From the NCBI RefSeq assembly GCF_019800885.1, contig NZ_JAHVKE010000001.1, positions 248,001 through 312,000 of the forward strand: a DNA stretch of 64,000 nucleotides, given 5' to 3'. Source of the DNA: Maritalea mobilis (GTDB lineage Bacteria; Pseudomonadota; Alphaproteobacteria; Rhodobacterales; Rhodobacteraceae). The translations under genes and the position numbers were made by a program. Under the pieces are notes generated by a model. That model saw only the letters and a list, made by a program, of their open reading frames with translations. It was not told the DNA's origin and ran no database searches. Below are positions 1 through 64,000 of this stretch, one piece after another; positions within the stretch are counted from its first letter, which is position 1, and each line of letters begins with the position of its first letter.

Positions 1-298
<298 letters not shown>

Positions 299-1201
299 CT
301 AACGCCCGGGGCGTCCCGTGGGAAGGGGGGAGGTCGCCACAGCCCGCCGCGCCGCCGTTTCGCGCCAGAAGGTATAAAGGCCCGTGGCGATCACGATGCC
401 CGCGCCGATCAGGGTCGCCGCATCCGGACGCTCGCCGAAGACGACGGCGGCGATGATGAAGGCAAAGACAAGCCGGGTGTAGCGGAAGGGGGACACGACG
501 CCGATCTCGCCCACCCGCATGGCCGCAGTGATCGCGTAATAGGCCACCAGCGCACAGGCCAGCGCGCCGAAAAGCTGCGCGGTTTCAGTCGCGTCGGGCA
601 TCACGGCGCCGCCGAAGAGGATCAGCAGCACCGCCCCCGCGCTGGCGGCGGCGAGAAAGCCCCAGCAGCCCAGCAGAAGGGTCGAGATCTCGCGCGGGAT
701 GGGCCGCGTGGCGAGGTCACGGCCCGACAGGCCGATCGCCGCCCCCACGGCCCAAAGCGCTGCCGGCTCGAACCCGGACAGGCCGGGGCGCAGGATGATC
801 AGCACGCCGACCATCCCGATCCCGATGGCAAGCCAGCGCCGCCAGCCCACATGCTCGCCCAGGATCACGGCGGCGCCGAGCGTCACGAGCAGCGGCGAAG
901 ACATGATGACCGAGGACAGCGTCGCCAGTTCGATCTTCGACAGGGCGATGACGAAACAGACCGTGCCGAGGATTTCCGAGGCATTGCGCGCGAGAACCGG
1001 CTTGGACAGGAAGGCCGGTGAGGCAAGGTTCGCCCCCTGCATCCTGGCCGCGACCCCGAAAACCAGCGCCCCGCCGACGCCGAAGAACAGAATCACCTCG
1101 CCCACGGGCAGGCGGTCGACCGTCATCTTGATGAACATGTCGGCCAGCGCGAAGGCCAGCATCGCCAATGTCATCCATGCCATGCCCTTGATGTTATCCA
1201 T
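299..1201 (-). CDS. DMT-superfamily (EamA) permease
   Basis: A 300-aa integral membrane protein made of two EamA halves, with about ten hydrophobic segments. It begins MDNIKGMAWMTLAMLAFALA and has the typical second-repeat segment VVSPFRYTRLVFAFIIAAVVFGE near residues 230-255. Members of this superfamily export or import small metabolites in the inner membrane. The substrate cannot be read from the sequence; some alphaproteobacterial relatives transport riboflavin, but I see nothing that decides this. An AGGA ribosome site lies three bases before the ATG. The last 20 residues are basic and cytoplasmic-looking. It precedes eno by 42 bp. Confidence 0.85.
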   Translation of the reverse strand: MDNIKGMAWMTLAMLAFALADMFIKMTVDRLPVGEVILFFGVGGALVFGVAARMQGANLASPAFLSKPVLARNASEILGTVCFVIALSKIELATLSSVIMSSPLLVTLGAAVILGEHVGWRRWLAIGIGMVGVLIILRPGLSGFEPAALWAVGAAIGLSGRDLATRPIPREISTLLLGCWGFLAAASAGAVLLILFGGAVMPDATETAQLFGALACALVAYYAITAAMRVGEIGVVSPFRYTRLVFAFIIAAVVFGERPDAATLIGAGIVIATGLYTFWRETAARRAVATSPLPTGRPGR

Positions 1202-1522
1202 TTCTGTCCTCGCGGGTGGGTCCTGGCTGGCCTACATCGCCGCCGCGGCGAGGGAAAGACCGGCTGGATCGCCTCCGATCCCGCGCGACGCCGCCCGAGC
1301 AGAAAATTCGGCAATTTTCTGCGGCCCCTTGTCGGCCTTGCGCGCAATGTTCCTGTCTTGGCGGCTTTCAGCGGCAGGTGTCACATCACGCCAAGACCTG
1401 CACCCATCTTTATCCGAAAAATATGCCGGGGGAGCCGCCAAAGGCGGCGGGGGCAGAGCCCCCAACGCGGGCGCAGCCCGCGCGGGGCGACGGGCCGAAG
1501 GCCCGGCGCAATCCCTTTGGGG
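1202..1522. other. Gene-free stretch with hairpin array
   Basis: No credible gene in 321 bp. The stretch holds a 10-bp-stem hairpin at 1299-1322 (arms GCAGAAAATT and AATTTTCTGC). It also holds an AT-rich core at 1403-1427 and four consecutive GC-rich hairpins at 1434-1505, listed separately. The latter two form an element downstream of the DUF1638 stop codon. Confidence 0.7.
1403..1505 (-). repeat. Dispersed intergenic element, copy 1 (AT core plus four triloop hairpins)
   Basis: Reading on the minus strand away from the DUF1638 stop, there are four adjacent perfect stems with three-base loops: 1491-1505 (CGGGCC), 1466-1482 (CGCGGGC), 1449-1463 (GGGGGC) and 1434-1448 (GCCGCC). They are followed by an AT-rich core containing GGCATATTTTTC and GGATAAAGAT. 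The same core, with one extra A, and a GGGGGC stem recur at 49131-49194, again 3' of a gene and in the same relative orientation. Confidence 0.75.
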
Positions 1523-2152
1523 TCAAAGCCGCCGCAGGGCCGTTTCCAGGTCGCCGTAGCCGGTGAACCGCCGCTCGAACCCCAGCCCCAGCCGCTCGGC
1601 ACAGGCGCGCGCCTTTTCCGTCAGCGCGGGGTTGTCGGTCTGGGCCTGGTAGACCAGTGTCTCGTAATTCCCGAAATACATGTCCCGCAGCTCCGGGTGC
1701 CGGTCGAGACCGAGCGGGCGGGTCACGAAGGCATCGAATTGCCGGACAAGGAAATCCGTCATGTAGAAGGCCGTCATCTCGCCCCGTTCGGTGAACACCT
1801 CATTCCGCTCGAAAAAGCTGTAGCAATGCGGGCCGTCCAGCATCTCGACGCCCAGCTCGGCGCAGCGCGCCTGCAACAGACCGCCCGTGCCGCAATCGGC
1901 GTAGAGCACGAAGATCTGCGCGTAATCGGCCCGGTTCGCCGCCACCTCCTGCGCGACGGCATCGGGGATCTTCTCGGGGTGGTTGTGCAGGATCGCGGGC
2001 AGGCAGGCGAGGTCGAGGTGATCCCAGCCATTGGCGGCCTTCAACGTCAGCACTTCGCGCGCCAGCGCCCCGCAGCCGATCAGCAGGACACGGCCACGCC
2101 CCTCGGGCGGCAGGCCGTGTTCCGTCAGTTCGACATCGTCAAGCCGGGTCAC
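1523..2152 (-). CDS. DUF1638 family protein
   Basis: A 209-aa cytoplasmic protein of the DUF1638 family. Visible landmarks are an LLIGCGALAREVL segment near residue 25, LPAILHNHPEKIP near 52, and FVLYADCGTGGLL with a conserved cysteine near 80. The GTG start is chosen because it overlaps the TGA of the upstream 54-aa gene in a GTGA junction, which suggests translational coupling. DUF1638 genes often sit near corrinoid methyltransferase genes. Here a corrinoid protein (4095-4802) and a homocysteine methyltransferase (6769-7785) lie within 6 kb on the same strand. A role in corrinoid methyl-transfer chemistry is therefore an inference; the biochemical function is unknown. Confidence 0.75.
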   Translation of the reverse strand: MTRLDDVELTEHGLPPEGRGRVLLIGCGALAREVLTLKAANGWDHLDLACLPAILHNHPEKIPDAVAQEVAANRADYAQIFVLYADCGTGGLLQARCAELGVEMLDGPHCYSFFERNEVFTERGEMTAFYMTDFLVRQFDAFVTRPLGLDRHPELRDMYFGNYETLVYQAQTDNPALTEKARACAERLGLGFERRFTGYGDLETALRRL

Positions 2153-2313
2153 GCGCGGCGTCCCAGCACCGCGCGGGCGACAAGGGCCGCAAGCAGGAGG
2201 CCGCCCATCGACGCACCGCCCGCCACCGGGCCGACCCAAGCCGCAAGCGCCACCGTTGCGGCGGCGGCGGTGATGACCAGGCCAAGGATCAGGGCGAAAC
2301 GGGCAGGGGGCAT
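2149..2313 (-). CDS. 54-aa membrane protein upstream of DUF1638
   Basis: A small protein beginning MPPARFALILGLVITAAAAT with two hydrophobic stretches (about residues 6-25 and 32-50) split by a Gly/Pro-rich turn, ending GRRA. It looks like a helical-hairpin inner-membrane peptide. The ATG has an AAAGGAGA ribosome site eight bases upstream, stronger than most in the window. The stop overlaps the GTG of the DUF1638 gene by four bases, so the pair is probably translated together. I do not recognise a family. Confidence 0.6.
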   Translation of the reverse strand: MPPARFALILGLVITAAAATVALAAWVGPVAGGASMGGLLLAALVARAVLGRRA

Positions 2314-2367
2314 GGGGTGTCTCCTTTCACGCGACCAATATGGGGCTGCGCCGGGCGGGCGTGAAGG

Positions 2368-3225
2368 TCAGCGCGCGACGAAACGCGGCCCCAGAACGGC
2401 CAGGACCAGCCCCGACAGCACCACCAGCGCCGCCAGCGCCTCGCCCCCGGTGATGGTTTCGCCCAGCATGATCGCGGCGACCGTCAGGCCCACCACCGGG
2501 ATCAGGAGCGCGAAGGGCGTTACCAAGGCCGCGGGATGGCGAGACAGGAGGTTGCCCCAGATCGAAAAGCCCAGCACCGTCGAGATGAAGGCGACATAGG
2601 CCACCGCCAGCCACCCCGTGATGCTGAGCGCCGCGATCTGGCCGAACGGGTCGCTCCCCTCCCAGGCCAGCGACAGGCCCAGCATGGGCAGGGGCGGCAC
2701 GAGGCTTGCCCAGACAAACAGCGCGGTCATGTTCACCCCGGGCGACTTGCGCAGCACGAGGTTGCCGCAGGCCCAGGAGAGCGCGCCGATCAGGATGAGG
2801 CCAAGCCCCAACAGGGTGACATTGCCGCCCCCCGCTATGCCGAACAGCGCAAGGCCCATGCAGGCCAGCGCGATCCCCACCGCCTGCACCCAGCGGACGC
2901 GTTCGCGAAAGAAGATCGCGGCGAGGATGATGGTGATCGGGGCCTGGCTTTGCAGGATCAGGCTGGCCAGCCCCGCCGTCGCGTCGGCCCGCATCGCCGT
3001 GAACAGAAACGCGAATTGCCCGGTGTTGATGAACGCGCCCACGCCGAGGATCGTCCACCAGGGCGCGGGTTTGCGAAAGAAGGCCAGAAGCGGCAGCAGG
3101 ATCGCGAAGCGCAGGCCGACGAACAGAAGCGGCGGAAGCTCTTCCAGCCCGATCTTCATCGCGGTGAAGTTCGACCCCCAGGCGAGGACGACCACCAGCA
3201 CCAGCAGGATGTCGCGGGCGGGCAT
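2368..3225 (-). CDS. EamA/DMT-superfamily permease
   Basis: A 285-aa permease starting MPARDILLVLVVVLAWGSNF, with ten predicted membrane helices in two EamA repeats. The WGSNFTAMKIGLEELPP and AILLPLLAFFRKP segments are typical of the family (RhaT/YedA-like inner-membrane metabolite transporters). Substrate unknown. The start is set where the ATG overlaps the TGA of the phosphatase gene (TGATG junction). No clear ribosome site precedes it, so expression probably depends on re-initiation after the phosphatase. It shares the fold but not close sequence with the permease at 299-1201. Confidence 0.85.
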   Translation of the reverse strand: MPARDILLVLVVVLAWGSNFTAMKIGLEELPPLLFVGLRFAILLPLLAFFRKPAPWWTILGVGAFINTGQFAFLFTAMRADATAGLASLILQSQAPITIILAAIFFRERVRWVQAVGIALACMGLALFGIAGGGNVTLLGLGLILIGALSWACGNLVLRKSPGVNMTALFVWASLVPPLPMLGLSLAWEGSDPFGQIAALSITGWLAVAYVAFISTVLGFSIWGNLLSRHPAALVTPFALLIPVVGLTVAAIMLGETITGGEALAALVVLSGLVLAVLGPRFVAR

Positions 3226-3959
3226 CAGCGCGGGCGCGGGACGGGCAGGCGTCCGTCCTCGGTCAGCAGGAACACGTCGCGCCCCTCGATCGCCACCGCC
3301 GAAAGCGGCCCGCCATAGGCCGCGCCGGTGTCGATGGCCAGCCGGTTGCCTGCATGGGTGACATCCTCGACCGGGGTATGGCCATGCACGACCAGAGGCC
3401 CATGATCGCACGGGTCGTCGAGGAACCCGTCGCGGATCCAGATCAGGTCCTCGGGGTCTTGGTCCTCGAAGGGGATGCCGGGGCGGATGCCGGCATGTAC
3501 GAACAGGCACTCCCCCGCTCGGTGCCAGCGCGGCAACTCCGCAAGGAACTCGCGATGGGCGCGCGGAATGCGGGCGACGGCCTCTTCATGCACCTCGTCG
3601 GGCGGCCCGGTCGGATCGACATCGTAGGAGGCCAGCGTTGCACCGCCGCCGGCCTTGTCGGAGAGGTAGCGCACATGCGGCGGGTCGCGCGGATCGGGGC
3701 CGGGCCCCGTCTCCAGCCAGCGCGTCAGCATGGCGTCGTGATTGCCGGTCAGTGTGACAATGCGCGGATCGCTTGCCTGCAGGCGCATCAGGTAGGCGAT
3801 CACGCCCGCGCTGTCCGGCCCGCGATCCACCAGGTCGCCGATATGGATCAGGGGGGCTGCGTCGGTGCCATGGGCGGCCCGGTCCGCGTCGACGCGGGCG
3901 TGCGCCGCGCGCAGCTTGGTCAGGTGTCCGTGGATGTCGCCGATGGCATAGAGGGTCAT
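3225..3959 (-). CDS. Calcineurin-like metallophosphoesterase
   Basis: A 244-aa cytoplasmic phosphatase of the bacterial PPP/ApaH-like group. The metal-binding signatures are in order: GDIHGH at residue 7, GDLVDRGPDS near 41, GNHD near 72, and a late HGHTPVED motif. These residues coordinate two metal ions. Relatives hydrolyse phosphoprotein or dinucleoside polyphosphate substrates; the sequence does not decide between them. The ribosome site is weak. Its stop overlaps the start of the EamA permease, so the two form an operon. A strong terminator at 4036-4069 separates it from the corrinoid protein gene. Confidence 0.85.
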   Translation of the reverse strand: MTLYAIGDIHGHLTKLRAAHARVDADRAAHGTDAAPLIHIGDLVDRGPDSAGVIAYLMRLQASDPRIVTLTGNHDAMLTRWLETGPGPDPRDPPHVRYLSDKAGGGATLASYDVDPTGPPDEVHEEAVARIPRAHREFLAELPRWHRAGECLFVHAGIRPGIPFEDQDPEDLIWIRDGFLDDPCDHGPLVVHGHTPVEDVTHAGNRLAIDTGAAYGGPLSAVAIEGRDVFLLTEDGRLPVPRPR

Positions 3960-4035
3960 GCGGCGACAAAAGACCTATGGCACGGCGCCTGCAAGCCCAA
4001 AGAGGGGGCGCCTTTTCACAAGCCTTACCCTGCGA

Positions 4036-4069
4036 AACAAAAAGGGCGGCGCCCGTGTCGCGCCGCCCG
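4036..4069 (-). terminator. Rho-independent terminator of the corrinoid protein gene
   Basis: On the minus strand an eight-base stem (GGGCGGCG with CGCCGCCC) is followed by TTTTTG. It lies 26 bp past the corrinoid protein stop codon. Confidence 0.8.
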
Positions 4070-4094
4070 TCTCGATGCCATATGCTCCGGGGCG

Positions 4095-4802
4095 TCAGGC
4101 GCCAGCGGCCATCTGGTTGTGCTTGCGCAGGACGAATTCCTTGGCCGTCTCCACCGCCACGGCGGCATCCCGGCAATAGGCGTCGGCCCCGATGGCGCGG
4201 CCGAATTCCTCGTTCAAAGGCGCGCCGCCCACCAGAACGATGTAATCGTCGCGGATGCCTTTCTCGGTCATCGTGTCGATCACGACCTTCATGTAGGGCA
4301 TCGTGGTGGTCAGCAGCGCCGACATGCCGAGGATATCCGGCCCCTCGGACTCCAGCGCTTCGAGATAGGCTTCGACCGGGTTGTTGATGCCAAGGTCGAC
4401 CACCTCGAAACCGGCGCCTTCCATCATCATCGACACGAGGTTCTTGCCAATGTCGTGGATGTCGCCCTTGACGGTGCCGATCACCATCTTGCCGATGCGC
4501 GGTGCGCCGGTTTCGGCCAGCAGCGGCTTGAGGATGGCCATGCCCCCTTTCATCGCGCCGGCCGCCATCAGCACCTCGGGCACAAAGAGAATCCCGTCGC
4601 GGAAATCGTTGCCGACGATGGTCATGCCGCCCACCAGGGCCTTGGTCAGGATGTCATACGGCTCCCATCCACGGTCGAGCAGGATGTGGACCGCTTCCTC
4701 GATCTCTTCCTTCAACCCGTCGTAGAGGTCGTCGAACATTTGCTGGACGAGTTCCTCGTCATCCAGTTCCGACAGGATGATGTCGTCCTCTTCTTCGGAC
4801 AT
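4095..4802 (-). CDS. Methyltransferase-associated corrinoid (B12-binding) protein
   Basis: A 235-aa cytoplasmic protein with the two-domain layout of MtbC/MtmC-type corrinoid proteins. A helical cap domain covers about residues 15-95 and a Rossmann B12-binding domain about 100-225. The cobalt ligand motif is plain: GDIHDIGKN with His116, then GxxVxDLG and a GGAPLNEEF segment near the C-terminus. Such proteins carry a methyl group on cobalt between two methyltransferases. With the homocysteine methyltransferase at 6769-7785 it could form part of a split methionine synthase, as described for some roseobacters; the methyl-folate subunit is not in this window. An AAGGAGA ribosome site fixes the ATG at 4802. 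A seven-base inverted repeat abuts that site upstream. Confidence 0.9.
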   Translation of the reverse strand: MSEEEDDIILSELDDEELVQQMFDDLYDGLKEEIEEAVHILLDRGWEPYDILTKALVGGMTIVGNDFRDGILFVPEVLMAAGAMKGGMAILKPLLAETGAPRIGKMVIGTVKGDIHDIGKNLVSMMMEGAGFEVVDLGINNPVEAYLEALESEGPDILGMSALLTTTMPYMKVVIDTMTEKGIRDDYIVLVGGAPLNEEFGRAIGADAYCRDAAVAVETAKEFVLRKHNQMAAGA

Positions 4803-4816
4803 CCGCGAGTCTCCTT

Positions 4817-4836
4817 CATGTGGGCCCGGCCACATG
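4817..4836 (-). promoter_or_regulatory. Inverted repeat next to the corrinoid gene ribosome site
   Basis: Perfect seven-base arms CATGTGG and CCACATG flank a six-base centre, ending directly beside the AAGGAGA ribosome site (4810-4816). It could be an operator or an mRNA hairpin affecting ribosome access. No cobalamin or SAM riboswitch consensus is recognisable around it. Confidence 0.5.
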
Positions 4837-4916
4837 GCCTGAGCCAGATACCTAGTCAATTGCGGCGGGCGCACATGGCGATTTGCGACATGGTTCTAGC
4901 AGGCCGCGACCTGCGC

Positions 4917-4945
4917 TTGAGAATGTTCTCTTTATGTTCTAGTTT
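4917..4945 (+). promoter_or_regulatory. LexA (SOS) box inside the promoter of the radical SAM gene
   Basis: GTTC at 4925-4928 and GTTC at 4936-4939 are separated by exactly seven bases, the alphaproteobacterial LexA operator. The box lies within the 17-bp spacer of a candidate promoter TTGAGA (4917-4922) / TAGTTT (4940-4945). If this promoter is used, transcription would begin at or beside the ATG at 4952, giving a leaderless mRNA. Confidence 0.75.
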
Positions 4946-4951
4946 CGCGCC

Positions 4952-6037
4952 ATGGTGCATGACCCCGAGATGACAACGGCGCGTCGGCGCGGGCGGGCGG
5001 CCACGGCCAACCATGCCGGGCGGTTCGAACGCTTCGACCGCGTGGCCGAACCCGATGGATGGCATGGCGACGGGGAGGATGCGCCGCTTCTGCGGACCGA
5101 GGTTTCAGACGAGGTGCCGCGCAAGGTCATCACGCGCAACACCTCGCCCGACCTCAGTTTCGACCGGTCGATCAACCCTTATCGGGGGTGCGAGCATGGC
5201 TGCATCTACTGCTTTGCCCGGCCCAGCCATGCCTATCTGGGCCTGTCGCCCGGCCTCGATTTCGAAACCCGGCTGATCGCGCGCCCCGAGGCACCCCGGG
5301 TGCTGGAGCGGGAACTTCGTGCGCCAAGTTACATGCCCAAGGTCATCGCCATCGGCACCAATACCGATCCGTACCAGCCGATTGAACGCGAGCGGCGGAT
5401 CATGCGCGCGCTGCTGCAGGTGCTGTCCGATTATCGCCACCCGGTCGCCGTGGTGACCAAGGGGGCGCTGATCGAACGTGACGCGGACATTCTGGGCGAG
5501 ATGGGACAGGCCGGGTTGGCGCGCGTGGGGATCTCGATCACGACGCTGGACCCCGAGTTGTCGCGCCGGATGGAGCCGCGCGTGCCGTCGCCCGCGCGCC
5601 GCTTGCGCGCCATCGAAACGCTGGCACGGGCGGGATGCCCGGTGCGGGTCATGGCCTCTCCGCTCGTGCCGGGGCTGAGCGATCATGAGCTTGAAGCGAT
5701 CCTGAGCGCCGCGCGCGAGGCGGGCGCGGTGGCCGCCTCGACCATTCCCCTGCGCCTGCCGCGCGAGGTGGCGGGGCTTTGGGCCGATTGGCTGGCCGAA
5801 CATTACCCCGACAGGGCCGCGCGCGTCATGTCCAAGATCCGCGACATGCATGGCGGGCGCGACTATGATCCGGAATGGGGCAAGCGCTTGAAAGGGCAGG
5901 GGATCTGGGCGGAGTTGATCCAGCAGCGCTTTGCCCGGGCGACCCGAGCGCTGGGCCTCGATACCGAACAGCCGCGCCTGCGCTGCGACCTGTTTCATCA
6001 GCCGCCGCGACCGGGCGATCAACTGGACCTGCTGTGA
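4952..6037 (+). CDS. PA0069/SplB-like radical SAM protein
   Basis: A 361-aa protein with the radical SAM cluster motif CEHGCIYC (Cys80, Cys84, Cys87), preceded by the family hallmark SINPYRGC. It belongs to the PA0069 family, related to spore photoproduct lyase (SplB). The family's reaction is not established. A GTTC-N7-GTTC LexA box sits 12 bp before the ATG, so the gene should be DNA-damage inducible, which supports a repair role (inference). There is no ribosome site before 4952; either the message is leaderless or the start is the ATG at 4970. It is followed by three short palindromes (6048-6112). Confidence 0.85.
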   Translation: MVHDPEMTTARRRGRAATANHAGRFERFDRVAEPDGWHGDGEDAPLLRTEVSDEVPRKVITRNTSPDLSFDRSINPYRGCEHGCIYCFARPSHAYLGLSPGLDFETRLIARPEAPRVLERELRAPSYMPKVIAIGTNTDPYQPIERERRIMRALLQVLSDYRHPVAVVTKGALIERDADILGEMGQAGLARVGISITTLDPELSRRMEPRVPSPARRLRAIETLARAGCPVRVMASPLVPGLSDHELEAILSAAREAGAVAASTIPLRLPREVAGLWADWLAEHYPDRAARVMSKIRDMHGGRDYDPEWGKRLKGQGIWAELIQQRFARATRALGLDTEQPRLRCDLFHQPPRPGDQLDLL

Positions 6038-6047
6038 CGGGAGGGAC

Positions 6048-6112
6048 CGGAAATCTCGAGATTTCCGTTTCGGAAAACCCCGGTTTTCCGGACAGTTTTT
6101 CTTGAGAAAAAC
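6048..6112. repeat. Three adjacent short palindromes
   Basis: A perfect 20-bp palindrome at 6048-6067 (half CGGAAATCTC), a nine-base-stem palindrome with CC centre at 6071-6090 (arm CGGAAAACC), and an eight-base-stem palindrome at 6095-6112 (arm GTTTTTCT). They fill the gap after the radical SAM gene. The last could serve as a terminator, but T-tract position is not classical. Confidence 0.65.
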
Positions 6113-6172
6113 GGCCTTGTCTGAGGGGGTTGCGCCCCATACCTGCGAAGGGACCGGACATGGGGGCAGGCG

Positions 6173-6772
6173 ATGAGCGGATGGGACGCGCGGTTCGACC
6201 GCGAAGACTACGTTTACGGAACCGCGCCAGCGGGGTTCCTTGCGGACTGGGCGCATGTGCTGGGGCCCGGCAGCAGGGTTCTGTGCGTGGCCGATGGCGA
6301 GGGGCGCAACTCGGTGCACCTGGCGGGGCTGGGCCATGCTGTGACCGCTTTCGATGCCAGTCCCGTCGCCGTGGAGAAAGCTCGAAAGCTGGCAGCGACG
6401 CGCGGTGTCGTGGTCGATTTCCAGGTCGCTGGCATCGAAGCGTGGGACTGGTCACAGCAAGTCGACGCCGTGGTCGGCATCTTCATCCAGTTCCTCGGTC
6501 CGCCGGAACGTGACCGGATGCTGGCCGACATGGCCCGCGCCGTGCGGCCTGGCGGGCTGATGCTGCTGCATGGCTATGCGCCGCGACAGGTCGAGTACGG
6601 CACCGGCGGCCCAGGACGCCGCGAGAACATGTACACGACACCGCAATTGGCAGCGGCCTTCGACGGGTGGGAGATCCTGCGCCTCGCCGATTACGACGCC
6701 GAGATCGAGGAAGGGATCGGGCACGCGGGCCGATCCGCCCTTGTCGATCTGATCGCGCGCAAGCCCGCCTAG
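6173..6772 (+). CDS. Class I SAM-dependent methyltransferase
   Basis: A 199-aa cytoplasmic methyltransferase. The SAM-binding site is visible as VLCVADGEGRNSVHLA near residue 40 and VTAFDASPVAVEKA near 58, with a post-motif AVVGIFIQFLGP near 100. The small size and absence of an extra domain resemble TehB-like or thiopurine methyltransferase-like enzymes; the substrate is unknown. The ATG follows a GGGGGCAGG stretch. Its TAG stop overlaps the TAG stop of the convergent homocysteine methyltransferase gene on a shared CTAG at 6769-6772, so there is no space for a separate terminator. Confidence 0.85.
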   Translation: MSGWDARFDREDYVYGTAPAGFLADWAHVLGPGSRVLCVADGEGRNSVHLAGLGHAVTAFDASPVAVEKARKLAATRGVVVDFQVAGIEAWDWSQQVDAVVGIFIQFLGPPERDRMLADMARAVRPGGLMLLHGYAPRQVEYGTGGPGRRENMYTTPQLAAAFDGWEILRLADYDAEIEEGIGHAGRSALVDLIARKPA

Positions 6773-7785
6773 GCGCGGCTGCGGCGGCGGCCGCCCCGGC
6801 TGCGCTTGGGGCCTTCGCCATCGGTGCCGTCCGAGCCCGAGGAGAAGCCGCCGAGTTCTTCGGTGATTTGCTCCAGCGTCGGCGCATCGCCGCGTGGCGT
6901 CTCTTCCAGCGCGGCACGCATGGCGCGGAGGTGTTCGGGCGTGGTGCCACAGCAGCCGCCGATGATCTTGGCGCCCGCATCACGCGCCATCACCGCGTAG
7001 CGTGCCATCAGTTCAGGCGTGCCGTCGTAGTGGATATGGCCGTCATGGTATTTCGGGATGCCCGCGTTGCCCTTGGCGATGATCGGGCGTTCGCTGCCGG
7101 CCGCGCGGAAGCCCAGAACGGTGCGCAACAGATCCGACGCGCCGACGCCGCAATTCGCGCCATAGGCGATGGGGGCGGGGTCTATCTGTTCCACCAGCGC
7201 GGCCAGGTCGGCCGAGGTAAAGCCCATCATCGTGCGCCCGGCAGTGTCGAAACTCATCGTGCCGCACCACGCGATGCCCGCCAGCCGTGCACCTTCGGCG
7301 GCGGCGGCGTACTCCTCGGGCGCGCTGATCGTCTCGACCCAGACAACATCCGCGCCCCCGTCTTTCAGGGCCTCGGCCTGTTCGTGGAACATCGCGACGG
7401 CGCTCTCGTGGGTAAGGGTGCCCATGGGCGCCATGATCTCTCCGGTCGGCCCCATGGAGCCTGCCACGATCACCTTGCGGTCGGCCTTGTCGGCCACCTC
7501 GCGCCCGATCTCGGCGGCGGCGCGGTTCAGCTCGCGCACCCGGTCCTGGGCGTCATGCAGCTTGAGCCGCGCGCTGGTGCCACCGAAGGAGTTGGTCAGG
7601 AACAGGTCCGACCCCGCATCGACCGCGCCCTGATACAGCGTCGCGATCCGGTCGGGCTGGTCCACGTTCCACAATTCGGGCGAGTCGCCCGATTGCAGCC
7701 CCATGTTGAACAGGATGGTGCCGGTGGCGCCATCGGCCATCAGCCAGTCGCGGGTTTGCAGCATCTCGCTCAGGGCATTGGTCAT
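6769..7785 (-). CDS. bmt: Betaine/homocysteine-type S-methyltransferase
   Basis: A 338-aa zinc-dependent homocysteine methyltransferase (Pfam S-methyl_trans). It begins MTNALSEMLQTRDWLMADGA, has LTNSFGGTSARL near residue 62, GANCGVG near 208 and GGCCGTTPEH near 275. The single Cys and the Cys pair are the zinc/homocysteine ligands. The barrel is followed by an unusual low-complexity, Arg-rich tail (about residues 315-338) ending RSRGGRRRSRA. The enzyme would make methionine from homocysteine, using betaine directly or, with the nearby corrinoid protein, a methyl-cobalt donor as the MetH N-terminal domain does. A GGAGAG ribosome site precedes the ATG. Confidence 0.88.
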   Translation of the reverse strand: MTNALSEMLQTRDWLMADGATGTILFNMGLQSGDSPELWNVDQPDRIATLYQGAVDAGSDLFLTNSFGGTSARLKLHDAQDRVRELNRAAAEIGREVADKADRKVIVAGSMGPTGEIMAPMGTLTHESAVAMFHEQAEALKDGGADVVWVETISAPEEYAAAAEGARLAGIAWCGTMSFDTAGRTMMGFTSADLAALVEQIDPAPIAYGANCGVGASDLLRTVLGFRAAGSERPIIAKGNAGIPKYHDGHIHYDGTPELMARYAVMARDAGAKIIGGCCGTTPEHLRAMRAALEETPRGDAPTLEQITEELGGFSSGSDGTDGEGPKRSRGGRRRSRA

Positions 7786-7832
7786 CGGGACATCTCTCCG
7801 GTCTTGCGCGCAGGGGTCACATGACGTGGGCG

Positions 7833-7844
7833 GTTTCGCGAAAC
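7833..7844. promoter_or_regulatory. 12-bp palindrome upstream of the homocysteine methyltransferase gene
   Basis: GTTTCGCGAAAC is a perfect palindrome about 50 bp upstream of the ATG at 7785, between that gene and the terminator of the ATPase inhibitor gene. Its position suits an operator, but no regulator is identified. Confidence 0.35.
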
Positions 7845-7907
7845 AAGGGCAAAAAGACCTGCGCCGGGGTCATTTGCGGGCGCCGTTGCGAGGCGGGAAC
7901 GCCGACC

Positions 7908-7949
7908 GAAAAACACGAACGGCCCCACGCGGGATGCGCGGGGCCGTTC
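7908..7949 (-). terminator. Rho-independent terminator of the ATPase inhibitor gene
   Basis: Minus-strand stem GAACGGCCCC / GGGGCCGTTC followed by GTGTTTTTC, starting 17 bp past the stop codon. Confidence 0.8.
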
Positions 7950-7965
7950 CTGGCGCGGTGTGCGC

Positions 7966-8280
7966 TCAGTTCTCTTCGACCATCTGCCCTTTGGCGACGG
8001 CCAGCAATTCGTCGTATTTCTTGCGCACTTCGGTCTCGGAGACCTTGTCGCCAAGATCGCCCATCACCTTGCGCATCACGTCCTCGTGGCCGGCTTCCTC
8101 GAAATCGGACAGGACGACCGATTTCGCATACTCCTCGGCCTCCGTGCCCGTCTTGCCGAGGATGTCGGCCACCCACAGCCCCATCAGCTTGTTGCGGCGG
8201 GCCTCGGCCTTGAACTTCATTTCCTCGTCATGGGCGTACTTGTTCTCGAAGGCGCTTTCGCGATCATCGAAGGTCGTCAT
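7966..8280 (-). CDS. F1-ATPase inhibitor zeta subunit (DUF1476)
   Basis: A 104-aa, charged, all-helical protein starting MTTFDDRESAFENKYAHDEE. This is the DUF1476 family, shown in Paracoccus denitrificans to be the zeta subunit that inhibits F1F0-ATP synthase by inserting its N-terminal segment into the F1 catalytic interface, blocking ATP hydrolysis. The length matches the family. An AGGAGA ribosome site lies eight bases before the ATG at 8280. It is divergent from purC and has its own terminator, so it is monocistronic. The family is essentially alphaproteobacterial, which supports the taxonomic call. Confidence 0.93.
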   Translation of the reverse strand: MTTFDDRESAFENKYAHDEEMKFKAEARRNKLMGLWVADILGKTGTEAEEYAKSVVLSDFEEAGHEDVMRKVMGDLGDKVSETEVRKKYDELLAVAKGQMVEEN

Positions 8281-8463
8281 CGGTGTCTCCTGCGTCCAGA
8301 TGGGCGTGTTGCGCGGACAATACGTGGCACACGCCCCCGCCCGCAAGTCGCGATCTTCACCGCGCCTTGCGACACACCGCGCTTTGGCCTATAGGCTCGG
8401 CCAAATGGCGGCATGTCGGAGAAGGCATGGCCGCCTTCCGCATTTCCCCGGGAGACGCATCGC

Positions 8464-9225
8464 ATGGCACGGCGCAAGAAGGTCTACGAAGGCAAGGCCA
8501 AGATCCTTTACGAAGGGCCCGAGCCCGGCACGCTGGTGCAGTACTTCAAGGATGACGCCACCGCGTTCAATGCGGAAAAGCGCGCCACCATCGAGGGCAA
8601 GGGCGTGCTCAACAACCGTTTGAGCGAATTCTTCATGACCGGGTTGAACACCATCGGCGTGCCCACGCATTTCATCAAGCGCATCAACATGCGCGAGCAG
8701 CTGATCCGCGCGGTCGAGATCATTCCGCTGGAAGTGGTCGTGCGCAACGTCGCCGCCGGATCCATCGCCAAGCGCCTCGGGATCGAGGAGGGCACGCCGC
8801 TGCCGCGCCCGATCATCGAGTTCTATTTCAAGGATGACGCGCTGGGCGATCCGCTGGTGGCCGAGGAACATATCCTCGCCTTCGGCTGGGCCACGCAGCA
8901 GGACCTTGACGACATGGTGTCGCTGGGATTGCGGGTGAACGATTTCCTGTCCGGCCTGTTTCTTGGCGTCGGCATCAAGCTGGTCGATTTCAAGATCGAG
9001 ATCGGCCGCATCTGGGACGGCGACTACATGCGCCTGATCGTGGCCGACGAGATCAGCCCCGACAGCTGCCGCCTGTGGGACATCGAGACCGGGCAGAAGC
9101 TGGACAAGGACGTGTTCCGCCGCGACCTTGGCGATCTGGCCGATGCCTATACCGAGGTGGCGCGCAGGCTCGGCGTGATGCCGCAGCGCGAGCCCGGACC
9201 GACCAAGCCGACACTGATCAACTGA
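8464..9225 (+). CDS. purC: Phosphoribosylaminoimidazole-succinocarboxamide synthase
   Basis: A 253-aa SAICAR synthetase, starting [18 protein letters not shown]. It ligates aspartate to CAIR with ATP in de novo purine synthesis. Signature segments are [10 protein letters not shown] near residue 50, [13 protein letters not shown] near 92 and [12 protein letters not shown] near 196. The ATG at 8464 is preferred over upstream ATGs because the conserved sequence starts there. A CTATAGGCT-like -10 lies near 8391. It heads a purine cluster continuing with purS and purQ. Confidence 0.97.
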
Positions 9226-9232
9226 AGACATG

Positions 9233-9249
9233 CCCGGCCATGGGCCGGG
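9233..9249 (+). other. Intercistronic hairpin between purC and purS
   Basis: Seven-base stem CCCGGCC / GGCCGGG with an ATG loop, no T-tract. It may protect the 3' end of purC mRNA or tune purS expression rather than terminate. Confidence 0.45.
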
Positions 9250-9285
9250 TGCTGCGCATATTAGGAAAGACAAAGGGGCAGGGCG

Positions 9286-9516
9286 ATGAAGGCCACCGTG
9301 ACCGTGATGTTGAAACCCGGTGTTCTGGATCCGCAGGGTGAGGCGGTGAAATCCGCGCTCGGCTCCATGGGGTTCGACGGGGTCGAGGGCGTGCGCCAGG
9401 GCAAGGTGATCGAACTGGACCTCGCCCCCGGCACGACCGAGGCGCAGGTCACCGAGATGTGCGAGAAGCTGCTGGCGAACACCGTCATCGAAAGCTACCG
9501 GGTGGAGATCGCCTGA
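9286..9516 (+). CDS. purS: Phosphoribosylformylglycinamidine synthase subunit PurS
   Basis: A 76-aa protein, the usual PurS length, beginning MKATVTVMLKPGVLDPQGEA and containing MGFDGVEGVRQGKVIELDL. PurS bridges PurL and PurQ in the three-subunit FGAM synthase, which converts FGAR to FGAM with glutamine and ATP. Its TGA overlaps the ATG of an alcohol dehydrogenase gene (TGATG), which separates it from its partner purQ. A GGGGCAGGGCG ribosome region precedes the ATG. Confidence 0.96.
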   Translation: MKATVTVMLKPGVLDPQGEAVKSALGSMGFDGVEGVRQGKVIELDLAPGTTEAQVTEMCEKLLANTVIESYRVEIA

Positions 9517-10556
9517 TGCGGGCGGCGCGGCTGACCGGCTGGCGCCAGCCGCTGGAGATCGGCACCGCGCCCGACCCGGCCTGCCCGCGTGACGGGGTGG
9601 TGCTGGAGGTGCTGGCCTGCGGCGTCTGCCGGTCCGACTGGCATGTCTGGACGGGTGGCGACCCGGTCGATCTGCCCCATATCCCCGGTCATGAATATTG
9701 CGGCGTCGTGCAAGAGGTCGGCCCCGGGACGCGCAACTGGCGCGTGGGCGACCGGGTGATCGCGCCCTTCATCCTTGCCTGTGGGACATGTCCCGACTGC
9801 CAATCGGGGCATCAGACGATCTGTTCGACGCAAATCTTGCCGGGTTTCACCTGTGACGGGGCCTTTGCCGAGCGTGTCGCGGTCGCCCATGCCGATGCCA
9901 ACCTCACGCGCCTGCCCGACGGGATGGACCCTGCGCTGGCCGCGGCGCTTGGCTGCCGGGTGACGACGGCGTGGCATGCGCTGACCGGTCGTGCGGCGCT
10001 CAAGCCCGGCGAATGGCTGGGCATCTGGGGCGGCGGCGGTGTCGGCATCGCGGCGCTGATGCTGGGCCGCGCCTTGGGCGCGCGCGTGGCGGTGGCCGAC
10101 GTGGTGCCCGAAAAGCTGGAGCAGGCCAAGGCGCTCGGCGCCGAAGTGGTGGTCGACGCCCGCGGCGACGATCCGGCGGACGCCATGCGCGAGGCCACGG
10201 GTGGCGGCGTGCACCTGTCCGTCGAGGCGCTGGGGTTCACAACGACGACCGAGAACGCGTTGAAATCCTGCCGGAAACTGGGCCGCATGGTGCAGGTGGG
10301 CATGCCGGCGGGTGAGCATCTGCGCATGGAGCTGCCTTGGGATGCCGTTTATTCCGGCCAGCTTGCCATCTATGGCACGCGCGGCATGCCCGCGCATCGC
10401 TACCCCTCGCTGCTCGATTTCATCACGGCCACGGATCTGGACCTTTCGCCCATGATCGCGCGCCGCGTGGCGCTGTCGGACGCGACCGCCGAGCTTGAGC
10501 TTTTCGACCGCGCCGCGCCCCCGGGCGTGGCCGTCATCACCGATTTCACCGCCTGA
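9516..10556 (+). CDS. Zinc-dependent alcohol dehydrogenase inserted in the pur cluster
   Basis: A 346-aa medium-chain dehydrogenase. Catalytic zinc ligands are seen in CGVCRSDWH (Cys near 37) and GHEYCG (His/Glu near 59). The four-cysteine structural zinc site CGTCPDCQSGHQTIC lies near residues 90-104, and the NAD(P)-binding GGGGVGIAAL near 172. Family members oxidise alcohols or reduce aldehydes; substrate unknown. The ATG overlaps the purS stop and purQ starts 15 bp after its stop, so it is transcribed within the purine operon although no purine role is known for the family. The conserved N-terminus and overlap decide the start. Confidence 0.9.
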   Translation: MRAARLTGWRQPLEIGTAPDPACPRDGVVLEVLACGVCRSDWHVWTGGDPVDLPHIPGHEYCGVVQEVGPGTRNWRVGDRVIAPFILACGTCPDCQSGHQTICSTQILPGFTCDGAFAERVAVAHADANLTRLPDGMDPALAAALGCRVTTAWHALTGRAALKPGEWLGIWGGGGVGIAALMLGRALGARVAVADVVPEKLEQAKALGAEVVVDARGDDPADAMREATGGGVHLSVEALGFTTTTENALKSCRKLGRMVQVGMPAGEHLRMELPWDAVYSGQLAIYGTRGMPAHRYPSLLDFITATDLDLSPMIARRVALSDATAELELFDRAAPPGVAVITDFTA

Positions 10557-10571
10557 CCAGGAGTTTCGCCC

Positions 10572-11240
10572 ATGCGTGCTGCCGTTCTCGTCTTTCCCGG
10601 CTCCAACTGCGACCGCGACCTTGCCGTGGCCTTCCAGCGGGCGGGGTTCGACACACACATGGTCTGGCACAAGGATACGGAGCTTCCCGAACGCCTTGAC
10701 GTGGTGGGGGTGCCGGGCGGGTTTTCCTATGGCGATTACCTGCGCTGCGGTGCCATCGCCGCGCAATCGCCGATCATGCGCGCCGTGGCAGGCTTTGCCG
10801 CGCGAGGCGGGCATGTTCTGGGCATCTGCAACGGCTTTCAGGTGCTGTGTGAAACGCGCCTCCTGCCGGGTGTGCTGATGCGCAATGCGGGACTCAAGTT
10901 CACCTGCAAGATGCAGGCCCTGACGGTCGAGACCACCGACAGCCCCTTCACCAGCGCCTACAAGCCGGGGCAGGAGATCGTGATCCCGGTCGCGCATCAT
11001 GACGGCAATTACCAGATCGACGCGGACGGGCTGGCCCGTTTGCAGGGCGAGGACCGTATCGCCTTTGCCTACGAGGGAAACCCCAACGGCTCGGTCGCGC
11101 ATATCGCCGGTGTCTTGTCGGAGAATCGCCGGGTTCTTGGCCTCATGCCGCATCCCGAGCGCGTGGTGGACGAGGCCCATGGCGGCACCGATGGCGCGCC
11201 CCTGTTCGCCAGCCTTGCCGAGGCGCTGGTCAGCGCGTGA
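10572..11240 (+). CDS. purQ: Phosphoribosylformylglycinamidine synthase subunit PurQ
   Basis: A 222-aa class I glutamine amidotransferase supplying ammonia for FGAM synthesis. It begins [20 protein letters not shown]. The nucleophile Cys is in [11 protein letters not shown] near residue 86, and the catalytic His/Glu in [15 protein letters not shown] near 195. A CAGGAG ribosome site lies before the ATG. It forms an operon with purC, purS and the intervening dehydrogenase; the large subunit purL is not in this window. Confidence 0.97.
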
Positions 11241-11311
11241 TTTTCGCCGGATCACGGCAAGTTATCAGGCGAGGCTTGAGCGCCGAGGCCCCAAAGGCGT
11301 AACCTCTCTCC

Positions 11312-13096
11312 ATGAGCGTCACCGAGACCTCCGCTTCCGCCAGCCGCGTTCCCCGGCTGGGCCGCCCTTGGGTGACACGCCTTGTCATGTTGGTGTTCCT
11401 GGCGCTGGCCGTGGCGGTGGTGTGGATTTCAAACATCCTTCTGACCGAGCGGTTCACGGAAACGACGCGCAACCGGGCCGAACTGCGCCTTGCGCTTTAT
11501 TCTGGCAACATCCTGTCCGAAGTGCAGCGCAACTCGGTCGTGCCCCTTTTGCTGTCGCGGGACCCGGTGCTGATCCGGTCGCTGGAGCAGAACGATTTTT
11601 CCAGCACCTCGGCCCACCTGATCGACTACGTGGACGAGATCGACGCGGCCTCGCTGACGCTACTGAGCCGCGAGGGGCGGGTGGTGGCTGCCACCAACCG
11701 CGCCCACCTGTCCGAGTTGCGCGCCAACCAGCCCTATTTCGTTGAGGCCGTGCGCTCCTCCGACACGGTGTTCAACATCTCCGAAAGCGACGTGGGCGCC
11801 TTTGGGTTCACCTTCTCGCGCCGGGTCGAGGCGAATAACCGTCTGCTGGGTGTGATCCTTGTCGAGGTCGATCTTGCCCGTGTCGTCGATCGCTGGCGGG
11901 GCACGTCCGAGGCCGTCTTCCTGACCAGCAGCACTGGCCAGATCATCCTGTCGACCGAGCCGCGCTGGCGTAGCCTGACCGAAGCCGAGGCGCTGGAGCG
12001 GCAACCCGCGCCCACCGCGATCCAGCGCGCGCTGGAGGCGACGGGAAACTGGGCGTTCGGCGATCCGGGGCCGTATTTCTTCGGCAATGAAACCATCCGG
12101 CTGGAAAGCCGCATTCCGTTTCGCGGCTGGCGGATCGTCAGCTACACCGCCTACGCCTCGGTGCGGGAGCGGGTGAACGGTGTCCTCGCGCTCGAGATCA
12201 TGGGATTCGCCCTGCTGCTTGCGGGCGCGTTCTATGTTTTGAGCCGCCGGGCGCGGTTGCAGTCAGTTGTCCTGCAGCGCGAGTCGGCGGAGCTTCGCCG
12301 TCTGAATACCCGGCTACAGCGGGAAATCGCCGAGCGGCAACGGGTCGAACGCACCCTCGAAGAGGCCGAGCAAAGCCTTGCGCAAAGCCAGAAACTCGCC
12401 GCCTTGGGCGAGATGTCGGCGGCTGTCAGCCACGAGTTGAACCAGCCGCTGGCCGCGATGAAAACCTACCTCGCCGGGGCGCGCCTGTTGTTGCAGCGCC
12501 GCCGCGTGGACGAGGCCGCGTCGTCCTTCCAGCGCATCGACGACCTGATCGAGCGGATGGGGGCCATCACCCGGCAACTCAAGTCCTACGCCCGCAAGGG
12601 CGGCGATGCGCTGGAACCCGTTGATTTGCGGGATGCGCTGAAAGGTGCGATGACCATGATGGAGCCGCAACTGCGCACCACGGCGGTGGAGATTACGCAA
12701 AGCGTGCCGCGCCGTCCGGTCATGGTCCTGGCCGATCGCCTGCGCCTCGAACAGGTCATCATCAACCTGCTGCGCAACGCGCTCGACGCGATGAAGGACA
12801 GTGCGCGACGGGAATTGGACCTGATGATCGTGGAAGGGGAAGAGGCCGTGCTGACGGTGCGCGACTCGGGCGACGGGATCGACGATCTCGAGTCCCTGTT
12901 TGAACCCTTCTTCACGACCAAGAAGCCGGGCGAGGGCGTGGGGCTGGGTCTTGCCATTTCCTCCGGCATCGTGTCCGACCTCGGCGGCCGGTTGACCGCG
13001 CGCAACGGCGCGGGCGGTGGCGCGGTGTTCGAGGTGCGCTTGCCACGCCTGGGCGACCGCGATGCCGACGACGATGGGTTGGAGGCCGCGCAATGA
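11312..13096 (+). CDS. DctB-like C4-dicarboxylate sensor histidine kinase
   Basis: A 594-aa inner-membrane kinase. A cytoplasmic N-terminus is followed by a first membrane helix (about 28-50), a periplasmic double-PDC-type sensor region (about 55-285), a second helix (about 293-312) and a coiled-coil linker. The HisKA box GEMSAAVSHELNQPLAAMKT has the phosphorylated His near residue 374. ATPase boxes are NLLRNALDAMKD, DSGDGIDDLESLFEPFF and GVGLGLAISSG. Layout and H-box match DctB, which senses C4-dicarboxylates. It pairs with the regulator 22 bp downstream. No dicarboxylate transporter is adjacent, so the ligand is an inference. Confidence 0.85.
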   Translation: MSVTETSASASRVPRLGRPWVTRLVMLVFLALAVAVVWISNILLTERFTETTRNRAELRLALYSGNILSEVQRNSVVPLLLSRDPVLIRSLEQNDFSSTSAHLIDYVDEIDAASLTLLSREGRVVAATNRAHLSELRANQPYFVEAVRSSDTVFNISESDVGAFGFTFSRRVEANNRLLGVILVEVDLARVVDRWRGTSEAVFLTSSTGQIILSTEPRWRSLTEAEALERQPAPTAIQRALEATGNWAFGDPGPYFFGNETIRLESRIPFRGWRIVSYTAYASVRERVNGVLALEIMGFALLLAGAFYVLSRRARLQSVVLQRESAELRRLNTRLQREIAERQRVERTLEEAEQSLAQSQKLAALGEMSAAVSHELNQPLAAMKTYLAGARLLLQRRRVDEAASSFQRIDDLIERMGAITRQLKSYARKGGDALEPVDLRDALKGAMTMMEPQLRTTAVEITQSVPRRPVMVLADRLRLEQVIINLLRNALDAMKDSARRELDLMIVEGEEAVLTVRDSGDGIDDLESLFEPFFTTKKPGEGVGLGLAISSGIVSDLGGRLTARNGAGGGAVFEVRLPRLGDRDADDDGLEAAQ

Positions 13097-13118
13097 ATGA
13101 CAAGAAAGGATGCCCGCG

Positions 13119-14435
13119 ATGAAGATTGCGATCGTGGATGACGAGCAGGACATGCGCCAATCGATCAGCCAGTGGCTGGCGCTTTCGGGTTTCGAAACCG
13201 AGACCTATGCCTCGGGCGAGGATGCGCTGAAGGCGATCGGACCGGATTTTCCCGGCGTGGTCGTCACGGATGTGAAGATGCCGGGCATGGATGGGGTGAC
13301 GCTGCTGAAACGGCTCATGGCGCAGGACAGCGGTTTGCCGGTGATCCTGATCACAGGTCATGGCGATGTGCCCATGGCCGTCGAGGCGATGCGGATCGGC
13401 GCCTATGACTTCCTCGAAAAGCCGTTCAACCCCGACCGGATGACCGACCTCGCCAAGCGCGCCAGCAACCAGCGCCGTCTGACGCTGGACAACCGCGCCC
13501 TGCGCCGCGAACTCAGCGACGGCAAGGTGCTGATGAAAAAGCTCATCGGCTCCTCGCCCGAGATGGAGCGCCTGCGCGAGGATATCCTCGACCTCGGTCA
13601 GGCCGACAGCCATGTCCTGATTGATGGTGAGACCGGTACCGGCAAGACGCTGGTGGCCCATGCCCTTCATGCCGTGGGGCCGCGCGCGACCAAGAAATTC
13701 GTGACCGTCTCCTGCTCGGCCTTCGGCGAGGAGGAACTGGGCGCGCGTCTGTTCGGCCCGGCCCCCGACGACGGGCTTCCGCTGGTCGAAGAGGCGCGGG
13801 GCGGCACGCTCTGCCTTGAGGATATCGAGGCGCTGCCCAACGCGCTGCAATCGCGGCTGCTGACTTTCATCAACGATCAGGAAACCCCGCCGCAGACCCG
13901 CATCATCGCGATCTGCAACCAGCACGCGCAGGGCCAGACGCTGGAAGACGTGCTGCGCCCCGACCTGTTCTTCCGGCTCTCGGCCATGACCATCCTGTGC
14001 CCGCCGTTGCGCGCGCGGGGCGAGGACATCCTGACGCTTTTCAACCGCATGTCCGAACAATTCGCCGAGGAATACGGATGCGACGCGCCGCAAGTCACCG
14101 CGCAGGAGGCCGCGCAACTGCTGCAAGCGCCCTGGCCGGGGAATGTGCGGCAACTGGTGAACATCGCCGAGCGCGCCGTCTTGCAGAACCGGCGCGGGTC
14201 GGGCTCGATCACGTCCCTTCTGATGGCCGATAACGAGGCGACGGGCCCCACCATCTCGACCGAGGGCAAGCCTCTGAAAGAGTATGTCGAAGCCTTCGAG
14301 CGCATGCTGATCGACAATACGATGCGGCGACACAAGGGCTCCATCGCCGCGGTGATGGAAGAGTTGTGCCTGCCGCGCCGGACGCTGAACGAAAAAATGG
14401 CGAAGTACGGGCTGAGCCGGTCCGACTATCTCTGA
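13119..14435 (+). CDS. DctD/NtrC-family response regulator lacking GAFTGA
   Basis: A 438-aa regulator. A receiver domain (1-115) carries phospho-acceptor Asp51 in VVTDVKMPGMDG. An AAA+ domain (about 145-370) has Walker A GETGTGKT near 170, and a C-terminal Fis-type helix-turn-helix ends HKGSIAAVMEELCLPRRTLN. The sigma-54-contacting GAFTGA loop, expected after the ARLFG segment, is absent: about eight residues are missing there and the sequence reads ARLFGPAPDDGLPLVEEARG. Walker B is also altered (TLCLEDIE instead of TLFLDEIE). It probably does not activate sigma-54 polymerase; Rhodobacter capsulatus NtrC is a precedent for sigma-70 activation. Start chosen by AAAGGA at 13105-13110. Confidence 0.88.
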   Translation: MKIAIVDDEQDMRQSISQWLALSGFETETYASGEDALKAIGPDFPGVVVTDVKMPGMDGVTLLKRLMAQDSGLPVILITGHGDVPMAVEAMRIGAYDFLEKPFNPDRMTDLAKRASNQRRLTLDNRALRRELSDGKVLMKKLIGSSPEMERLREDILDLGQADSHVLIDGETGTGKTLVAHALHAVGPRATKKFVTVSCSAFGEEELGARLFGPAPDDGLPLVEEARGGTLCLEDIEALPNALQSRLLTFINDQETPPQTRIIAICNQHAQGQTLEDVLRPDLFFRLSAMTILCPPLRARGEDILTLFNRMSEQFAEEYGCDAPQVTAQEAAQLLQAPWPGNVRQLVNIAERAVLQNRRGSGSITSLLMADNEATGPTISTEGKPLKEYVEAFERMLIDNTMRRHKGSIAAVMEELCLPRRTLNEKMAKYGLSRSDYL

Positions 14436-14454
14436 TCGCCTTTGAATGCGGCGG

Positions 14455-14490
14455 ATGCGGGCCGGGCAGGGAGGCCGCGGCCCGCATTTG
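14455..14490 (+). terminator. Candidate terminator after the DctD-like gene
   Basis: Ten-base stem ATGCGGGCCG / CGGCCCGCAT with a short TTTG tail; the weak T-tract makes this tentative. Confidence 0.5.
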
Positions 14491-14493
14491 ACA

Positions 14494-14517
14494 CGTGCAT
14501 TCATGCACCAAGTGCAC
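14494..14517. promoter_or_regulatory. Inverted-repeat element upstream of the rne promoter
   Basis: GTGCAT-TC-ATGCAC is followed four bases later by GTGCAC, and the outer bases ACGTGCA/TGCACGT also pair across it. The cluster ends about ten bases upstream of the candidate -35 box, a position suited to a regulator site. The binding protein is unknown. Confidence 0.45.
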
Positions 14518-14526
14518 GTTTCTCCA

Positions 14527-14556
14527 TTGTCATTGCCGCATTTCATCCCCTAATGT
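14527..14556 (+). promoter_or_regulatory. Candidate rne promoter
   Basis: TTGTCA (14527-14532), 18-bp spacer, TAATGT (14551-14556). It predicts a start near 14563 and a leader of about 350 bases before the rne ATG. Confidence 0.55.
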
Positions 14557-14914
14557 GAAAGCACGGTCGCACAGGCGACCGGCGAAACAGTTTCTCTGCA
14601 CCCGTCCGACGCCGCGACACAAAACCCCGCCGCGCTCGGGGGGCAGCAGGTCACTCGGGTCAAAGCGCGATACCGCCCTCTGGCCCTTTGGAACCGCCCC
14701 CTGCACCTCGCGGGGGCTTGTATTGGCGGACGGGCCGTGGCCCGCTCGCCGGAGTCACGGACGCGATGCAACGGCGCGACGCACATATCGGACAATGGAC
14801 CGGGGCGGTTTGCCCCGACCCTCTCCGGCGCCCCATCGCCCCCTCAGAACAACGCAGTCTTTCCGCGGCGGCACCCCCAGGGCGACCGCCGGTCGGGCTG
14901 CGAGCAAGGACATC

Positions 14915-17698
14915 ATGGCAAAGAAGATGCTCATCGATGCCACCCATCCCGAGGAAACCCGGGTTGTCGTGGTTGATGGAAACAAGGTCGAGGAATTCGA
15001 TTTCGAGTCGCTGAGCAAGCGGCAACTGGCCGGCAACATCTATCTGGCAAAGGTCACGCGGGTCGAACCCTCGCTTCAGGCCGCTTTTGTCGATTACGGC
15101 GGCAATCGCCACGGCTTCCTCGCCTTCTCGGAAATTCATCCCGATTATTACCAGATCCCCGTCGCCGACCGCGAAGCGTTGTTGGCCGAGGAACGCGCCT
15201 ATGCCGAGGCGATGGCTGCCGAGGCCGAGGAAGAGCAGAAACCCAAGCGCCGCCGGTCGCGCCGCAAGAAAAGCGCGGACAAACCCGAGGGCGAGGGCAG
15301 TTCGTCGGAGACGATGGCCGCGCGCAACGACAGCGACGCGGTGACCAGCGGCCCCGCGGGCATGGACGTGGTCGACCTGGCGGAAGACGAGGCCGCAGAC
15401 GGCCCGGTCGAAGGGTTCGCGCAAGGCGCTGCAAAGGACGACGATGCCGAGGCGGACGAGGCGAAAACAGCCGACGCCGCCGACGAAAGCACGCCGCCCG
15501 AAGCCGAGGCCGAAAACGGCCCCGAGGTCTACATCCCCCCCGCGGATGACACCGAAGAGATCGATCCCAACGCCGATGCCGAGAACGGCGAGGATGAGAA
15601 CGGCGAGGATGAGGGCGACGCTGACGAAGGCGAGGCGGATGCCGAACCCGAGGACGACGACGAGTCCGACGACGAAGGCGATGCCGACGACAAGGACGAC
15701 AGCGACGCCGAAACTGTCGCCGATGACGATACCGAGGAAGACATTCGCCCGGTGCGCAAGCCGCGCCCGCGCAAGTACAAGATCCAGGAAGTCGTCAAGG
15801 TGCGCCAGATCATGCTGGTGCAGGTCGTCAAGGAAGAGCGCGGCAACAAGGGCGCGGCGCTGACCACCTACCTGTCGCTGGCTGGCCGCTACTGCGTTCT
15901 GATGCCCAACACCGCCCGGGGCGGTGGCATCAGCCGCAAGATCACCAATGCCGCCGACCGCAAGAAACTCAAGGAAACCGCGCAATCGCTGGACGTGCCG
16001 CAGGGCGCGGGCCTGATCATCCGCACCGCAGGCGCCAAGCGCACCAAGGCCGAGATCAAGCGCGATTACGAATACCTGCAGCGGCAGTGGGAACAGGTCC
16101 GTGAACTGACGCTGAAATCGGTCGCGCCCGCCCCGATCTACGAAGAGGGCAACCTGATCCACCGCGTGATCCGCGACCTCTACAGCCGCGAGATCGACGA
16201 GGTGCTGGTCGAGGGCGATGCCGGGTACCGGCAGGCCAAGGACTTCATGAAGATGATCATGCCGTCCCACGCCAAGAACGTGAAGCATTACACCGACCCG
16301 ATGCCGCTGTTCGCGCGGTTCAAGGTCGAGGGCTACCTCGCCGACATGTTCAACCCGGTCGTCCAGCTGAAATCGGGCGGTTACATCGTGATCGGCGTGA
16401 CCGAGGCGCTGGTGGCGATCGACGTCAACTCGGGCCGGGCCACCAAGGAAGGCTCGATCGAGGAAACCGCGACCAAGACGAACCTGGAAGCGGCGGAAGA
16501 GGTGGCACGCCAGTTGCGCCTGCGCGACCTTGCCGGTCTGATCGTGATCGACTTCATCGACATGGACGAGCGGCGCAACAATACCGCCGTCGAGAAGCGC
16601 CTGAAGGACAAGCTGAAAACCGACCGCGCCCGCATCCAGGTGGGCCGCATCTCGAGCTTCGGCCTGCTGGAAATGAGCCGCCAGCGCCTGCGTCCCGGCA
16701 TGATCGAGGCCACGACCCAGCCTTGCCCGCATTGCCACGGCACCGGCATCCAGCGCTCGGATGACAGCCTTGCCCTGTCGATCCTGCGCCAGCTGGAGGA
16801 AGAGGGCACGCGCGGCAGGTCGCGCGAGGTGTTGCTGACCGCGCCGGTGGGCATCGTCAACTTCCTGATCAACCACAAGCGCGACTACATCGCTTCGATC
16901 GAGGCGCGTTACGGCATGGCCATCCGTCTTGAGGCCGAAGCCGCGTTGATCTCGCCCGATTTCAAGATCGAGAAGTTCAAGACCGCGACCCGCAAAGTCG
17001 TGGCCGTGGCCCCGGTCGTCTCGATGGATGCCGCCCTGATGGAAGAGATCGAGGGCGAGGCGCAGGAGGTCGAGGAAGACACTGCCGAGGCGCAGGACCG
17101 TCCGGAGGCCGAGGGCGATGAGCAGCCCAAGAAAAAGCGCCGTCGCCGCCGCGGTGGCCGCGGTCGCCGCAAGTCCAAGACGAACGGTGAAAACGGCGAG
17201 ACCGGTGAAAACGGGGACAACGGCGAAAATGGTCAGGCGGAGGATGCCGACAGCCCCGAGGCCAATGTTCAGACCGAGAGCACCGAGACCCAGGATGTGA
17301 CGGCTGACGATAGCGCGCCCGAGCAACCTGCCGACGCGCAGCCCGAAGAGGCGGCACCGGAAGAAAAGCCCAAGCGCAGCCGTCGCCGCTCCAGCCGGTC
17401 GAAGGCGAAAGAGAGTGCCGAGGCGGAGGCCGCCGAAGCGCCCGCCGAGGACACCGAGGCCCCGGCCACTGTGGATGACACGGCAGCCGAGCCTGTGGAG
17501 GCCGAAGCAGCCGAGGCCCCCGCGCCCGAGGAACAGGCCGCCGAGCCCCCCGCTGATCCCGAGCCGGACCCGCAGCCCGAACCGGAACCGGAACCCGAGC
17601 CTGCCGTGGCCGAAACGGTCTCCGCGCCCGAGCCGGAACCCGAGGTGGCGGAACAGCCGGCCAAGCCCAAGAAAAAAGGCTGGTGGTCGCTCGGCTGA
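14915..17698 (+). CDS. rne: Ribonuclease E
   Basis: A 927-aa endoribonuclease, the degradosome scaffold, starting MAKKMLIDATHPEETRVVVV after an AAGGA site. An N-terminal RNase H-like part leads into an S1 domain interrupted at about residues 108-285 by a basic then strongly acidic insertion, as in other alphaproteobacteria. The S1 resumes at YKIQEVVKVRQIMLVQV. The catalytic DNase I-like region contains VAIDVNSGRAT and IDFIDM, and the Zn-link CPHCHGTG lies near 604. The disordered tail (about 705-927) holds Arg-rich RNA-binding patches, an NGENGETGENGDNGENG run, and ends KKKGWWSLG. A C-terminal GWW motif binds PNPase in Caulobacter. The long leader suggests autoregulation. Confidence 0.96.
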   Translation: MAKKMLIDATHPEETRVVVVDGNKVEEFDFESLSKRQLAGNIYLAKVTRVEPSLQAAFVDYGGNRHGFLAFSEIHPDYYQIPVADREALLAEERAYAEAMAAEAEEEQKPKRRRSRRKKSADKPEGEGSSSETMAARNDSDAVTSGPAGMDVVDLAEDEAADGPVEGFAQGAAKDDDAEADEAKTADAADESTPPEAEAENGPEVYIPPADDTEEIDPNADAENGEDENGEDEGDADEGEADAEPEDDDESDDEGDADDKDDSDAETVADDDTEEDIRPVRKPRPRKYKIQEVVKVRQIMLVQVVKEERGNKGAALTTYLSLAGRYCVLMPNTARGGGISRKITNAADRKKLKETAQSLDVPQGAGLIIRTAGAKRTKAEIKRDYEYLQRQWEQVRELTLKSVAPAPIYEEGNLIHRVIRDLYSREIDEVLVEGDAGYRQAKDFMKMIMPSHAKNVKHYTDPMPLFARFKVEGYLADMFNPVVQLKSGGYIVIGVTEALVAIDVNSGRATKEGSIEETATKTNLEAAEEVARQLRLRDLAGLIVIDFIDMDERRNNTAVEKRLKDKLKTDRARIQVGRISSFGLLEMSRQRLRPGMIEATTQPCPHCHGTGIQRSDDSLALSILRQLEEEGTRGRSREVLLTAPVGIVNFLINHKRDYIASIEARYGMAIRLEAEAALISPDFKIEKFKTATRKVVAVAPVVSMDAALMEEIEGEAQEVEEDTAEAQDRPEAEGDEQPKKKRRRRRGGRGRRKSKTNGENGETGENGDNGENGQAEDADSPEANVQTESTETQDVTADDSAPEQPADAQPEEAAPEEKPKRSRRRSSRSKAKESAEAEAAEAPAEDTEAPATVDDTAAEPVEAEAAEAPAPEEQAAEPPADPEPDPQPEPEPEPEPAVAETVSAPEPEPEVAEQPAKPKKKGWWSLG

Positions 17699-17720
17699 TC
17701 CCGGTTGAACCGAAACAAGA

Positions 17721-17751
17721 AAGGGCGCCCCGCGGGGCGCCCTTCGTTTTT
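17721..17751. terminator. Bidirectional terminator between rne and the DsbA-like gene
   Basis: Perfect 24-bp palindrome at 17721-17744 (half AAGGGCGCCCCG) followed by CGTTTTT on the plus strand and TTCTTGTTT on the minus strand; it serves both convergent genes. Confidence 0.85.
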
Positions 17752-17766
17752 CGACCGTATTCCAGT

Positions 17767-18513
17767 TCAGTCGGCGTCGGCCCGGATCGCGGCCACGATC
17801 CGCTGCATGTCGTCGACGCCGATGGCGCCCCGCACCATCTGGTCCCCGAAGATGAAGGTCGGCGTGCCGGTGATCTGCATCCGGCCAGCCAGTTCGTGGT
17901 TGTAGCCGATGGTCGAGTCCACCAGCGGATCGGACAGCGCGGCGGTGATCGCCTGCGAGTCCAGGCCGTTTTCCTCGGCCAGCGCGATCAGCGACGCCTC
18001 GGTCATGTCGCCGCGCATCTCCATCAGCGCGTTGGAGATCGTCTCGTAGGCGTCGTCGCCAAGCGCGATCCGCGTCGCGATGGCGAAGCGCGAGGCCAGC
18101 ACCGACTGCTCGCCGAGGATCGGGAATTCCTTGGCGATGTAGCGGATGTTGCCGTCGAACTCGATCAGCGCCTCGACATCGGGATGCACACGGCGGCAAT
18201 AGCCGCAGCGGTAGTCGAAGAATTCCACGATGGTCACGTCGCCCTCTGGATTGCCGCCCACCCAATCGAAGGCCGAGTTGAACAGCGCATCGGCATTGGC
18301 GGCCACGGCCATCTGGTCGCGCTCGACCTCGGCATTGGCCTGCCGCTCTTCCAGAACCGCGATGGCCTCCATCAGAACCTCGGGATTGTCGAGCAGGTAG
18401 GCCCGTACCTCGGCGCGGAACGCCGCGCGCTCGGCATCGGTCAGCTCCGTCAGATCGGCCAGCGCGGGGGTGGCGAGCGTGGCGGCAAGCGCCAGCGGGG
18501 CAAGGAATTTCAT
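17767..18513 (-). CDS. DsbA-family (Com1/BdbD-like) periplasmic thiol oxidoreductase
   Basis: A 248-aa exported protein. The signal peptide MKFLAPLALAATLATPALA is followed by a helical region with LDNPEVLMEAIAVLEERQ, a marker of the Com1/ScsC-like subgroup. The thioredoxin fold has the active site DYRCGYCRR (CGYC) near residue 103 and a cis-Pro loop GTPTFIFGDQ near 221. It would form or shuffle disulfide bonds in the periplasm. The ATG at 18513 is preferred over an in-frame GTG three codons earlier because only the ATG leaves proper spacing from GGAGAG. Convergent with rne across a shared terminator. Confidence 0.9.
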   Translation of the reverse strand: MKFLAPLALAATLATPALADLTELTDAERAAFRAEVRAYLLDNPEVLMEAIAVLEERQANAEVERDQMAVAANADALFNSAFDWVGGNPEGDVTIVEFFDYRCGYCRRVHPDVEALIEFDGNIRYIAKEFPILGEQSVLASRFAIATRIALGDDAYETISNALMEMRGDMTEASLIALAEENGLDSQAITAALSDPLVDSTIGYNHELAGRMQITGTPTFIFGDQMVRGAIGVDDMQRIVAAIRADAD

Positions 18514-18689
18514 TCGGGTCACTCTCTCCGGTTGTCGGACGTTTAAGGCTCACCTAGCACAAAGCGCCGAACGGTCCTGCGCGACACAGGCGCACGATGG
18601 ACCGCAAGGGGCAGGGCAGGCGGGCCGGGCGCATTGACGCCCCGGCGCGGGGCTGCTTTCTGATCGGCGCGGAGCATAGGGGGCAGAAC

Positions 18690-19835
18690 ATGCGCACATC
18701 AAGCCGATCGAACGTCGATCCCTTTATCGTGATGGACGTGATGGAGGCCGCGCGTGCCGCGGAGGAAGCGGGACGCGATATCGTTCACATGGAGGTCGGC
18801 CAACCGGGGAGCGGCGCGCCCGAGGCCGCGCGGCGCAGGTTGGCGGAGGAGATGGAGAAGGGCCCGCTGGGATATACCGTCGCCCTTGGCCGCCCCGACC
18901 TGCGCGCCGCCATCGCGGCCCTTTACGACGAATGGTACGGGCTCGACCTCGACCCGGCGCGCGTGGTGCTGACCTCCGGCGCATCGGGTGGGTTCCTGCT
19001 GGCCTTTTCCGCGCTCTTCGACGCGGGCGACCGTGTCGCGCTCGGGGAGCCGTGCTACCCGTCCTACCGACAAATCCTGCGGGCCATGAGCCTGGACCCG
19101 GTGGGCCTTGTAACCACTGCCGAGACCCGGTTTCAGCCCACGCCCGAGCAGCTGACCGAGGATCTGGCCGGCCTGATTGTCGCCAGCCCCGCGAACCCTA
19201 CCGGCACGATGCTGGGCCAAGGCGAACTGGATGCGCTGGCGGGCGCTTGCGACGCCCAGAACATCGCGCTGATCTCGGACGAGATCTATCACGGCCTGCA
19301 ATACGAGGGGCGCGCCATCTCGGCGCTGGAGGTTACGGAGGAGGTCTATGTCATCAACTCCTTCTCCAAGTATTTTTCGATGACCGGCTGGCGGCTGGGT
19401 TGGATGGTCGTGCCCGAGGATCACGTGCGCACCATCGAGCGGTTGGCGCAGAACATGTTCATCTGTCCCAGCCATGCCAGCCAGATCGCGGCGCTTGGCG
19501 CGCTCTCGCCCGAGGGGCGGGAAGAACTGGATCGCCACCGCGAGGTTTACGCCAAGAACCGCGAAATCCTGCTGGCGGGGCTGGCCAAGGCTGGCTTGAC
19601 CAACTCCGCGCCGGCCGACGGGGCCTTTTATGTCTATGCCGACGTCTCGCACCTGACCGATGACAGCCTTGCCCTCGCCGACCGGATCCTGGCCGAGGCC
19701 GGGGTCGCCGTCACGCCGGGGCTCGACTTCGACAAGGCGCGCGGTGGCGGCACGTTGCGCTTTTCCTACGCGCGCGGCACGGCCGAGATCGAAGAGGGCG
19801 TCTCTCGCCTGATCCGCTTCTTCGGGCAAGGTTAG
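18690..19835 (+). CDS. Class I/II PLP-dependent aminotransferase
   Basis: A 381-aa fold-type I aminotransferase. It begins MRTSSRSNVDPFIVMDVMEA. Family landmarks are GQPGSGAPEAA near 37, LTSGASGGFLLAF near 93 (phosphate-binding loop), SPANPTGTML near 165, SDEIYHGLQYEG near 197, and the PLP lysine in NSFSKYFSMTGWRLGW near 226. It most resembles aspartate/aromatic or LL-diaminopimelate-like transaminases; donor specificity is not decidable. The start at 18690 is placed after AGGGGGC and matches the family N-terminus. It stands alone between the DsbA-like gene (divergent) and the amidase gene. Confidence 0.88.
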   Translation: MRTSSRSNVDPFIVMDVMEAARAAEEAGRDIVHMEVGQPGSGAPEAARRRLAEEMEKGPLGYTVALGRPDLRAAIAALYDEWYGLDLDPARVVLTSGASGGFLLAFSALFDAGDRVALGEPCYPSYRQILRAMSLDPVGLVTTAETRFQPTPEQLTEDLAGLIVASPANPTGTMLGQGELDALAGACDAQNIALISDEIYHGLQYEGRAISALEVTEEVYVINSFSKYFSMTGWRLGWMVVPEDHVRTIERLAQNMFICPSHASQIAALGALSPEGREELDRHREVYAKNREILLAGLAKAGLTNSAPADGAFYVYADVSHLTDDSLALADRILAEAGVAVTPGLDFDKARGGGTLRFSYARGTAEIEEGVSRLIRFFGQG

Positions 19836-19910
19836 GGCACGCGGCCTTTGCGCTTGGGGCTCTTGCGGGATTTTGCTAGGCTCCCGCCAAACGACACGGG
19901 AGCGAACGCC

Positions 19911-21131
19911 GTGCTGAGAGCAGCCCTGATCTTTCTTCTGACGCTTGCAACCGCGCTGCCTGCCGCTGCGCAGGGGTTTGGCGCGATGGCCCGTGTTCTG
20001 GGTGCCGAAAGCGCCTTGGAGGATCGCGGTCCGGGGGCCGAGATGACACTGGCGCTGACGCAGGCGGTGCCGTTCCGCGTTTTCACGCTGGCCGACCCGT
20101 ATCGCGTGGTGATCGACTTCCGGCAGGTTGCATGGTCCGGCTTGCCGCCCGGGTTCGACGCGGCCGATGCGGTCACATCCGTCGAAACCGGGGCCGCGTT
20201 CCAGCCCGGATGGTCGCGCATGGTCCTGACGCTCGACGCGCCGCTGATGCCCGCCGTCGCCGCGATGGAGACCGACCCCACGACCGGCGAAGCGCGGGTT
20301 ATCTTGCGGCTCGATCCCACCACCGAGGACGGGTTCGCGGCGCAGGCCGGCCCGCCGCCCGGGGCCGAGGCCGGTCTGCTCGTCACTGCTGGTCAACCGG
20401 ACCCCGGCACACTCAGCCGCACCGACGGGCGGCTGATCGTCGTTCTGGACCCCGGCCATGGCGGCGTGGATCCTGGCGCGGTGCGCGGTGACCTGCACGA
20501 GGCCAATATCGTCCTGACCTTCGCCCGCGAGTTGCGCGAGGCGTTGCGCCGCACGGGACGGGTCGAGGTGGTGATGACCCGCGACGCGGACATCTTCGTG
20601 CCGCTGCCGACGCGCATCACGCTGGCCCGGGCCGCTGGTGCCGACCTGTTCATCTCGATCCATGCCGATGCCGTTGCGGAAGGTCGGGCGCAGGGGGCCA
20701 CCGTCTACACCTTGTCCGAGATGGCGTCGGACGCGGCCTCGGCTGCGCTGGCCGAACAGCATGACCGCGCCGATCTGCTGGAGGGCGTGGACCTGTCGGG
20801 CGCCGATGACGTGGTGGCCGATATCCTGATGGATCTGGCCCGTGTCGAAACGGCACCGCGCGCCGCCGCCCTGGCGGATGGGCTGGTGGCTCAGATCTCC
20901 GCGTCCGGTTTGGAGTTGCATTCCAGCCCGCGCGGCGAGGCGGGGTTCACCGTGCTCAAGGCCGCCGACATCCCGTCGGTCCTGCTGGAGATCGGCTTCA
21001 TGTCTGCCGAGGGCGACCTCGACAACCTGATGAATCCCGACTGGCGGGCCGAGATGCAGGCGGCGCTTGTGACGGCGATCCTGGATTGGGCCGAAGCCGA
21101 TGCAGCGCGCGCGGCCTTGCTAAGGCAATAG
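19911..21131 (+). CDS. N-acetylmuramoyl-L-alanine amidase (AmiC-like)
   Basis: A 406-aa periplasmic amidase cleaving the bond between MurNAc and L-Ala during cell separation. From the GTG at 19911 the protein starts with a signal peptide (LRAALIFLLTLATALPAAAQ), then an AMIN domain (about 30-135) and an Amidase_3 zinc domain (about 180-395). Zinc ligands are in LDPGHGGVDPGA, DLHEANIVL and SIHADA, with the catalytic Glu in LLEIGFMS. A GGGAGC site precedes the GTG, and a GCTAGGCT -10-like sequence lies about 40 bp upstream. Its usual neighbour PBP1A follows at 21859 after a convergent methyltransferase gene. Confidence 0.93.
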   Translation: MLRAALIFLLTLATALPAAAQGFGAMARVLGAESALEDRGPGAEMTLALTQAVPFRVFTLADPYRVVIDFRQVAWSGLPPGFDAADAVTSVETGAAFQPGWSRMVLTLDAPLMPAVAAMETDPTTGEARVILRLDPTTEDGFAAQAGPPPGAEAGLLVTAGQPDPGTLSRTDGRLIVVLDPGHGGVDPGAVRGDLHEANIVLTFARELREALRRTGRVEVVMTRDADIFVPLPTRITLARAAGADLFISIHADAVAEGRAQGATVYTLSEMASDAASAALAEQHDRADLLEGVDLSGADDVVADILMDLARVETAPRAAALADGLVAQISASGLELHSSPRGEAGFTVLKAADIPSVLLEIGFMSAEGDLDNLMNPDWRAEMQAALVTAILDWAEADAARAALLRQ

Positions 21132-21142
21132 GGCAGGACAGG

Positions 21143-21754
21143 TCAGCCCCGAAACCGGGCGAGCCAGACGGAATGCCCGCGCAACTCGGCATCCTCGGGG
21201 CGAAACCATATCACCTCGAACCCTGCCGCATTCATCGCGGCGCGATAGTCCCGCGGGGCGAGGCTTGCGTGGTAAACCGGCGAGTCTCCGACCGTGCCGA
21301 AGGCTTCGCCCTCGTCCGGACCGCTGGTGAACAAGAGCCGGGCATCGGCGGCGGCATGGGCGGCGAAGACCGGGAACATCGCCCGTTGATCGTCGGGCGA
21401 CAGGTGGAAGAAGCTGTTGAACGCCAAGATGATATCGAAGCTCTGCCCCAGCGACAGGCCGCGCATGTCGGCGTGGATGACCTCCATCCGGGGGACGCGC
21501 CGACGGGCTTCCTCCACCATGGCGGCGGCCCCGTCCACGCCGGTCACATGGTCCCCGCGCGCCACGAACCATTCCGCGATGGGCTGCCCCGATCCGCAGC
21601 CGAGGTCGAGCACCCGCAACCCCGGCGCGCGGCCCGCCACGCAGGCCTCCAACGCCGGACGTTCCCACAGCTCCTGATTGCGCGTTTGCGCCCATCCCGC
21701 GGCTTCGGCCTCGTAGCTCGGCAGAATCGCCTCTGGCCCGGTTTCCTTGCCCAT
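21143..21754 (-). CDS. Class I SAM-dependent methyltransferase
   Basis: A 203-aa methyltransferase with motif I VLDLGCGSGQPIAEWF near residue 48, VTGVDGAAAMVEEARRR near 70 and a DIILAFNSFFHLSP motif near 107. The fold is plain but the substrate is not. It lies on the opposite strand between the amidase gene and the PBP1A gene, which are commonly adjacent and co-oriented in related bacteria. This suggests insertion of a small cassette here (inference). Its stop lies 12 bp from the amidase stop. It is unrelated in detail to the methyltransferase at 6173-6772. Confidence 0.85.
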   Translation of the reverse strand: MGKETGPEAILPSYEAEAAGWAQTRNQELWERPALEACVAGRAPGLRVLDLGCGSGQPIAEWFVARGDHVTGVDGAAAMVEEARRRVPRMEVIHADMRGLSLGQSFDIILAFNSFFHLSPDDQRAMFPVFAAHAAADARLLFTSGPDEGEAFGTVGDSPVYHASLAPRDYRAAMNAAGFEVIWFRPEDAELRGHSVWLARFRG

Positions 21755-21858
21755 GGCGCCAGTTTGCCGGCATCACGAGCACGCGAAAACCCGCCTGTTG
21801 CTTTTGACCGGAGACCGCCCGGCGCGTATAAGCGCCGAACACTGCAAAAGGCGCGGGC

Positions 21859-24450
21859 ATGGTCCGATTCATTACAGGCATCTTCGGCGCGTTGTTCAGC
21901 GCGCTGACCCTTGGGCTGGTCTTTGCCGCGCTTGGCATTGGCGGTCTTCTGTTCATGTATTCCCGCGACCTGCCGGACCATGAAACGCTGGCCAATTACG
22001 CGCCCGCCACCATCAGCCGGATCTATTCGCGCGAAGGGCAGGTGGTCGATGAGTTTGCCGCCCAACGCCGCCTTTACGTCAGTGCCGAGGAAATCCCCGA
22101 CATCGTGGCGCAGGCCTTCGTGTCGGCCGAGGACCGGAATTTTTACGAGCACCAGGGCTATGACCCGCGCGCCATCGCCGCCGCCTTCGTCGAGGCCGTC
22201 CGGTCCCGCGGCCGCGACGTGCGCGGTGCCTCGACCATCACGCAGCAGGTGATGAAGAACTTCCTGCTCGACGGGTCGCGCACCATCGAGCGCAAGGTGC
22301 GCGAGATCATCCTCGCCGCCCGGATCGAGCGGACCCTGTCCAAGGATCGCATCCTCGAATTGTATCTCAACGAGATTTTCCTGGGTCAGAACTCCTATGG
22401 CGTGGTCGCGGCCGCGCAGACCTATTTCAACGCGCCCCTCGAAGACCTTTCGCTGGAGCAGGTCGCCTACCTGGCCGCGCTGCCGCAGGCGCCGTCGAAT
22501 TTTCATCCCGTCGAGGATTACGAGCGCGCGATCAGCCGCCGGAATTACGTGCTCCGCGAGATGTACGAGAACGGCTATATCTCGCGGGAAGAGATGGAGG
22601 CGGCCCAGGCCTCGCCTCTCGAAACCGTGCAGGGGGGGCATATCGAGGCCTACCGGGGCAGCATCCCGCCGCGCAATTACTACACCGACGAGATCCGTCG
22701 CCAGTTGTCGGCCCAATACGGTGAAGACGAGTTCTTCACCGGCGGCTATGCCGTGCGCTCGTCGATGGATGAAAGCTTGCAGCAGGTGGCCGAGGCTGCG
22801 CTGCGCCGGGCCCTGGAGCGGTATGACCGCGACCTCGGCATCTGGCGCGGTCCGGCCGACACGATCGACCCGGCCGACTTGACCGACGAGGACAGCTGGC
22901 GGGCGGCCTTGGCCGATGCCGATATCCCGCGCGATATCGATGGCTGGTATGCCGCCGTCGTTCTGTCGGTGGGCGATACCAGCGCCCGCATCGGGATCGA
23001 GGGCGTCGACGAAGACGAGGATGGGCATTTCATTCCCGCCGAAGACGTGACCTGGGCCCGTCCGCCGGACGAGGATGGCAATCGCGGCCCGCAGGCGCGC
23101 GTCGCCGGGGACCTGCTGAACGTGGGTGACGTGGTGCATGTCCGCGCCATGACCCGCGACAGCGACGGCAGTTTCATGCGCTGGACGCTGCGGCAAATCC
23201 CCGAAGTGCAGGGCGCCTTCATGGCGATGGACGTGAACACGGGCCGCGTTCTGGCGATGCAGGGCGGGTTCTCCTACCAGGCCTCCAGTTTCAACCGCGC
23301 CACGCAGGCGACGCGCCAGCCGGGCTCGTCCTTCAAACCCTTGGTCTATGCCGCCGCGCTCGACTCCGGCTATTCGCCCAACACCATCGTCATCGACGCC
23401 CCGATCGAGGTGGAGACCGGCGACGGCATCTGGCGCCCGACGAACGCCTCGAACCAGTTCTACGGCCCCTCGCCGCTGCGCACCGGGATCGAGCGGTCGC
23501 GGAACCTGATGACCGTCCGCCTTGCGCAGGACGTGGGGATGGAGACGGTCGCGCGCTACGCCGAACGCTTCGGCGTCTATGACGACATGCAGCCCTTCCT
23601 CGCCAACAGCCTTGGCGCGCAGGAGACGACCCTGTTCCGCATGGTGGCGGCCTATGCGATGTTCGCCAATGGCGGTGAACGGGTGGACCCGACGCTGGTC
23701 GACCGCATCCAGGATCGCTATGGGCGCACCGTCTATCGCCATGACCAGCGCCTGTGCCCCGATTGCGAGTTGGAGGCCATCGACGCAGGCCTTGCGCCGC
23801 GTATCGTGTCGAACCGCGAACGCGTGATCGACCCGATCACCGCCTACCAGCTGACCTCGATGATGCAGGGTGTGGTGCAGCGCGGCACGGCGGCCGGGTC
23901 TGTCGGTGCGGCGGGTATCGGCGTGCCGCTTGCCGGCAAGACCGGCACGACGAACGATGCGCGGGACGTGTGGTTCGTGGGCTTCTCCTCGACCATCGCG
24001 GCGGGCTGTTACATCGGCTACGACCAGCCGCGCAGCCTGGGGCGCGGGGCATCGGGCGGCGGCATGTGCGGCCCGGTCTTCGCGCAGTTCATGCGCGAGG
24101 CGGTCCGCGAATATGGCGGCGGCAGCTTCGAAGTGCCCGAGGGCGGAGCATTTTACCCCATCGACCGCTATTCCGGCGCACGCCTGCCCGAGGGCAGCCA
24201 GGGCGAGCACGTGGTATACGAACTCTTCCGCGACGGCGAAGCCCCCTATGAAGGCCTGCTGTCGGTGATCGATGGCGGTTGGGGCATGGGCTCGGACCTG
24301 CCGATGTTCGGCCGTGGCGAGGGGGACCCCGAGGAAGACATGCCGCGGCCGGTGACCGACGAGGCGACCGTCGAGACCACGGGCGGGGGCGAGGCGCGTG
24401 TGCCCACTGGCACGGGCTTTGGCACGCTCAGCTCCGGCGGTCTTTACTGA
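21859..24450 (+). CDS. mrcA: Class A penicillin-binding protein 1A
   Basis: An 863-aa bifunctional peptidoglycan synthase. A short cytoplasmic N-terminus and one membrane helix (about 5-33) precede the GT51 glycosyltransferase domain (about 55-230). That domain has the catalytic Glu in VSAEDRNFYEHQG and the motifs GASTITQQVMKNFLL and LYLNEIFLGQNSYG. An OB-like insertion (about 325-445) is followed by the transpeptidase domain with SxxK PGSSFKP near 490, SRN near 545 and KTGTTND near 694. It builds and cross-links glycan in the periplasm. The C-terminal 60 residues are Gly/Glu-rich. The gene is monocistronic or co-transcribed with prfB, 82 bp downstream. Confidence 0.96.
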   Translation: MVRFITGIFGALFSALTLGLVFAALGIGGLLFMYSRDLPDHETLANYAPATISRIYSREGQVVDEFAAQRRLYVSAEEIPDIVAQAFVSAEDRNFYEHQGYDPRAIAAAFVEAVRSRGRDVRGASTITQQVMKNFLLDGSRTIERKVREIILAARIERTLSKDRILELYLNEIFLGQNSYGVVAAAQTYFNAPLEDLSLEQVAYLAALPQAPSNFHPVEDYERAISRRNYVLREMYENGYISREEMEAAQASPLETVQGGHIEAYRGSIPPRNYYTDEIRRQLSAQYGEDEFFTGGYAVRSSMDESLQQVAEAALRRALERYDRDLGIWRGPADTIDPADLTDEDSWRAALADADIPRDIDGWYAAVVLSVGDTSARIGIEGVDEDEDGHFIPAEDVTWARPPDEDGNRGPQARVAGDLLNVGDVVHVRAMTRDSDGSFMRWTLRQIPEVQGAFMAMDVNTGRVLAMQGGFSYQASSFNRATQATRQPGSSFKPLVYAAALDSGYSPNTIVIDAPIEVETGDGIWRPTNASNQFYGPSPLRTGIERSRNLMTVRLAQDVGMETVARYAERFGVYDDMQPFLANSLGAQETTLFRMVAAYAMFANGGERVDPTLVDRIQDRYGRTVYRHDQRLCPDCELEAIDAGLAPRIVSNRERVIDPITAYQLTSMMQGVVQRGTAAGSVGAAGIGVPLAGKTGTTNDARDVWFVGFSSTIAAGCYIGYDQPRSLGRGASGGGMCGPVFAQFMREAVREYGGGSFEVPEGGAFYPIDRYSGARLPEGSQGEHVVYELFRDGEAPYEGLLSVIDGGWGMGSDLPMFGRGEGDPEEDMPRPVTDEATVETTGGGEARVPTGTGFGTLSSGGLY

Positions 24451-24532
24451 CCAAACCAGATGCGCGCGCCCGCTTGAGGGTGCGCGCGCGATCCTCTATC
24501 TCTGCCGCACCGAGCGAGAGAGAAAGTCACAC

Positions 24533-25657
24533 ATGCGCGCCGAGACCCAAGCCAATATCGAAAAGATCCGCAATTCCCTGGAGCTTCTGGGGCAGCGGAT
24601 GGATATCGAGACCGCCCAGCACCGGCTGGAGGAATTCAACGCGCGCGTCGAGGACCCCAACCTGTGGAACGACCAGGCCGGCGCGCAGAAGCTGATGCGG
24701 GACCGCCAGATGCTGGTCGACAAGATGGGCACCTATGACCAGATCAAGTCGGGCCTCGATGACAATGTCGAACTGATCGAACTGGGTGAGATGGAAGGCG
24801 ACGAGGAAGTCGTCGCCGAGGCTGAACAGGCGCTTGCCGACCTGGTCGAGGTTGCCGCTGCGAAAGAACTGGAAGCGTTGCTGGATGGCGAGGCCGATGG
24901 CAACGACACTTTCCTCGAAATCAACGCCGGCGCCGGTGGGACCGAGGCCTGCGACTGGGCGCAGATGCTGGCGCGCATGTTCACCCGGTGGGCCGAGAAG
25001 AAGGGCTACGAAGTCGAGCTGCAATCGCAGGAAGCGGGCACCGAGGCGGGCATCAAATCGGTCAGCTACAAGATCTCCGGGCCCAATGCCTATGGCTGGC
25101 TTAAATCGGAATCGGGCGTGCATCGGCTGGTGCGTATCTCGCCCTTCGGCAAGGGCACGCGCGAGACGTCTTTCGCGTCGGTCTGGGTCTACCCGGTGGT
25201 CGACGACAATATCGAGATCGAGGTGAACCCCGCCGACATCCGCATCGACACCTACCGCTCCTCGGGGGCGGGCGGCCAGCACGTGAACACCACGGACTCG
25301 GCGGTCCGGATCACCCACGCGCCGACCGGTATCGTCGTGACCAGCTCCGAGAAATCGCAGCACCAGAACCGCGACATCGCCATGAAGGCCCTGAAGTCGC
25401 GCCTGTATCAGTTGGAACTGGAGAAACGCACCGCCAGCATCCGCGAGTCCCACGAGGCCAAGGGCGACGCGGGCTGGGGCAACCAGATCCGGTCCTACGT
25501 GCTGCAACCTTACCAGATGGTGAAGGACCTGCGCACAGGGTTCGAGACCAGCGACACGCAGGGCGTGCTGGACGGCGACCTGGATGGGTTGATGGCCAGC
25601 GTTCTGGCGCAGAACGTCTCGGGGAAAAGCCGGGCGGACGCGCGCAGCGAAGCCTGA
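24533..25657 (+). CDS. prfB: Peptide chain release factor 2
   Basis: A 374-aa RF2. The anticodon-mimic SPF is in RISPFGKGTRETSF near 200 and the peptidyl-hydrolysis GGQ in SSGAGGQHVNTTDSAVR near 245. It releases nascent chains at UAA and UGA. The reading frame is continuous from MRAETQANIEKIRNSLELLG; the programmed +1 frameshift at an early UGA known from E. coli is absent, as in related alphaproteobacteria. The start at 24533 is the first Met that matches the family N-terminus; the GAGAGAGAAAG tract before it could act as ribosome site. Confidence 0.96.
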   Translation: MRAETQANIEKIRNSLELLGQRMDIETAQHRLEEFNARVEDPNLWNDQAGAQKLMRDRQMLVDKMGTYDQIKSGLDDNVELIELGEMEGDEEVVAEAEQALADLVEVAAAKELEALLDGEADGNDTFLEINAGAGGTEACDWAQMLARMFTRWAEKKGYEVELQSQEAGTEAGIKSVSYKISGPNAYGWLKSESGVHRLVRISPFGKGTRETSFASVWVYPVVDDNIEIEVNPADIRIDTYRSSGAGGQHVNTTDSAVRITHAPTGIVVTSSEKSQHQNRDIAMKALKSRLYQLELEKRTASIRESHEAKGDAGWGNQIRSYVLQPYQMVKDLRTGFETSDTQGVLDGDLDGLMASVLAQNVSGKSRADARSEA

Positions 25658-25666
25658 GGCCGCGCC

Positions 25667-26815
25667 TCAGGTCTCGTCCAGCAGGTATTCGTAACGGCGA
25701 TCCGTCAGGGTCCTGAGGAACGCGACGATGGCGTCGATGCGCTGATCGTCGAGGGCGGGGCCATGAGTCAGTTCCTCCGTCGAGATGTTCTCGGACACCT
25801 CGGGCGGGCCGAAGGGTTCCCCGGTTTCCGGGTTGATCAGGCGCGCGTCGTTCTGCGTGTTATAGACGTTATAGAACAGCACGACGGTGCGCAGATCCTC
25901 GAACACCCCGTTATGCATGTAGGGCCCCGTGACGGCGACGTTGCGGAGGGTGGGGGTGCGGAACCGGCCCGCGGCGGCGGGATCGTCAACGCCCGGATGC
26001 GCCAATAGCCCGAGGTCGGCAGTCTCGACGCCATTGCGCGCCCGCAGGTCGGTGTTTTCCGGCACGCCGATATTGTGGAACTCGTAATTGGTGAAGGTCT
26101 CTTGCGGGTCGATGGCGCTGCGCGACAGTTGGTGGCACTGGTTGCAGTTGGTGAACTGCTCGGAGAAAAACAGCAGCCGTCCAAGCTCTTCCTCGTTGGT
26201 GAATTCAACCTCGCCGCGCAGGTAACGATCATAACGCGAGTCGAAAGGGGCGAATTCCTCGGTCCGCTCGAAGGCCGCGATGGCACGGGTCATGGCGGCA
26301 TACCCGGCCTCGGGATCGTCCAGCACGCCTTCACCGAAGAGGGTCTCGAAGGCGGCGACGTAATCCGGGTTTTCGGCCAGCCGCGCGACGGCGGTCTCCC
26401 GGTCGGGCAGGGCCATTTCGATCGGGTTCAGTGGCGGCCCGCCGGCCTGATCCTCAAGCGTGGCGGCGCGACCGTCGAGGAACTGTCCCCCGACCCACAT
26501 GCCATCCTCGCGCTGGTGGAATTCCGGCGAGAACATCGCATAGGTCGCCGTGGGGGCGTTGCGGTCGCCGATGGAGTGACCGTCATCGCCGATGGAGGTC
26601 GCCCCGCGCGGATCGGCAAAGCCGCGCGCCGGGTCGTGGCAGGTGGCACAGGCTTGCGTGCGGTTGGCCGACAGGTTGGTGTCGAAGAAGAGGCGCTGAC
26701 CCAATTCCTCAAGCGTGCTTGGAACCCCGGGTTCGGTGGGGATCGCGGCCGTTGCCGCGAGGAGGCCCGCCAGGATGCCGGCGCTGACGGCGGGGGGAAG
26801 GAACCTGATACGCAT
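25667..26815 (-). CDS. Di-haem cytochrome c peroxidase (CcpA/MauG family)
   Basis: A 382-aa periplasmic di-haem protein. A signal-like N-terminus MRIRFLPPAVSAGILAGLLA is followed by the first haem site CATCHDP near residue 57 and the second CNQCHQL near 220, in the CcpA/MauG arrangement. The family reduces hydrogen peroxide with electrons from cytochrome c or carries out MauG-type oxidations. Further landmarks are FRTPTLRNVAVTGPYMHNG near 290 and a TLTDRRYEYL C-terminus. It is divergent from the amidase gene, with a 140-bp shared intergenic region. Its stop is only 10 bp from the convergent prfB stop. Confidence 0.9.
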   Translation of the reverse strand: MRIRFLPPAVSAGILAGLLAATAAIPTEPGVPSTLEELGQRLFFDTNLSANRTQACATCHDPARGFADPRGATSIGDDGHSIGDRNAPTATYAMFSPEFHQREDGMWVGGQFLDGRAATLEDQAGGPPLNPIEMALPDRETAVARLAENPDYVAAFETLFGEGVLDDPEAGYAAMTRAIAAFERTEEFAPFDSRYDRYLRGEVEFTNEEELGRLLFFSEQFTNCNQCHQLSRSAIDPQETFTNYEFHNIGVPENTDLRARNGVETADLGLLAHPGVDDPAAAGRFRTPTLRNVAVTGPYMHNGVFEDLRTVVLFYNVYNTQNDARLINPETGEPFGPPEVSENISTEELTHGPALDDQRIDAIVAFLRTLTDRRYEYLLDET

Positions 26816-26956
26816 GGGGAACTCTCAAACGGGGGATGTAATCCGAGTCTTTCTATCGGACTTATGGGGTAAACTGTCAGGTCGGATCAACCCCGGCAGA
26901 TTGCGCGTGTCGTCGCATCCGGGATAGAGATTTCGCGGGTAATACGGGGAAGCACC

Positions 26957-28324
26957 ATGAGTGATCTGCTTGGGTTGAGCGCGTCGGACATCTCGGAGGC
27001 GATTGCACGGCGCACGCTGTCTCCGGTGGAGGTGATGCGCGCGACCCTGTCGCGGATCGACGCCGTGAATGGCGAGGTCAACGCCATCGTCGCGCTGCGC
27101 GACCGCGAACGTCTGATGGGCGAAGCGCGGCTGGCCGAGGCGATGGCACCGCAAGGCTGGCTGCACGGTATCCCCATCGCGGTGAAGGACCTTGTCGGCG
27201 TGAAGGGCGTGCGCTCCACCTGGGGGTCGCCAATCCTGGCTGACAATATCCCCGAAGAGGATGACGCCATCGTGCGCCGGATGAAGGCGGCGGGCGCGAT
27301 CATCATCGGCAAGACCAACGTCCCCCAATTCGGCCTCGGCTCGCATTCGACCAACCCCGTCTATGGTCCGACACGCAACCCGCTGGACCTGTCGCGCAGC
27401 GCAGGGGGCAGTTCGGGCGGTGCGGCGGCCTCCCTTGCGACCGGCATGCTGGCGGTTGCCGACGGGTCGGACATGATGGGCAGCCTGCGCAACCCCGCCG
27501 CGTGGTGCGATGTCTGGGGGATGCGCCCGACGGTCGGGGTGGTCTCGGGCGATGTGCGCGACGCGGTGTTGCTGCATCGGCTGTCGACACTGGGCCCGAT
27601 GGCGCGCTGTGTCGATGACTTGGCGCGTCTGCTGGAGACGCTCTCGGGCGGTCTCTTCGAGGGGGAGGCGGCATCCCCAAAGGCGCCGCGCATCGGCTGG
27701 CTGGCGGATTGGGGCGGGGCCTATCCGATGGAGGGGGGCGTTCTGGACGCGGCCGAGGGTGCCGTCGCCCGGATGGACTCCCTTGGATGGCGGGTCGAGG
27801 CGCTGACCCCACCGGTGCCCTCGGACCTGCTGTGGCAAAGCTGGACCGATCTGCGCAGCTTTGCCGTGTCGCAAGACCTCGGGCCGCATTATCGCGATGC
27901 GGGGCGCCGTACCCTGCTGAACCCGCAGGCGATCTGGGAGATCGAGCGCGGTTTCGCCATGACCGGCGATCAGGTCGAGCGCGCGGCGGCGCTGCGCCGG
28001 GATTGGCTGTCCGCACTGGACGACCTGTTCAAGCGCTTCGACGCGCTGGTGCTGCCCTCGGCGCAGGTCTGGCCCTTCCCGGTCGACTGGGACTGGCCGA
28101 GCGAGATCGCGGGGCAGGGGATGGACACCTATCACCGCTGGATGGAGGTGGTGATCCCGGCCAGCCTTGCCGGCCTGCCGGTGGTGAACCTGCCCGCCGG
28201 GATCGCGGAGAACGGCTTGTCCCACGGGCTGCAACTGATCGGGCCGTCCGGCTCGGATGGGCGGTTGCTGGCCATGGCGCGCCGGTGGGAAGAGATGATG
28301 GGCCCGCGCCCGATCCATCGCTAA
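26957..28324 (+). CDS. Amidase-signature family amidase
   Basis: A 455-aa amidase with the Ser-cisSer-Lys triad. The Lys is in IAVKDLVGVKGV near residue 77, the Ser pair in AGGSSGGAAASLATGM near 155, and GSDMMGSLRNPAAWCDVWGMRPT follows. Its DMMGSLRNPA differs from the GTDxGGSIRxPA common in GatA, so it is a stand-alone amidase rather than the GatCAB subunit. Substrate unknown. The ATG follows a GGGGAAGCACC stretch. It is divergent from the peroxidase gene and is followed 57 bp later by the DUF2189 gene. Confidence 0.88.
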   Translation: MSDLLGLSASDISEAIARRTLSPVEVMRATLSRIDAVNGEVNAIVALRDRERLMGEARLAEAMAPQGWLHGIPIAVKDLVGVKGVRSTWGSPILADNIPEEDDAIVRRMKAAGAIIIGKTNVPQFGLGSHSTNPVYGPTRNPLDLSRSAGGSSGGAAASLATGMLAVADGSDMMGSLRNPAAWCDVWGMRPTVGVVSGDVRDAVLLHRLSTLGPMARCVDDLARLLETLSGGLFEGEAASPKAPRIGWLADWGGAYPMEGGVLDAAEGAVARMDSLGWRVEALTPPVPSDLLWQSWTDLRSFAVSQDLGPHYRDAGRRTLLNPQAIWEIERGFAMTGDQVERAAALRRDWLSALDDLFKRFDALVLPSAQVWPFPVDWDWPSEIAGQGMDTYHRWMEVVIPASLAGLPVVNLPAGIAENGLSHGLQLIGPSGSDGRLLAMARRWEEMMGPRPIHR

Positions 28325-28381
28325 GACGCTTTACGCGCGCGAAACCCGCGGTCTAGAGTTTCCGCGGGAGGAAGTGCGAAC

Positions 28382-29173
28382 ATGAGTGACGTGACGGGCC
28401 ACGCCGCGCCGTCCAAGGTGCCGCGCGTGAACCAGATGGCGATGGGCGATCTGGTCTATGCACTGAAGATGGGCGCGCGGGATTTCTACCGCAAACCGAT
28501 GATGGGCCTGTTCTTTTCCCACGTCTATGTCGTGGGGGGCTGGCTGATCTACCTGTTCCTGTTCGTGACCGAGCAGGTGTGGTGGGCGATCCCCTTCACC
28601 GTTGGCTTCCCGCTGCTGGGGCCGTTCCTTGCCGTGGGGCTTTACGAGGTGTCCCGCCGGTTGGAGATCGGCGACACGGATTTCCGCCGTAACGACATTT
28701 TCGGCGTGATCTGGCGGCAGCGGTTGCGGCAATTGCCGTCGATGGCCTGGGTGATCATCGTCTATTTCCTGTTCTGGTCCTTCTTCGCGCATATGCTTTT
28801 CGCGCTGTTCATGGGCCCGGCCGTCCTGACCAATGTCACCACGTCCTATGCCTACCTGTTGGAGCCCGAGGGGCTGACCATGTTGCTGGTCGGCACTGCG
28901 TTCGGCGCCGTGTTCGCGATCGTTCTGTTCGCTTTGACCGTGGTCTCGCTCCCGCTGCTGCTGGACAAGGAACTGGATTTCGTGACCGCGATGCTGACCT
29001 CGCTGAAGGTGGTGCAGCAGAACAAGCGCGTCATGCTGGTTTGGGCGGCGATGATTGCGGGGCTGACCTTTCTGGGCTTGCTGCCGTTCCTTGTGGGGCT
29101 GTTCGTGGTGCTGCCCATCCTCGGACACGCGACATGGCATGTGTATCGCCGGGCGTTGACCTCGCTCGACTGA
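28382..29173 (+). CDS. DUF2189 integral membrane protein
   Basis: A 263-aa inner-membrane protein with six hydrophobic segments (roughly 45-65, 70-95, 120-145, 160-190, 195-210 and 220-250). It starts MSDVTGHAAPSKVPRVNQMA and contains PLLGPFLAVGLYEVSRRLE, a typical DUF2189 segment. Function is unknown for the family. A GGGAGGAAG ribosome site precedes the ATG. It follows the amidase gene at 57 bp and is closed by a strong terminator, so the two genes may be one transcript. Confidence 0.8.
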   Translation: MSDVTGHAAPSKVPRVNQMAMGDLVYALKMGARDFYRKPMMGLFFSHVYVVGGWLIYLFLFVTEQVWWAIPFTVGFPLLGPFLAVGLYEVSRRLEIGDTDFRRNDIFGVIWRQRLRQLPSMAWVIIVYFLFWSFFAHMLFALFMGPAVLTNVTTSYAYLLEPEGLTMLLVGTAFGAVFAIVLFALTVVSLPLLLDKELDFVTAMLTSLKVVQQNKRVMLVWAAMIAGLTFLGLLPFLVGLFVVLPILGHATWHVYRRALTSLD

Positions 29174-29198
29174 GGGAGGCACCGGGGCGGCAGAAAAG

Positions 29199-29230
29199 GA
29201 AAAAGCCGGACCAAGCGGTCCGGCTTTTCC
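29199..29230. terminator. Bidirectional terminator
   Basis: Twelve-base stem AAAAGCCGGACC / GGTCCGGCTTTT around an AAGC loop, T-rich on both sides; it separates the DUF2189 gene from the convergent bactofilin gene. Confidence 0.9.
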
Positions 29231-29255
29231 AATTCCAGGGCTGAGTGATGTGCGC

Positions 29256-29843
29256 TCAGCTATCGGATTTGCCACTGTCGCCCGGCAGGGACGACACGGG
29301 GCGCTGCACCGGCGGCGGCGAGGAGGGGCGGGCGCTCTGACCGGCGCCGGGCGTGCTGCGCTGACCCGTGGCCAGCGGATCCTCGGCGCGCTGCACCGAG
29401 CCTTCGAAATGGGCGCCGCTCTCGATGGCGATCGTCTTGTGGATAATGTCGCCTTCGACGCGCGCGGTCGAGGTCAGACGCACCTTCAGGCCGCGCACGC
29501 GCCCCACGACCTTGCCGGTCACGACGATATCATCGGCGACGATCTCACCCTCGATATTCGCGCTTTCCCCCACGGTCAGCAGATGGGCGCGGATATCGCC
29601 CTGCACCGTGCCTTCGACCTGGATGTCGCCCGAAGTGCGCAGGTTGCCGACAACCGTCAGGTCGGAGCTGAGCACCGAAGGGCTCGGCTTGGACTTTGCG
29701 GGGGCGTTCGTGGGTTTGTTCATGGGGTCTCCCGATGTGGTCGAGGTCGAGCCAGACGATGCCGAGCTCCCGGAAGCGGCGGGCGTGCCGTCGCCAGCGC
29801 CCTGCTTCGGCCCGGGTTCGTTGATCTTGGATTTAGAAAACAT
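29256..29843 (-). CDS. Bactofilin (polymer-forming cytoskeletal protein)
   Basis: A 195-aa bactofilin. A Ser/Gly/Thr-rich disordered N-terminus (about 1-55) precedes the right-handed beta-helix core (about 56-150) with the recurring hydrophobic and Gly pattern SSDLTVVGNLRTSGDIQVEG, DIVVTGKVVGRV and ARVEGDII. A Pro/Ser-rich tail follows. Bactofilins assemble nucleotide-independent filaments at the membrane and often recruit cell-wall enzymes. The start overlaps the end of the M23 peptidase gene by 11 bp, the classic bactofilin/LytM pairing, so both are translated from one mRNA and probably act together in shape or envelope growth. Confidence 0.93.
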   Translation of the reverse strand: MFSKSKINEPGPKQGAGDGTPAASGSSASSGSTSTTSGDPMNKPTNAPAKSKPSPSVLSSDLTVVGNLRTSGDIQVEGTVQGDIRAHLLTVGESANIEGEIVADDIVVTGKVVGRVRGLKVRLTSTARVEGDIIHKTIAIESGAHFEGSVQRAEDPLATGQRSTPGAGQSARPSSPPPVQRPVSSLPGDSGKSDS

Positions 29844-31173
29844 CGCGTCCTGCCGTAATGAAGGTCATGGGGTTCAAGGGCTCGTCGTTCCTGCGCACCT
29901 CGTAGTGGAGATGCGTGCCCGTGGACCGCCCAGTATTGCCCATATCACCGATGAGTTGCCCGCGCGAGACCCTTTCGCCCTCGGAGACCCGGATGCGCGA
30001 CAAGTGGGCGTAGCGGGTGGTGATGCCGTAGGAATGGCGGATTTCCACCAGATTTCCGTAGCCTGACATGCGACCCGCGTGGGTGACGATCCCGTCCCCT
30101 CCGGCAAGGATGGGCGTGCCGCGCGACCCGGCGAAATCCGTGCCGTTGTGCATACGACCACCACCGTTGATGGGATCGCGGCGATACCCGAACCCGGAGG
30201 TCATGCGATAGCTGCCGCCCACGGGCATCGAGAAGGGAAGCTGCTCGGCCGCGATGCGGAAGAGGTTCAATTCGTCGAGGTCGGACAGAACCTCGTTGGC
30301 GCGGGCCGACAAACGGTCGGGCGTGCCGCCCGAGGTGGACATCGCGATGGGCATGAGCGGTCCGCCCTGGCCGGAATATGTTGCGCGGACCTGACCGATG
30401 ATATCTTCGGTGGCGAGGCCGGCGGCGCGGAACATCTCGTCCAGCGGCTCCATCGACAGGGCTACGGCATCTTCGATCTGGCTGAACACGCGCTCCTGCC
30501 GCTCGGCCGAGAGGGCGGCGCGGAAATTCAGTTCATCGATGGTTTGTGCGGCATCGGCCATTGCCAGAAGCGTCAGGTCACGATCTTCCGCGGTTTCCTC
30601 AAGCGCTTCGGTCAGGAAGGCCAGCGTGCGGTTCAACTCGCGCTCGCGGGCGGCGGCGGTCTGCATGGTGCCGGTGTCCGCCTGAAGCTCTGCCTGGAGC
30701 GTTGCGACCTCGAGCCGGGCGCTGTCGCGTTCCTCGATGGTCGTGCGCAGGGTCGACTGGATCACGTCGACGGCGGTTTCAAGCTCGCGGCTGCGTTCCT
30801 CGGCATCGAGCAGGCGCGTCTGCATTTCCGACACCTGGTCCATCGCGAGGGTAAAGCGTTGCTGGGCCATGCGCGCTTCGGCGGCGCGAAGATCCCGCTC
30901 TCCGGCGAGGGTGTTCAGACGCTCCTGGTACATCATCTGTTCGCGCTGTGCCTGCTCACGCACATTGCCGGCCGAGATGGTGTCGATCAGGAAAAAGGAC
31001 GTCACGATGATCGTCCATCCGACCAGCGCAGCGGATCCGAGGATCATGCCCGCTTGTGTCGCGGGACGCAGACGCACGAACCGAGTGCCTTCGTCCGATT
31101 TCAGGAAAAGCCGTTGTTCCGGCAAGTGCCGCTCTAGCGCCGCATTCACGCGGCTGATTAGCCGAGATGTCAC
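29833..31173 (-). CDS. M23 family metallopeptidase with coiled coil
   Basis: A 446-aa membrane-anchored protein. A cytoplasmic basic N-terminus (1-38) and one membrane helix (about 39-62) are followed by a long coiled-coil region (about 70-215). The LytM domain is at about 325-435, with zinc ligands in HNGTDFAG (His, Asp) and HLHYEV. It would cut or regulate cutting of peptidoglycan cross-links in the periplasm. The conserved catalytic pattern appears intact, unlike EnvC-type degenerate proteins. It heads the operon with bactofilin. Upstream lie three phased TGCCCAAT octamers. Confidence 0.92.
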   Translation of the reverse strand: MTSRLISRVNAALERHLPEQRLFLKSDEGTRFVRLRPATQAGMILGSAALVGWTIIVTSFFLIDTISAGNVREQAQREQMMYQERLNTLAGERDLRAAEARMAQQRFTLAMDQVSEMQTRLLDAEERSRELETAVDVIQSTLRTTIEERDSARLEVATLQAELQADTGTMQTAAARERELNRTLAFLTEALEETAEDRDLTLLAMADAAQTIDELNFRAALSAERQERVFSQIEDAVALSMEPLDEMFRAAGLATEDIIGQVRATYSGQGGPLMPIAMSTSGGTPDRLSARANEVLSDLDELNLFRIAAEQLPFSMPVGGSYRMTSGFGYRRDPINGGGRMHNGTDFAGSRGTPILAGGDGIVTHAGRMSGYGNLVEIRHSYGITTRYAHLSRIRVSEGERVSRGQLIGDMGNTGRSTGTHLHYEVRRNDEPLNPMTFITAGRDVF

Positions 31174-31265
31174 TATCCTATGCCTCGTCTTCCCCAGTTT
31201 TTATCGCCGTCCCACCCTGTCCCGGTAGCGGCAACGACTGTCCGGGGAATAGGACAAGCCGTTTC

Positions 31266-31326
31266 ATTGGGCAACACACTACCCACATTGGGCATAAAAG
31301 GCAGCAAAATTCTGCCGTATTGGGCA
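31266..31326 (-). promoter_or_regulatory. Three phased TGCCCAAT octamers upstream of the M23-bactofilin operon
   Basis: On the minus strand TGCCCAAT occurs at 31319-31326, 31287-31294 and 31266-31273. Spacings are 32 and 21 bp, close to three and two helical turns, so all copies face one side of the DNA. A GGCAG/CTGCC hairpin or dyad (31300-31316) lies between the first two. The block is about 90-150 bp before the ATG. The regulator is not known. Confidence 0.6.
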
Positions 31327-31382
31327 AAAAACCGCCGATTGCGCATGGCGAATTTGCGATTCGAATTGCGCCTTTCGCCGCA

Positions 31383-32210
31383 TTAATCCGCAAGTGGCCA
31401 ATAGAAATCGGGGGGCAAGCCGGCCTCGGCGCGTTTTTCCTCGTTGAAGGGCGGTTTCAGGGCGCCGTGGAAATAGCGGCGCACGAGGTCGTGGAAGGCG
31501 TCTTTCGGGTCGGTGTCGTGGCGGCCGCAGAGGAAGTGGAACCACTTGGAGCCATAGGCGACGTGGTGCACCTCTTCGGCATAGATCACGTGCATGGCGT
31601 CGACAGCTTGCGCGGCGGCCGGTTCGTCCTTTTTCGCCTTTTCGAAAATCTCGATCATGCCCGGTGTCACGTCCAGGCCGCGCGCCTCCAGCACCATTGG
31701 CACCACAGCGAGGCGGCCCATCAGATCGTCCTTCGTATCCTCGGCCGCGCGCCACATCCCGGCATGGGCGGGCAGGGTGCCATAGGGGCAGTCCATGGCA
31801 TCAAGGACGTCGCAGATCAGGTTGAAATGCTTGGATTCTTCATCGGCCGATTTCACCCAGTCATCGTAGAAGCCGATGGGCATGGGGATATGGGTGAAGC
31901 GCGCGACGATATCCCAGTGCAGGTCGACCGCGTTCAACTCGATATGGGCGACCGCGTGCAGGATGGCGCGCCGCCCCTGCGGGCTTCCGGGCCGCCTGCG
32001 CGGCACGTCGCGCGGGTCCAGAAGCTCTGGGCGCGCGGGCCGGGCGGGGCGATCGGGCGGGCTGGCCGTGCCGATCTCGGGCGTTTCCCCGCGGGCGCGG
32101 GCCGCTTGCCAAAGCCCGGCATAGTGCCGGGACAGGGCGGTTTTTTCCCGACCATCCGCTGTGCGCAGCACCGCGTCGGCCATCTCGGCAAGGGGGAGCA
32201 TCTCGGTCAT
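31383..32210 (-). CDS. DUF455 ferritin-like protein
   Basis: A 275-aa protein of the DUF455 family, predicted to form a four-helix ferritin-like bundle. Potential metal ligands occur in the expected spaced pattern: HAVAHIELNAVDLHWD near residue 90, DEESKHFNLI near 128, EARGLDVTPG near 177 and YAEEVHHVAYGS near 215. This suggests a diiron or mixed-metal centre. The family is a distant relative of the tRNA hydroxylase MiaE, but its reaction is unknown. The ATG at 32210 is the first Met matching the family, with no strong ribosome site. The stop lies 210 bp from the M23 gene start on the same strand. Confidence 0.78.
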   Translation of the reverse strand: MTEMLPLAEMADAVLRTADGREKTALSRHYAGLWQAARARGETPEIGTASPPDRPARPARPELLDPRDVPRRRPGSPQGRRAILHAVAHIELNAVDLHWDIVARFTHIPMPIGFYDDWVKSADEESKHFNLICDVLDAMDCPYGTLPAHAGMWRAAEDTKDDLMGRLAVVPMVLEARGLDVTPGMIEIFEKAKKDEPAAAQAVDAMHVIYAEEVHHVAYGSKWFHFLCGRHDTDPKDAFHDLVRRYFHGALKPPFNEEKRAEAGLPPDFYWPLAD

Positions 32211-32302
32211 GGGATGCGGTGTGAAAGACCGTGGTCCTGCGGTCAAGACACAAGCGGCGGTGCGGTCGGCGCCCGGACAGGTGGGCGCCGACCGGTCTCG
32301 CG

Positions 32303-32764
32303 TCACAGGGCGCGGACGGCCTCCAGAACCTCTTCGGCGTGACCGGGCACTTTCACCTTGGGCCAGGCGCGCGCGATCTTGCCCTCGCCATCGACAAGGA
32401 AGGTCGAGCGTTCGATGCCCATGAACTTCTTGCCGTACATGCTCTTTTCCTTCCAAGCGCCGTAGCGCTCGCAGGTGTCGCTCTCCTCGTCCGAGGCGAG
32501 GATCACCCCAAGCCCGTGCTTGGCGATGAACTTGTCATGCTTGGCGACGCTGTCCTTCGAGATCCCGATCACGACGGCACCGGCGGCCTCGAATTCGCCG
32601 GAAAGCTCGGTGAAGGCCAATGCCTCCTTGGTGCAGCCGGAGGTGTCGTCGCGCGGGTAGAAATAGACGACCACCGGCTTGGGGCGCAGGCCCGACAGGG
32701 TGATCGTGTCGCCCCCGTCGCGGGGCAGGGTGAAATCGGGCGCCATGTCTCCGGCTTCGGGCAT
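32303..32764 (-). CDS. bcp: Thioredoxin-dependent peroxiredoxin (Bcp/PrxQ)
   Basis: A 153-aa peroxiredoxin reducing hydrogen and organic peroxides. It starts MPEAGDMAPDFTLPRDGGDT and has the peroxidatic Cys44 in PRDDTSGCTKEALAF. The resolving Cys five residues later, present in E. coli Bcp, is replaced by Leu49; the only other cysteine is Cys98 in DTCERYGAW. It is therefore a one-Cys type or uses an atypical resolving Cys98. A GGAGA ribosome site precedes the ATG. The gene is divergent from the large AsmA-like gene and lies 92 bp upstream of the DUF455 gene on the same strand. Confidence 0.93.
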   Translation of the reverse strand: MPEAGDMAPDFTLPRDGGDTITLSGLRPKPVVVYFYPRDDTSGCTKEALAFTELSGEFEAAGAVVIGISKDSVAKHDKFIAKHGLGVILASDEESDTCERYGAWKEKSMYGKKFMGIERSTFLVDGEGKIARAWPKVKVPGHAEEVLEAVRAL

Positions 32765-32883
32765 CGCGGGTCTCCTCTTTGGCCATGGGTGAGCCGACGT
32801 TGCGGCGGATTGCAAGCTAGGCGGTTTGGCGCGAAGATAAAGGCCCATAACGCGACAGGCAGATCAGGACAGCGCGGGCAGAT

Positions 32884-35800
32884 ATGTCAGTTCCTCCTCC
32901 CCAGACGGGCGAGGCCCACGGAAGAGGCGGGCGCGCCGCCCGCGGTCTCTGGCGGCTCGCGGGCCTGATCCTGTTGGCAGTCCTGCCCCTCGCGGTCGCC
33001 TTGGGGGCGGCCGGTCTCTGGTGGCGCTTGACCATGTCCCCCCTGAGCCTGCCCGCGGGTCTGCAAGACCGGATCGAGGCGCGGATCGACGGCGCCATGG
33101 CCGCCAATCATGTCGAGATCGGCGACATGGCGCTGGCCCTGCCTGAGGGGGGGCGCGCCCCGGCTTTCGAATTGCGCGACGTGGTCATGACCGATCTGTC
33201 CGGAGCGGAGCGCGCGGCCTTTCCCGTGCTGCGCGTGCGCATGGCGCCGGGGCCGCTGTTGCGTGGGCAGGTGCGCCCCCGCCAGATCTTCGTGATCGGC
33301 CCCGGCATGCGGCTCAGCCGGGACGAGACGGGCCGGTTCGATGTCGATTTCATCGGTGGTGCGACGGACGATCCGATCCCCGTCTCCGAGGCGCCTTTGA
33401 CGGACACGATGGCGCGCCTCGACGCGATGTTCTCGACGCCCACCTTCTCGGAACTGCAGGCCATCACGGCGACGGACGTGACGCTGGAGATGGAGGACGC
33501 GCGCTCTGGCCCCGTCCTGCGCATGAGAAACGCGACCGCCACGCTGACGCGCGATGCCGAGGGCGTGGCCCTGTCGGTGTCGGGCGATCTCTCGGGGCGT
33601 CGGGACGCGACGGTCGACATGGAGTTCGCGCGGCGCACCGGGGCGCGCGAAACCTCGATCGCGATGCGCTTCGCCTCGCTCGGTGCGCGGGACATTGCCG
33701 CGCTCGACCCGTCGCTTGCCTGGCTGGACCTGATGCGCGCGCCGATCTCGGGCGCGATGACCGCGCGGCTGGACGATGACGGTTCCCTGTCGGATTTCGG
33801 CGGCACCCTGGCAATCGGCGCAGGGGAGCTGACCTTGGGCCCCGAGGCGCCGCCGCTGGGGTTCGACGCGATCGATGCGACGCTGAGCTACAACGCGCAG
33901 CGCCGCCGGATGGAATTCGGCACGCTTGCGCTGACGGCATCGCAGCTCAATTTCGTCGCGGCCGGTCATGCGGATGTCTCGGAGGATGGCAACAGCTTCG
34001 TCGGGCAATTGCGCCTGAGCGAGATCACGGCGGCGCCCGAGGGCTTCTACGACGCGCCGCTTGCCCTTGACGGCGCGGCGGTCGATCTGCGCCTGACCCT
34101 CGCGCCGGACATCAGGCTCGAGATCGGTCGGGCCGTGCTCCATGACGGCCCGCTGCGGGTGGCCGCAAGCGGCGAAGTGGTGTCCTTGCCCGACGGTCTG
34201 GCGATCTCGGTCGATGCGCATGTGCCGGAAACGGATTTGGCCACCGTTCTGTCCTATTGGCCCGCAACGGCCCTGTCGCAGCCGCGAAACTGGGTGTCCG
34301 ACCGTGTTCACGCCGGGCGTCTGGAGGGGGTGGATTTCGCTCTGCGCCACGCGCCCGGAGCTGAGCCACGCCACATGGTGCAGTTCGATTTCTCAGACGC
34401 CGAGTGGAATTCCTTTCGGGTCGGTCCGCCCATCACGGACGGCGCGGGCTACCTGCAGCTTGAAGGCCGGCGGCTTGTCATTCGTCTCGACGAGGGGCGC
34501 ATCATGGCGGACGGGCGACAGGACAGCGTGTCGCTTGCCGGATCGGAGTTCGTGATCCCCGACACATCCCTCAGACCTGCCACGGCGGAAATGGACCTGA
34601 GCATTTCGGGCGATCTGGTCGAGGTGATGCACGTTCTCGATGCGCCCCCGTTCAACGTGCTGCGCAGCGGCACCATGACGCCGGAACGGATTGGGCGCGG
34701 ACAACTCAGCGCACGCACGCAGATCGTCACCCGGCTGCAGCGCCGCCCGGAAGGCAGCGACCCGCTGGCGGGGGTAGATCTGACCGTGACCGGTGCGGTG
34801 GAAACGTACCGCACGGATACCCTTGTCACCGGGCGCAGGCTGGCTGCGGATCGGTTGGATGTTGCGATCGCGGACAGGCAGCTTGTCGTGTCAGGTCGCG
34901 CCAGCTTTGACGGTGTGCAGATCACCGGCAGTTGGCAGCGCGAGATCGGGCGCGGTGCCGAACCGGGATCGCGGCTCGACGCGATGGCCGAGGTAAGCCG
35001 GGACGGCTTGGCCTCTCTCGGTGTGGTCTTGCCCGAGTGGCTGATCGCGGGGCGCGGCAGCGCGGCGGTCGATCTGCGCCTGATGCCCGACGCGCCGCCC
35101 GCCCTGACTTTGCAATCGGATCTGGCCGGGATCAGCCTCGCCATTCCGTCGCTCGGCTGGCAGCTTGGCCGGGATGGCACGGGCAGTCTCGAGGTCGAGG
35201 CCCGCCTTGGGGACGATGCCGAAATCACGCGGCTGGACCTCGACGCCGCCGGGCTGACGCTGAACGGTGCGGTGCGCCTGTCCACGGCAGGCGGGTTCGG
35301 GCGTCTCGTCGCCGACCGGTTCAGCATCGCAAGCTGGCTTGACGTGCAAGGGGCGCTTGTCGCGCGAAGCGGCGGCCCGCCCCTGATCGACATCACGGGC
35401 GGCATCGTCGACATGCGCAACCTTGCCGCGGTCGCCGGTGGCAGTGCCGGGCAGGGCGCTGGCGGAGCCGGTGCGAACGATCAGGCATCGGGGCCGATTT
35501 CAGTCGCACTGGACCGGTTGCAGGTGGCCGACGGCATCGCCTTGACCGGTCTCAGGGCCGATCTGACCAGCGTCGGCGGGCTCCAGGGCCAGTTTCGCGG
35601 GGCGATCAACGGGGCGGCGCAGGTCTCGGGCGTGCTGGTCTCCTCGGCCGAGGGCACATCCGTACGCTTGCAATCCGCCGATGGCGGTGCGGTCATGCGG
35701 GCCGCCGGCATCTATAACGATGCCTATGGCGGTGACATGGACCTGATCCTGCGGGCGACGGGTGAGCCGGGCCATTACAACGGACGCCTGTCGATCGACG

Positions 35801-36246
35801 GCCCCCGATTGCGCAATGCGCCCGCCGTGGCCGAGTTGCTGAACCTGATCTCGGTCGTGGGCCTGTTGGAACAACTCAGCGGCGAGGGGATCAGCCTCGG
35901 CGATGTCAACGCGCGCTTCCGGTTGAGCCCGGAACGCATTCGCCTGCGCGAGGGAACGGCCCTCGGCCCGTCTCTCGGCTTGTCGATGGACGGCGAATAT
36001 GACATCGCCACCCGGCAATTCGAGATGCAGGGTGTCATTTCGCCGTTCTACATGGTCAACGGGCTGTTCGGCGCGATCTTTTCGCCGCGTCGGGAGGGGC
36101 TGTTCGGGTTCTCCTACCAGCTGACCGGAGCGCGGGGCGCGACGAACGTCACGGTGAACCCGCTTTCGATCCTGACGCCGGGCATCTTCCGCGAGATCTT
36201 TCGCGCGCCGCCGCCCGATTTCTCGGACGAGGACCAAGGCCAATGA
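32884..36246 (+). CDS. AsmA/YhdP-like (DUF3971) envelope protein
   Basis: A 1120-aa protein. A short cytoplasmic N-terminus and one membrane helix (about 25-52) precede a very long beta-rich periplasmic region. N-terminal repeats carry DUF3971-type sequence (for example [20 protein letters not shown]). The AsmA-like C-terminal domain (about 850-1110) has [19 protein letters not shown] and [22 protein letters not shown]. YhdP/TamB relatives form bridge-like tubes that move phospholipid between inner and outer membrane. Its length is close to E. coli YhdP. The TGA overlaps the queA ATG (ATGA), so queA is translationally coupled. Confidence 0.85.
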
Positions 36247-37298
36247 AACTGGACGATTTCGACTTCGACCTTCCCGAGGATCGCATCGCGACCCGGCCCG
36301 CGCGGCCACGGTCCTCGGCCAAACTGCTGGTGGCCGACGGACCCGAGACGCGGGACTGCCATGTCTACGACCTGCCGGACCTGTTGCAGCCCGGTGACCG
36401 GCTGGTTCTGAACGACACGCGGGTCATCCCCGCGCGCCTGACCGGGCGGCGGCACCGCGATACCGCGCAAGGCCCGGTCTCGGCGAAGATCGAGGTCACG
36501 CTGATGGAGCCGCAGCCGGACGGGGCGTGGTCGGCGCTGGCCAAGCCGCTGCGCAAGCTCGCCCTGGGCGAAACGGTGGTGTTCTCCGAGGATCTGAGCG
36601 CCGATGTCGTGGGGCTGGAGGGGGGCTTGCGGCTGCGCTTCAACCTGTCGGGCGCCGATTTCGACACGGCGCTGAACGCGGCCGGCGCCATGCCGCTGCC
36701 CCCCTATATCGCGGGCAAGCGCGCCCCGGATGAACGTGACCGCGAAGATTACCAGACGATCTGGGCCAAGCGCGCCGGGGCCGTTGCGGCCCCCACGGCG
36801 AGCCTTCATTTCGACGAGGCGTTGATCGCGGCGCTGACCGCGCGCGGGGTCGATTTCACCTTCGTCACCCTGCATGTCGGCGCGGGCACCTTCCTGCCGG
36901 TCACGGTCGAGGATGTAACCACCCACAAGATGCACGCCGAATGGGGCGAGGTGCGCGAAAAGGCGGCCGACGAGATCAACGCGACCCGCGCGGCGGGCGG
37001 TCGCATCATTCCCGTCGGCACCACCGCGCTGCGCCTGATCGAGACGGCGGCGGACGCGGACGGCACCATGCGGCCCTTCGAGGGGGATACCGATATCTTC
37101 ATCTATCCGGGGTATGCCTGGCGCGTGACCGATGCGTTGATGACGAATTTCCACCTTCCGAAATCGACGCTGATGATGCTGGTTTCGGCGCTGATGGGGC
37201 AGGAACGGATCAAGCAGATCTACGCCCATGCCCTGGCGAACAAGTACCGCTTCTTTTCCTATGGCGACGCATCGCTTTTGATTCCGTCGCGAATCTGA
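36243..37298 (+). CDS. queA: S-adenosylmethionine:tRNA ribosyltransferase-isomerase
   Basis: A 351-aa QueA, which transfers the ribosyl part of SAM to preQ1 at tRNA position 34 in queuosine synthesis. It begins [20 protein letters not shown], with [16 protein letters not shown] near residue 55, [12 protein letters not shown] near 208 and [16 protein letters not shown] near 300, all hallmark segments. The ATG overlaps the stop of the AsmA-like gene by four bases; no independent promoter is visible. Confidence 0.97.
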
Positions 37299-37352
37299 CA
37301 GACGGCGGCGCTATCGGTGGGGGAGCCTGCCGGAAAGCGAAGGAAATGCGCC

Positions 37353-38648
37353 ATGTTGAACGTGATCCGGGCCTCTTGGGCCCTGCTCTTCGGAATGTTC
37401 CTTTTGCAGGTCGGAAACGGGTTGCAGGGCTCGCTGATGGGCGTGCGCGGGGCGTTGGAGGGGTTCACCACCTTCCAGCTGTCGCTGATCGGCTCGGCGT
37501 ATTTCCTGGGGTTCCTCGGCGGCTCGTCCATCGCGCCCAAATTCATCGCGCGCGTCGGACATGTGCGGGTTTTCGCGGCACTGGGCTCGCTGATCTCGGC
37601 GGTGGTGATCTCTTATCCGATCGTCAGTGATCCCTATGTCTGGATGGCCCTTCGGGTCGTGATCGGGTTTTCTTTGTCCGGTGTCTACGTGACCGCGGAG
37701 AGCTGGCTGAACAATTCCGCGACCAATGAAACGCGCGGGCAATCCCTGTCGGCCTACATGCTGGTTCAGATGCTCGGCTTCGTCGCGGCGCAGGGTATCC
37801 TGTCGGCGGGCGATCCGTCCGGCTGGCTCTTGTTCGTGATCCCGTCGATCCTCGTCTCGCTCAGCTTTGCGCCGATCCTGTTGTCCGCGACGCCGACCCC
37901 GGCTTTCGAGGCGGCGCGCCCGATGACGCTGCGCCAGCTTTACACCGCGTCGCCCTTCGGCGTCGTCGGCATGCTGATGCTGGGGGCCGTCTTTGCCGGG
38001 CAATACGCGATGGCCGCTGTCTATGCGACCGAGGCGGGCTTTGGCCTTGGGCAACTGTCGCTTTTCGTGTCGAGCTTCTTCATCGGGGCGATCCTGTTCC
38101 AATACCCCATCGGCTGGATGTCGGACCGGATGGACCGACGCCTGCTGATCATTGGGGCTGCTGTCGTGGCCGGGGTGGCAGGGCTGGTCGGGGCCATGTT
38201 CGGGGACGTCTTCACCGTCGTTCTGGCGGTTGGCGTCGTCTCCGGCGGGTTCGTGCAACCGCTTTACGCGCTCATCATCGCCTATACCAACGACTACCTC
38301 GAACCCGAGGACATGGCCGCCGCCTCTGGCGGGTTGATCTTCGTGAACGGTCTGGGCGCCATCGCCGGTCCGCCTGTCATGGGTCTGATCATGGGGCAGG
38401 TGGGGCCCGCGGCCTTCTGGTCCTTCATGTCGGTGATCCTGTTCCTCGTCGCAGTCTACGGGGTCTGGCGGATGACGCAACGTGTGTCGGCCTATGCCGA
38501 TGAAGGGGATTACGAGGCCGTCTCCTACGCCGCGATCCTGCCCGGTGCCGCGTCGCCGGTTGCGGTCGAGACCGCGCAGGAGTTGTATGTCGAAGCGGCC
38601 GAGGAACTGGCCGAAGCCGCAGAGGAGGAGGCGGCGACGGGGGAGTGA
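37353..38648 (+). CDS. MFS transporter
   Basis: A 431-aa permease of the major facilitator superfamily with twelve predicted helices, starting MLNVIRASWALLFGMFLLQV. The ESWLNNSATNETRGQSLSAY segment near residue 120 and the SDRMDRR loop near 260 are MFS markers of the YcaD-like group. Substrate unknown. The C-terminus is a 45-residue Glu/Ala-rich acidic tail. The ATG is chosen for its AAGGA ribosome site nine bases upstream. It follows queA by 54 bp and may belong to the same transcript. Confidence 0.85.
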   Translation: MLNVIRASWALLFGMFLLQVGNGLQGSLMGVRGALEGFTTFQLSLIGSAYFLGFLGGSSIAPKFIARVGHVRVFAALGSLISAVVISYPIVSDPYVWMALRVVIGFSLSGVYVTAESWLNNSATNETRGQSLSAYMLVQMLGFVAAQGILSAGDPSGWLLFVIPSILVSLSFAPILLSATPTPAFEAARPMTLRQLYTASPFGVVGMLMLGAVFAGQYAMAAVYATEAGFGLGQLSLFVSSFFIGAILFQYPIGWMSDRMDRRLLIIGAAVVAGVAGLVGAMFGDVFTVVLAVGVVSGGFVQPLYALIIAYTNDYLEPEDMAAASGGLIFVNGLGAIAGPPVMGLIMGQVGPAAFWSFMSVILFLVAVYGVWRMTQRVSAYADEGDYEAVSYAAILPGAASPVAVETAQELYVEAAEELAEAAEEEAATGE

Positions 38649-38708
38649 TGCCGGCTTCATGTCCCAAAGGACGAGACCGGGCACCTGTTGGAGGAGGAGA
38701 CACGGCAG

Positions 38709-39281
38709 ATGGACGATCGAGCAGACAAGGTGCTGGCCTTTTGGGAAAAGGCCGGTCCAGAGATGTGGTACAAGAAAGACGACGGGTTCGACGCGCAGAT
38801 TACCGAGCTTTTCGGGGCCTTGTGGGAAGAGGCCGCTGGCGGCGCGCTGGATGAAGGCTGGGCGACCAATCCGGCGGGGGCGCTGTCCCTCATCATCCTG
38901 CTGGACCAGTTCCCGCGCAATATGTTCCGCGAGGATCCGCGCGCCTTCGCCACCGATGATCGCGCCCGTACGATTGCCTGCTACGCGCTGGAACGGGGTT
39001 GGGACATGCGTGTCGATGGGCCGATGCGGCAGTTCTTCTACATGCCCTTCATGCATTCTGAACGGCTGACCGATCAGGATCATTGCGTGCGCCTGATGGC
39101 CGAGCGGATGGAGGGCACGGACAACCTGCTGCATGCACGGGTGCATCGCGAGATCATCCGCCGTTTCAACCGCTTTCCCTACCGGAACGCGGCCCTTGGC
39201 CGTGTCTCGACCGAGGCCGAGCGCGATTTCCTTGAGAACGGTGGCTACGCCGCGATCCTGTCCGAGGTGCAGGCGGCCTGA
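38709..39281 (+). CDS. DUF924 family protein
   Basis: A 190-aa soluble, helical protein of the DUF924 family, starting MDDRADKVLAFWEKAGPEMW. Characteristic segments are SLIILLDQFPRNMFR near residue 60 and RQFFYMPFMHSER near 107. The fold resembles tetratricopeptide-like helical proteins. Function is not established. The strong GGAGGAGGAGA ribosome site ten bases upstream fixes the ATG at 38709 over an earlier TTG. It follows the MFS gene at 60 bp. Confidence 0.82.
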   Translation: MDDRADKVLAFWEKAGPEMWYKKDDGFDAQITELFGALWEEAAGGALDEGWATNPAGALSLIILLDQFPRNMFREDPRAFATDDRARTIACYALERGWDMRVDGPMRQFFYMPFMHSERLTDQDHCVRLMAERMEGTDNLLHARVHREIIRRFNRFPYRNAALGRVSTEAERDFLENGGYAAILSEVQAA

Positions 39282-39334
39282 CCCGGGGGGCCTTGCGTGA
39301 CAGGAAAACCTGCCTTGCGCGCAATTTCGTGGCT

Positions 39335-39372
39335 TTGCGTCCTGCGACCAATTTGTTTAACGTTGAACAAAT
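39335..39372 (+). promoter_or_regulatory. lpd promoter with overlapping 22-bp palindromic operator
   Basis: A near-perfect palindrome at 39351-39372 has arms ATTTGTT and AACAAAT around a TAACGTTG-type centre, with a single mismatched pair. A candidate promoter TTGCGT (39335-39340), 17 bp, TAACGT (39358-39363) places the -10 inside it, so a bound repressor would block polymerase. The lpd GTG lies 24 bp downstream. Confidence 0.6.
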
Positions 39373-39396
39373 CGGATTTCGCCGGGAGGACAGACC

Positions 39397-40794
39397 GTGG
39401 CCGGAGAGACTTTTGACGTTGTGGTGATCGGGGCGGGGCCGGGCGGCTATGTCGCCGCGATCCGCGCCAGCCAGCTTGGCCTGAAAGTGGCCATCGTTGA
39501 ACGCGAACATATGGGCGGCATCTGCCTGAACTGGGGCTGCATCCCCACCAAGGCGATGCTGCGCTCGGCCGAGGTGTTCCACCTGATGCACCGCGCCAAG
39601 GAGTTCGGCCTTAAGGCCGATGGTATCGGGTATGATATCGACGCGGTGGTCAAACGCTCGCGCGGGGTGGCCAAGCAGCTCAGCTCCGGCGTGGCGCACC
39701 TGATGAAGAAGAACAAGGTCACCGTCGTGATGGGCGAGGCCACGATCCCTGCCAAGGGCAAGGTCTCGGTCAAGACCGACAAGGGCACAGAGGAGTTGTC
39801 CGCCAAGAACATCATCCTCGCCACCGGGGCGCGGGCCCGCGAATTGCCCGGGCTGGAGGGCGATGGCAAGCGGGTCTGGACCTACAAAACGGCCCTGACC
39901 CCGCCGCATATGCCCGAGAAACTGCTGGTTATCGGCTCGGGCGCCATCGGCATCGAGTTCGCCAGCTTCTACAACACGCTGGGCGCCGAGACGACCGTGG
40001 TCGAGGTGATGGACCGCATCCTGCCGGTCGAAGACGCCGAGATCAGCGCCTTCGCCAAGAAGTCCTTTGAAAAGCAGGGGATGAAGATCCTGCAAAAGGC
40101 GATGGTCAAGCAACTCGATCGCGGGGCCGACAAGGTGACCGCCCATATCGAGGTGGACGGCAAGGTCGAAAAGCACGAGTTCGACACGGTGATCTCGGCC
40201 GTGGGCATCGTCGGCAACACCGAGGGGCTCGGGCTTGAGAAGCTGGGCGTGAAGATCGACCGCACCCATGTCGTGACGGACGCCTACTGCCGCACGGGTG
40301 TCGAGGGGCTCTACGCCATCGGCGATATCGCCGGCGCGCCGTGGCTGGCCCACAAGGCGTCGCACGAGGGCGTCATGGTGGCCGAGCTGATCTCGGGCAA
40401 GAACAACGTCCACCCCGTGAAACCCGAAAGCATCGCAGGCTGCACCTATTGCCATCCGCAGGTCGCCAGCGTCGGCCTGACCGAGGCGAAAGCCAAGGAG
40501 AAGGGCCATCAGGTCAAGGTCGGTCGCTTCCCCTTCATCGGCAACGGCAAGGCCATCGCGCTGGGCGAACCCGAGGGGATGATCAAGACGGTGTTCGACG
40601 CCAAGACGGGCGAACTGCTGGGCGCGCACATGATCGGAGCCGAGGTGACCGAGCTGATCCAGGGCTATGTCGTGGGGCAGAAGCTGGAGACCACGGAAGA
40701 GGACCTGATGGAAACCGTCTTCCCGCACCCGACGCTCAGCGAGATGATGCACGAATCCGTGCTCGACGCCTTCGACCGCGTGATCCACATCTGA
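39397..40794 (+). CDS. lpd: Dihydrolipoyl dehydrogenase
   Basis: A 465-aa FAD flavoprotein (E3) that re-oxidises dihydrolipoamide in 2-oxoacid dehydrogenase complexes. FAD-binding GAGPGGYVAAIRASQLG is at residue 11 and the redox-active disulfide GGICLNWGCIPTKAML near 43. NAD-binding GSGAIGIEFASFYNTLG is near 182, FAD-binding YAIGDIAGAPWLAHKASHEG near 308 and catalytic HPTLSEMMHE near 447. The GTG start follows a GGGAGGACAG ribosome site. No E1 or E2 gene is adjacent. Its own operator-like palindrome suggests separate control. Confidence 0.96.
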   Translation: MAGETFDVVVIGAGPGGYVAAIRASQLGLKVAIVEREHMGGICLNWGCIPTKAMLRSAEVFHLMHRAKEFGLKADGIGYDIDAVVKRSRGVAKQLSSGVAHLMKKNKVTVVMGEATIPAKGKVSVKTDKGTEELSAKNIILATGARARELPGLEGDGKRVWTYKTALTPPHMPEKLLVIGSGAIGIEFASFYNTLGAETTVVEVMDRILPVEDAEISAFAKKSFEKQGMKILQKAMVKQLDRGADKVTAHIEVDGKVEKHEFDTVISAVGIVGNTEGLGLEKLGVKIDRTHVVTDAYCRTGVEGLYAIGDIAGAPWLAHKASHEGVMVAELISGKNNVHPVKPESIAGCTYCHPQVASVGLTEAKAKEKGHQVKVGRFPFIGNGKAIALGEPEGMIKTVFDAKTGELLGAHMIGAEVTELIQGYVVGQKLETTEEDLMETVFPHPTLSEMMHESVLDAFDRVIHI

Positions 40795-40813
40795 AGGCCA
40801 CGGCGCTCAGGAC

Positions 40814-40849
40814 AAAGGGCGGCCCGATTGGGGCCGCCCTTTTCTTTTT
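40814..40849 (+). terminator. Rho-independent terminator of lpd
   Basis: Twelve-base stem AAAGGGCGGCCC / GGGCCGCCCTTT with GATTG loop and a TTTCTTTTT tail; also usable, less well, by the convergent VWA gene. Confidence 0.9.
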
Positions 40850-40855
40850 CGTCCC

Positions 40856-43800
40856 TTACTCCAGCGTGATCGGCACCGACGCCACGGCGGTGCGGTCCTG
40901 GTCGAGGAAATAGCGGATCACGTAGGCGCCCGGCTCCTCGGGCAATTGAAGCTGCGCCGGCGAACCATCACGGGTGTAGGCGTATCGTGCCCACTGGCTG
41001 CCTTGCCCGTCGGCCCGCCCGATCCCGATATAATCGCCGTCGTAATTCGGTCCGGTCCAACCAACCTCGATCGTAGTGCCGGCCTGCGCCGTGTCGGGCA
41101 CCGTTAGCGAGGCCTCGACCGGGCTGAGCGTGATCGGAACCTCGGCGATCGCGGTTCGATCCTGGTTGAGGAAATAGCGGATTACGTAGGCCCCCGGTTC
41201 CGGCGGCATGACAAGGCGGGCGGGGCTGCCGTCTCGGGTGTAGGCGTAGTTCGCCCAAGCGGACCCCTGTCCATCGGCGCGTCCGATACCGATGTAATCG
41301 TCGCGGTAATCCGGCCCCGTCCACCCCACTTCGATGGTCGAGCCCGCCACGGCGCTTGCGGGCGCGCTCAAGGATGCCTCGACGGCGCTGACCGTGATCG
41401 GAACCGACGCGATGGAGGTGCGATCCTGGTTCAGGAAATACTGGATCACGTACTCCCCGGGTTCTGCGGGGACCAGAAGGCTCAGCGGGTTTCCGTCGCG
41501 GGTGTAGCTGTAATTGGCCCAGGCCGAACCCTGCCCATCGGCCCGCCCTATGCCGATATAGTCATCGGCATAGTTGGGTCCGGTCCATCCGACCTCGATC
41601 ATGGATCCGGCCGTGGCGCTGGCCGGAGCCGTGATCGACGCGCCCACCTCGGACACGGTGATGGGGGCGCTGGCGATGGGGGTGCGATCCTGTCGCAGGA
41701 AATACTGGATCAGATAATCGCCCGGCTCCGTCGGGATCAGGATGCGCGCCGGGGTCCCGTCGCGGGTGTAGGCGTAATTCTCCCAGGCGGAGCCTTGCCC
41801 ATCCGCGCGCCCGATGCCGATGTAGTCGTCGCGGTAGTTCGGCCCGGTCCAGCCGACCTCGATGGTCGATCCGACCGTTGCCGTGGCCGGCGCCGTGATC
41901 GACGCGGCGACCTCGGACACGGTGATGGTGGCGCTGGCGATGGGCGTTCTGTCCTGCCGAAGGAAATATTGGATCACGTAGTCCCCCGGCGTTTCCGGCA
42001 CGAGCAGTTGGCCGGGATTGCCGTCTGAGACGTTGAAGTAATTCTCCCAGGCCGAGCCTTGGCCGTCCGCGCGTCCGATGCCGATGTAATCGTCGAGGTA
42101 GCCAGGCCCGGTCCACCCGACCTCGATGGTCGATCCGGCAGCGGCGGTCTCAGGGGCCGTGATGCTGGCCTCGACCGGCGTGACCGTAATCGGCACCGAG
42201 GTGATCCGGGTGCGGTCCTGACGGGCATAGTAGCTGATCAGGTATTCCCCCGGAGTCACGGGCACCAGAAGCTGGATCGGAGAGCCGTTGCGCGCCTCGA
42301 CATAGTTCTCCCAGCCGCTGCCCCCGCCATCGGCCCGTCCGATCCCGATATAGTCGCCGTCATAGGCGGGGCCGGTCCATCCGACCTCGATGGTCGAGCC
42401 GGCCACGGCGGTGCCGGGTGCCGTGATCGACGCCTCGACCGGTGTGACGGTGATGGGCGCACTGGCAATGGGCGTGCGCCCGTCGCGCAGGAAATACTGG
42501 ATCACGTAGTCGCCCGCTTCGATTGGCATCAGAAGGCTGACGGGGTTGCCACGGCTGGTTTCGGTGTAGTTCACCCAGGCCGAGCCTTCGCCGTCGGCGC
42601 GACCGATGCCGATATAGTCATTGGCCTCGTTCGGGCCGTCCCAGCCAACCTCGATGGTCGAGCCTGCCACGGCGCTGGCCGGCGCGGTGATCGTCGCGCG
42701 CTGTTGCGGTTCAGGGAAGACCACGGCGATCTCGCGCGGCTGATCCACGATGACGAAATCAACGCTCTGTTCGATTTCCTGAGCCGTCCAGTAGGCGGTG
42801 ACGCGGTAGGCCCCGCGCGTCAGGCCCAACGCGGCCGGGTTCGCCGGTGCGATCTCGGTCGCGGTGGCAAGGGGCGTCACCTCCCAGATGACCGGGTCGG
42901 TGATCAGGGGGCCCGCCTCGCCGCCGATCCGGGCCGAGAAGGTCACGTCGACCATCAGCGCGGGCAGGGGGATGATCACCTCTTGCGGGGTGTTCGCGGC
43001 GACGGTGAAGCTGGCCTCATGCGTGGTTTCCTGCGCCACGCGATAGACCGACAGGCGGTAATCGCCTGGCAACAGCGCGACATTGCCGCCCGGCGCCTCG
43101 ACCGGCCCGAGCAATTGCTGCCCCGCGCCGTCGAACAGGGTCCAGATCAAGGGCGAGGCAGGAACGGTCATGTCCGGTTCGACCCGCGCGGTAAAGGTCA
43201 CGGGCACGGTTTCCACGATGTCGGGCATGGACACGACGATGGGGCCGGGCATGCCCTCAATCACACTGAACGCCGTCTGGTAGGTGGCCGGGCCATCGGC
43301 TTCTGCGCGGGTGGCGCGGGCCACGTAGTCGCCGGGCATCAGCTCGGTCGTGATCGCGGGGCCTTGCGTGCCGGTCGACAGAACCTCGCCCGCGCCGGAC
43401 AGGAGCGTCCAGCCAATGGGCCGCGCCGGCACGCCGCCCGAGGGGGTCAGCCGCGCCTCGATCCGCAGGGCCGTGGGTCGCATCGCCGGGGCCATGACGA
43501 CTTGCTCAAGGGCCGCCGACAGCTCCGACGCGTTGTCGGCGGTCAGGAACAGGCCGCCGGTATTGTCGGCGATGCACTGCATCTGCGCCCGCGCCTCGGG
43601 TTCAGAGGCGACGTCGAAGCCGATGACATGCGCGGTGAAGCCCACGCCTGCGGCCTCGAGCTCGGCGGCCATGGCGCAGGGGTCGGGGTTGCAGTTCTCG
43701 ATCCCGTCCGAGACGAGGATGACGGTCGCCGGTTCCTCGGTATGCCGCAGCGACTGGGCCGCGGCGACAACGGCATCCGTCATCGGCGTGCGTCCGCGCG

Positions 43801-44119
43801 GGTTGATGGCATTGACCGCCTCCAGGATGCGGTCCTGCGTGAAGGGGGCAGGCTCGACGATGGTCTCGATATCGGTGCAACTGCCGCGCTGGCGGTGCCC
43901 GTAAACGGTCAGCCCCAGCGATTGCTCGTCCGGCATATCCCCAAGCAAATCCGCAATGACCTCGCGGGCGATGACGATCTTGTTCACGCCGTCGATCTGG
44001 CCCCACATCGACCCCGATCCGTCCAGCACGAGGATCGTGTTCGCCCGGTCAGGAGCTTGCGCCACGGCGGCGAAGGGCAGAAGAAGCAAGGTGAGAAGGG
44101 CGTAAAATATGCGGCGCAT
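40856..44119 (-). CDS. Secreted VWA-domain protein with seven 88-aa tandem repeats
   Basis: A 1087-aa exported protein. A signal peptide ends at about residue 20 (MRRIFYALLTLLLLPFAAVA). A VWA domain (about 25-205) has an intact MIDAS start LDGSGSMWGQ. Three related beta-sandwich-like units follow (about 210-470, recurring PxxWTL/V and LxPGDYRxxxxR patterns). Seven 88-aa repeats fill about 471-1087, each with STIEVGWTGP, DYIGIGRADG, a DGxP turn and a Y-F-Arg/Leu-QDRT-IAS-PITV ending. The repeat resembles an Ig-like fold with a SKICH-like D-Y/W-I-G-I motif (inference). No anchor or secretion tag is seen at the C-terminus. Probably periplasmic or surface-bound metal-dependent adhesion; function unknown. 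Confidence 0.82.
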   Translation of the reverse strand: MRRIFYALLTLLLLPFAAVAQAPDRANTILVLDGSGSMWGQIDGVNKIVIAREVIADLLGDMPDEQSLGLTVYGHRQRGSCTDIETIVEPAPFTQDRILEAVNAINPRGRTPMTDAVVAAAQSLRHTEEPATVILVSDGIENCNPDPCAMAAELEAAGVGFTAHVIGFDVASEPEARAQMQCIADNTGGLFLTADNASELSAALEQVVMAPAMRPTALRIEARLTPSGGVPARPIGWTLLSGAGEVLSTGTQGPAITTELMPGDYVARATRAEADGPATYQTAFSVIEGMPGPIVVSMPDIVETVPVTFTARVEPDMTVPASPLIWTLFDGAGQQLLGPVEAPGGNVALLPGDYRLSVYRVAQETTHEASFTVAANTPQEVIIPLPALMVDVTFSARIGGEAGPLITDPVIWEVTPLATATEIAPANPAALGLTRGAYRVTAYWTAQEIEQSVDFVIVDQPREIAVVFPEPQQRATITAPASAVAGSTIEVGWDGPNEANDYIGIGRADGEGSAWVNYTETSRGNPVSLLMPIEAGDYVIQYFLRDGRTPIASAPITVTPVEASITAPGTAVAGSTIEVGWTGPAYDGDYIGIGRADGGGSGWENYVEARNGSPIQLLVPVTPGEYLISYYARQDRTRITSVPITVTPVEASITAPETAAAGSTIEVGWTGPGYLDDYIGIGRADGQGSAWENYFNVSDGNPGQLLVPETPGDYVIQYFLRQDRTPIASATITVSEVAASITAPATATVGSTIEVGWTGPNYRDDYIGIGRADGQGSAWENYAYTRDGTPARILIPTEPGDYLIQYFLRQDRTPIASAPITVSEVGASITAPASATAGSMIEVGWTGPNYADDYIGIGRADGQGSAWANYSYTRDGNPLSLLVPAEPGEYVIQYFLNQDRTSIASVPITVSAVEASLSAPASAVAGSTIEVGWTGPDYRDDYIGIGRADGQGSAWANYAYTRDGSPARLVMPPEPGAYVIRYFLNQDRTAIAEVPITLSPVEASLTVPDTAQAGTTIEVGWTGPNYDGDYIGIGRADGQGSQWARYAYTRDGSPAQLQLPEEPGAYVIRYFLDQDRTAVASVPITLE

Positions 44120-44290
44120 CTGAAGATGTCCTTATCGTCGAGAATGTAATTTGGCTTGCGCATTGGCAGTGGGACACCACGGCCTCGTCCGCAGGCTAGG
44201 CCGAGTCGCCATTTCCGCAAAGGTCGGGATTTCCGCAGCGTCATCGCATGCTTGCTTGACGGCCATGCGGCGCGGTGCGAAGCCCGCCAC

Positions 44291-45415
44291 ATGACGCGTC
44301 AAGCCACCCCCTGGCCCCTTATCGGGGCGCTGTACCTTGCCGGGCTGGTGGCCGCCGCGCAGTTCGCCAAGGTTTCCGTCACCCTCGACGCGCTGGAGCG
44401 TGCCTATCCCGGCGCGCCCGTCGCCTTTGCCGTGTCCGGCGTGGCGGTGATTGGGGTGCTTTTCGGTGTGCTGGCCGGGGGTGTCGTGGCCAGCCTCGGA
44501 CCGCGACGCGCGATCCTGATCGCGCTTGGTGTCTCGGCTGCGGCCGGGGCGTTGCAGGCGAGTTTGCCGCCCTTTCCCGTTTTGATGGGGCTACGCGTGT
44601 TTGAAGGCGCGGGGCATCTCGGCCTTGTTGTCGCGATCCCCACGCTGATGGCGGGGCTGGCCAGTGACCGCGACCGCCCGATGGTCATGGGGCTTTGGGC
44701 GACCTTCTTCGGCGTGGGCTTTAGCCTGACGGCGGTTCTGGCAGGCGAATCCGCCGGTTGGGTTTACGGCGTCCATGCCGGGCTTGCCGGGCTTATTGCC
44801 TTTGTCCTTTGGCGCATGCTGCCGCGCGGTGTTAGCGGGGAGCGTCGCGCCGCGCCGGGCCTTGCCGATCACCTGGCGATCTATGCCACGCCGCGCCTGT
44901 TCGCCCCGGCGCTCGGCCACGGCATCTACGCGGCCCTGTTCCTCGCCTTGGTCACCTATCTCCCCCAAGCCCTTGGGGCCGGCTGGCTGGCGGCCGTCCT
45001 GCCCCTTGCCGGGTTGGCCGGGTCCCTGGCGGCGGGCGTTCTGGCGCGTCGCATCGCGCCGGGTCGTCTGGTCCCGTTCGGGTTTTTCCTCATGGCGATC
45101 CTTTTCGCGGCGACATGGGCGGCCGGGCCGCTGGCGCCGGGTCTGGCCGTGATCGCCATGGCGGTCAGCGGTGTCGTGGCCGGGGCCGGGTTCGCCGCCG
45201 TGCCTTGGTTGAACGAAACGGCGTCCGACCGCGCGCTTTCCAACGGGGCCTTGGCGCAGCTTGGCAATGTCGGCACCTTTTCGGGCACCCCGCTCCTCGC
45301 CGCCCTGGGCGCCGGCGCCTCCTTGCCCTTTGCGATCGCGATCGGAGTGTTGGGCGGCGCGGCGACGCTGGTGGCATACCGCGCCGCGACACGGGCCTTG
45401 CCCGTCCGGGGCTAA
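44291..45415 (+). CDS. MFS transporter
   Basis: A 374-aa MFS permease beginning MTRQATPWPLIGALYLAGLV, with about eleven to twelve hydrophobic helices and the typical inter-helix loops GPRRAILIALG near residue 75 and RVFEGAGHLGLVVAIPTLMA near 110. Substrate unknown. The start follows the family N-terminus; no strong ribosome site is seen. It is divergent from the VWA gene and convergent with the small membrane protein gene, sharing overlapping stop codons at 45412-45415. Confidence 0.82.
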   Translation: MTRQATPWPLIGALYLAGLVAAAQFAKVSVTLDALERAYPGAPVAFAVSGVAVIGVLFGVLAGGVVASLGPRRAILIALGVSAAAGALQASLPPFPVLMGLRVFEGAGHLGLVVAIPTLMAGLASDRDRPMVMGLWATFFGVGFSLTAVLAGESAGWVYGVHAGLAGLIAFVLWRMLPRGVSGERRAAPGLADHLAIYATPRLFAPALGHGIYAALFLALVTYLPQALGAGWLAAVLPLAGLAGSLAAGVLARRIAPGRLVPFGFFLMAILFAATWAAGPLAPGLAVIAMAVSGVVAGAGFAAVPWLNETASDRALSNGALAQLGNVGTFSGTPLLAALGAGASLPFAIAIGVLGGAATLVAYRAATRALPVRG

Positions 45416-46032
45416 AGCTCGTCGCGGTCTTCCAGCCAATTCCGCAGCGTTCGGCGCTGCCACCGGGACCGGACCTGCTTCGTCAAGATCGTTTGCGGCA
45501 CGAAGATCGGCGCGTCGCTCTCGAAATGCTTGGCTTCGAAGCACTTGCTGGCTGCCACCAGATGAGTCCCCTGATCCGAAATCGCGACCACCGTGACCCA
45601 CATGGACCTGAGCGCATCACGCTCGATTTCCACGTTCAGGCGCGCGCGGGCCCGGTTCATCAAATCCGCCAGGCTGCCGAGGTCGCGTACCTCGCCCTGA
45701 CACAGGGGGCCTTGCGTCGTACGCTCCAACGGGGATGTCACGGCCTCATCGTTCAATTCATCGCGATCCGTCACAACAGCGCGCGATGTGCTGTCCCGCT
45801 GGCCGAAATCCACGACCACCGCCAGCAGGTAGATCGGCTCCTGTCCCATATTGGTGACGAGGCAGCGCGCGTTTTCGCCCTTGGCCGCGCCGCGGTCGAT
45901 GTGGATCGAACTGCGCCTTTGGCGGCGATAGGTCGTGAGGAAAACCTGCAGGTAGATCAACCAGATCGCCACCATGGCCAGATTGGCCAGGGGAGAGATG
46001 GCCTGGGCGTGCTGTGCAATGAAATCCGTCAT
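45412..46032 (-). CDS. Uncharacterised membrane-anchored protein
   Basis: A 206-aa protein starting [20 protein letters not shown] with a single membrane helix (about 13-33), then a soluble domain with no family I recognise. The segment [23 protein letters not shown] near residue 57 suggests a beta-sandwich. The C-terminus is basic ([21 protein letters not shown]). A GGAGG ribosome site lies five bases before the ATG. It is divergent from uvrA, and its promoter region faces the uvrA LexA box, so it could share SOS control, though nothing shows this directly. Confidence 0.7.
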
Positions 46033-46131
46033 GGTGCCTCCGCGCGGTGCAACCTCCAAACGCAGGCAGGGCGAAACGGGTCCGCCCAATGAAATCTCAT
46101 TCTGCGGATTTCGGCATCACGCGCGGCTCGT

Positions 46132-46146
46132 GTTCCCGCAATGTTC
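46132..46146 (+). promoter_or_regulatory. LexA (SOS) box upstream of uvrA
   Basis: GTTC (46132-46135), seven bases, GTTC (46143-46146): a perfect alphaproteobacterial LexA operator 69 bp before the uvrA ATG. A candidate promoter TTGGAG (46158-46163), 17 bp, TATTTA (46181-46186) lies just downstream. Confidence 0.85.
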
Positions 46147-46215
46147 TCAAAATTCAGTTGGAGACTCACCGCCGCTCCCCTATTTACCCGTAGACGGTTA
46201 ACGACAGGTTCCCCC

Positions 46216-49080
<2,865 letters not shown>

Positions 49081-49130
49081 CCGGCCCATGGGCGCGCCGC
49101 GTGTCACGCGTCGCCCGGTGAAGCCACGGC

Positions 49131-49194
49131 GGGGGCCTTGAGCCCCCTCCGCGGCTTGCCTCCGGCGGGCATATTTTTCAGGATAAAGATCGGG
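49131..49194 (+). repeat. Dispersed intergenic element, copy 2
   Basis: A GGGGGC/GCCCCC stem (49131-49147), a GC-rich stretch, then the AT core ATATTTTTCAGGATAAAGAT (49171-49190). The core matches copy 1 at 1403-1427 except for one extra A. As in copy 1, it lies about 110 bp after a stop codon (uvrA) in the sense orientation. Confidence 0.75.
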
Positions 49195-49219
49195 CGAACT
49201 GGTCACCGGGGGTGGTGCG

Positions 49220-50140
49220 ATGGCACGACGGCCGAAAATCGGGTTGGCGCTTGGGTCGGGTGGCGCGCGGGGGTGGTGCCACCTCGGGGTTCTGTCCGTT
49301 CTGGACGAGATGGGCGTCGAGGCTGATATCGTGGCGGGCTGCTCGATGGGGGCGCTGGTGGGCGCGGCAGAGGCGGGCGGTGTCCGGTCAAACCTGACGG
49401 ACTGGGCCTTGGCGCTGACCCATTCCAGGTTTCTCAGCCTTGTCGACCTGCGCCTGTCCGCGGGCGGGCTGGTGGCGGGGCGCGAGATCGCCAATGTCCT
49501 GTCCGAATGGGGCCTCGATTGCGAGATCGAGAGCCTGTCGCGCTCTTTCACCGCCGTGGCGACCCGGCTGGATAACGGGCGCGAGATCTGGCTGGGGCAG
49601 GGGCCGTTGCTGCCCGCTGTCCGGGCGTCCCTGGCCATTCCGGGGCTATTCACGCCGCAGTCCATCGACGGGCATTGGCTGGTCGATGGTGGCCTGACCA
49701 ACCCCGTCCCTGTCTCCGTGGCGCGGGCGCGCGGGGCGGATGTGATCATTGCCGTCAACCCGAATGCGAAACCCTCAGGGCGGGTCTGGGTGCCGGAGGC
49801 CGAAGAGGGCGCGGGGATCTGGGCCGCGCTGGAGCAGCGATTCATGGATTTGCTCCCGCAGGACTGGCGTCCGGAGCCGGACGAGGCCGCCGACCAGCCG
49901 GCCCCGCAAGCCATCGAAGCGGTCAACGCGGCGCTCGACATGCTGACCGAATACCTGCGCCGGACCCGCGCGGCGGCCGATCCGCCGGATGTGAGCATCG
50001 AGGTCGATCTGACGGACCTGTCGGCCCTGTCCTTCTTCGAGGCGGAAAAGGCGATTGAGGCGGGGCGCAAGGCTGCGCTGGCCAAGCGCGATCAGATCGC
50101 GGCTGCGCTGGAGGCGGCGGGTCTGACCCTCAACGCGTGA
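49220..50140 (+). CDS. Patatin-like phospholipase (RssA-like)
   Basis: A 306-aa patatin-family hydrolase starting MARRPKIGLALGSGGARGWC. It carries the oxyanion hole GSGGARGW, nucleophile Ser in GCSMGALVGAA near residue 42, and the catalytic Asp in LVDGGLTNPVPV near 156, the Ser-Asp dyad of patatins. It probably cleaves acyl chains from lipids in the cytoplasm or at the inner membrane. The C-terminal 80 residues are helical and charged. The end overlaps the convergent P450 gene by 11 bp. Confidence 0.88.
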   Translation: MARRPKIGLALGSGGARGWCHLGVLSVLDEMGVEADIVAGCSMGALVGAAEAGGVRSNLTDWALALTHSRFLSLVDLRLSAGGLVAGREIANVLSEWGLDCEIESLSRSFTAVATRLDNGREIWLGQGPLLPAVRASLAIPGLFTPQSIDGHWLVDGGLTNPVPVSVARARGADVIIAVNPNAKPSGRVWVPEAEEGAGIWAALEQRFMDLLPQDWRPEPDEAADQPAPQAIEAVNAALDMLTEYLRRTRAAADPPDVSIEVDLTDLSALSFFEAEKAIEAGRKAALAKRDQIAAALEAAGLTLNA

Positions 50141-51293
50141 CCATCAGGCGCTCCAGCCCGTGGAAATGGTAGATATCCGCGTAGCGTGCGGGGTCGGCCA
50201 ATCGCAGGTCCGGGCAAAGCGCGAAAAGGTTGCGCAGGGCAATCTGTAGCTCCAGCCGTGCGAGGGGCGCTCCGACGCAGAAATGCAGCCCCGCACCGAA
50301 GGCGAGGTTGGCCGGGCCGGCGCGGGTCGGGTCGAAACGGGTCGCATCGGGATAGGCCCTGTCGTCCTGCCCTGCCGAGGCCAGCAGAAGGCCCACCTGG
50401 TCGCCGCGCCGGAACTGGTGGCCGAAACACGCGACATCTTCGTAGGCCCAACGCGTGAACAGATGCAGCGGCGGATCGAGGCGCAGGATCTCTTCGACGA
50501 AGCCCTCGGCATCGCCCGCCGGGCGAAGGCCGCGGTCGAGCGCGAGGTTCACCCCATTGCCCATCGTGTGAACCGTCGCCTCGTGCCCGGCATTCAGGAG
50601 CAGGATGCAGGTGGTGATCATCTCGTCCGTCGAGAGCTTGGCGCCGTCCTCCTCTGCCGCGATCAGGGCCGAGATCAGGTCATCGCGCGGGTCGGTCCTG
50701 CGGCGGTCGATATAGTCGCGCATGAAGGCGACGAACTCTTCCGTGGCGGCGACGGCAAGGTCTTCGTCCGCCCGTGTGCGCCCGGCCTGGTACATCATGA
50801 CCATCGCGTTGGACCAGCGCAGCAGATCGGGGGCCATCTCTTCGGGCACCCCCAGCAGCCGGGCGATGACGATCACCGGGATCGGGCGGCAGAAGGCATC
50901 GAGCAGGTCGAAGGGCGCGTCGGGAAATTGCGCGATCAGGTCGCGGGACAGGGTGTCGATCTCGGGCGCCATGGCCTTGATCCGGCGCGAGGTGAAGGCG
51001 CGCAGGACGAGGCCGCGCAGCCGCGTATGGCGTGGCGGCTCAAGCTCCAGCATCGAATGTGCCTCGACGGCGTAGAACGGCGCGAGGTGGTCGGGGATCG
51101 GCAAGGCGGTGATCGGTTCGCGCCCGAACCGCCGGTCGCGCAGGAACGCGTTCACGGCCTCATGCGTCGTGGCCACCGGCATGTCGTACTCGGCCCAGAC
51201 CACAAGCGGACCGACAGCGCGCGCGCGGGCATAGAACGGGTAGGGGTTCTGGACGAACGCGTCGTCGGTGGGGGATTGGTGCAAGGTCTTCAT
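50130..51293 (-). CDS. Cytochrome P450
   Basis: A 387-aa bacterial class I P450. The haem Cys is in FGAGLHFCVGAPLARLEL near residue 335, the I-helix oxygen-binding AGHEATVHTMGN near 235, the ExxR helix in EEILRLDPP near 272 and FDPTRAG near 317. It hydroxylates an unknown substrate and needs a ferredoxin and reductase, none of which is adjacent. The N-terminus has no membrane helix, so it is soluble. Its 3' end overlaps the patatin gene. A terminator for the TRAP permease lies just upstream, so it is transcribed alone. Confidence 0.92.
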   Translation of the reverse strand: MKTLHQSPTDDAFVQNPYPFYARARAVGPLVVWAEYDMPVATTHEAVNAFLRDRRFGREPITALPIPDHLAPFYAVEAHSMLELEPPRHTRLRGLVLRAFTSRRIKAMAPEIDTLSRDLIAQFPDAPFDLLDAFCRPIPVIVIARLLGVPEEMAPDLLRWSNAMVMMYQAGRTRADEDLAVAATEEFVAFMRDYIDRRRTDPRDDLISALIAAEEDGAKLSTDEMITTCILLLNAGHEATVHTMGNGVNLALDRGLRPAGDAEGFVEEILRLDPPLHLFTRWAYEDVACFGHQFRRGDQVGLLLASAGQDDRAYPDATRFDPTRAGPANLAFGAGLHFCVGAPLARLELQIALRNLFALCPDLRLADPARYADIYHFHGLERLMVTR

Positions 51294-51337
51294 GACCGTG
51301 GTTGTGGCGCAAAGGCCGTCCGGTTCCCAGCCCCCGC

Positions 51338-51376
51338 CAAAAGAAAACCGGCCGCGCCCTTAGGCACCGCCGGTTT
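51338..51376 (-). terminator. Rho-independent terminator of the TRAP permease gene
   Basis: Minus-strand stem AAACCGGC / GCCGGTTT followed by TTCTTTTGG, 22 bp after the permease stop. Confidence 0.75.
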
Positions 51377-51398
51377 GCTTGGGTGTCCAGGTGGACGG

Positions 51399-53702
51399 TC
51401 AGTCGGCGCCGCGCACCGAGATGGTCGCGTTCGGGTCCGGACGGATGACCTTCTGGATGAAGAAGATGCCGACCGCGGCACCGATGCCGATCACGTCACT
51501 GACCAGGCCGCCCTCGATCATGAACAGGGCGGCGACAATCAGGCCCACGCGCAGGAACCACGCGGTGCGCCCGCCCATGAACCAGCCCTGCACGCCCGAG
51601 GACAGAAGGAACACGCCGAAGGTCGCGGTAATGCCGGCACGGATGATCTCGAACGCGCTGCCCTCCATCAGGATGGCGCTGTTGTAGAAGAACATGAAGG
51701 GCACGATGAAGGCCGCGATGCCGATCTTGAAGGACGCAACCGAGGTTTCCATCGGGTTGGCCCCCGAGATGCCGGCGGCGGCGTAACTGGCCAGCGCCAC
51801 GGGTGGCGTGATGGCCGAGACCACGGCGAAGTAGAAGACGAAGAAATGCGCCGTCAGCGTGGCGGTGCTTTGCTCCATGCCGTTCTCGACGAAGAGGCTG
51901 ACAAGACCCGGCGCAACGACCGAGGCCGCCACGGCGTAGGCGGCCGTCGTGGGCATGCCCATGCCAAGCAGGATCGCAATGCCCATGGCGAAGATCAGGG
52001 CCAGCAGGTTCGATGCGCCCGCCAGATCGAGCAGAACCGCCGAGAATCGTGCGCCGACGCCGGTCAGGCTGATGACGCCCACGATGATGCCTGCCGCCGC
52101 ACAGACCGCGATGATCTGGATCGACATGACACCGGCCAGTTCAAACGCCTTGAGGATCGACCTTAGCCCCATCCGGTGCGGCGTCAGCCAACTGACCACG
52201 GCCGCTGCGACCGTTGCGAGCGTTCCGGCCCGGATCACGGAATAGCCAAGGAACAGCGCCACGATCAGGATCACGATCGGCACGAACAGGTAGATCTGTT
52301 TCACCAGGGCGCGGAACTTGGGAAGCTCGTCTTCACGCATGCCGCGCATGTGCAGCTTGGCAGCCTCGAAATCGACCATGAAGTAGATCGACGCGAAATA
52401 GAGGATCGCCGGGATGATCGCGGCAATGGCGATCTCCTGGTAGGGAATGCCGGTGATCTCGGCCATGATGAAGGCGCCTGCGCCCATGATTGGCGGCATG
52501 ATCTGCCCACCGGTCGAGGCCGCGGCCTCGATCGCACCCGAGGTCTTCTTCTGGTAGCCGACCCGCTTCATCAGCGGGATGGTCAGGGACCCGGTGGCGA
52601 CCACGTTGCCAGCCGAGGTGCCGTTGATCATCCCCATCAGGCCCGAGGCGAAGATCGCCACCTTGGCGGGGCCGCCGCGCGCGCGCCCTGCGGCGGCAAA
52701 GGCGAAGTTGACGAAATAGTCGCCCACTTTCGAGGCCTGCAGGAAGGCGGCGAAAATGATGAAAAGGATGATGTAGGTCGAGGACACGGCCGTCGTCGGC
52801 CCAAGGATGCCCGCGTCCGAATAGACATGGCCGAAGAAGCGCTGCCAGCTATAGGCGTTCGACACGGCGAGGATGCCGGGCAGCAGGTGCGCCGTGAACG
52901 TGTAGAGCAGGAAGATGCCCGTGATGACCACCAGCGCGAGGCCCGCCACGCGGCGCGTCAGTTCGAGGATCATCGCGGCCCCGGCGGTTGCGGCAAAGGC
53001 GACCCCGATGGGCACAAAGGGGGTGCCGACCGAGTTGCGCGCGGCTGTGCCGTAGATGGCGACGAGGTAGATGCCGACGACGACCGCACAGGCGGCCAGA
53101 ACCACGTCCGAGGCGGCGTAGCGTTCGCGCCCGCGCCGTTCCAGCCAGCCGGTCACGATGGCCCCGCCGGTTGCGATCAGCAGCGGGATGCCGAACCACC
53201 GGATCTCGGTCTGGTAGATCTCGGTTCCGGGGAAGGCGGCCCATGTGGTCAGACCGCCCATCTGCGGCAGCTCGCCCGAGGCGATGGTCTGCATGAAGCC
53301 GATGGCAGTGAAGCCCGCGACGCCCGCAGGGATCAACAGGATCGCGGCGATGATGGACAGCCACGGCGTGTCCTTGTGCTCCTTGCCGTCGAAGGTATGG
53401 GCGGAAAACAACAGGAATCCGAGCGCCAGCGCGCCGGCGATGTGGACGATCCGGAAATTCCACGTCTCCATCGGGAATTGCGGCAGGAACGGGATCTCGA
53501 TCCCCGTCCAATCGGAAATCGAAACGCCGTTCAGCGCGATCATGTGGAACGCGGCATAGATCGTGGAGAGCGTGGCGATGACAAGGTACCCCTTGCCCTC
53601 GAACAGCCGACGGTTGGACTCGATCGGTTCTTCATCGACGCCTTCGGCGAGGACGGTTCCCTCGATCTGGTCGTCTTCGACCTTCTTGTCCTGATCGCTC
53701 AT
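51399..53702 (-). CDS. TRAP transporter fused permease (4TM/12TM)
   Basis: A 767-aa inner-membrane protein in which the small DctQ-like and large DctM-like TRAP permease parts are fused, the usual form paired with TAXI binding proteins. An acidic cytoplasmic N-terminus (about 1-45) precedes about 16-17 hydrophobic segments. DctM-type signatures such as GMINGTSAGNVVATGSLTIP and GMGIAILLGMGMPTTAAYAV are clear. It uses ion gradients to take up an organic acid delivered by the binding protein encoded upstream. The ATG at 53702 follows a GGGGGGACAGGAC region. Hairpins in the 136-bp gap from the binding protein gene probably lower its expression. Confidence 0.92.
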   Translation of the reverse strand: MSDQDKKVEDDQIEGTVLAEGVDEEPIESNRRLFEGKGYLVIATLSTIYAAFHMIALNGVSISDWTGIEIPFLPQFPMETWNFRIVHIAGALALGFLLFSAHTFDGKEHKDTPWLSIIAAILLIPAGVAGFTAIGFMQTIASGELPQMGGLTTWAAFPGTEIYQTEIRWFGIPLLIATGGAIVTGWLERRGRERYAASDVVLAACAVVVGIYLVAIYGTAARNSVGTPFVPIGVAFAATAGAAMILELTRRVAGLALVVITGIFLLYTFTAHLLPGILAVSNAYSWQRFFGHVYSDAGILGPTTAVSSTYIILFIIFAAFLQASKVGDYFVNFAFAAAGRARGGPAKVAIFASGLMGMINGTSAGNVVATGSLTIPLMKRVGYQKKTSGAIEAAASTGGQIMPPIMGAGAFIMAEITGIPYQEIAIAAIIPAILYFASIYFMVDFEAAKLHMRGMREDELPKFRALVKQIYLFVPIVILIVALFLGYSVIRAGTLATVAAAVVSWLTPHRMGLRSILKAFELAGVMSIQIIAVCAAAGIIVGVISLTGVGARFSAVLLDLAGASNLLALIFAMGIAILLGMGMPTTAAYAVAASVVAPGLVSLFVENGMEQSTATLTAHFFVFYFAVVSAITPPVALASYAAAGISGANPMETSVASFKIGIAAFIVPFMFFYNSAILMEGSAFEIIRAGITATFGVFLLSSGVQGWFMGGRTAWFLRVGLIVAALFMIEGGLVSDVIGIGAAVGIFFIQKVIRPDPNATISVRGAD

Positions 53703-53766
53703 GTCCTGTCCCCCCGTGACCCTAGTTTCGGTCGTCATGCCCCTGTCCGTCGGGGCTTGTAAAGAG

Positions 53767-53834
53767 GCCGCGCCCAGAGTTGGACGCGGCCCTTTTTCGT
53801 GTCGGACCGGACGGGCCGTTCCACCCGGTCCGGA
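53767..53834 (-). other. Two hairpins between the TAXI binding protein and permease genes
   Basis: CGGACCGG/CCGGTCCG (53803-53833) and GGCCGCG/CGCGGCC (53767-53790). On the minus strand the second is followed by CTCTTT only, so termination would be partial. This suits high binding protein to permease ratios. Confidence 0.55.
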
Positions 53835-53838
53835 CGTT

Positions 53839-54843
53839 TTACATGTCGCCGTGGATCATGTCATCGGAGATGTCGGCGCCTGCGTTCTCTTCGAACCAGC
53901 GCGCGGCACCGGGGTGCCACATCATCACCGTGTTGCGATCCCAGAACTCGGGCAGGGTCGAACGGGCGGCGCGGTGGGTGTTCACCATGCGCTCGTTATC
54001 CGACATGACCGCGTCCACGACGGCGTAGACGAAGGTTTCCGGCAGGTCGCAGTTGGCGATGGCGAAGTTCCACATCGACACCGAGCGGGCCGGCTCTTCC
54101 AGCGTGGTGTAGGCATCGGCCGCGATGTCGAAGGCTGCCACGGGGAAGGCCTCGATGATCTGGGCCTGTTCCTCTTCGGTGAACTCGATGATGTTGATGT
54201 CGGTCTGCACTTCGAGCTGCGACACGGCGGGAACCGGCACGCCCGCGGCGAAGGCGATGACGTCAAGCAGGCCATCCTGAAGCTGACCGCCAAGGTCCGA
54301 CCAGCCGCCGTTGCGGCGCTCGAAGTTGACGCCCAGTTCTTCCATCATGCGCGGGAAGTAGGTGTCCGAGGTCGAGCCTGCGGGGCCGAAGCCGATGCGC
54401 GCACCGTCCGGGATATCCGCGACCGTGGTGATACCCGAAGAGGACAGCGCCGTGATCGAGAAGGGCGTCTGGTACATCGGGAACATCGCGCAGGCATTGG
54501 TCATCTGCAGACCGGGCGCGATCGGGTTGCCACCGGCGATCGATTCAGCCGCGGGGCCCATGGTGGTCATGCCGAAGGGCAGCTCGCCGGTGTGAACCAG
54601 CGCCATGTTCTGCATCGGGCCACCGGTGACTTCGGCGCCGCCGGACACACCCAGTTCTTCCGACACGATACCGGCCCAGCCCGAGCCGTAGCCGAAATAG
54701 GTGCCACCCTGCGAGCCGGTGCCGACGGTGAAGCTTTCCGGCCAACCTTCGCGGTCCGCGTGCGCTTCGGCAAAGGCCATGCCCGTCGTCAAGGCCGTCG
54801 CCGTCGCAACGACGGTGAATTTCGCAAATGCGTTCGTTTTCAT
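53839..54843 (-). CDS. TAXI-family TRAP solute-binding protein
   Basis: A 334-aa periplasmic receptor. A signal peptide (MKTNAFAKFTVVATATALTT to about residue 25) is followed by the TAXI fold start FTVGTGSQGGTYFGYGSGWA near 38. IGFGPAGSTSDTYFP lies near 150 and the domain ends EENAGADISDDMIHGDM. It delivers a substrate to the fused TRAP permease. The nearby LysR regulator and tartrate/D-malate-type dehydrogenase suggest a hydroxy-dicarboxylate ligand (inference). A GGAGG ribosome site and a TTGAGC-16-TATACC promoter lie upstream. Confidence 0.92.
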   Translation of the reverse strand: MKTNAFAKFTVVATATALTTGMAFAEAHADREGWPESFTVGTGSQGGTYFGYGSGWAGIVSEELGVSGGAEVTGGPMQNMALVHTGELPFGMTTMGPAAESIAGGNPIAPGLQMTNACAMFPMYQTPFSITALSSSGITTVADIPDGARIGFGPAGSTSDTYFPRMMEELGVNFERRNGGWSDLGGQLQDGLLDVIAFAAGVPVPAVSQLEVQTDINIIEFTEEEQAQIIEAFPVAAFDIAADAYTTLEEPARSVSMWNFAIANCDLPETFVYAVVDAVMSDNERMVNTHRAARSTLPEFWDRNTVMMWHPGAARWFEENAGADISDDMIHGDM

Positions 54844-54925
54844 GTAGTCCTCCACTGTTCTTTGCCGCCGGGCCTCAGGCCCTGTCTTTCGCGGCATGCA
54901 CCCCTCCGAGGCGCATTGCGGTGAA

Positions 54926-54953
54926 GGTATAGAGCACGCGGTGCGTCGCTCAA
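54926..54953 (-). promoter_or_regulatory. Candidate promoter of the TAXI-TRAP operon
   Basis: On the minus strand TTGAGC (54948-54953), 16 bp, TATACC (54926-54931). The expected start near 54919 gives a leader of about 75 bases. Confidence 0.5.
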
Positions 54954-54982
54954 GGTAAAAACGGGAGCGATGGGGAAAGTGT

Positions 54983-54997
54983 GAATATATAATATTC
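54983..54997. promoter_or_regulatory. AT-rich palindrome, possible LysR-type site
   Basis: GAATATATAATATTC is a perfect dyad centred about 70 bp upstream of the predicted TRAP operon start, the usual place for a LysR-type activator. The adjacent gene encodes such a regulator. Confidence 0.5.
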
Positions 54998-55007
54998 TTG
55001 AATAAAC

Positions 55008-55922
55008 CTACGCGGTTTCGGCCAGATCGCCCAACTGTGCTTCAAGCACGTCGAGAAATGCGCTCCGGGCGGGGTGGCGGGTATCCCGCAACCAGACAGC
55101 CGATAGCGACAGCTTGTCCCGTACCGCGTCAGACGGCAGCGTCAGCGGCACGAACGCAACGCCATCGATGGCCAGCCGGGATGCCCATTTCGGCACGATG
55201 GCAAGGCCTACACCGGTGCCGACGAGGCTGACAATCGTCTGTTTTTCTTCGGCGATCTGGACAACGCGCGCGCTGTAGCCGGCTTCGAGAAACAGTTTCA
55301 TCGTCAGGTCATGGCTGTGCGGGCGCGACCGCCGGTCGGGCACGATCAACGGCTCGTCGGCCATGTCGCCAACCGTGACGGCGTCCCGCCCAGCCAGCCT
55401 GTGCTCCTCGGGCACCGCGACGACGGCGGTCTCGTGGAAGAGCGCGCGAAACCGCAGGCGGGGATCGCGGCTCTCGGGTGGGCGCACGAGCGCGATGTCC
55501 AGTCGGCCCGACAGAAGACGCGGCAAGAGCCGGATGGTCTTCTGTTCGAAGATCTCGACCTCGATCTCGGGGTGGGCCTGGCGCAGATGCGGCAGCAGTT
55601 GCGGCAGCAGGCCCGCCGCCGCGCTGTCAATCGCCCCGATGCGCAAGACGGCCCGGCGATCCAGCTCCTCGGCGCGAAAGGCTGCTTCCAGCCGGTCGGC
55701 GCGGGCCACGATATCGCGCGCGCCCTCGACGAAACTGCGCCCGGCCTCGGTCAGCGAGACATGGCGCGTCGTGCGCACCAGCAGGCGGCTGCCGAGGCTG
55801 TCTTCTAGCAGCTTGATCTGCCGTCCGAACGAGGCGGGCAGCATATCCATCTTCTGGGCCGCGCGGCCGAAATGCAGCGTGTCGGCGACGGCGATCAGGC
55901 ATCTGAGTTGGCGAAGTTCCAT
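55008..55922 (-). CDS. LysR-family transcriptional regulator
   Basis: A 304-aa regulator. The N-terminal winged helix-turn-helix MELRQLRCLIAVADTLHFGR with LEDSLGSRLLVRTTRHVSLTEAG (about 1-60) is followed by a coiled-coil linker and the periplasmic-binding-like effector domain (about 90-295). It lies between the TAXI-TRAP genes (same strand, downstream) and the dehydrogenase gene (divergent). Such placement usually means it controls both. The 144-bp divergent region carries an ATCA-N10-TGAT dyad (55937-55954). The likely effector is the transported dicarboxylate or a relative. Confidence 0.9.
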   Translation of the reverse strand: MELRQLRCLIAVADTLHFGRAAQKMDMLPASFGRQIKLLEDSLGSRLLVRTTRHVSLTEAGRSFVEGARDIVARADRLEAAFRAEELDRRAVLRIGAIDSAAAGLLPQLLPHLRQAHPEIEVEIFEQKTIRLLPRLLSGRLDIALVRPPESRDPRLRFRALFHETAVVAVPEEHRLAGRDAVTVGDMADEPLIVPDRRSRPHSHDLTMKLFLEAGYSARVVQIAEEKQTIVSLVGTGVGLAIVPKWASRLAIDGVAFVPLTLPSDAVRDKLSLSAVWLRDTRHPARSAFLDVLEAQLGDLAETA

Positions 55923-55936
55923 ACGCCCCTAATAAT

Positions 55937-55954
55937 ATCAAATTTTTATATGAT
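55937..55954. promoter_or_regulatory. Dyad in the LysR/dehydrogenase divergent region
   Basis: ATCA, ten A/T-only bases, TGAT. The AT-rich block is sharply different from the GC-rich surroundings and lies 14 bp from the LysR start, where it could mediate autoregulation and activation of the divergent gene. Confidence 0.45.
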
Positions 55955-56066
55955 CGAGCAGATATTGCCGTTGCAGGGCAGAGTTGCGACATGTCGCGCG
56001 GACGATGACCCGCGCGGCGTTGCGACCATCGCAAGCTCCTCCGCGCCTGCAGCAAGGACCCTCAAG

Positions 56067-57140
56067 ATGAAAACCTACAAGATCGCAGCCATTCCCGCCG
56101 ACGGCATTGGCCCCGAGGTGATTGCCGCAGGGCTTCAGGCGCTGGAGGCCCTGGCGCGGCGCGATGGCGGGTTCGAGTTGGACGTCACCGAGTTCGACTG
56201 GGGGTCGGAGCGCTACAAGCGTGAAGGCGCGCTGATGCCCGAGGATGGCCGCGACCAGATCAAGGCGTTCGACGCGATCTTCTTCGGGGCCGTCGGCGCG
56301 CCGGATGTGCCCGACCACGTCACGCTCTGGGGCCTGCGCCTGCCGATCTGCCAAGGCTTCGACCAATACGCCAATGTGCGCCCAACCAAGATCCTGCCCG
56401 GTATCACCTCGCCGCTGGCCGGTGTCGGCCCCGGTGACCTCGACTGGGTGATCGTGCGCGAAAACTCCGAAGGCGAGTATTCCGGCGTTGGCGGCCGCGC
56501 GCACCAGGGTCAGCCCGAGGAAGTGGCGACCGAGGTCTCGATCTTCACCCGCACCGGGGTCGAGCGGATCATGCGCTATGCCTTTGCCCTTGCCCAAAGC
56601 CGCCCCCGCAAGCTTTTGACCGTGGTCACGAAATCGAACGCTCAGCGTTTCGGCATGGTGATGTGGGATGAAATCGCGGCCGAGGTCAGCAAGGACTTCC
56701 CGGACGTGACATGGGACAAGATGCTGGTCGATGCCATGACCGTGCGCATGGTGAAGAACCCGCAAAGCCTCGACACGATCGTGGCGACCAACCTGCATGC
56801 CGACATCCTGTCCGACCTCGCCGGGGCGCTGGCGGGCAGCCTTGGCGTCGCGCCCACCGGAAACATCGACCCCGAACGCCGCAACCCGTCCATGTTCGAG
56901 CCGATCCACGGCTCGGCCTTCGACATCACCGGCAAGGGCATCGCCAACCCGGTGGCGACCTTCTGGACGGCGAGCCAGATGCTGGAGCATTTGGGCGAGG
57001 CGGACGCCGCCGCGCGCCTGATGCGGGCCGTCGAAAAGGTCTGCGCCGATGGCATCCTGACGCCGGATGTGGGCGGCAGCGCCACCACGCAAGAGGTGAC
57101 GGACGCCGTGTGCGAGGCGATCCGCGGCGAAAACCTCTGA
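56067..57140 (+). CDS. Tartrate/D-malate-type decarboxylating dehydrogenase
   Basis: A 357-aa member of the isocitrate/isopropylmalate dehydrogenase family, beginning MKTYKIAAIPADGIGPEVIA. Markers for the tartrate dehydrogenase (TtuC/YeaU)/D-malate (DmlA) group are RLPICQGFDQYANVRPTKIL near 90, VIVRENSEGEYSGVGGR near 130 and GSAFDITGKGIANPVATFW near 290. The enzymes use NAD+ and a divalent metal to oxidise and decarboxylate D-malate or tartrate. An AAGGA site precedes the ATG. Divergent from a LysR gene and near a TAXI-TRAP system, it is probably the first catabolic step for the imported acid. Confidence 0.88.
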   Translation: MKTYKIAAIPADGIGPEVIAAGLQALEALARRDGGFELDVTEFDWGSERYKREGALMPEDGRDQIKAFDAIFFGAVGAPDVPDHVTLWGLRLPICQGFDQYANVRPTKILPGITSPLAGVGPGDLDWVIVRENSEGEYSGVGGRAHQGQPEEVATEVSIFTRTGVERIMRYAFALAQSRPRKLLTVVTKSNAQRFGMVMWDEIAAEVSKDFPDVTWDKMLVDAMTVRMVKNPQSLDTIVATNLHADILSDLAGALAGSLGVAPTGNIDPERRNPSMFEPIHGSAFDITGKGIANPVATFWTASQMLEHLGEADAAARLMRAVEKVCADGILTPDVGGSATTQEVTDAVCEAIRGENL

Positions 57141-57290
57141 CCCGATCCCTGCGCCCGGCAAAGCTGCGTCATCAAAGGTAGAAAATTCCCCGCCGCGCCG
57201 CGCCGCTTTTTCTGGCGCTGGCGCGGCGGCCCTTGTTAGGCTCCCTGGGCCGGTGGACTGACCACGCCCCGGCTCATTGGAGGAATTGCG

Positions 57291-58571
57291 ATGAAATTGA
57301 ATTTGAGCGCAGCCGCAGCCGGGGCCATTCTGGCCTTTGCCGGTGCGCCCGTGATGGCTCAAGGCGTCGAGTGCGGCGGCATCGGTCCGGGGGGCACCTG
57401 GATCGGCGGGTCGCCGGAGCAATCCGATATCGCTGCCGCGACGGGCGCTCTCGTGTTGACGGGGCAAGAGGTCCCCTCGGGCGGCAATGCCGTGGCCCTG
57501 TTCTCGCTGAGCCAGCCCATGGAAATCCGGGTCGAGGCGCAACCGGCGCCCGGCGGCGACTCGGTGATCGAGCTTTACGACGCCTCGGGGGCGCTGGTTG
57601 TGACCGACGACGACTCGGGCGGGGGGCTGGCCTCGCGCGCGGAAACCCCGCTTCAGCCGGGCGAGTATTGCCTTGCCACGCGCGGTTTCGGCGGTACCGG
57701 CCTGGTCGCGGATATCGCTGTCGGCCAACTGACGCATGCCGCGATCACCGAGGGCCTCTCGGGCGGGTTCGTCGGCGGTGGCGATGTCTTCCCGCCGGAT
57801 GGCCCGATTTTCGTAGGCATTGACCCGTGTCTTCCCGACACGCCCGCCACGATGCTGGGGGCCGGACCGCTTGCGCCTGTTCTGGACGAGGGCGGGGCCG
57901 AGGCGACCAACACGATCAGCGGTGTTCCCTATTACCGCTTCACGCTTGGCGCGCCGGAACCCCTGACGATCCGGGCCGAGAACCCCAGCGCCGATCCCTA
58001 TATCTACATCTTCGACGGGCAGGGGACGCTGCTGGCCGAGAACGACGATTACCAGAGCCTCAACAGCCGGATCGATTTCACCGAGCCGCTGCCGGCGGGC
58101 GACTATTGCATCGGGATCCGGGCGCTCTCCAACCCGGACTTGCCGGTGACCGTGCGCGTGATGCGTTACGACCAGCAGGCTGCGCTCAACGAGCTTTATG
58201 CGTCGGGCGAGGCCGCGCCGCCGATGGACGGCTCCTGGCCTTTCGTCGACATGGGGCCGCTGCCGCCGCGCGCGGTGCGCGACGCACAGGTGTCTGGCCG
58301 CAACGCCGAATGGTTCGCCTTCGAGATGCCATCGCGCGGGATGCTCCTGATCGACGCGGTCGAGGTGACCGACAGCGACCCGATGATCGCCCTGTTCGAT
58401 GATCTGGGTCGCGAGATCGCCTTCAACGATGACGCGAACGGGACGCTCAACAGCCAATTGGCCGTCCGCCTCGATCCGGGCCGCTACTTGCTGTCGGTGG
58501 TGCAGTATTCCGAGGGTTACCAGGGCATCATCCGGATCGCGACGGAACGGTTCGTCCCCGCGACCGAGTAA
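57291..58571 (+). CDS. Secreted protein with three PPC-like repeats
   Basis: A 426-aa exported protein, signal peptide to about residue 24 (MKLNLSAAAAGAILAFAGAP). Three beta-sandwich repeats resemble the bacterial pre-peptidase C-terminal (PPC) or DVUA0089-like fold. Each has a strand pattern IxLYDxxGxLxxxxDD followed by PGxYxLxxR (for example VIELYDASGALVVTDDDSGG near 99, YIYIFDGQGTLLAENDDYQS near 237, MIALFDDLGREIAFNDDANG near 366). Four or more cysteines may form disulfides in the periplasm. No catalytic domain is present. A strong GGAGG ribosome site precedes the ATG. Monocistronic, with a terminator at 58586. Confidence 0.8.
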   Translation: MKLNLSAAAAGAILAFAGAPVMAQGVECGGIGPGGTWIGGSPEQSDIAAATGALVLTGQEVPSGGNAVALFSLSQPMEIRVEAQPAPGGDSVIELYDASGALVVTDDDSGGGLASRAETPLQPGEYCLATRGFGGTGLVADIAVGQLTHAAITEGLSGGFVGGGDVFPPDGPIFVGIDPCLPDTPATMLGAGPLAPVLDEGGAEATNTISGVPYYRFTLGAPEPLTIRAENPSADPYIYIFDGQGTLLAENDDYQSLNSRIDFTEPLPAGDYCIGIRALSNPDLPVTVRVMRYDQQAALNELYASGEAAPPMDGSWPFVDMGPLPPRAVRDAQVSGRNAEWFAFEMPSRGMLLIDAVEVTDSDPMIALFDDLGREIAFNDDANGTLNSQLAVRLDPGRYLLSVVQYSEGYQGIIRIATERFVPATE

Positions 58572-58585
58572 GCCGGCAAAACCAG

Positions 58586-58622
58586 AAAGGGCCGCCCGCG
58601 ACGAAAGCGGACGGCCCTTTTC
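58586..58622. terminator. Bidirectional terminator
   Basis: AAAGGGCCG / CGGCCCTTT arms enclosing an inner CCGC/GCGG stem, with TTTTCGTTGG on the plus strand and TTTCTGGTTTT on the minus strand. Shared by the PPC-repeat gene and tpiA. Confidence 0.85.
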
Positions 58623-58640
58623 GTTGGACTGTACCTTGGC

Positions 58641-59390
58641 TCAGGCCTGTTCCAGCGCGTCGATGATCCCGCCGAAATCCGCGGCCTTCAACGAGGCGCC
58701 CCCGACCAGCGCACCGTCGACATTCGAGACGGCAAAGATGTCGGCCGCGTTCGAGGGTTTCACCGACCCGCCGTAAAGCAGACGGACCGAGCGCCCGACG
58801 CCGGTGCCGAAACGGCGCTCCAGCTCGGCCCGGATGTAGTCATGCACCTCGCCGATCTGGTCCAGCGTCGGCGTGCGGCCGGTGCCGATCGCCCAGACGG
58901 GCTCATAGGCCACGACAAGGCTTTCCCCAGTCGACAGGTCGGGGATCGACCCGGCCAATTGCCCCGAGATGATGTCGAGCGTGTTGGCGGCATCGCGCTC
59001 GGCCTCGGTCTCGCCCACGCAGATGACGCATTTCAGACCGGCCGCCAGCGCGGCGCGGGCCTGTGCCCGGACCATGTCGTTGCTCTCGCCATGGTCGGCG
59101 CGGCGTTCGGAATGGCCGAGGATGACATAGGTCGCCCCCGCATCGGCCAGCATCTCGGCCGAGATGTCGCCGGTATGCGCGCCCGAGGCTTCGGGATGGC
59201 AGGTCTGGCCGCCGACGGCGATCTGCGCATCGCCGATCCGCTCGGCCATCGCGCCAAGCAGCGTCGCGGGCGGGCAAAGCAGTACCTCGACAGAGGCCGC
59301 GCCATGTTCGGCCACCAGCGTGTCCACCTCGGCCAACGCCGCGCGGGTGCCGTTCATCTTCCAGTTTCCAGCCGCCAGCTTGACGCGCAT
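58641..59390 (-). CDS. tpiA: Triosephosphate isomerase
   Basis: A 249-aa TIM-barrel enzyme interconverting dihydroxyacetone phosphate and glyceraldehyde 3-phosphate. It begins [20 protein letters not shown] with the catalytic Lys in NWKMNG. The catalytic His is in [14 protein letters not shown] near 94 and Glu in [17 protein letters not shown] near 163, with the phosphate-binding [11 protein letters not shown] near 205. An AAGGAG ribosome site precedes the ATG. Convergent with the PPC-repeat gene, divergent from the oxygenase gene. Confidence 0.97.
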
Positions 59391-59476
59391 GCCACTCACT
59401 CCTTGTCCTTTGTCCCCTTGGGATGGCAAGGAAGCGCCAAGTGGTCAAGGCGGCCATGAGGCAGGGGAATGATACG

Positions 59477-60385
59477 ATGATCCCGAAAATCGACGCGGCG
59501 GCACTGGCGCGCGGGGAGGCCGAGGCCATGGCGCAGGTGCGCGAAGGGGCTTTCGAGACCGGCTTTCTCACGCTGGAAAACACGGCGCTGACGCCCGAGC
59601 GCGTGTCGCGGGTGATTGAGACCTACCGCGCCTTCTTTCACCTGCCCGAGGCCGAGAAGGCCGGTGTCGACATGGCCGCCACCGGATCGAACCGGGGATG
59701 GGGCGCCTCGCGATCCGAGCAGGTCGATCCGACCGCGAACCCGGATTACAAGGAGGTGTTCGACTGCGGCATCACGCTGCCCGAGGGCGATCCGCTGACC
59801 AGCATGCAGTTCTACGCCCCGAACCGATGGCCGGATGCGCCCGACGGCTTCCGGGCCGTGGTCGAGGGGTATTTCGAGGCTGCGCGCGGCGTCGCGCTGG
59901 ACCTGCTGTCGGGGATCGCGCGGGCCATCGGCGAGGATGGCGACTATTTCGCGGACAAGTTCTCGCGTCCCATGGCGCTTTTGCGCGGCAATTACTATCC
60001 GGCGCGGCCCGGTTGGGCGGGCGACAAGGATTTCGGCATCGCCGCCCATACCGACTATGGCTGTGTCACGCTGCTGGCGACCGATGGTCAGCCGGGGCTG
60101 GAGGTTGAAATGCGCGACGGCTCGTGGCTGGGCGTGCTGGCCGACCCGGGCACCTTCGTGGTGAATTTCGGCGAAATGCTGGAGATGTGGACCGGCGGGC
60201 GCGTGCGCGCCACGCTTCATCGTGTCGTTGGCGGGCCGGACGAACGGATCTCGGTGCCGCTGTTCTTCAACCCCAACCATGACACGAATGTCGCTCCGAT
60301 GGGGTCGAGCGACGTGATCCTTGCCGGAGAGCATCTCTCGCGGCGCTACAACGAGACCTACGTCCATTTGCAGGCAAAAGGGTAA
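59477..60385 (+). CDS. 2-oxoglutarate/Fe(II)-dependent oxygenase (isopenicillin N synthase family)
   Basis: A 302-aa cytoplasmic non-haem iron oxygenase. The DIOX N-domain starts MIPKIDAAALARGEAEAMAQ and contains GFLTLENTALTPERV. The catalytic double-stranded beta-helix has HTDYGCVTLLATDG near residue 193 (His, Asp), RVRATLHRVVGG near 246 (His) and an RISVPLFFNPNHDT segment whose Arg binds 2-oxoglutarate. Substrate unknown. The ATG at 59477 follows AGGGGAATG. An ATG six codons earlier is possible. Confidence 0.88.
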   Translation: MIPKIDAAALARGEAEAMAQVREGAFETGFLTLENTALTPERVSRVIETYRAFFHLPEAEKAGVDMAATGSNRGWGASRSEQVDPTANPDYKEVFDCGITLPEGDPLTSMQFYAPNRWPDAPDGFRAVVEGYFEAARGVALDLLSGIARAIGEDGDYFADKFSRPMALLRGNYYPARPGWAGDKDFGIAAHTDYGCVTLLATDGQPGLEVEMRDGSWLGVLADPGTFVVNFGEMLEMWTGGRVRATLHRVVGGPDERISVPLFFNPNHDTNVAPMGSSDVILAGEHLSRRYNETYVHLQAKG

Positions 60386-60424
60386 CCGGGGGCGGTGCGC
60401 AGAGGCGCGCCGTGTTTGTCCAGT

Positions 60425-60748
60425 CTAAAGATGCGTCAGCGCGCGGCGCGCCCAGTCGCAGGCAAGATCGGGATCGTCCAGCGCCGCGTCCGGCATAGAC
60501 CAATACGGCATCTGCGTAGGCGCTTTCCCCTCGCGCTGGTAGGTCCAGCGCGTGCAGCCCTCGGCCTCCAGAACGTCGATCATCTCGCCTGCGCCCTTCA
60601 GCCAGAGCGAACCGTCGCTCATCAGGATCGCGAAGATCGTGCCCTCGTGATACAGGCACAACCCGCCCATCATCTTTCGCGTGGTGATGTTGCCAAGGTC
60701 CGAGAACAATTCGACCGCGTGGTCGATATCGGCCCGGCCGACGGCCAA
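60425..60748 (-). CDS. TfoX N-terminal domain protein
   Basis: A 107-aa single-domain protein matching the TfoX_N family. Visible markers are a VELFSDLGNITTRKMMGGLCLYHEGTIFAI run near residue 15 and DGSLWLKG near 50. TfoX_N proteins in gammaproteobacteria affect competence, but a stand-alone domain in alphaproteobacteria has no assigned role. There is no ATG before residue 30. I place the start at a TTG two bases after the Fe-S carrier stop, with AAGG nine bases upstream; translation is probably coupled to that gene. Confidence 0.75.
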   Translation of the reverse strand: MAVGRADIDHAVELFSDLGNITTRKMMGGLCLYHEGTIFAILMSDGSLWLKGAGEMIDVLEAEGCTRWTYQREGKAPTQMPYWSMPDAALDDPDLACDWARRALTHL

Positions 60749-60749
60749 G

Positions 60750-61139
60750 TCAGTCGCCTTGCGCGGCGGCGCGTTCGGCTTCCAACTCGTCAAGTTCCTT
60801 GAACTTGATCGACTCGCCGCAGCCGCAGGCATCGGTCACGTTCGGGTTGCGGAACTTGAAGGACGCTTCCAACAACGACACCTCGTAGTCGATCTCGGTC
60901 CCGAACAGGAACATCTGCGCCATGGGGGCGATCATCACCCGCGCGCCATCCTGTTCGACCACCTCGTCATTGGCGTCGATCTCGGTCACGTAATCCATGG
61001 TGTATTCCATGCCCGCGCACCCGCCTTTCTTGATTCCGATGCGCAGCCCCTTCGTGCCGCCCTGCGCCATAAGCTTCGCGATCTGCTTGGTCGCGGATGG
61101 GGTAAGGGTGACGGCCTGCTTGCCGGGAATAGAGAACAT
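60750..61139 (-). CDS. A-type Fe-S cluster carrier (IscA/SufA/ErpA family)
   Basis: A 129-aa protein with the three cluster-binding cysteines in KKGGCAGMEYTMD near residue 41 and ACGCGESIKFK near 107. It carries Fe-S clusters from the assembly scaffold to client proteins. Starts MFSIPGKQAVTLTPSATKQI; a CAGGAG ribosome site precedes the ATG. The C-terminal LDELEAERAAAQGD tail is longer than in E. coli homologues. It heads a two-gene unit with the TfoX-N gene. It is not next to suf genes, although a SufT-like gene lies 0.9 kb upstream on the same strand. Confidence 0.93.
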   Translation of the reverse strand: MFSIPGKQAVTLTPSATKQIAKLMAQGGTKGLRIGIKKGGCAGMEYTMDYVTEIDANDEVVEQDGARVMIAPMAQMFLFGTEIDYEVSLLEASFKFRNPNVTDACGCGESIKFKELDELEAERAAAQGD

Positions 61140-61191
61140 CGGAAAACTCCTGCGCGTGTCACGCTGAATGTAGGGGCTGTGGCCGCGCCGC

Positions 61192-61875
61192 TCAACCGGC
61201 GAGAAGGGTGGGCGCAAACATGGCCAAGGGGATCGCGGTACCAAGGCCCCAGGCGAAACTGACGAGGGTCCCCAGGACAAGGCGCCGCCGCGCCTCGGAA
61301 TTACGCTCTGCCCAACTGCGCCAGGCGTAGATCAGCTTGATGCCGATGACCGGCAGAACAAGAACCGGCAGCCCCATCAGAAGCACGACGCAAAAGGCCG
61401 CGCGTTCCATCCAGCCCAGCAGAATACCTTCGTGGGAGGGCGGCGCCTTGCGCGCGACAAGGGTCAGAACGGCATATTGTCCGCCACGTGCTGCGAAGAT
61501 GATTCCGGCCAATACCAGGTAGATAATGGGCAAGGTTGAAGTGTTCGAGAGCGGGCTTTCAGCCCAGAGGCCCGGGGCAAGCAGTGTCACCCCCACGATC
61601 GAAGTAAGATGCAGCACCTGGTCCGCGATATAGGCCGGCAGACCCTTGGGCAGGCCAAAGGTCTTGAGTAGGTCGATCAGCAGATGTGCCCCGGTCAGCG
61701 CCAGGAACCATGGCGAAAACGTCCATGTTGTCAGCAGCATGGCGAGGAAAACCAAAGTGATATGCGTGCCGAGGGCGAGGGGGCGGCGCTTGTTCTCGAC
61801 CAGCCATGTCGTCTGCGCGAGGTAGTCGGCGATCACGTGGGCGAGAAACAGTGCGGCGAAGGTCTGTGTGGCCAT
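61192..61875 (-). CDS. DUF3307 membrane protein
   Basis: A 227-aa inner-membrane protein starting MATQTFAALFLAHVIADYLA. The HVIADYLAQTTWLVENKR segment and the HLLIDLLK motif near residue 63 are characteristic of DUF3307. Its His/Asp residues within hydrophobic helices suggest a metal site. Six to seven helices are predicted. The last 30 residues repeat a hydrophobic helix. Function unknown. It lies 52 bp upstream of the A-type carrier gene on the same strand, with no obvious terminator between them. Confidence 0.78.
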   Translation of the reverse strand: MATQTFAALFLAHVIADYLAQTTWLVENKRRPLALGTHITLVFLAMLLTTWTFSPWFLALTGAHLLIDLLKTFGLPKGLPAYIADQVLHLTSIVGVTLLAPGLWAESPLSNTSTLPIIYLVLAGIIFAARGGQYAVLTLVARKAPPSHEGILLGWMERAAFCVVLLMGLPVLVLPVIGIKLIYAWRSWAERNSEARRRLVLGTLVSFAWGLGTAIPLAMFAPTLLAG

Positions 61876-61945
61876 GTCTGGATCAAGGTCCTCCGTCGCG
61901 GCACGCGTGGCGCACCTCCGTCTTGCGACCTGATCATGGCGTGCA

Positions 61946-61976
61946 GGAAACGCCCCGTCCAGTCTTGGCGGGGCGC
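61946..61976 (-). terminator. Rho-independent terminator of the SufT-like gene
   Basis: Minus-strand stem CGCCCCG / CGGGGCG followed by TTTCC, 25 bp past the SufT-like stop. Confidence 0.65.
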
Positions 61977-62000
61977 TGAAAGACTAAGGTTTTCCGCTGT

Positions 62001-62363
62001 TTACATGAAGCCCAGTTCGAGGCGGGCCTCGTCGGACATCATGTCCATACCCCAGGGCGGATCCCAGGTGATCTCGACATCAACCTGTTTGACGCCATCG
62101 AGCGGTTCGATCGAGTCGGCCAGCCAGCCGGGCATGTCGCCGGCCACCGGGCAGCCCGGGGCGGTCAGCGTCATGGTCACGTGAACCTCGTTCTCGGGCG
62201 AGATGTCGATCGTGTAGATGAGGCCGAGGTCATAGATATTCACCGGAATCTCCGGGTCATAGACCGAGCGGCAGGCCTCGACGACCTGGTCGTAGAGAGG
62301 ATGATCCGTCGACGACGGCTTGATCAGCGGCGTGCCTTCGAGATGCTCTTGCTGGTCGCTCAT
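62001..62363 (-). CDS. SufT-like MIP18/DUF59 Fe-S assembly protein
   Basis: A 120-aa DUF59 protein. Key sequence is SVYDPEIPVNIYDLGLIYTI near residue 33 and MTLTAPGCPVAGDMPGWL near 64, with the conserved cysteine. The C-terminal WDPPWGMDMMSDEARLELGF tail is the SufT signature. It helps insert or mature Fe-S clusters. The start is the first Met (MSDQQEHLEG). It stands apart from any suf operon in this window. Upstream lies an AT-rich stretch with two GATACTC copies that may carry iron-responsive control (inference). Confidence 0.9.
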   Translation of the reverse strand: MSDQQEHLEGTPLIKPSSTDHPLYDQVVEACRSVYDPEIPVNIYDLGLIYTIDISPENEVHVTMTLTAPGCPVAGDMPGWLADSIEPLDGVKQVDVEITWDPPWGMDMMSDEARLELGFM

Positions 62364-62377
62364 GCTCTGTGCCTCAT

Positions 62378-62412
62378 TGAGTATCCGACCATTTATATAA
62401 GGAGTATCTCCG
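62378..62412 (-). promoter_or_regulatory. AT-rich promoter region with two GATACTC repeats (SufT-like gene)
   Basis: On the minus strand GATACTC occurs twice, start to start 23 bp apart, around a CTTATATAAATGG centre about 25 bp before the ATG. The block is far more AT-rich than its surroundings and suits a regulated promoter. The regulator is not identified. Confidence 0.45.
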
Positions 62413-62462
62413 GGGGCGTAAACCCGCGCGAGACGCGTTTGAATGCGGCGAAGGGGAAAGGG

Positions 62463-63857
62463 TTAAGCGCCCCGCCGTTTGCGCACGGGTTGTGGCCGTA
62501 CATGTTTCTCGATCGCGTCGAACAGATGCGCCGCGACGTTCTTGCCCGTCGCTTCCTCGATGCCTTGCAGGCCGGGGGAAGAGTTCACCTCAAGCAGTTT
62601 CGGCCCGTCTTCCGAGCGCAGCAGGTCGACCCCGGCCAAACCGAGTCCGAACAGCTTGGCCGATTTCAACGCCGCCTCGCGCTCGGCCTTGGTGATCCGC
62701 ACGGCGCTTGCCTTGCCGCCGCGATGCAGGTTCGAGCGGAAATCGTCGCCGCCCGCGGTGCGTTTCATGGCGGCGACGACCTTTCCGTCGACCACGAGGC
62801 AGCGGATATCCTCTCCGGCGGCTTCTTTCACGAAGCTTTGCACAAGGAAATTCGCCTTCAGCCCGCGAAAGGCGTCGATCACCGATTGCGCGGCCTTTTT
62901 GGTTTCCGCCAGCACGACGCCTTTTCCTTGCGTCGATTCCAGCAGCTTGATGATCAAAGGTCCGCTGCCGACCAGCCCGATGATATTGTCGGTATCCTTG
63001 GGCGAAGCGGCGAAGGCGGTCTGCGGCATGCCGATCTTGTGGCGCGCCAGCAACTGGTGGGCATGCAGCTTGTCACGGCTGGCGGTGATCCCGGCCGATC
63101 CGTTCACGCAATAGGTGCCGATGGTCTCGAACTGGCGCAGAACGGCGGTGCCGTAGGAGGTGACGCTGGCCCCGATGCGCGGGATCACCGCGTCATAGCG
63201 GGGCAGGCGGGCGCCGTCGTAGTGGATTTCGGGGGCCAGCGCATTGATCGCCATGTAGCAGCGCGTCGTGTCGATCACCTCGATCGTATGGCCGCGTTCC
63301 TCGCCCTCGGCGACAAGGCGGCGGGTCGAGTAATTGTCCTCGCGGCTGAGGACGGCGATGCGGAGTGCGCGCTTCGGCGCGGCCTGTTTCACGCGGGCCG
63401 TGCTGTAGATGTCGTAGCTTAGCTTTTCCTGGCAGAAACTCTCGGCCGGCGCGACGACCCAGTCGGACTGGATCGCCTGCCGTCCCAGCAACATCCGGTA
63501 GGCCATCGTACCCCGGTCGGTAAGCGTCACCTCGATCGGGGTCGAGGTGCCGCCAACGGCAAGGTCCGTCTCGATCACGTAGCGCAGTTCCGCCTCGCCG
63601 TTGGAACTTGTCACCTCGCGCCGGTCCTTGATGGGGGCCGAGCAGGCGATGGTCAGGTCCGTGCGGCCGGGGACGGGATGCACGGCGAAGCGCACCTTGG
63701 GGCGGTTGATGGAGCCGAAAGTTTCGATATCGAAGGCATGAAGGGCCGAGGTCCGCGCGCCGGTATCGACCTTGGCCTTCAGCGCGGGCAGGCCGAGGCC
63801 GGGCAGGGCGACCCATTCTTCCCATCCAAGTCGAAGGGGCGTGTCACTCTCGGTCAT
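62463..63857 (-). CDS. RimB-RimK fusion: retropepsin-like protease domain plus ATP-grasp ligase
   Basis: A 464-aa protein joining two families. The N-terminal part (about 1-150) is a RimB-type (ATP-dependent zinc protease) retropepsin-like domain, with the catalytic Asp in [15 protein letters not shown] near residue 32. The C-terminal part (about 165-455) is a RimK ATP-grasp ligase with [12 protein letters not shown] near 172, [19 protein letters not shown] near 262 and the metal/ATP segment [18 protein letters not shown] near 430. RimK adds glutamates to ribosomal protein S6, and RimB is its partner regulator. Fusion keeps them in fixed ratio. The start is set by AAAGGA eight bases before the ATG at 63857. 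Confidence 0.88.
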
Positions 63858-64000
63858 GCGGTGTCCTTTGCAGGGGCGTTGTGCCAAGGCCACGGCGGGC
63901 GCGGTGCGGGCCGTGCGACATGTCGATGGCTTGGCGGGGGCGGAATCGCTCGTCAGGATCGAAGGCGGGTTCGGCGCGACAAAAGCACGGGGGCACATGC

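Follow-up and report, generated by a model that had tools for sequence, protein, structure and literature searches.

Within the window (the entire 64,000-nucleotide stretch of Maritalea mobilis DNA analysed here), a PA0069-family radical SAM gene encoding 361 amino acids, assigned by NF033668, PF04055 and alignments, occupies positions 4952–6037 of the plus strand. It is preceded on the same strand by a −35 element TTGAGA (4917–4922, five of six consensus bases), a predicted LexA operator GTTCTCTTTATGTTC of the form GTTC-N7-GTTC (4925–4939), and a −10 element TAGTTT (4940–4945) that abuts the 3′ end of the operator and would place the transcription start at about 4952. Direct reading puts GTTCTCTTTATGTTC inside the 17-bp spacer between the two hexamers (4923–4939), with 12 nt between the operator and the ATG at 4952 and 6 nt (4946–4951) between TAGTTT and the ATG; the original description of the box, the spacer and both hexamers, and of the 12 bp to the ATG, holds to the base. 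TAGTTT retains three of the six consensus bases and is missed by a simple consensus promoter scan, so that its acceptance as the −10 element relies on the conserved position in relatives and not on the consensus match. Later candidate starts in the same open reading frame are GTG at 4955 and ATG at 4970.

Downstream of the gene, a sequence scan revealed a likely intrinsic terminator on the plus strand (6069–6102), with a 10-bp stem at 6069–6092 and a T-rich tail, which suggests a one-gene transcript; the fold of region 6034–6110 is weakly better than that of shuffled sequences (z −1.45). The divergent neighbour (4095–4802, minus strand) encodes a B12-binding corrinoid protein resembling MtbC/MtgC, which does not reach the NCBIfam cut-off of any named corrinoid protein. 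The two genes share a 149-bp intergenic region, and hence the box might mainly serve the corrinoid-protein gene; this is highly improbable, as the box lies 122 bp from the start of that gene and keeps a constant 27 bp to the ATG of the radical SAM gene in different genera, and we know of no SOS link of corrinoid proteins.

Conservation of the operator

The motif count by itself is weak evidence for the box at 4925–4939, being near chance. Four GTTC-N7-GTTC matches are found in the window against 1.83 expected, and the 3.7-Mb genome contains 94 exact matches compared with 81 of the reversed pattern, so most exact matches in the genome are due to chance. From these numbers alone, one could argue that the motif is so common that its copy at 4925 means nothing. 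We consider the probability of this explanation negligible, given the conservation of the box at the same gene in other genomes. In the pooled survey, the box was observed upstream of PA0069-family genes in 91 of 100 Rhodobacteraceae and at 75 of 81 other loci, nearly all of them alphaproteobacterial (this group includes odd labels, one “Marinimicrobia” and one “Mycobacterium,” probably misnamed or contaminated), that is, in 166 of 181 genomes, about 92%, these counts not being independent, since relatives share ancestry. Control patterns, namely, reversed, re-spaced, permuted, and complementary versions of GTTC-N7-GTTC, were found in 0–7 of the 100 Rhodobacteraceae and 0–2 of the 81 others. 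In the individual sets, the exact box was present in 65 of 71 upstream regions of the initial Rhodobacteraceae set, in 27 of the 30 genomes sampled from alphaproteobacterial families other than Rhodobacteraceae, and in 74 of 80 in the set of named genomes. The exact box is missing in approximately 9% of the Rhodobacteraceae homologues, several of which differ from it by one mismatch, and a same-genus relative has GTTCTTATTTCGTTC at the equivalent place. Such a survey had been named beforehand as a possible refutation of the original prediction; it instead refuted the chance explanation, with the box retained in most genomes and its distance to the gene fixed in Rhodobacteraceae.

The matrix built from the PA0069 boxes of the relatives ranks the box at 4925–4939 first among the 94 exact genome matches, a ranking that favours the PA0069 gene because the matrix was made from orthologous sites. 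Further support comes from a change of the operator between bacterial classes. In beta- and gammaproteobacterial relatives of the gene, the exact CTGT-N8-ACAG motif, which is the LexA box of these groups, is present upstream in 13 out of 19 cases, and the alphaproteobacterial GTTC-N7-GTTC box in none of the 19. The operator sequence is thus exchanged in step with the known specificity of the regulator, which is hard to explain except by LexA. PA0069 itself, presumably a member of the Pseudomonas aeruginosa LexA regulon, and Rv2578c, presumably a member of the Mycobacterium tuberculosis one, are not counted as evidence here, and our literature search, partial in coverage, found no publications linking either of them with LexA.

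The same operator type is common to the PA0069 gene and lexA, recA, uvrA, uvrD, imuB, and mmcB in one genome. Two overlapping boxes (805446–805471) immediately precede lexA (805525, plus strand), one box (683922) lies upstream of recA (682861–683823, minus strand), and further boxes are found at uvrD, imuB (identified by its IMS domain), and mmcB (C2:795833). The predicted uvrA box, GTTCCCGCAATGTTC, is the second LexA box of the window (46132–46146, plus strand; genome position 294132) and lies 69 nt upstream of the uvrA ATG at 46216; the identity of UvrA follows from NF001503 (665 bits across the 486 amino acids read). It serves as an internal control, being the box of an established SOS gene that has a leader. 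Taken together, conservation in relatives, the class-specific exchange, and the boxes at lexA, recA, and uvrA bear out the description of GTTC-N7-GTTC as the alphaproteobacterial LexA operator type, and on sequence comparison the site at 4925–4939 is almost certainly a LexA operator.

That “splB” is under SOS control in Alpha- and Betaproteobacteria has been predicted before, R. sphaeroides and P. denitrificans belonging to the alphaproteobacterial set of that study (Sanchez-Alberola 2012; PMC3323433). In the accessible part of that publication, the LexA regulon likewise combines GTTC-N7-GTTC with an SplB-like radical SAM gene, Betaproteobacteria having another LexA motif, and we infer that its splB is the NF033668 gene. 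Thus, SOS control of an SplB-like gene is not new, and the SOS-controlled PA0069 gene represents an already known type of case, which is well supported. The same part of the text describes no promoter layout and treats the protein as an enzyme of photoreactivation; compared with it, our analysis adds the position of the site in the −35/−10 spacer, the putative leaderless message, the beta- and gammaproteobacterial CTGT-N8-ACAG motif, and the missing residues of spore photoproduct lyase (SPL).

Promoter geometry and the predicted leaderless start

Alignment of the Rhodobacteraceae upstream regions on the box places CTTG at −9 to −6, TA immediately after the box at +15/+16, and the ATG at +27. 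The distance from the box start to the ATG equals 27 bp in 58 of 90 Rhodobacteraceae and 26–28 bp in 73 of 90. At the −35 position, T, T, and G occur in 89, 69, and 71% of 66 Rhodobacteraceae, respectively, and this TTG is conserved 35 bases before the ATG in relatives. The dinucleotide TA is seen at −12/−11 from the ATG in 51 of 73 relatives, with a peak of TAnnnT at −12. The predicted Rhodobacteraceae layout is therefore a −35/−10 pair separated by 17 bp, with the operator filling the spacer, followed by six bases and the ATG.

Given the −10 element six bases before the ATG, the comparison of relatives backs the original prediction of a leaderless message. Shine–Dalgarno-like 4-mers are at chance level in relatives with short spacing (one of 73 vs. 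1.6 by shuffling) and frequent in those with long leaders (19 of 25 vs. 6.9 by shuffling). Moreover, in 45 of the 73 short-spaced relatives no other in-frame ATG, GTG, or TTG is found from the box to the conserved domain; as the −10 element of these 45 precedes the sole available start codon by six bases, transcription is expected to begin at that codon.

Outside the Rhodobacteraceae, the alphaproteobacterial distance from the box to the ATG is most often 39 or 40. Among 39 upstream regions with this spacing, TTG falls within the N7 of the box in 34, and TAnnnT is found 12 bases before the ATG in 21, no other offset exceeding five. It appears that, relative to the promoter, the operator has been shifted by approximately 12 bp, which is close to one turn of the helix, and that the leaderless start has stayed in place.

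An alternative is a real operator combined with a short leader on the message, where the −10 element would be TATGTT (4933–4938), located within the box, or transcription would come from an upstream promoter with LexA acting as a road-block. TATGTT matches four of the six consensus bases vs. three for TAGTTT, and a second TAnnnT peak, inside the box at −19 (21 of 73 relatives), could mean a very short leader. However, the second LexA half-site alone accounts for part of this peak, the conserved −35 element is separated by 17 bp from the −12 hexamer and by 10 bp from TATGTT, and in other alphaproteobacteria TAnnnT is still at −12 from the ATG with the operator 12 bp farther away. Hence we consider a short leader rather unlikely and, from the sequence comparison, a leaderless message for the PA0069 gene quite probable; that the gene is both LexA-repressed and leaderless seems very likely.

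Leaderlessness is not universal, since in some rhizobial relatives (loci L149, L153, L160, and similar) the PA0069 start is separated from the box by approximately 80 bp or more, and most relatives spaced this widely have a Shine–Dalgarno sequence. Both leadered and leaderless versions of the gene are thus predicted inside one class. Neither is the layout forced by LexA control in general, as uvrA and lexA of M. mobilis have leaders.

The same arrangement is seen at mmcB (MmcB-like, PF06319) of Rhodobacteraceae, which shares with the PA0069 gene the geometry of the −35 element, operator, and ATG. In the survey of 30 Rhodobacteraceae mmcB loci (L254–L283), the box is present in 24, in 21 of them at 26–27 bp, and none of the loci with the box has a Shine–Dalgarno sequence. 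The encoded DNA-repair protein is unrelated to the PA0069 family, and the base after the box is mostly A, unlike the T at the PA0069 gene. Outside this class, lexA of M. tuberculosis has been shown by experiment to be leaderless, with coinciding transcription and translation starts (PMC2897130); it differs from the PA0069 gene, for which leaderlessness is a prediction, in gene, phylum, and LexA motif. No published account of a leaderless LexA layout was found in the literature searched, whose coverage was partial, and the fixed promoter layout, which is the new part here, seems not to have been described before. Judging from this layout, certain SOS genes may be designed for leader-free translation.

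The radical SAM enzyme and its likely function

The assignment to the PA0069 family made in the original prediction holds over the full length of the protein (NF033668, 493.9 bits vs. the cut-off of 360, profile positions 1–348 of 348), PF04055 being the only Pfam match of the protein. The [4Fe-4S] motif is C80-x3-C84-x2-C87, with all three cysteines invariant in the alignment. For the AlphaFold2 model (mean pLDDT 79, pTM 0.80), the closest solved fold is SPL (PDB:4fhf, E 1.6e-9, TM 0.56–0.60); the six best structure matches are all SPL, and the next fold has E 1.6e-6. The family profile retrieved no SPL in a sequence search of the PDB; a profile alignment via a bridge set links the family to SPL (E 2.4e-7), and aligning the family consensus globally with Geobacillus SPL gives a score of 35 vs. 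−64 (sd 13) for shuffles.

Known SPL (SplB; PDB 4fhc series; PF20903) thus resembles the PA0069 protein in fold, in the CxxxCxxC motif, and in a common stretch “EP…RL.A…AG…AP,” and differs in that identity is approximately 12–14% and catalytic residues are lost. SPL acts through C141, Y99, and Y97 in Bacillus subtilis numbering (PMC5368176). The equivalent of Y97 (Y96 in Geobacillus, Gt) is the invariant Y86, whereas the second relay tyrosine, Y99 (Gt Y98), corresponds to F88 in 43 of 44 sequences. The position of the hydrogen donor C141 (Gt C140) is T136 or N137 (N137 by global alignment and T136 by eye, the hhalign register being gapped here), with Cys in none of the 27+44 aligned sequences. 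No conserved Cys was found outside the cluster in the family alignments, and the Pfam SPL family, PF20903, has no match in the M. mobilis genome.

Could the protein nevertheless be a true SPL acting on spore photoproduct in a non-spore-former? The fold, the radical SAM motif, and the retained tyrosine would agree with this, and earlier authors call such genes splB (PMC3323433, PMC3925955). As the hydrogen-donor cysteine is absent, however, the protein is not a canonical SPL, and we regard that identity as very unlikely. The original description of the protein as SplB-like therefore stands for the fold and not for the catalytic residues, and the structural model suggests that it is probably an SPL-fold radical SAM enzyme outside the SPL family proper. 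It offers a testable case of the SPL fold without the hydrogen donor of SPL.

A further alternative is an SOS-induced enzyme acting on RNA, protein, or a small molecule and not on DNA. NF033668 is a hypothetical equivalog with no assigned reaction, and radical SAM folds serve many substrates, as seen among the lower-ranked structure matches. On the other hand, the nearest fold, by orders of magnitude, is that of a DNA-repair lyase, and SOS regulons consist mostly of genes for DNA metabolism. The SOS networks of several phyla also retain such genes: for Gram-positives and Balneolaeota, the SOS core is described as including radical SAM proteins (PMC7739468), and COG1533 SplB is found in the SOS network of Bacteroidetes (PMC8565304). 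A non-DNA substrate has a small but appreciable chance, and given the model and the SOS control we consider it likely that the protein is a DNA-repair enzyme. Its repair role, also part of the original prediction, would follow from SOS control and the SPL-like fold, with chemistry differing from that of known SPL. The radical SAM family appears to be SOS-controlled in most alphaproteobacterial carriers and most sampled beta- and gammaproteobacterial relatives, and this suggests that DNA-damage repair includes a conserved step still to be explained.

From what was computed here, namely, operator conservation, its exchange between classes, the geometry, the missing Shine–Dalgarno sequence, and the fold, we infer LexA binding, induction, the 5′ end, and the repair activity, which may be combined as follows. 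In the undamaged cell, LexA would occupy the operator between the −35 and −10 elements and block RNA polymerase; upon damage, RecA filaments would stimulate LexA self-cleavage, switching the PA0069 gene on. Transcription would start at the A of the ATG, or one to two bases off, yielding a leaderless message translated without a Shine–Dalgarno site. The product, a radical SAM enzyme with an SPL-like fold, would most likely reverse or process a DNA lesion by chemistry other than the known SPL radical relay. We hold with good confidence the joint reading of a LexA-repressed promoter, a leaderless message, and an SPL-fold enzyme for a DNA lesion. A broader reading, whose chances we consider evenly balanced, is that Rhodobacteraceae possess a LexA-leaderless module at at least two damage genes (PA0069 and mmcB), that elsewhere the operator lies 12 bp upstream, on the −35 element, with the leaderless PA0069 start kept, and that the SPL-fold repair enzyme uses a hydrogen donor other than the SPL cysteine.

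Other boxes in the genome

Several other boxes were observed in the genome. The one at 1027241 overlaps the beginning of a photolyase-like coding sequence (the codons for NVLVWFKR), looks like a chance match in a coding region, and was rejected. A strong box GTTCTATTTTTGTTC (C3:79386–79400) lies 2 nt upstream of a 126-aa open reading frame (L006:1104–1484) that matches the error-prone polymerase DnaE2 over its last 90 residues only and may be a remnant of dnaE2, decayed or frame-shifted. The box GTTCTTAAAAAGTTC (L002:1496–1510; C1:334895) is located 29 nt past the recG stop codon. Finally, the high-scoring box GTTCCCTAAATGTTC (L007:1522–1536; C3:107821) lies 79 nt upstream of an aldo-keto reductase gene, which is not a usual SOS member.
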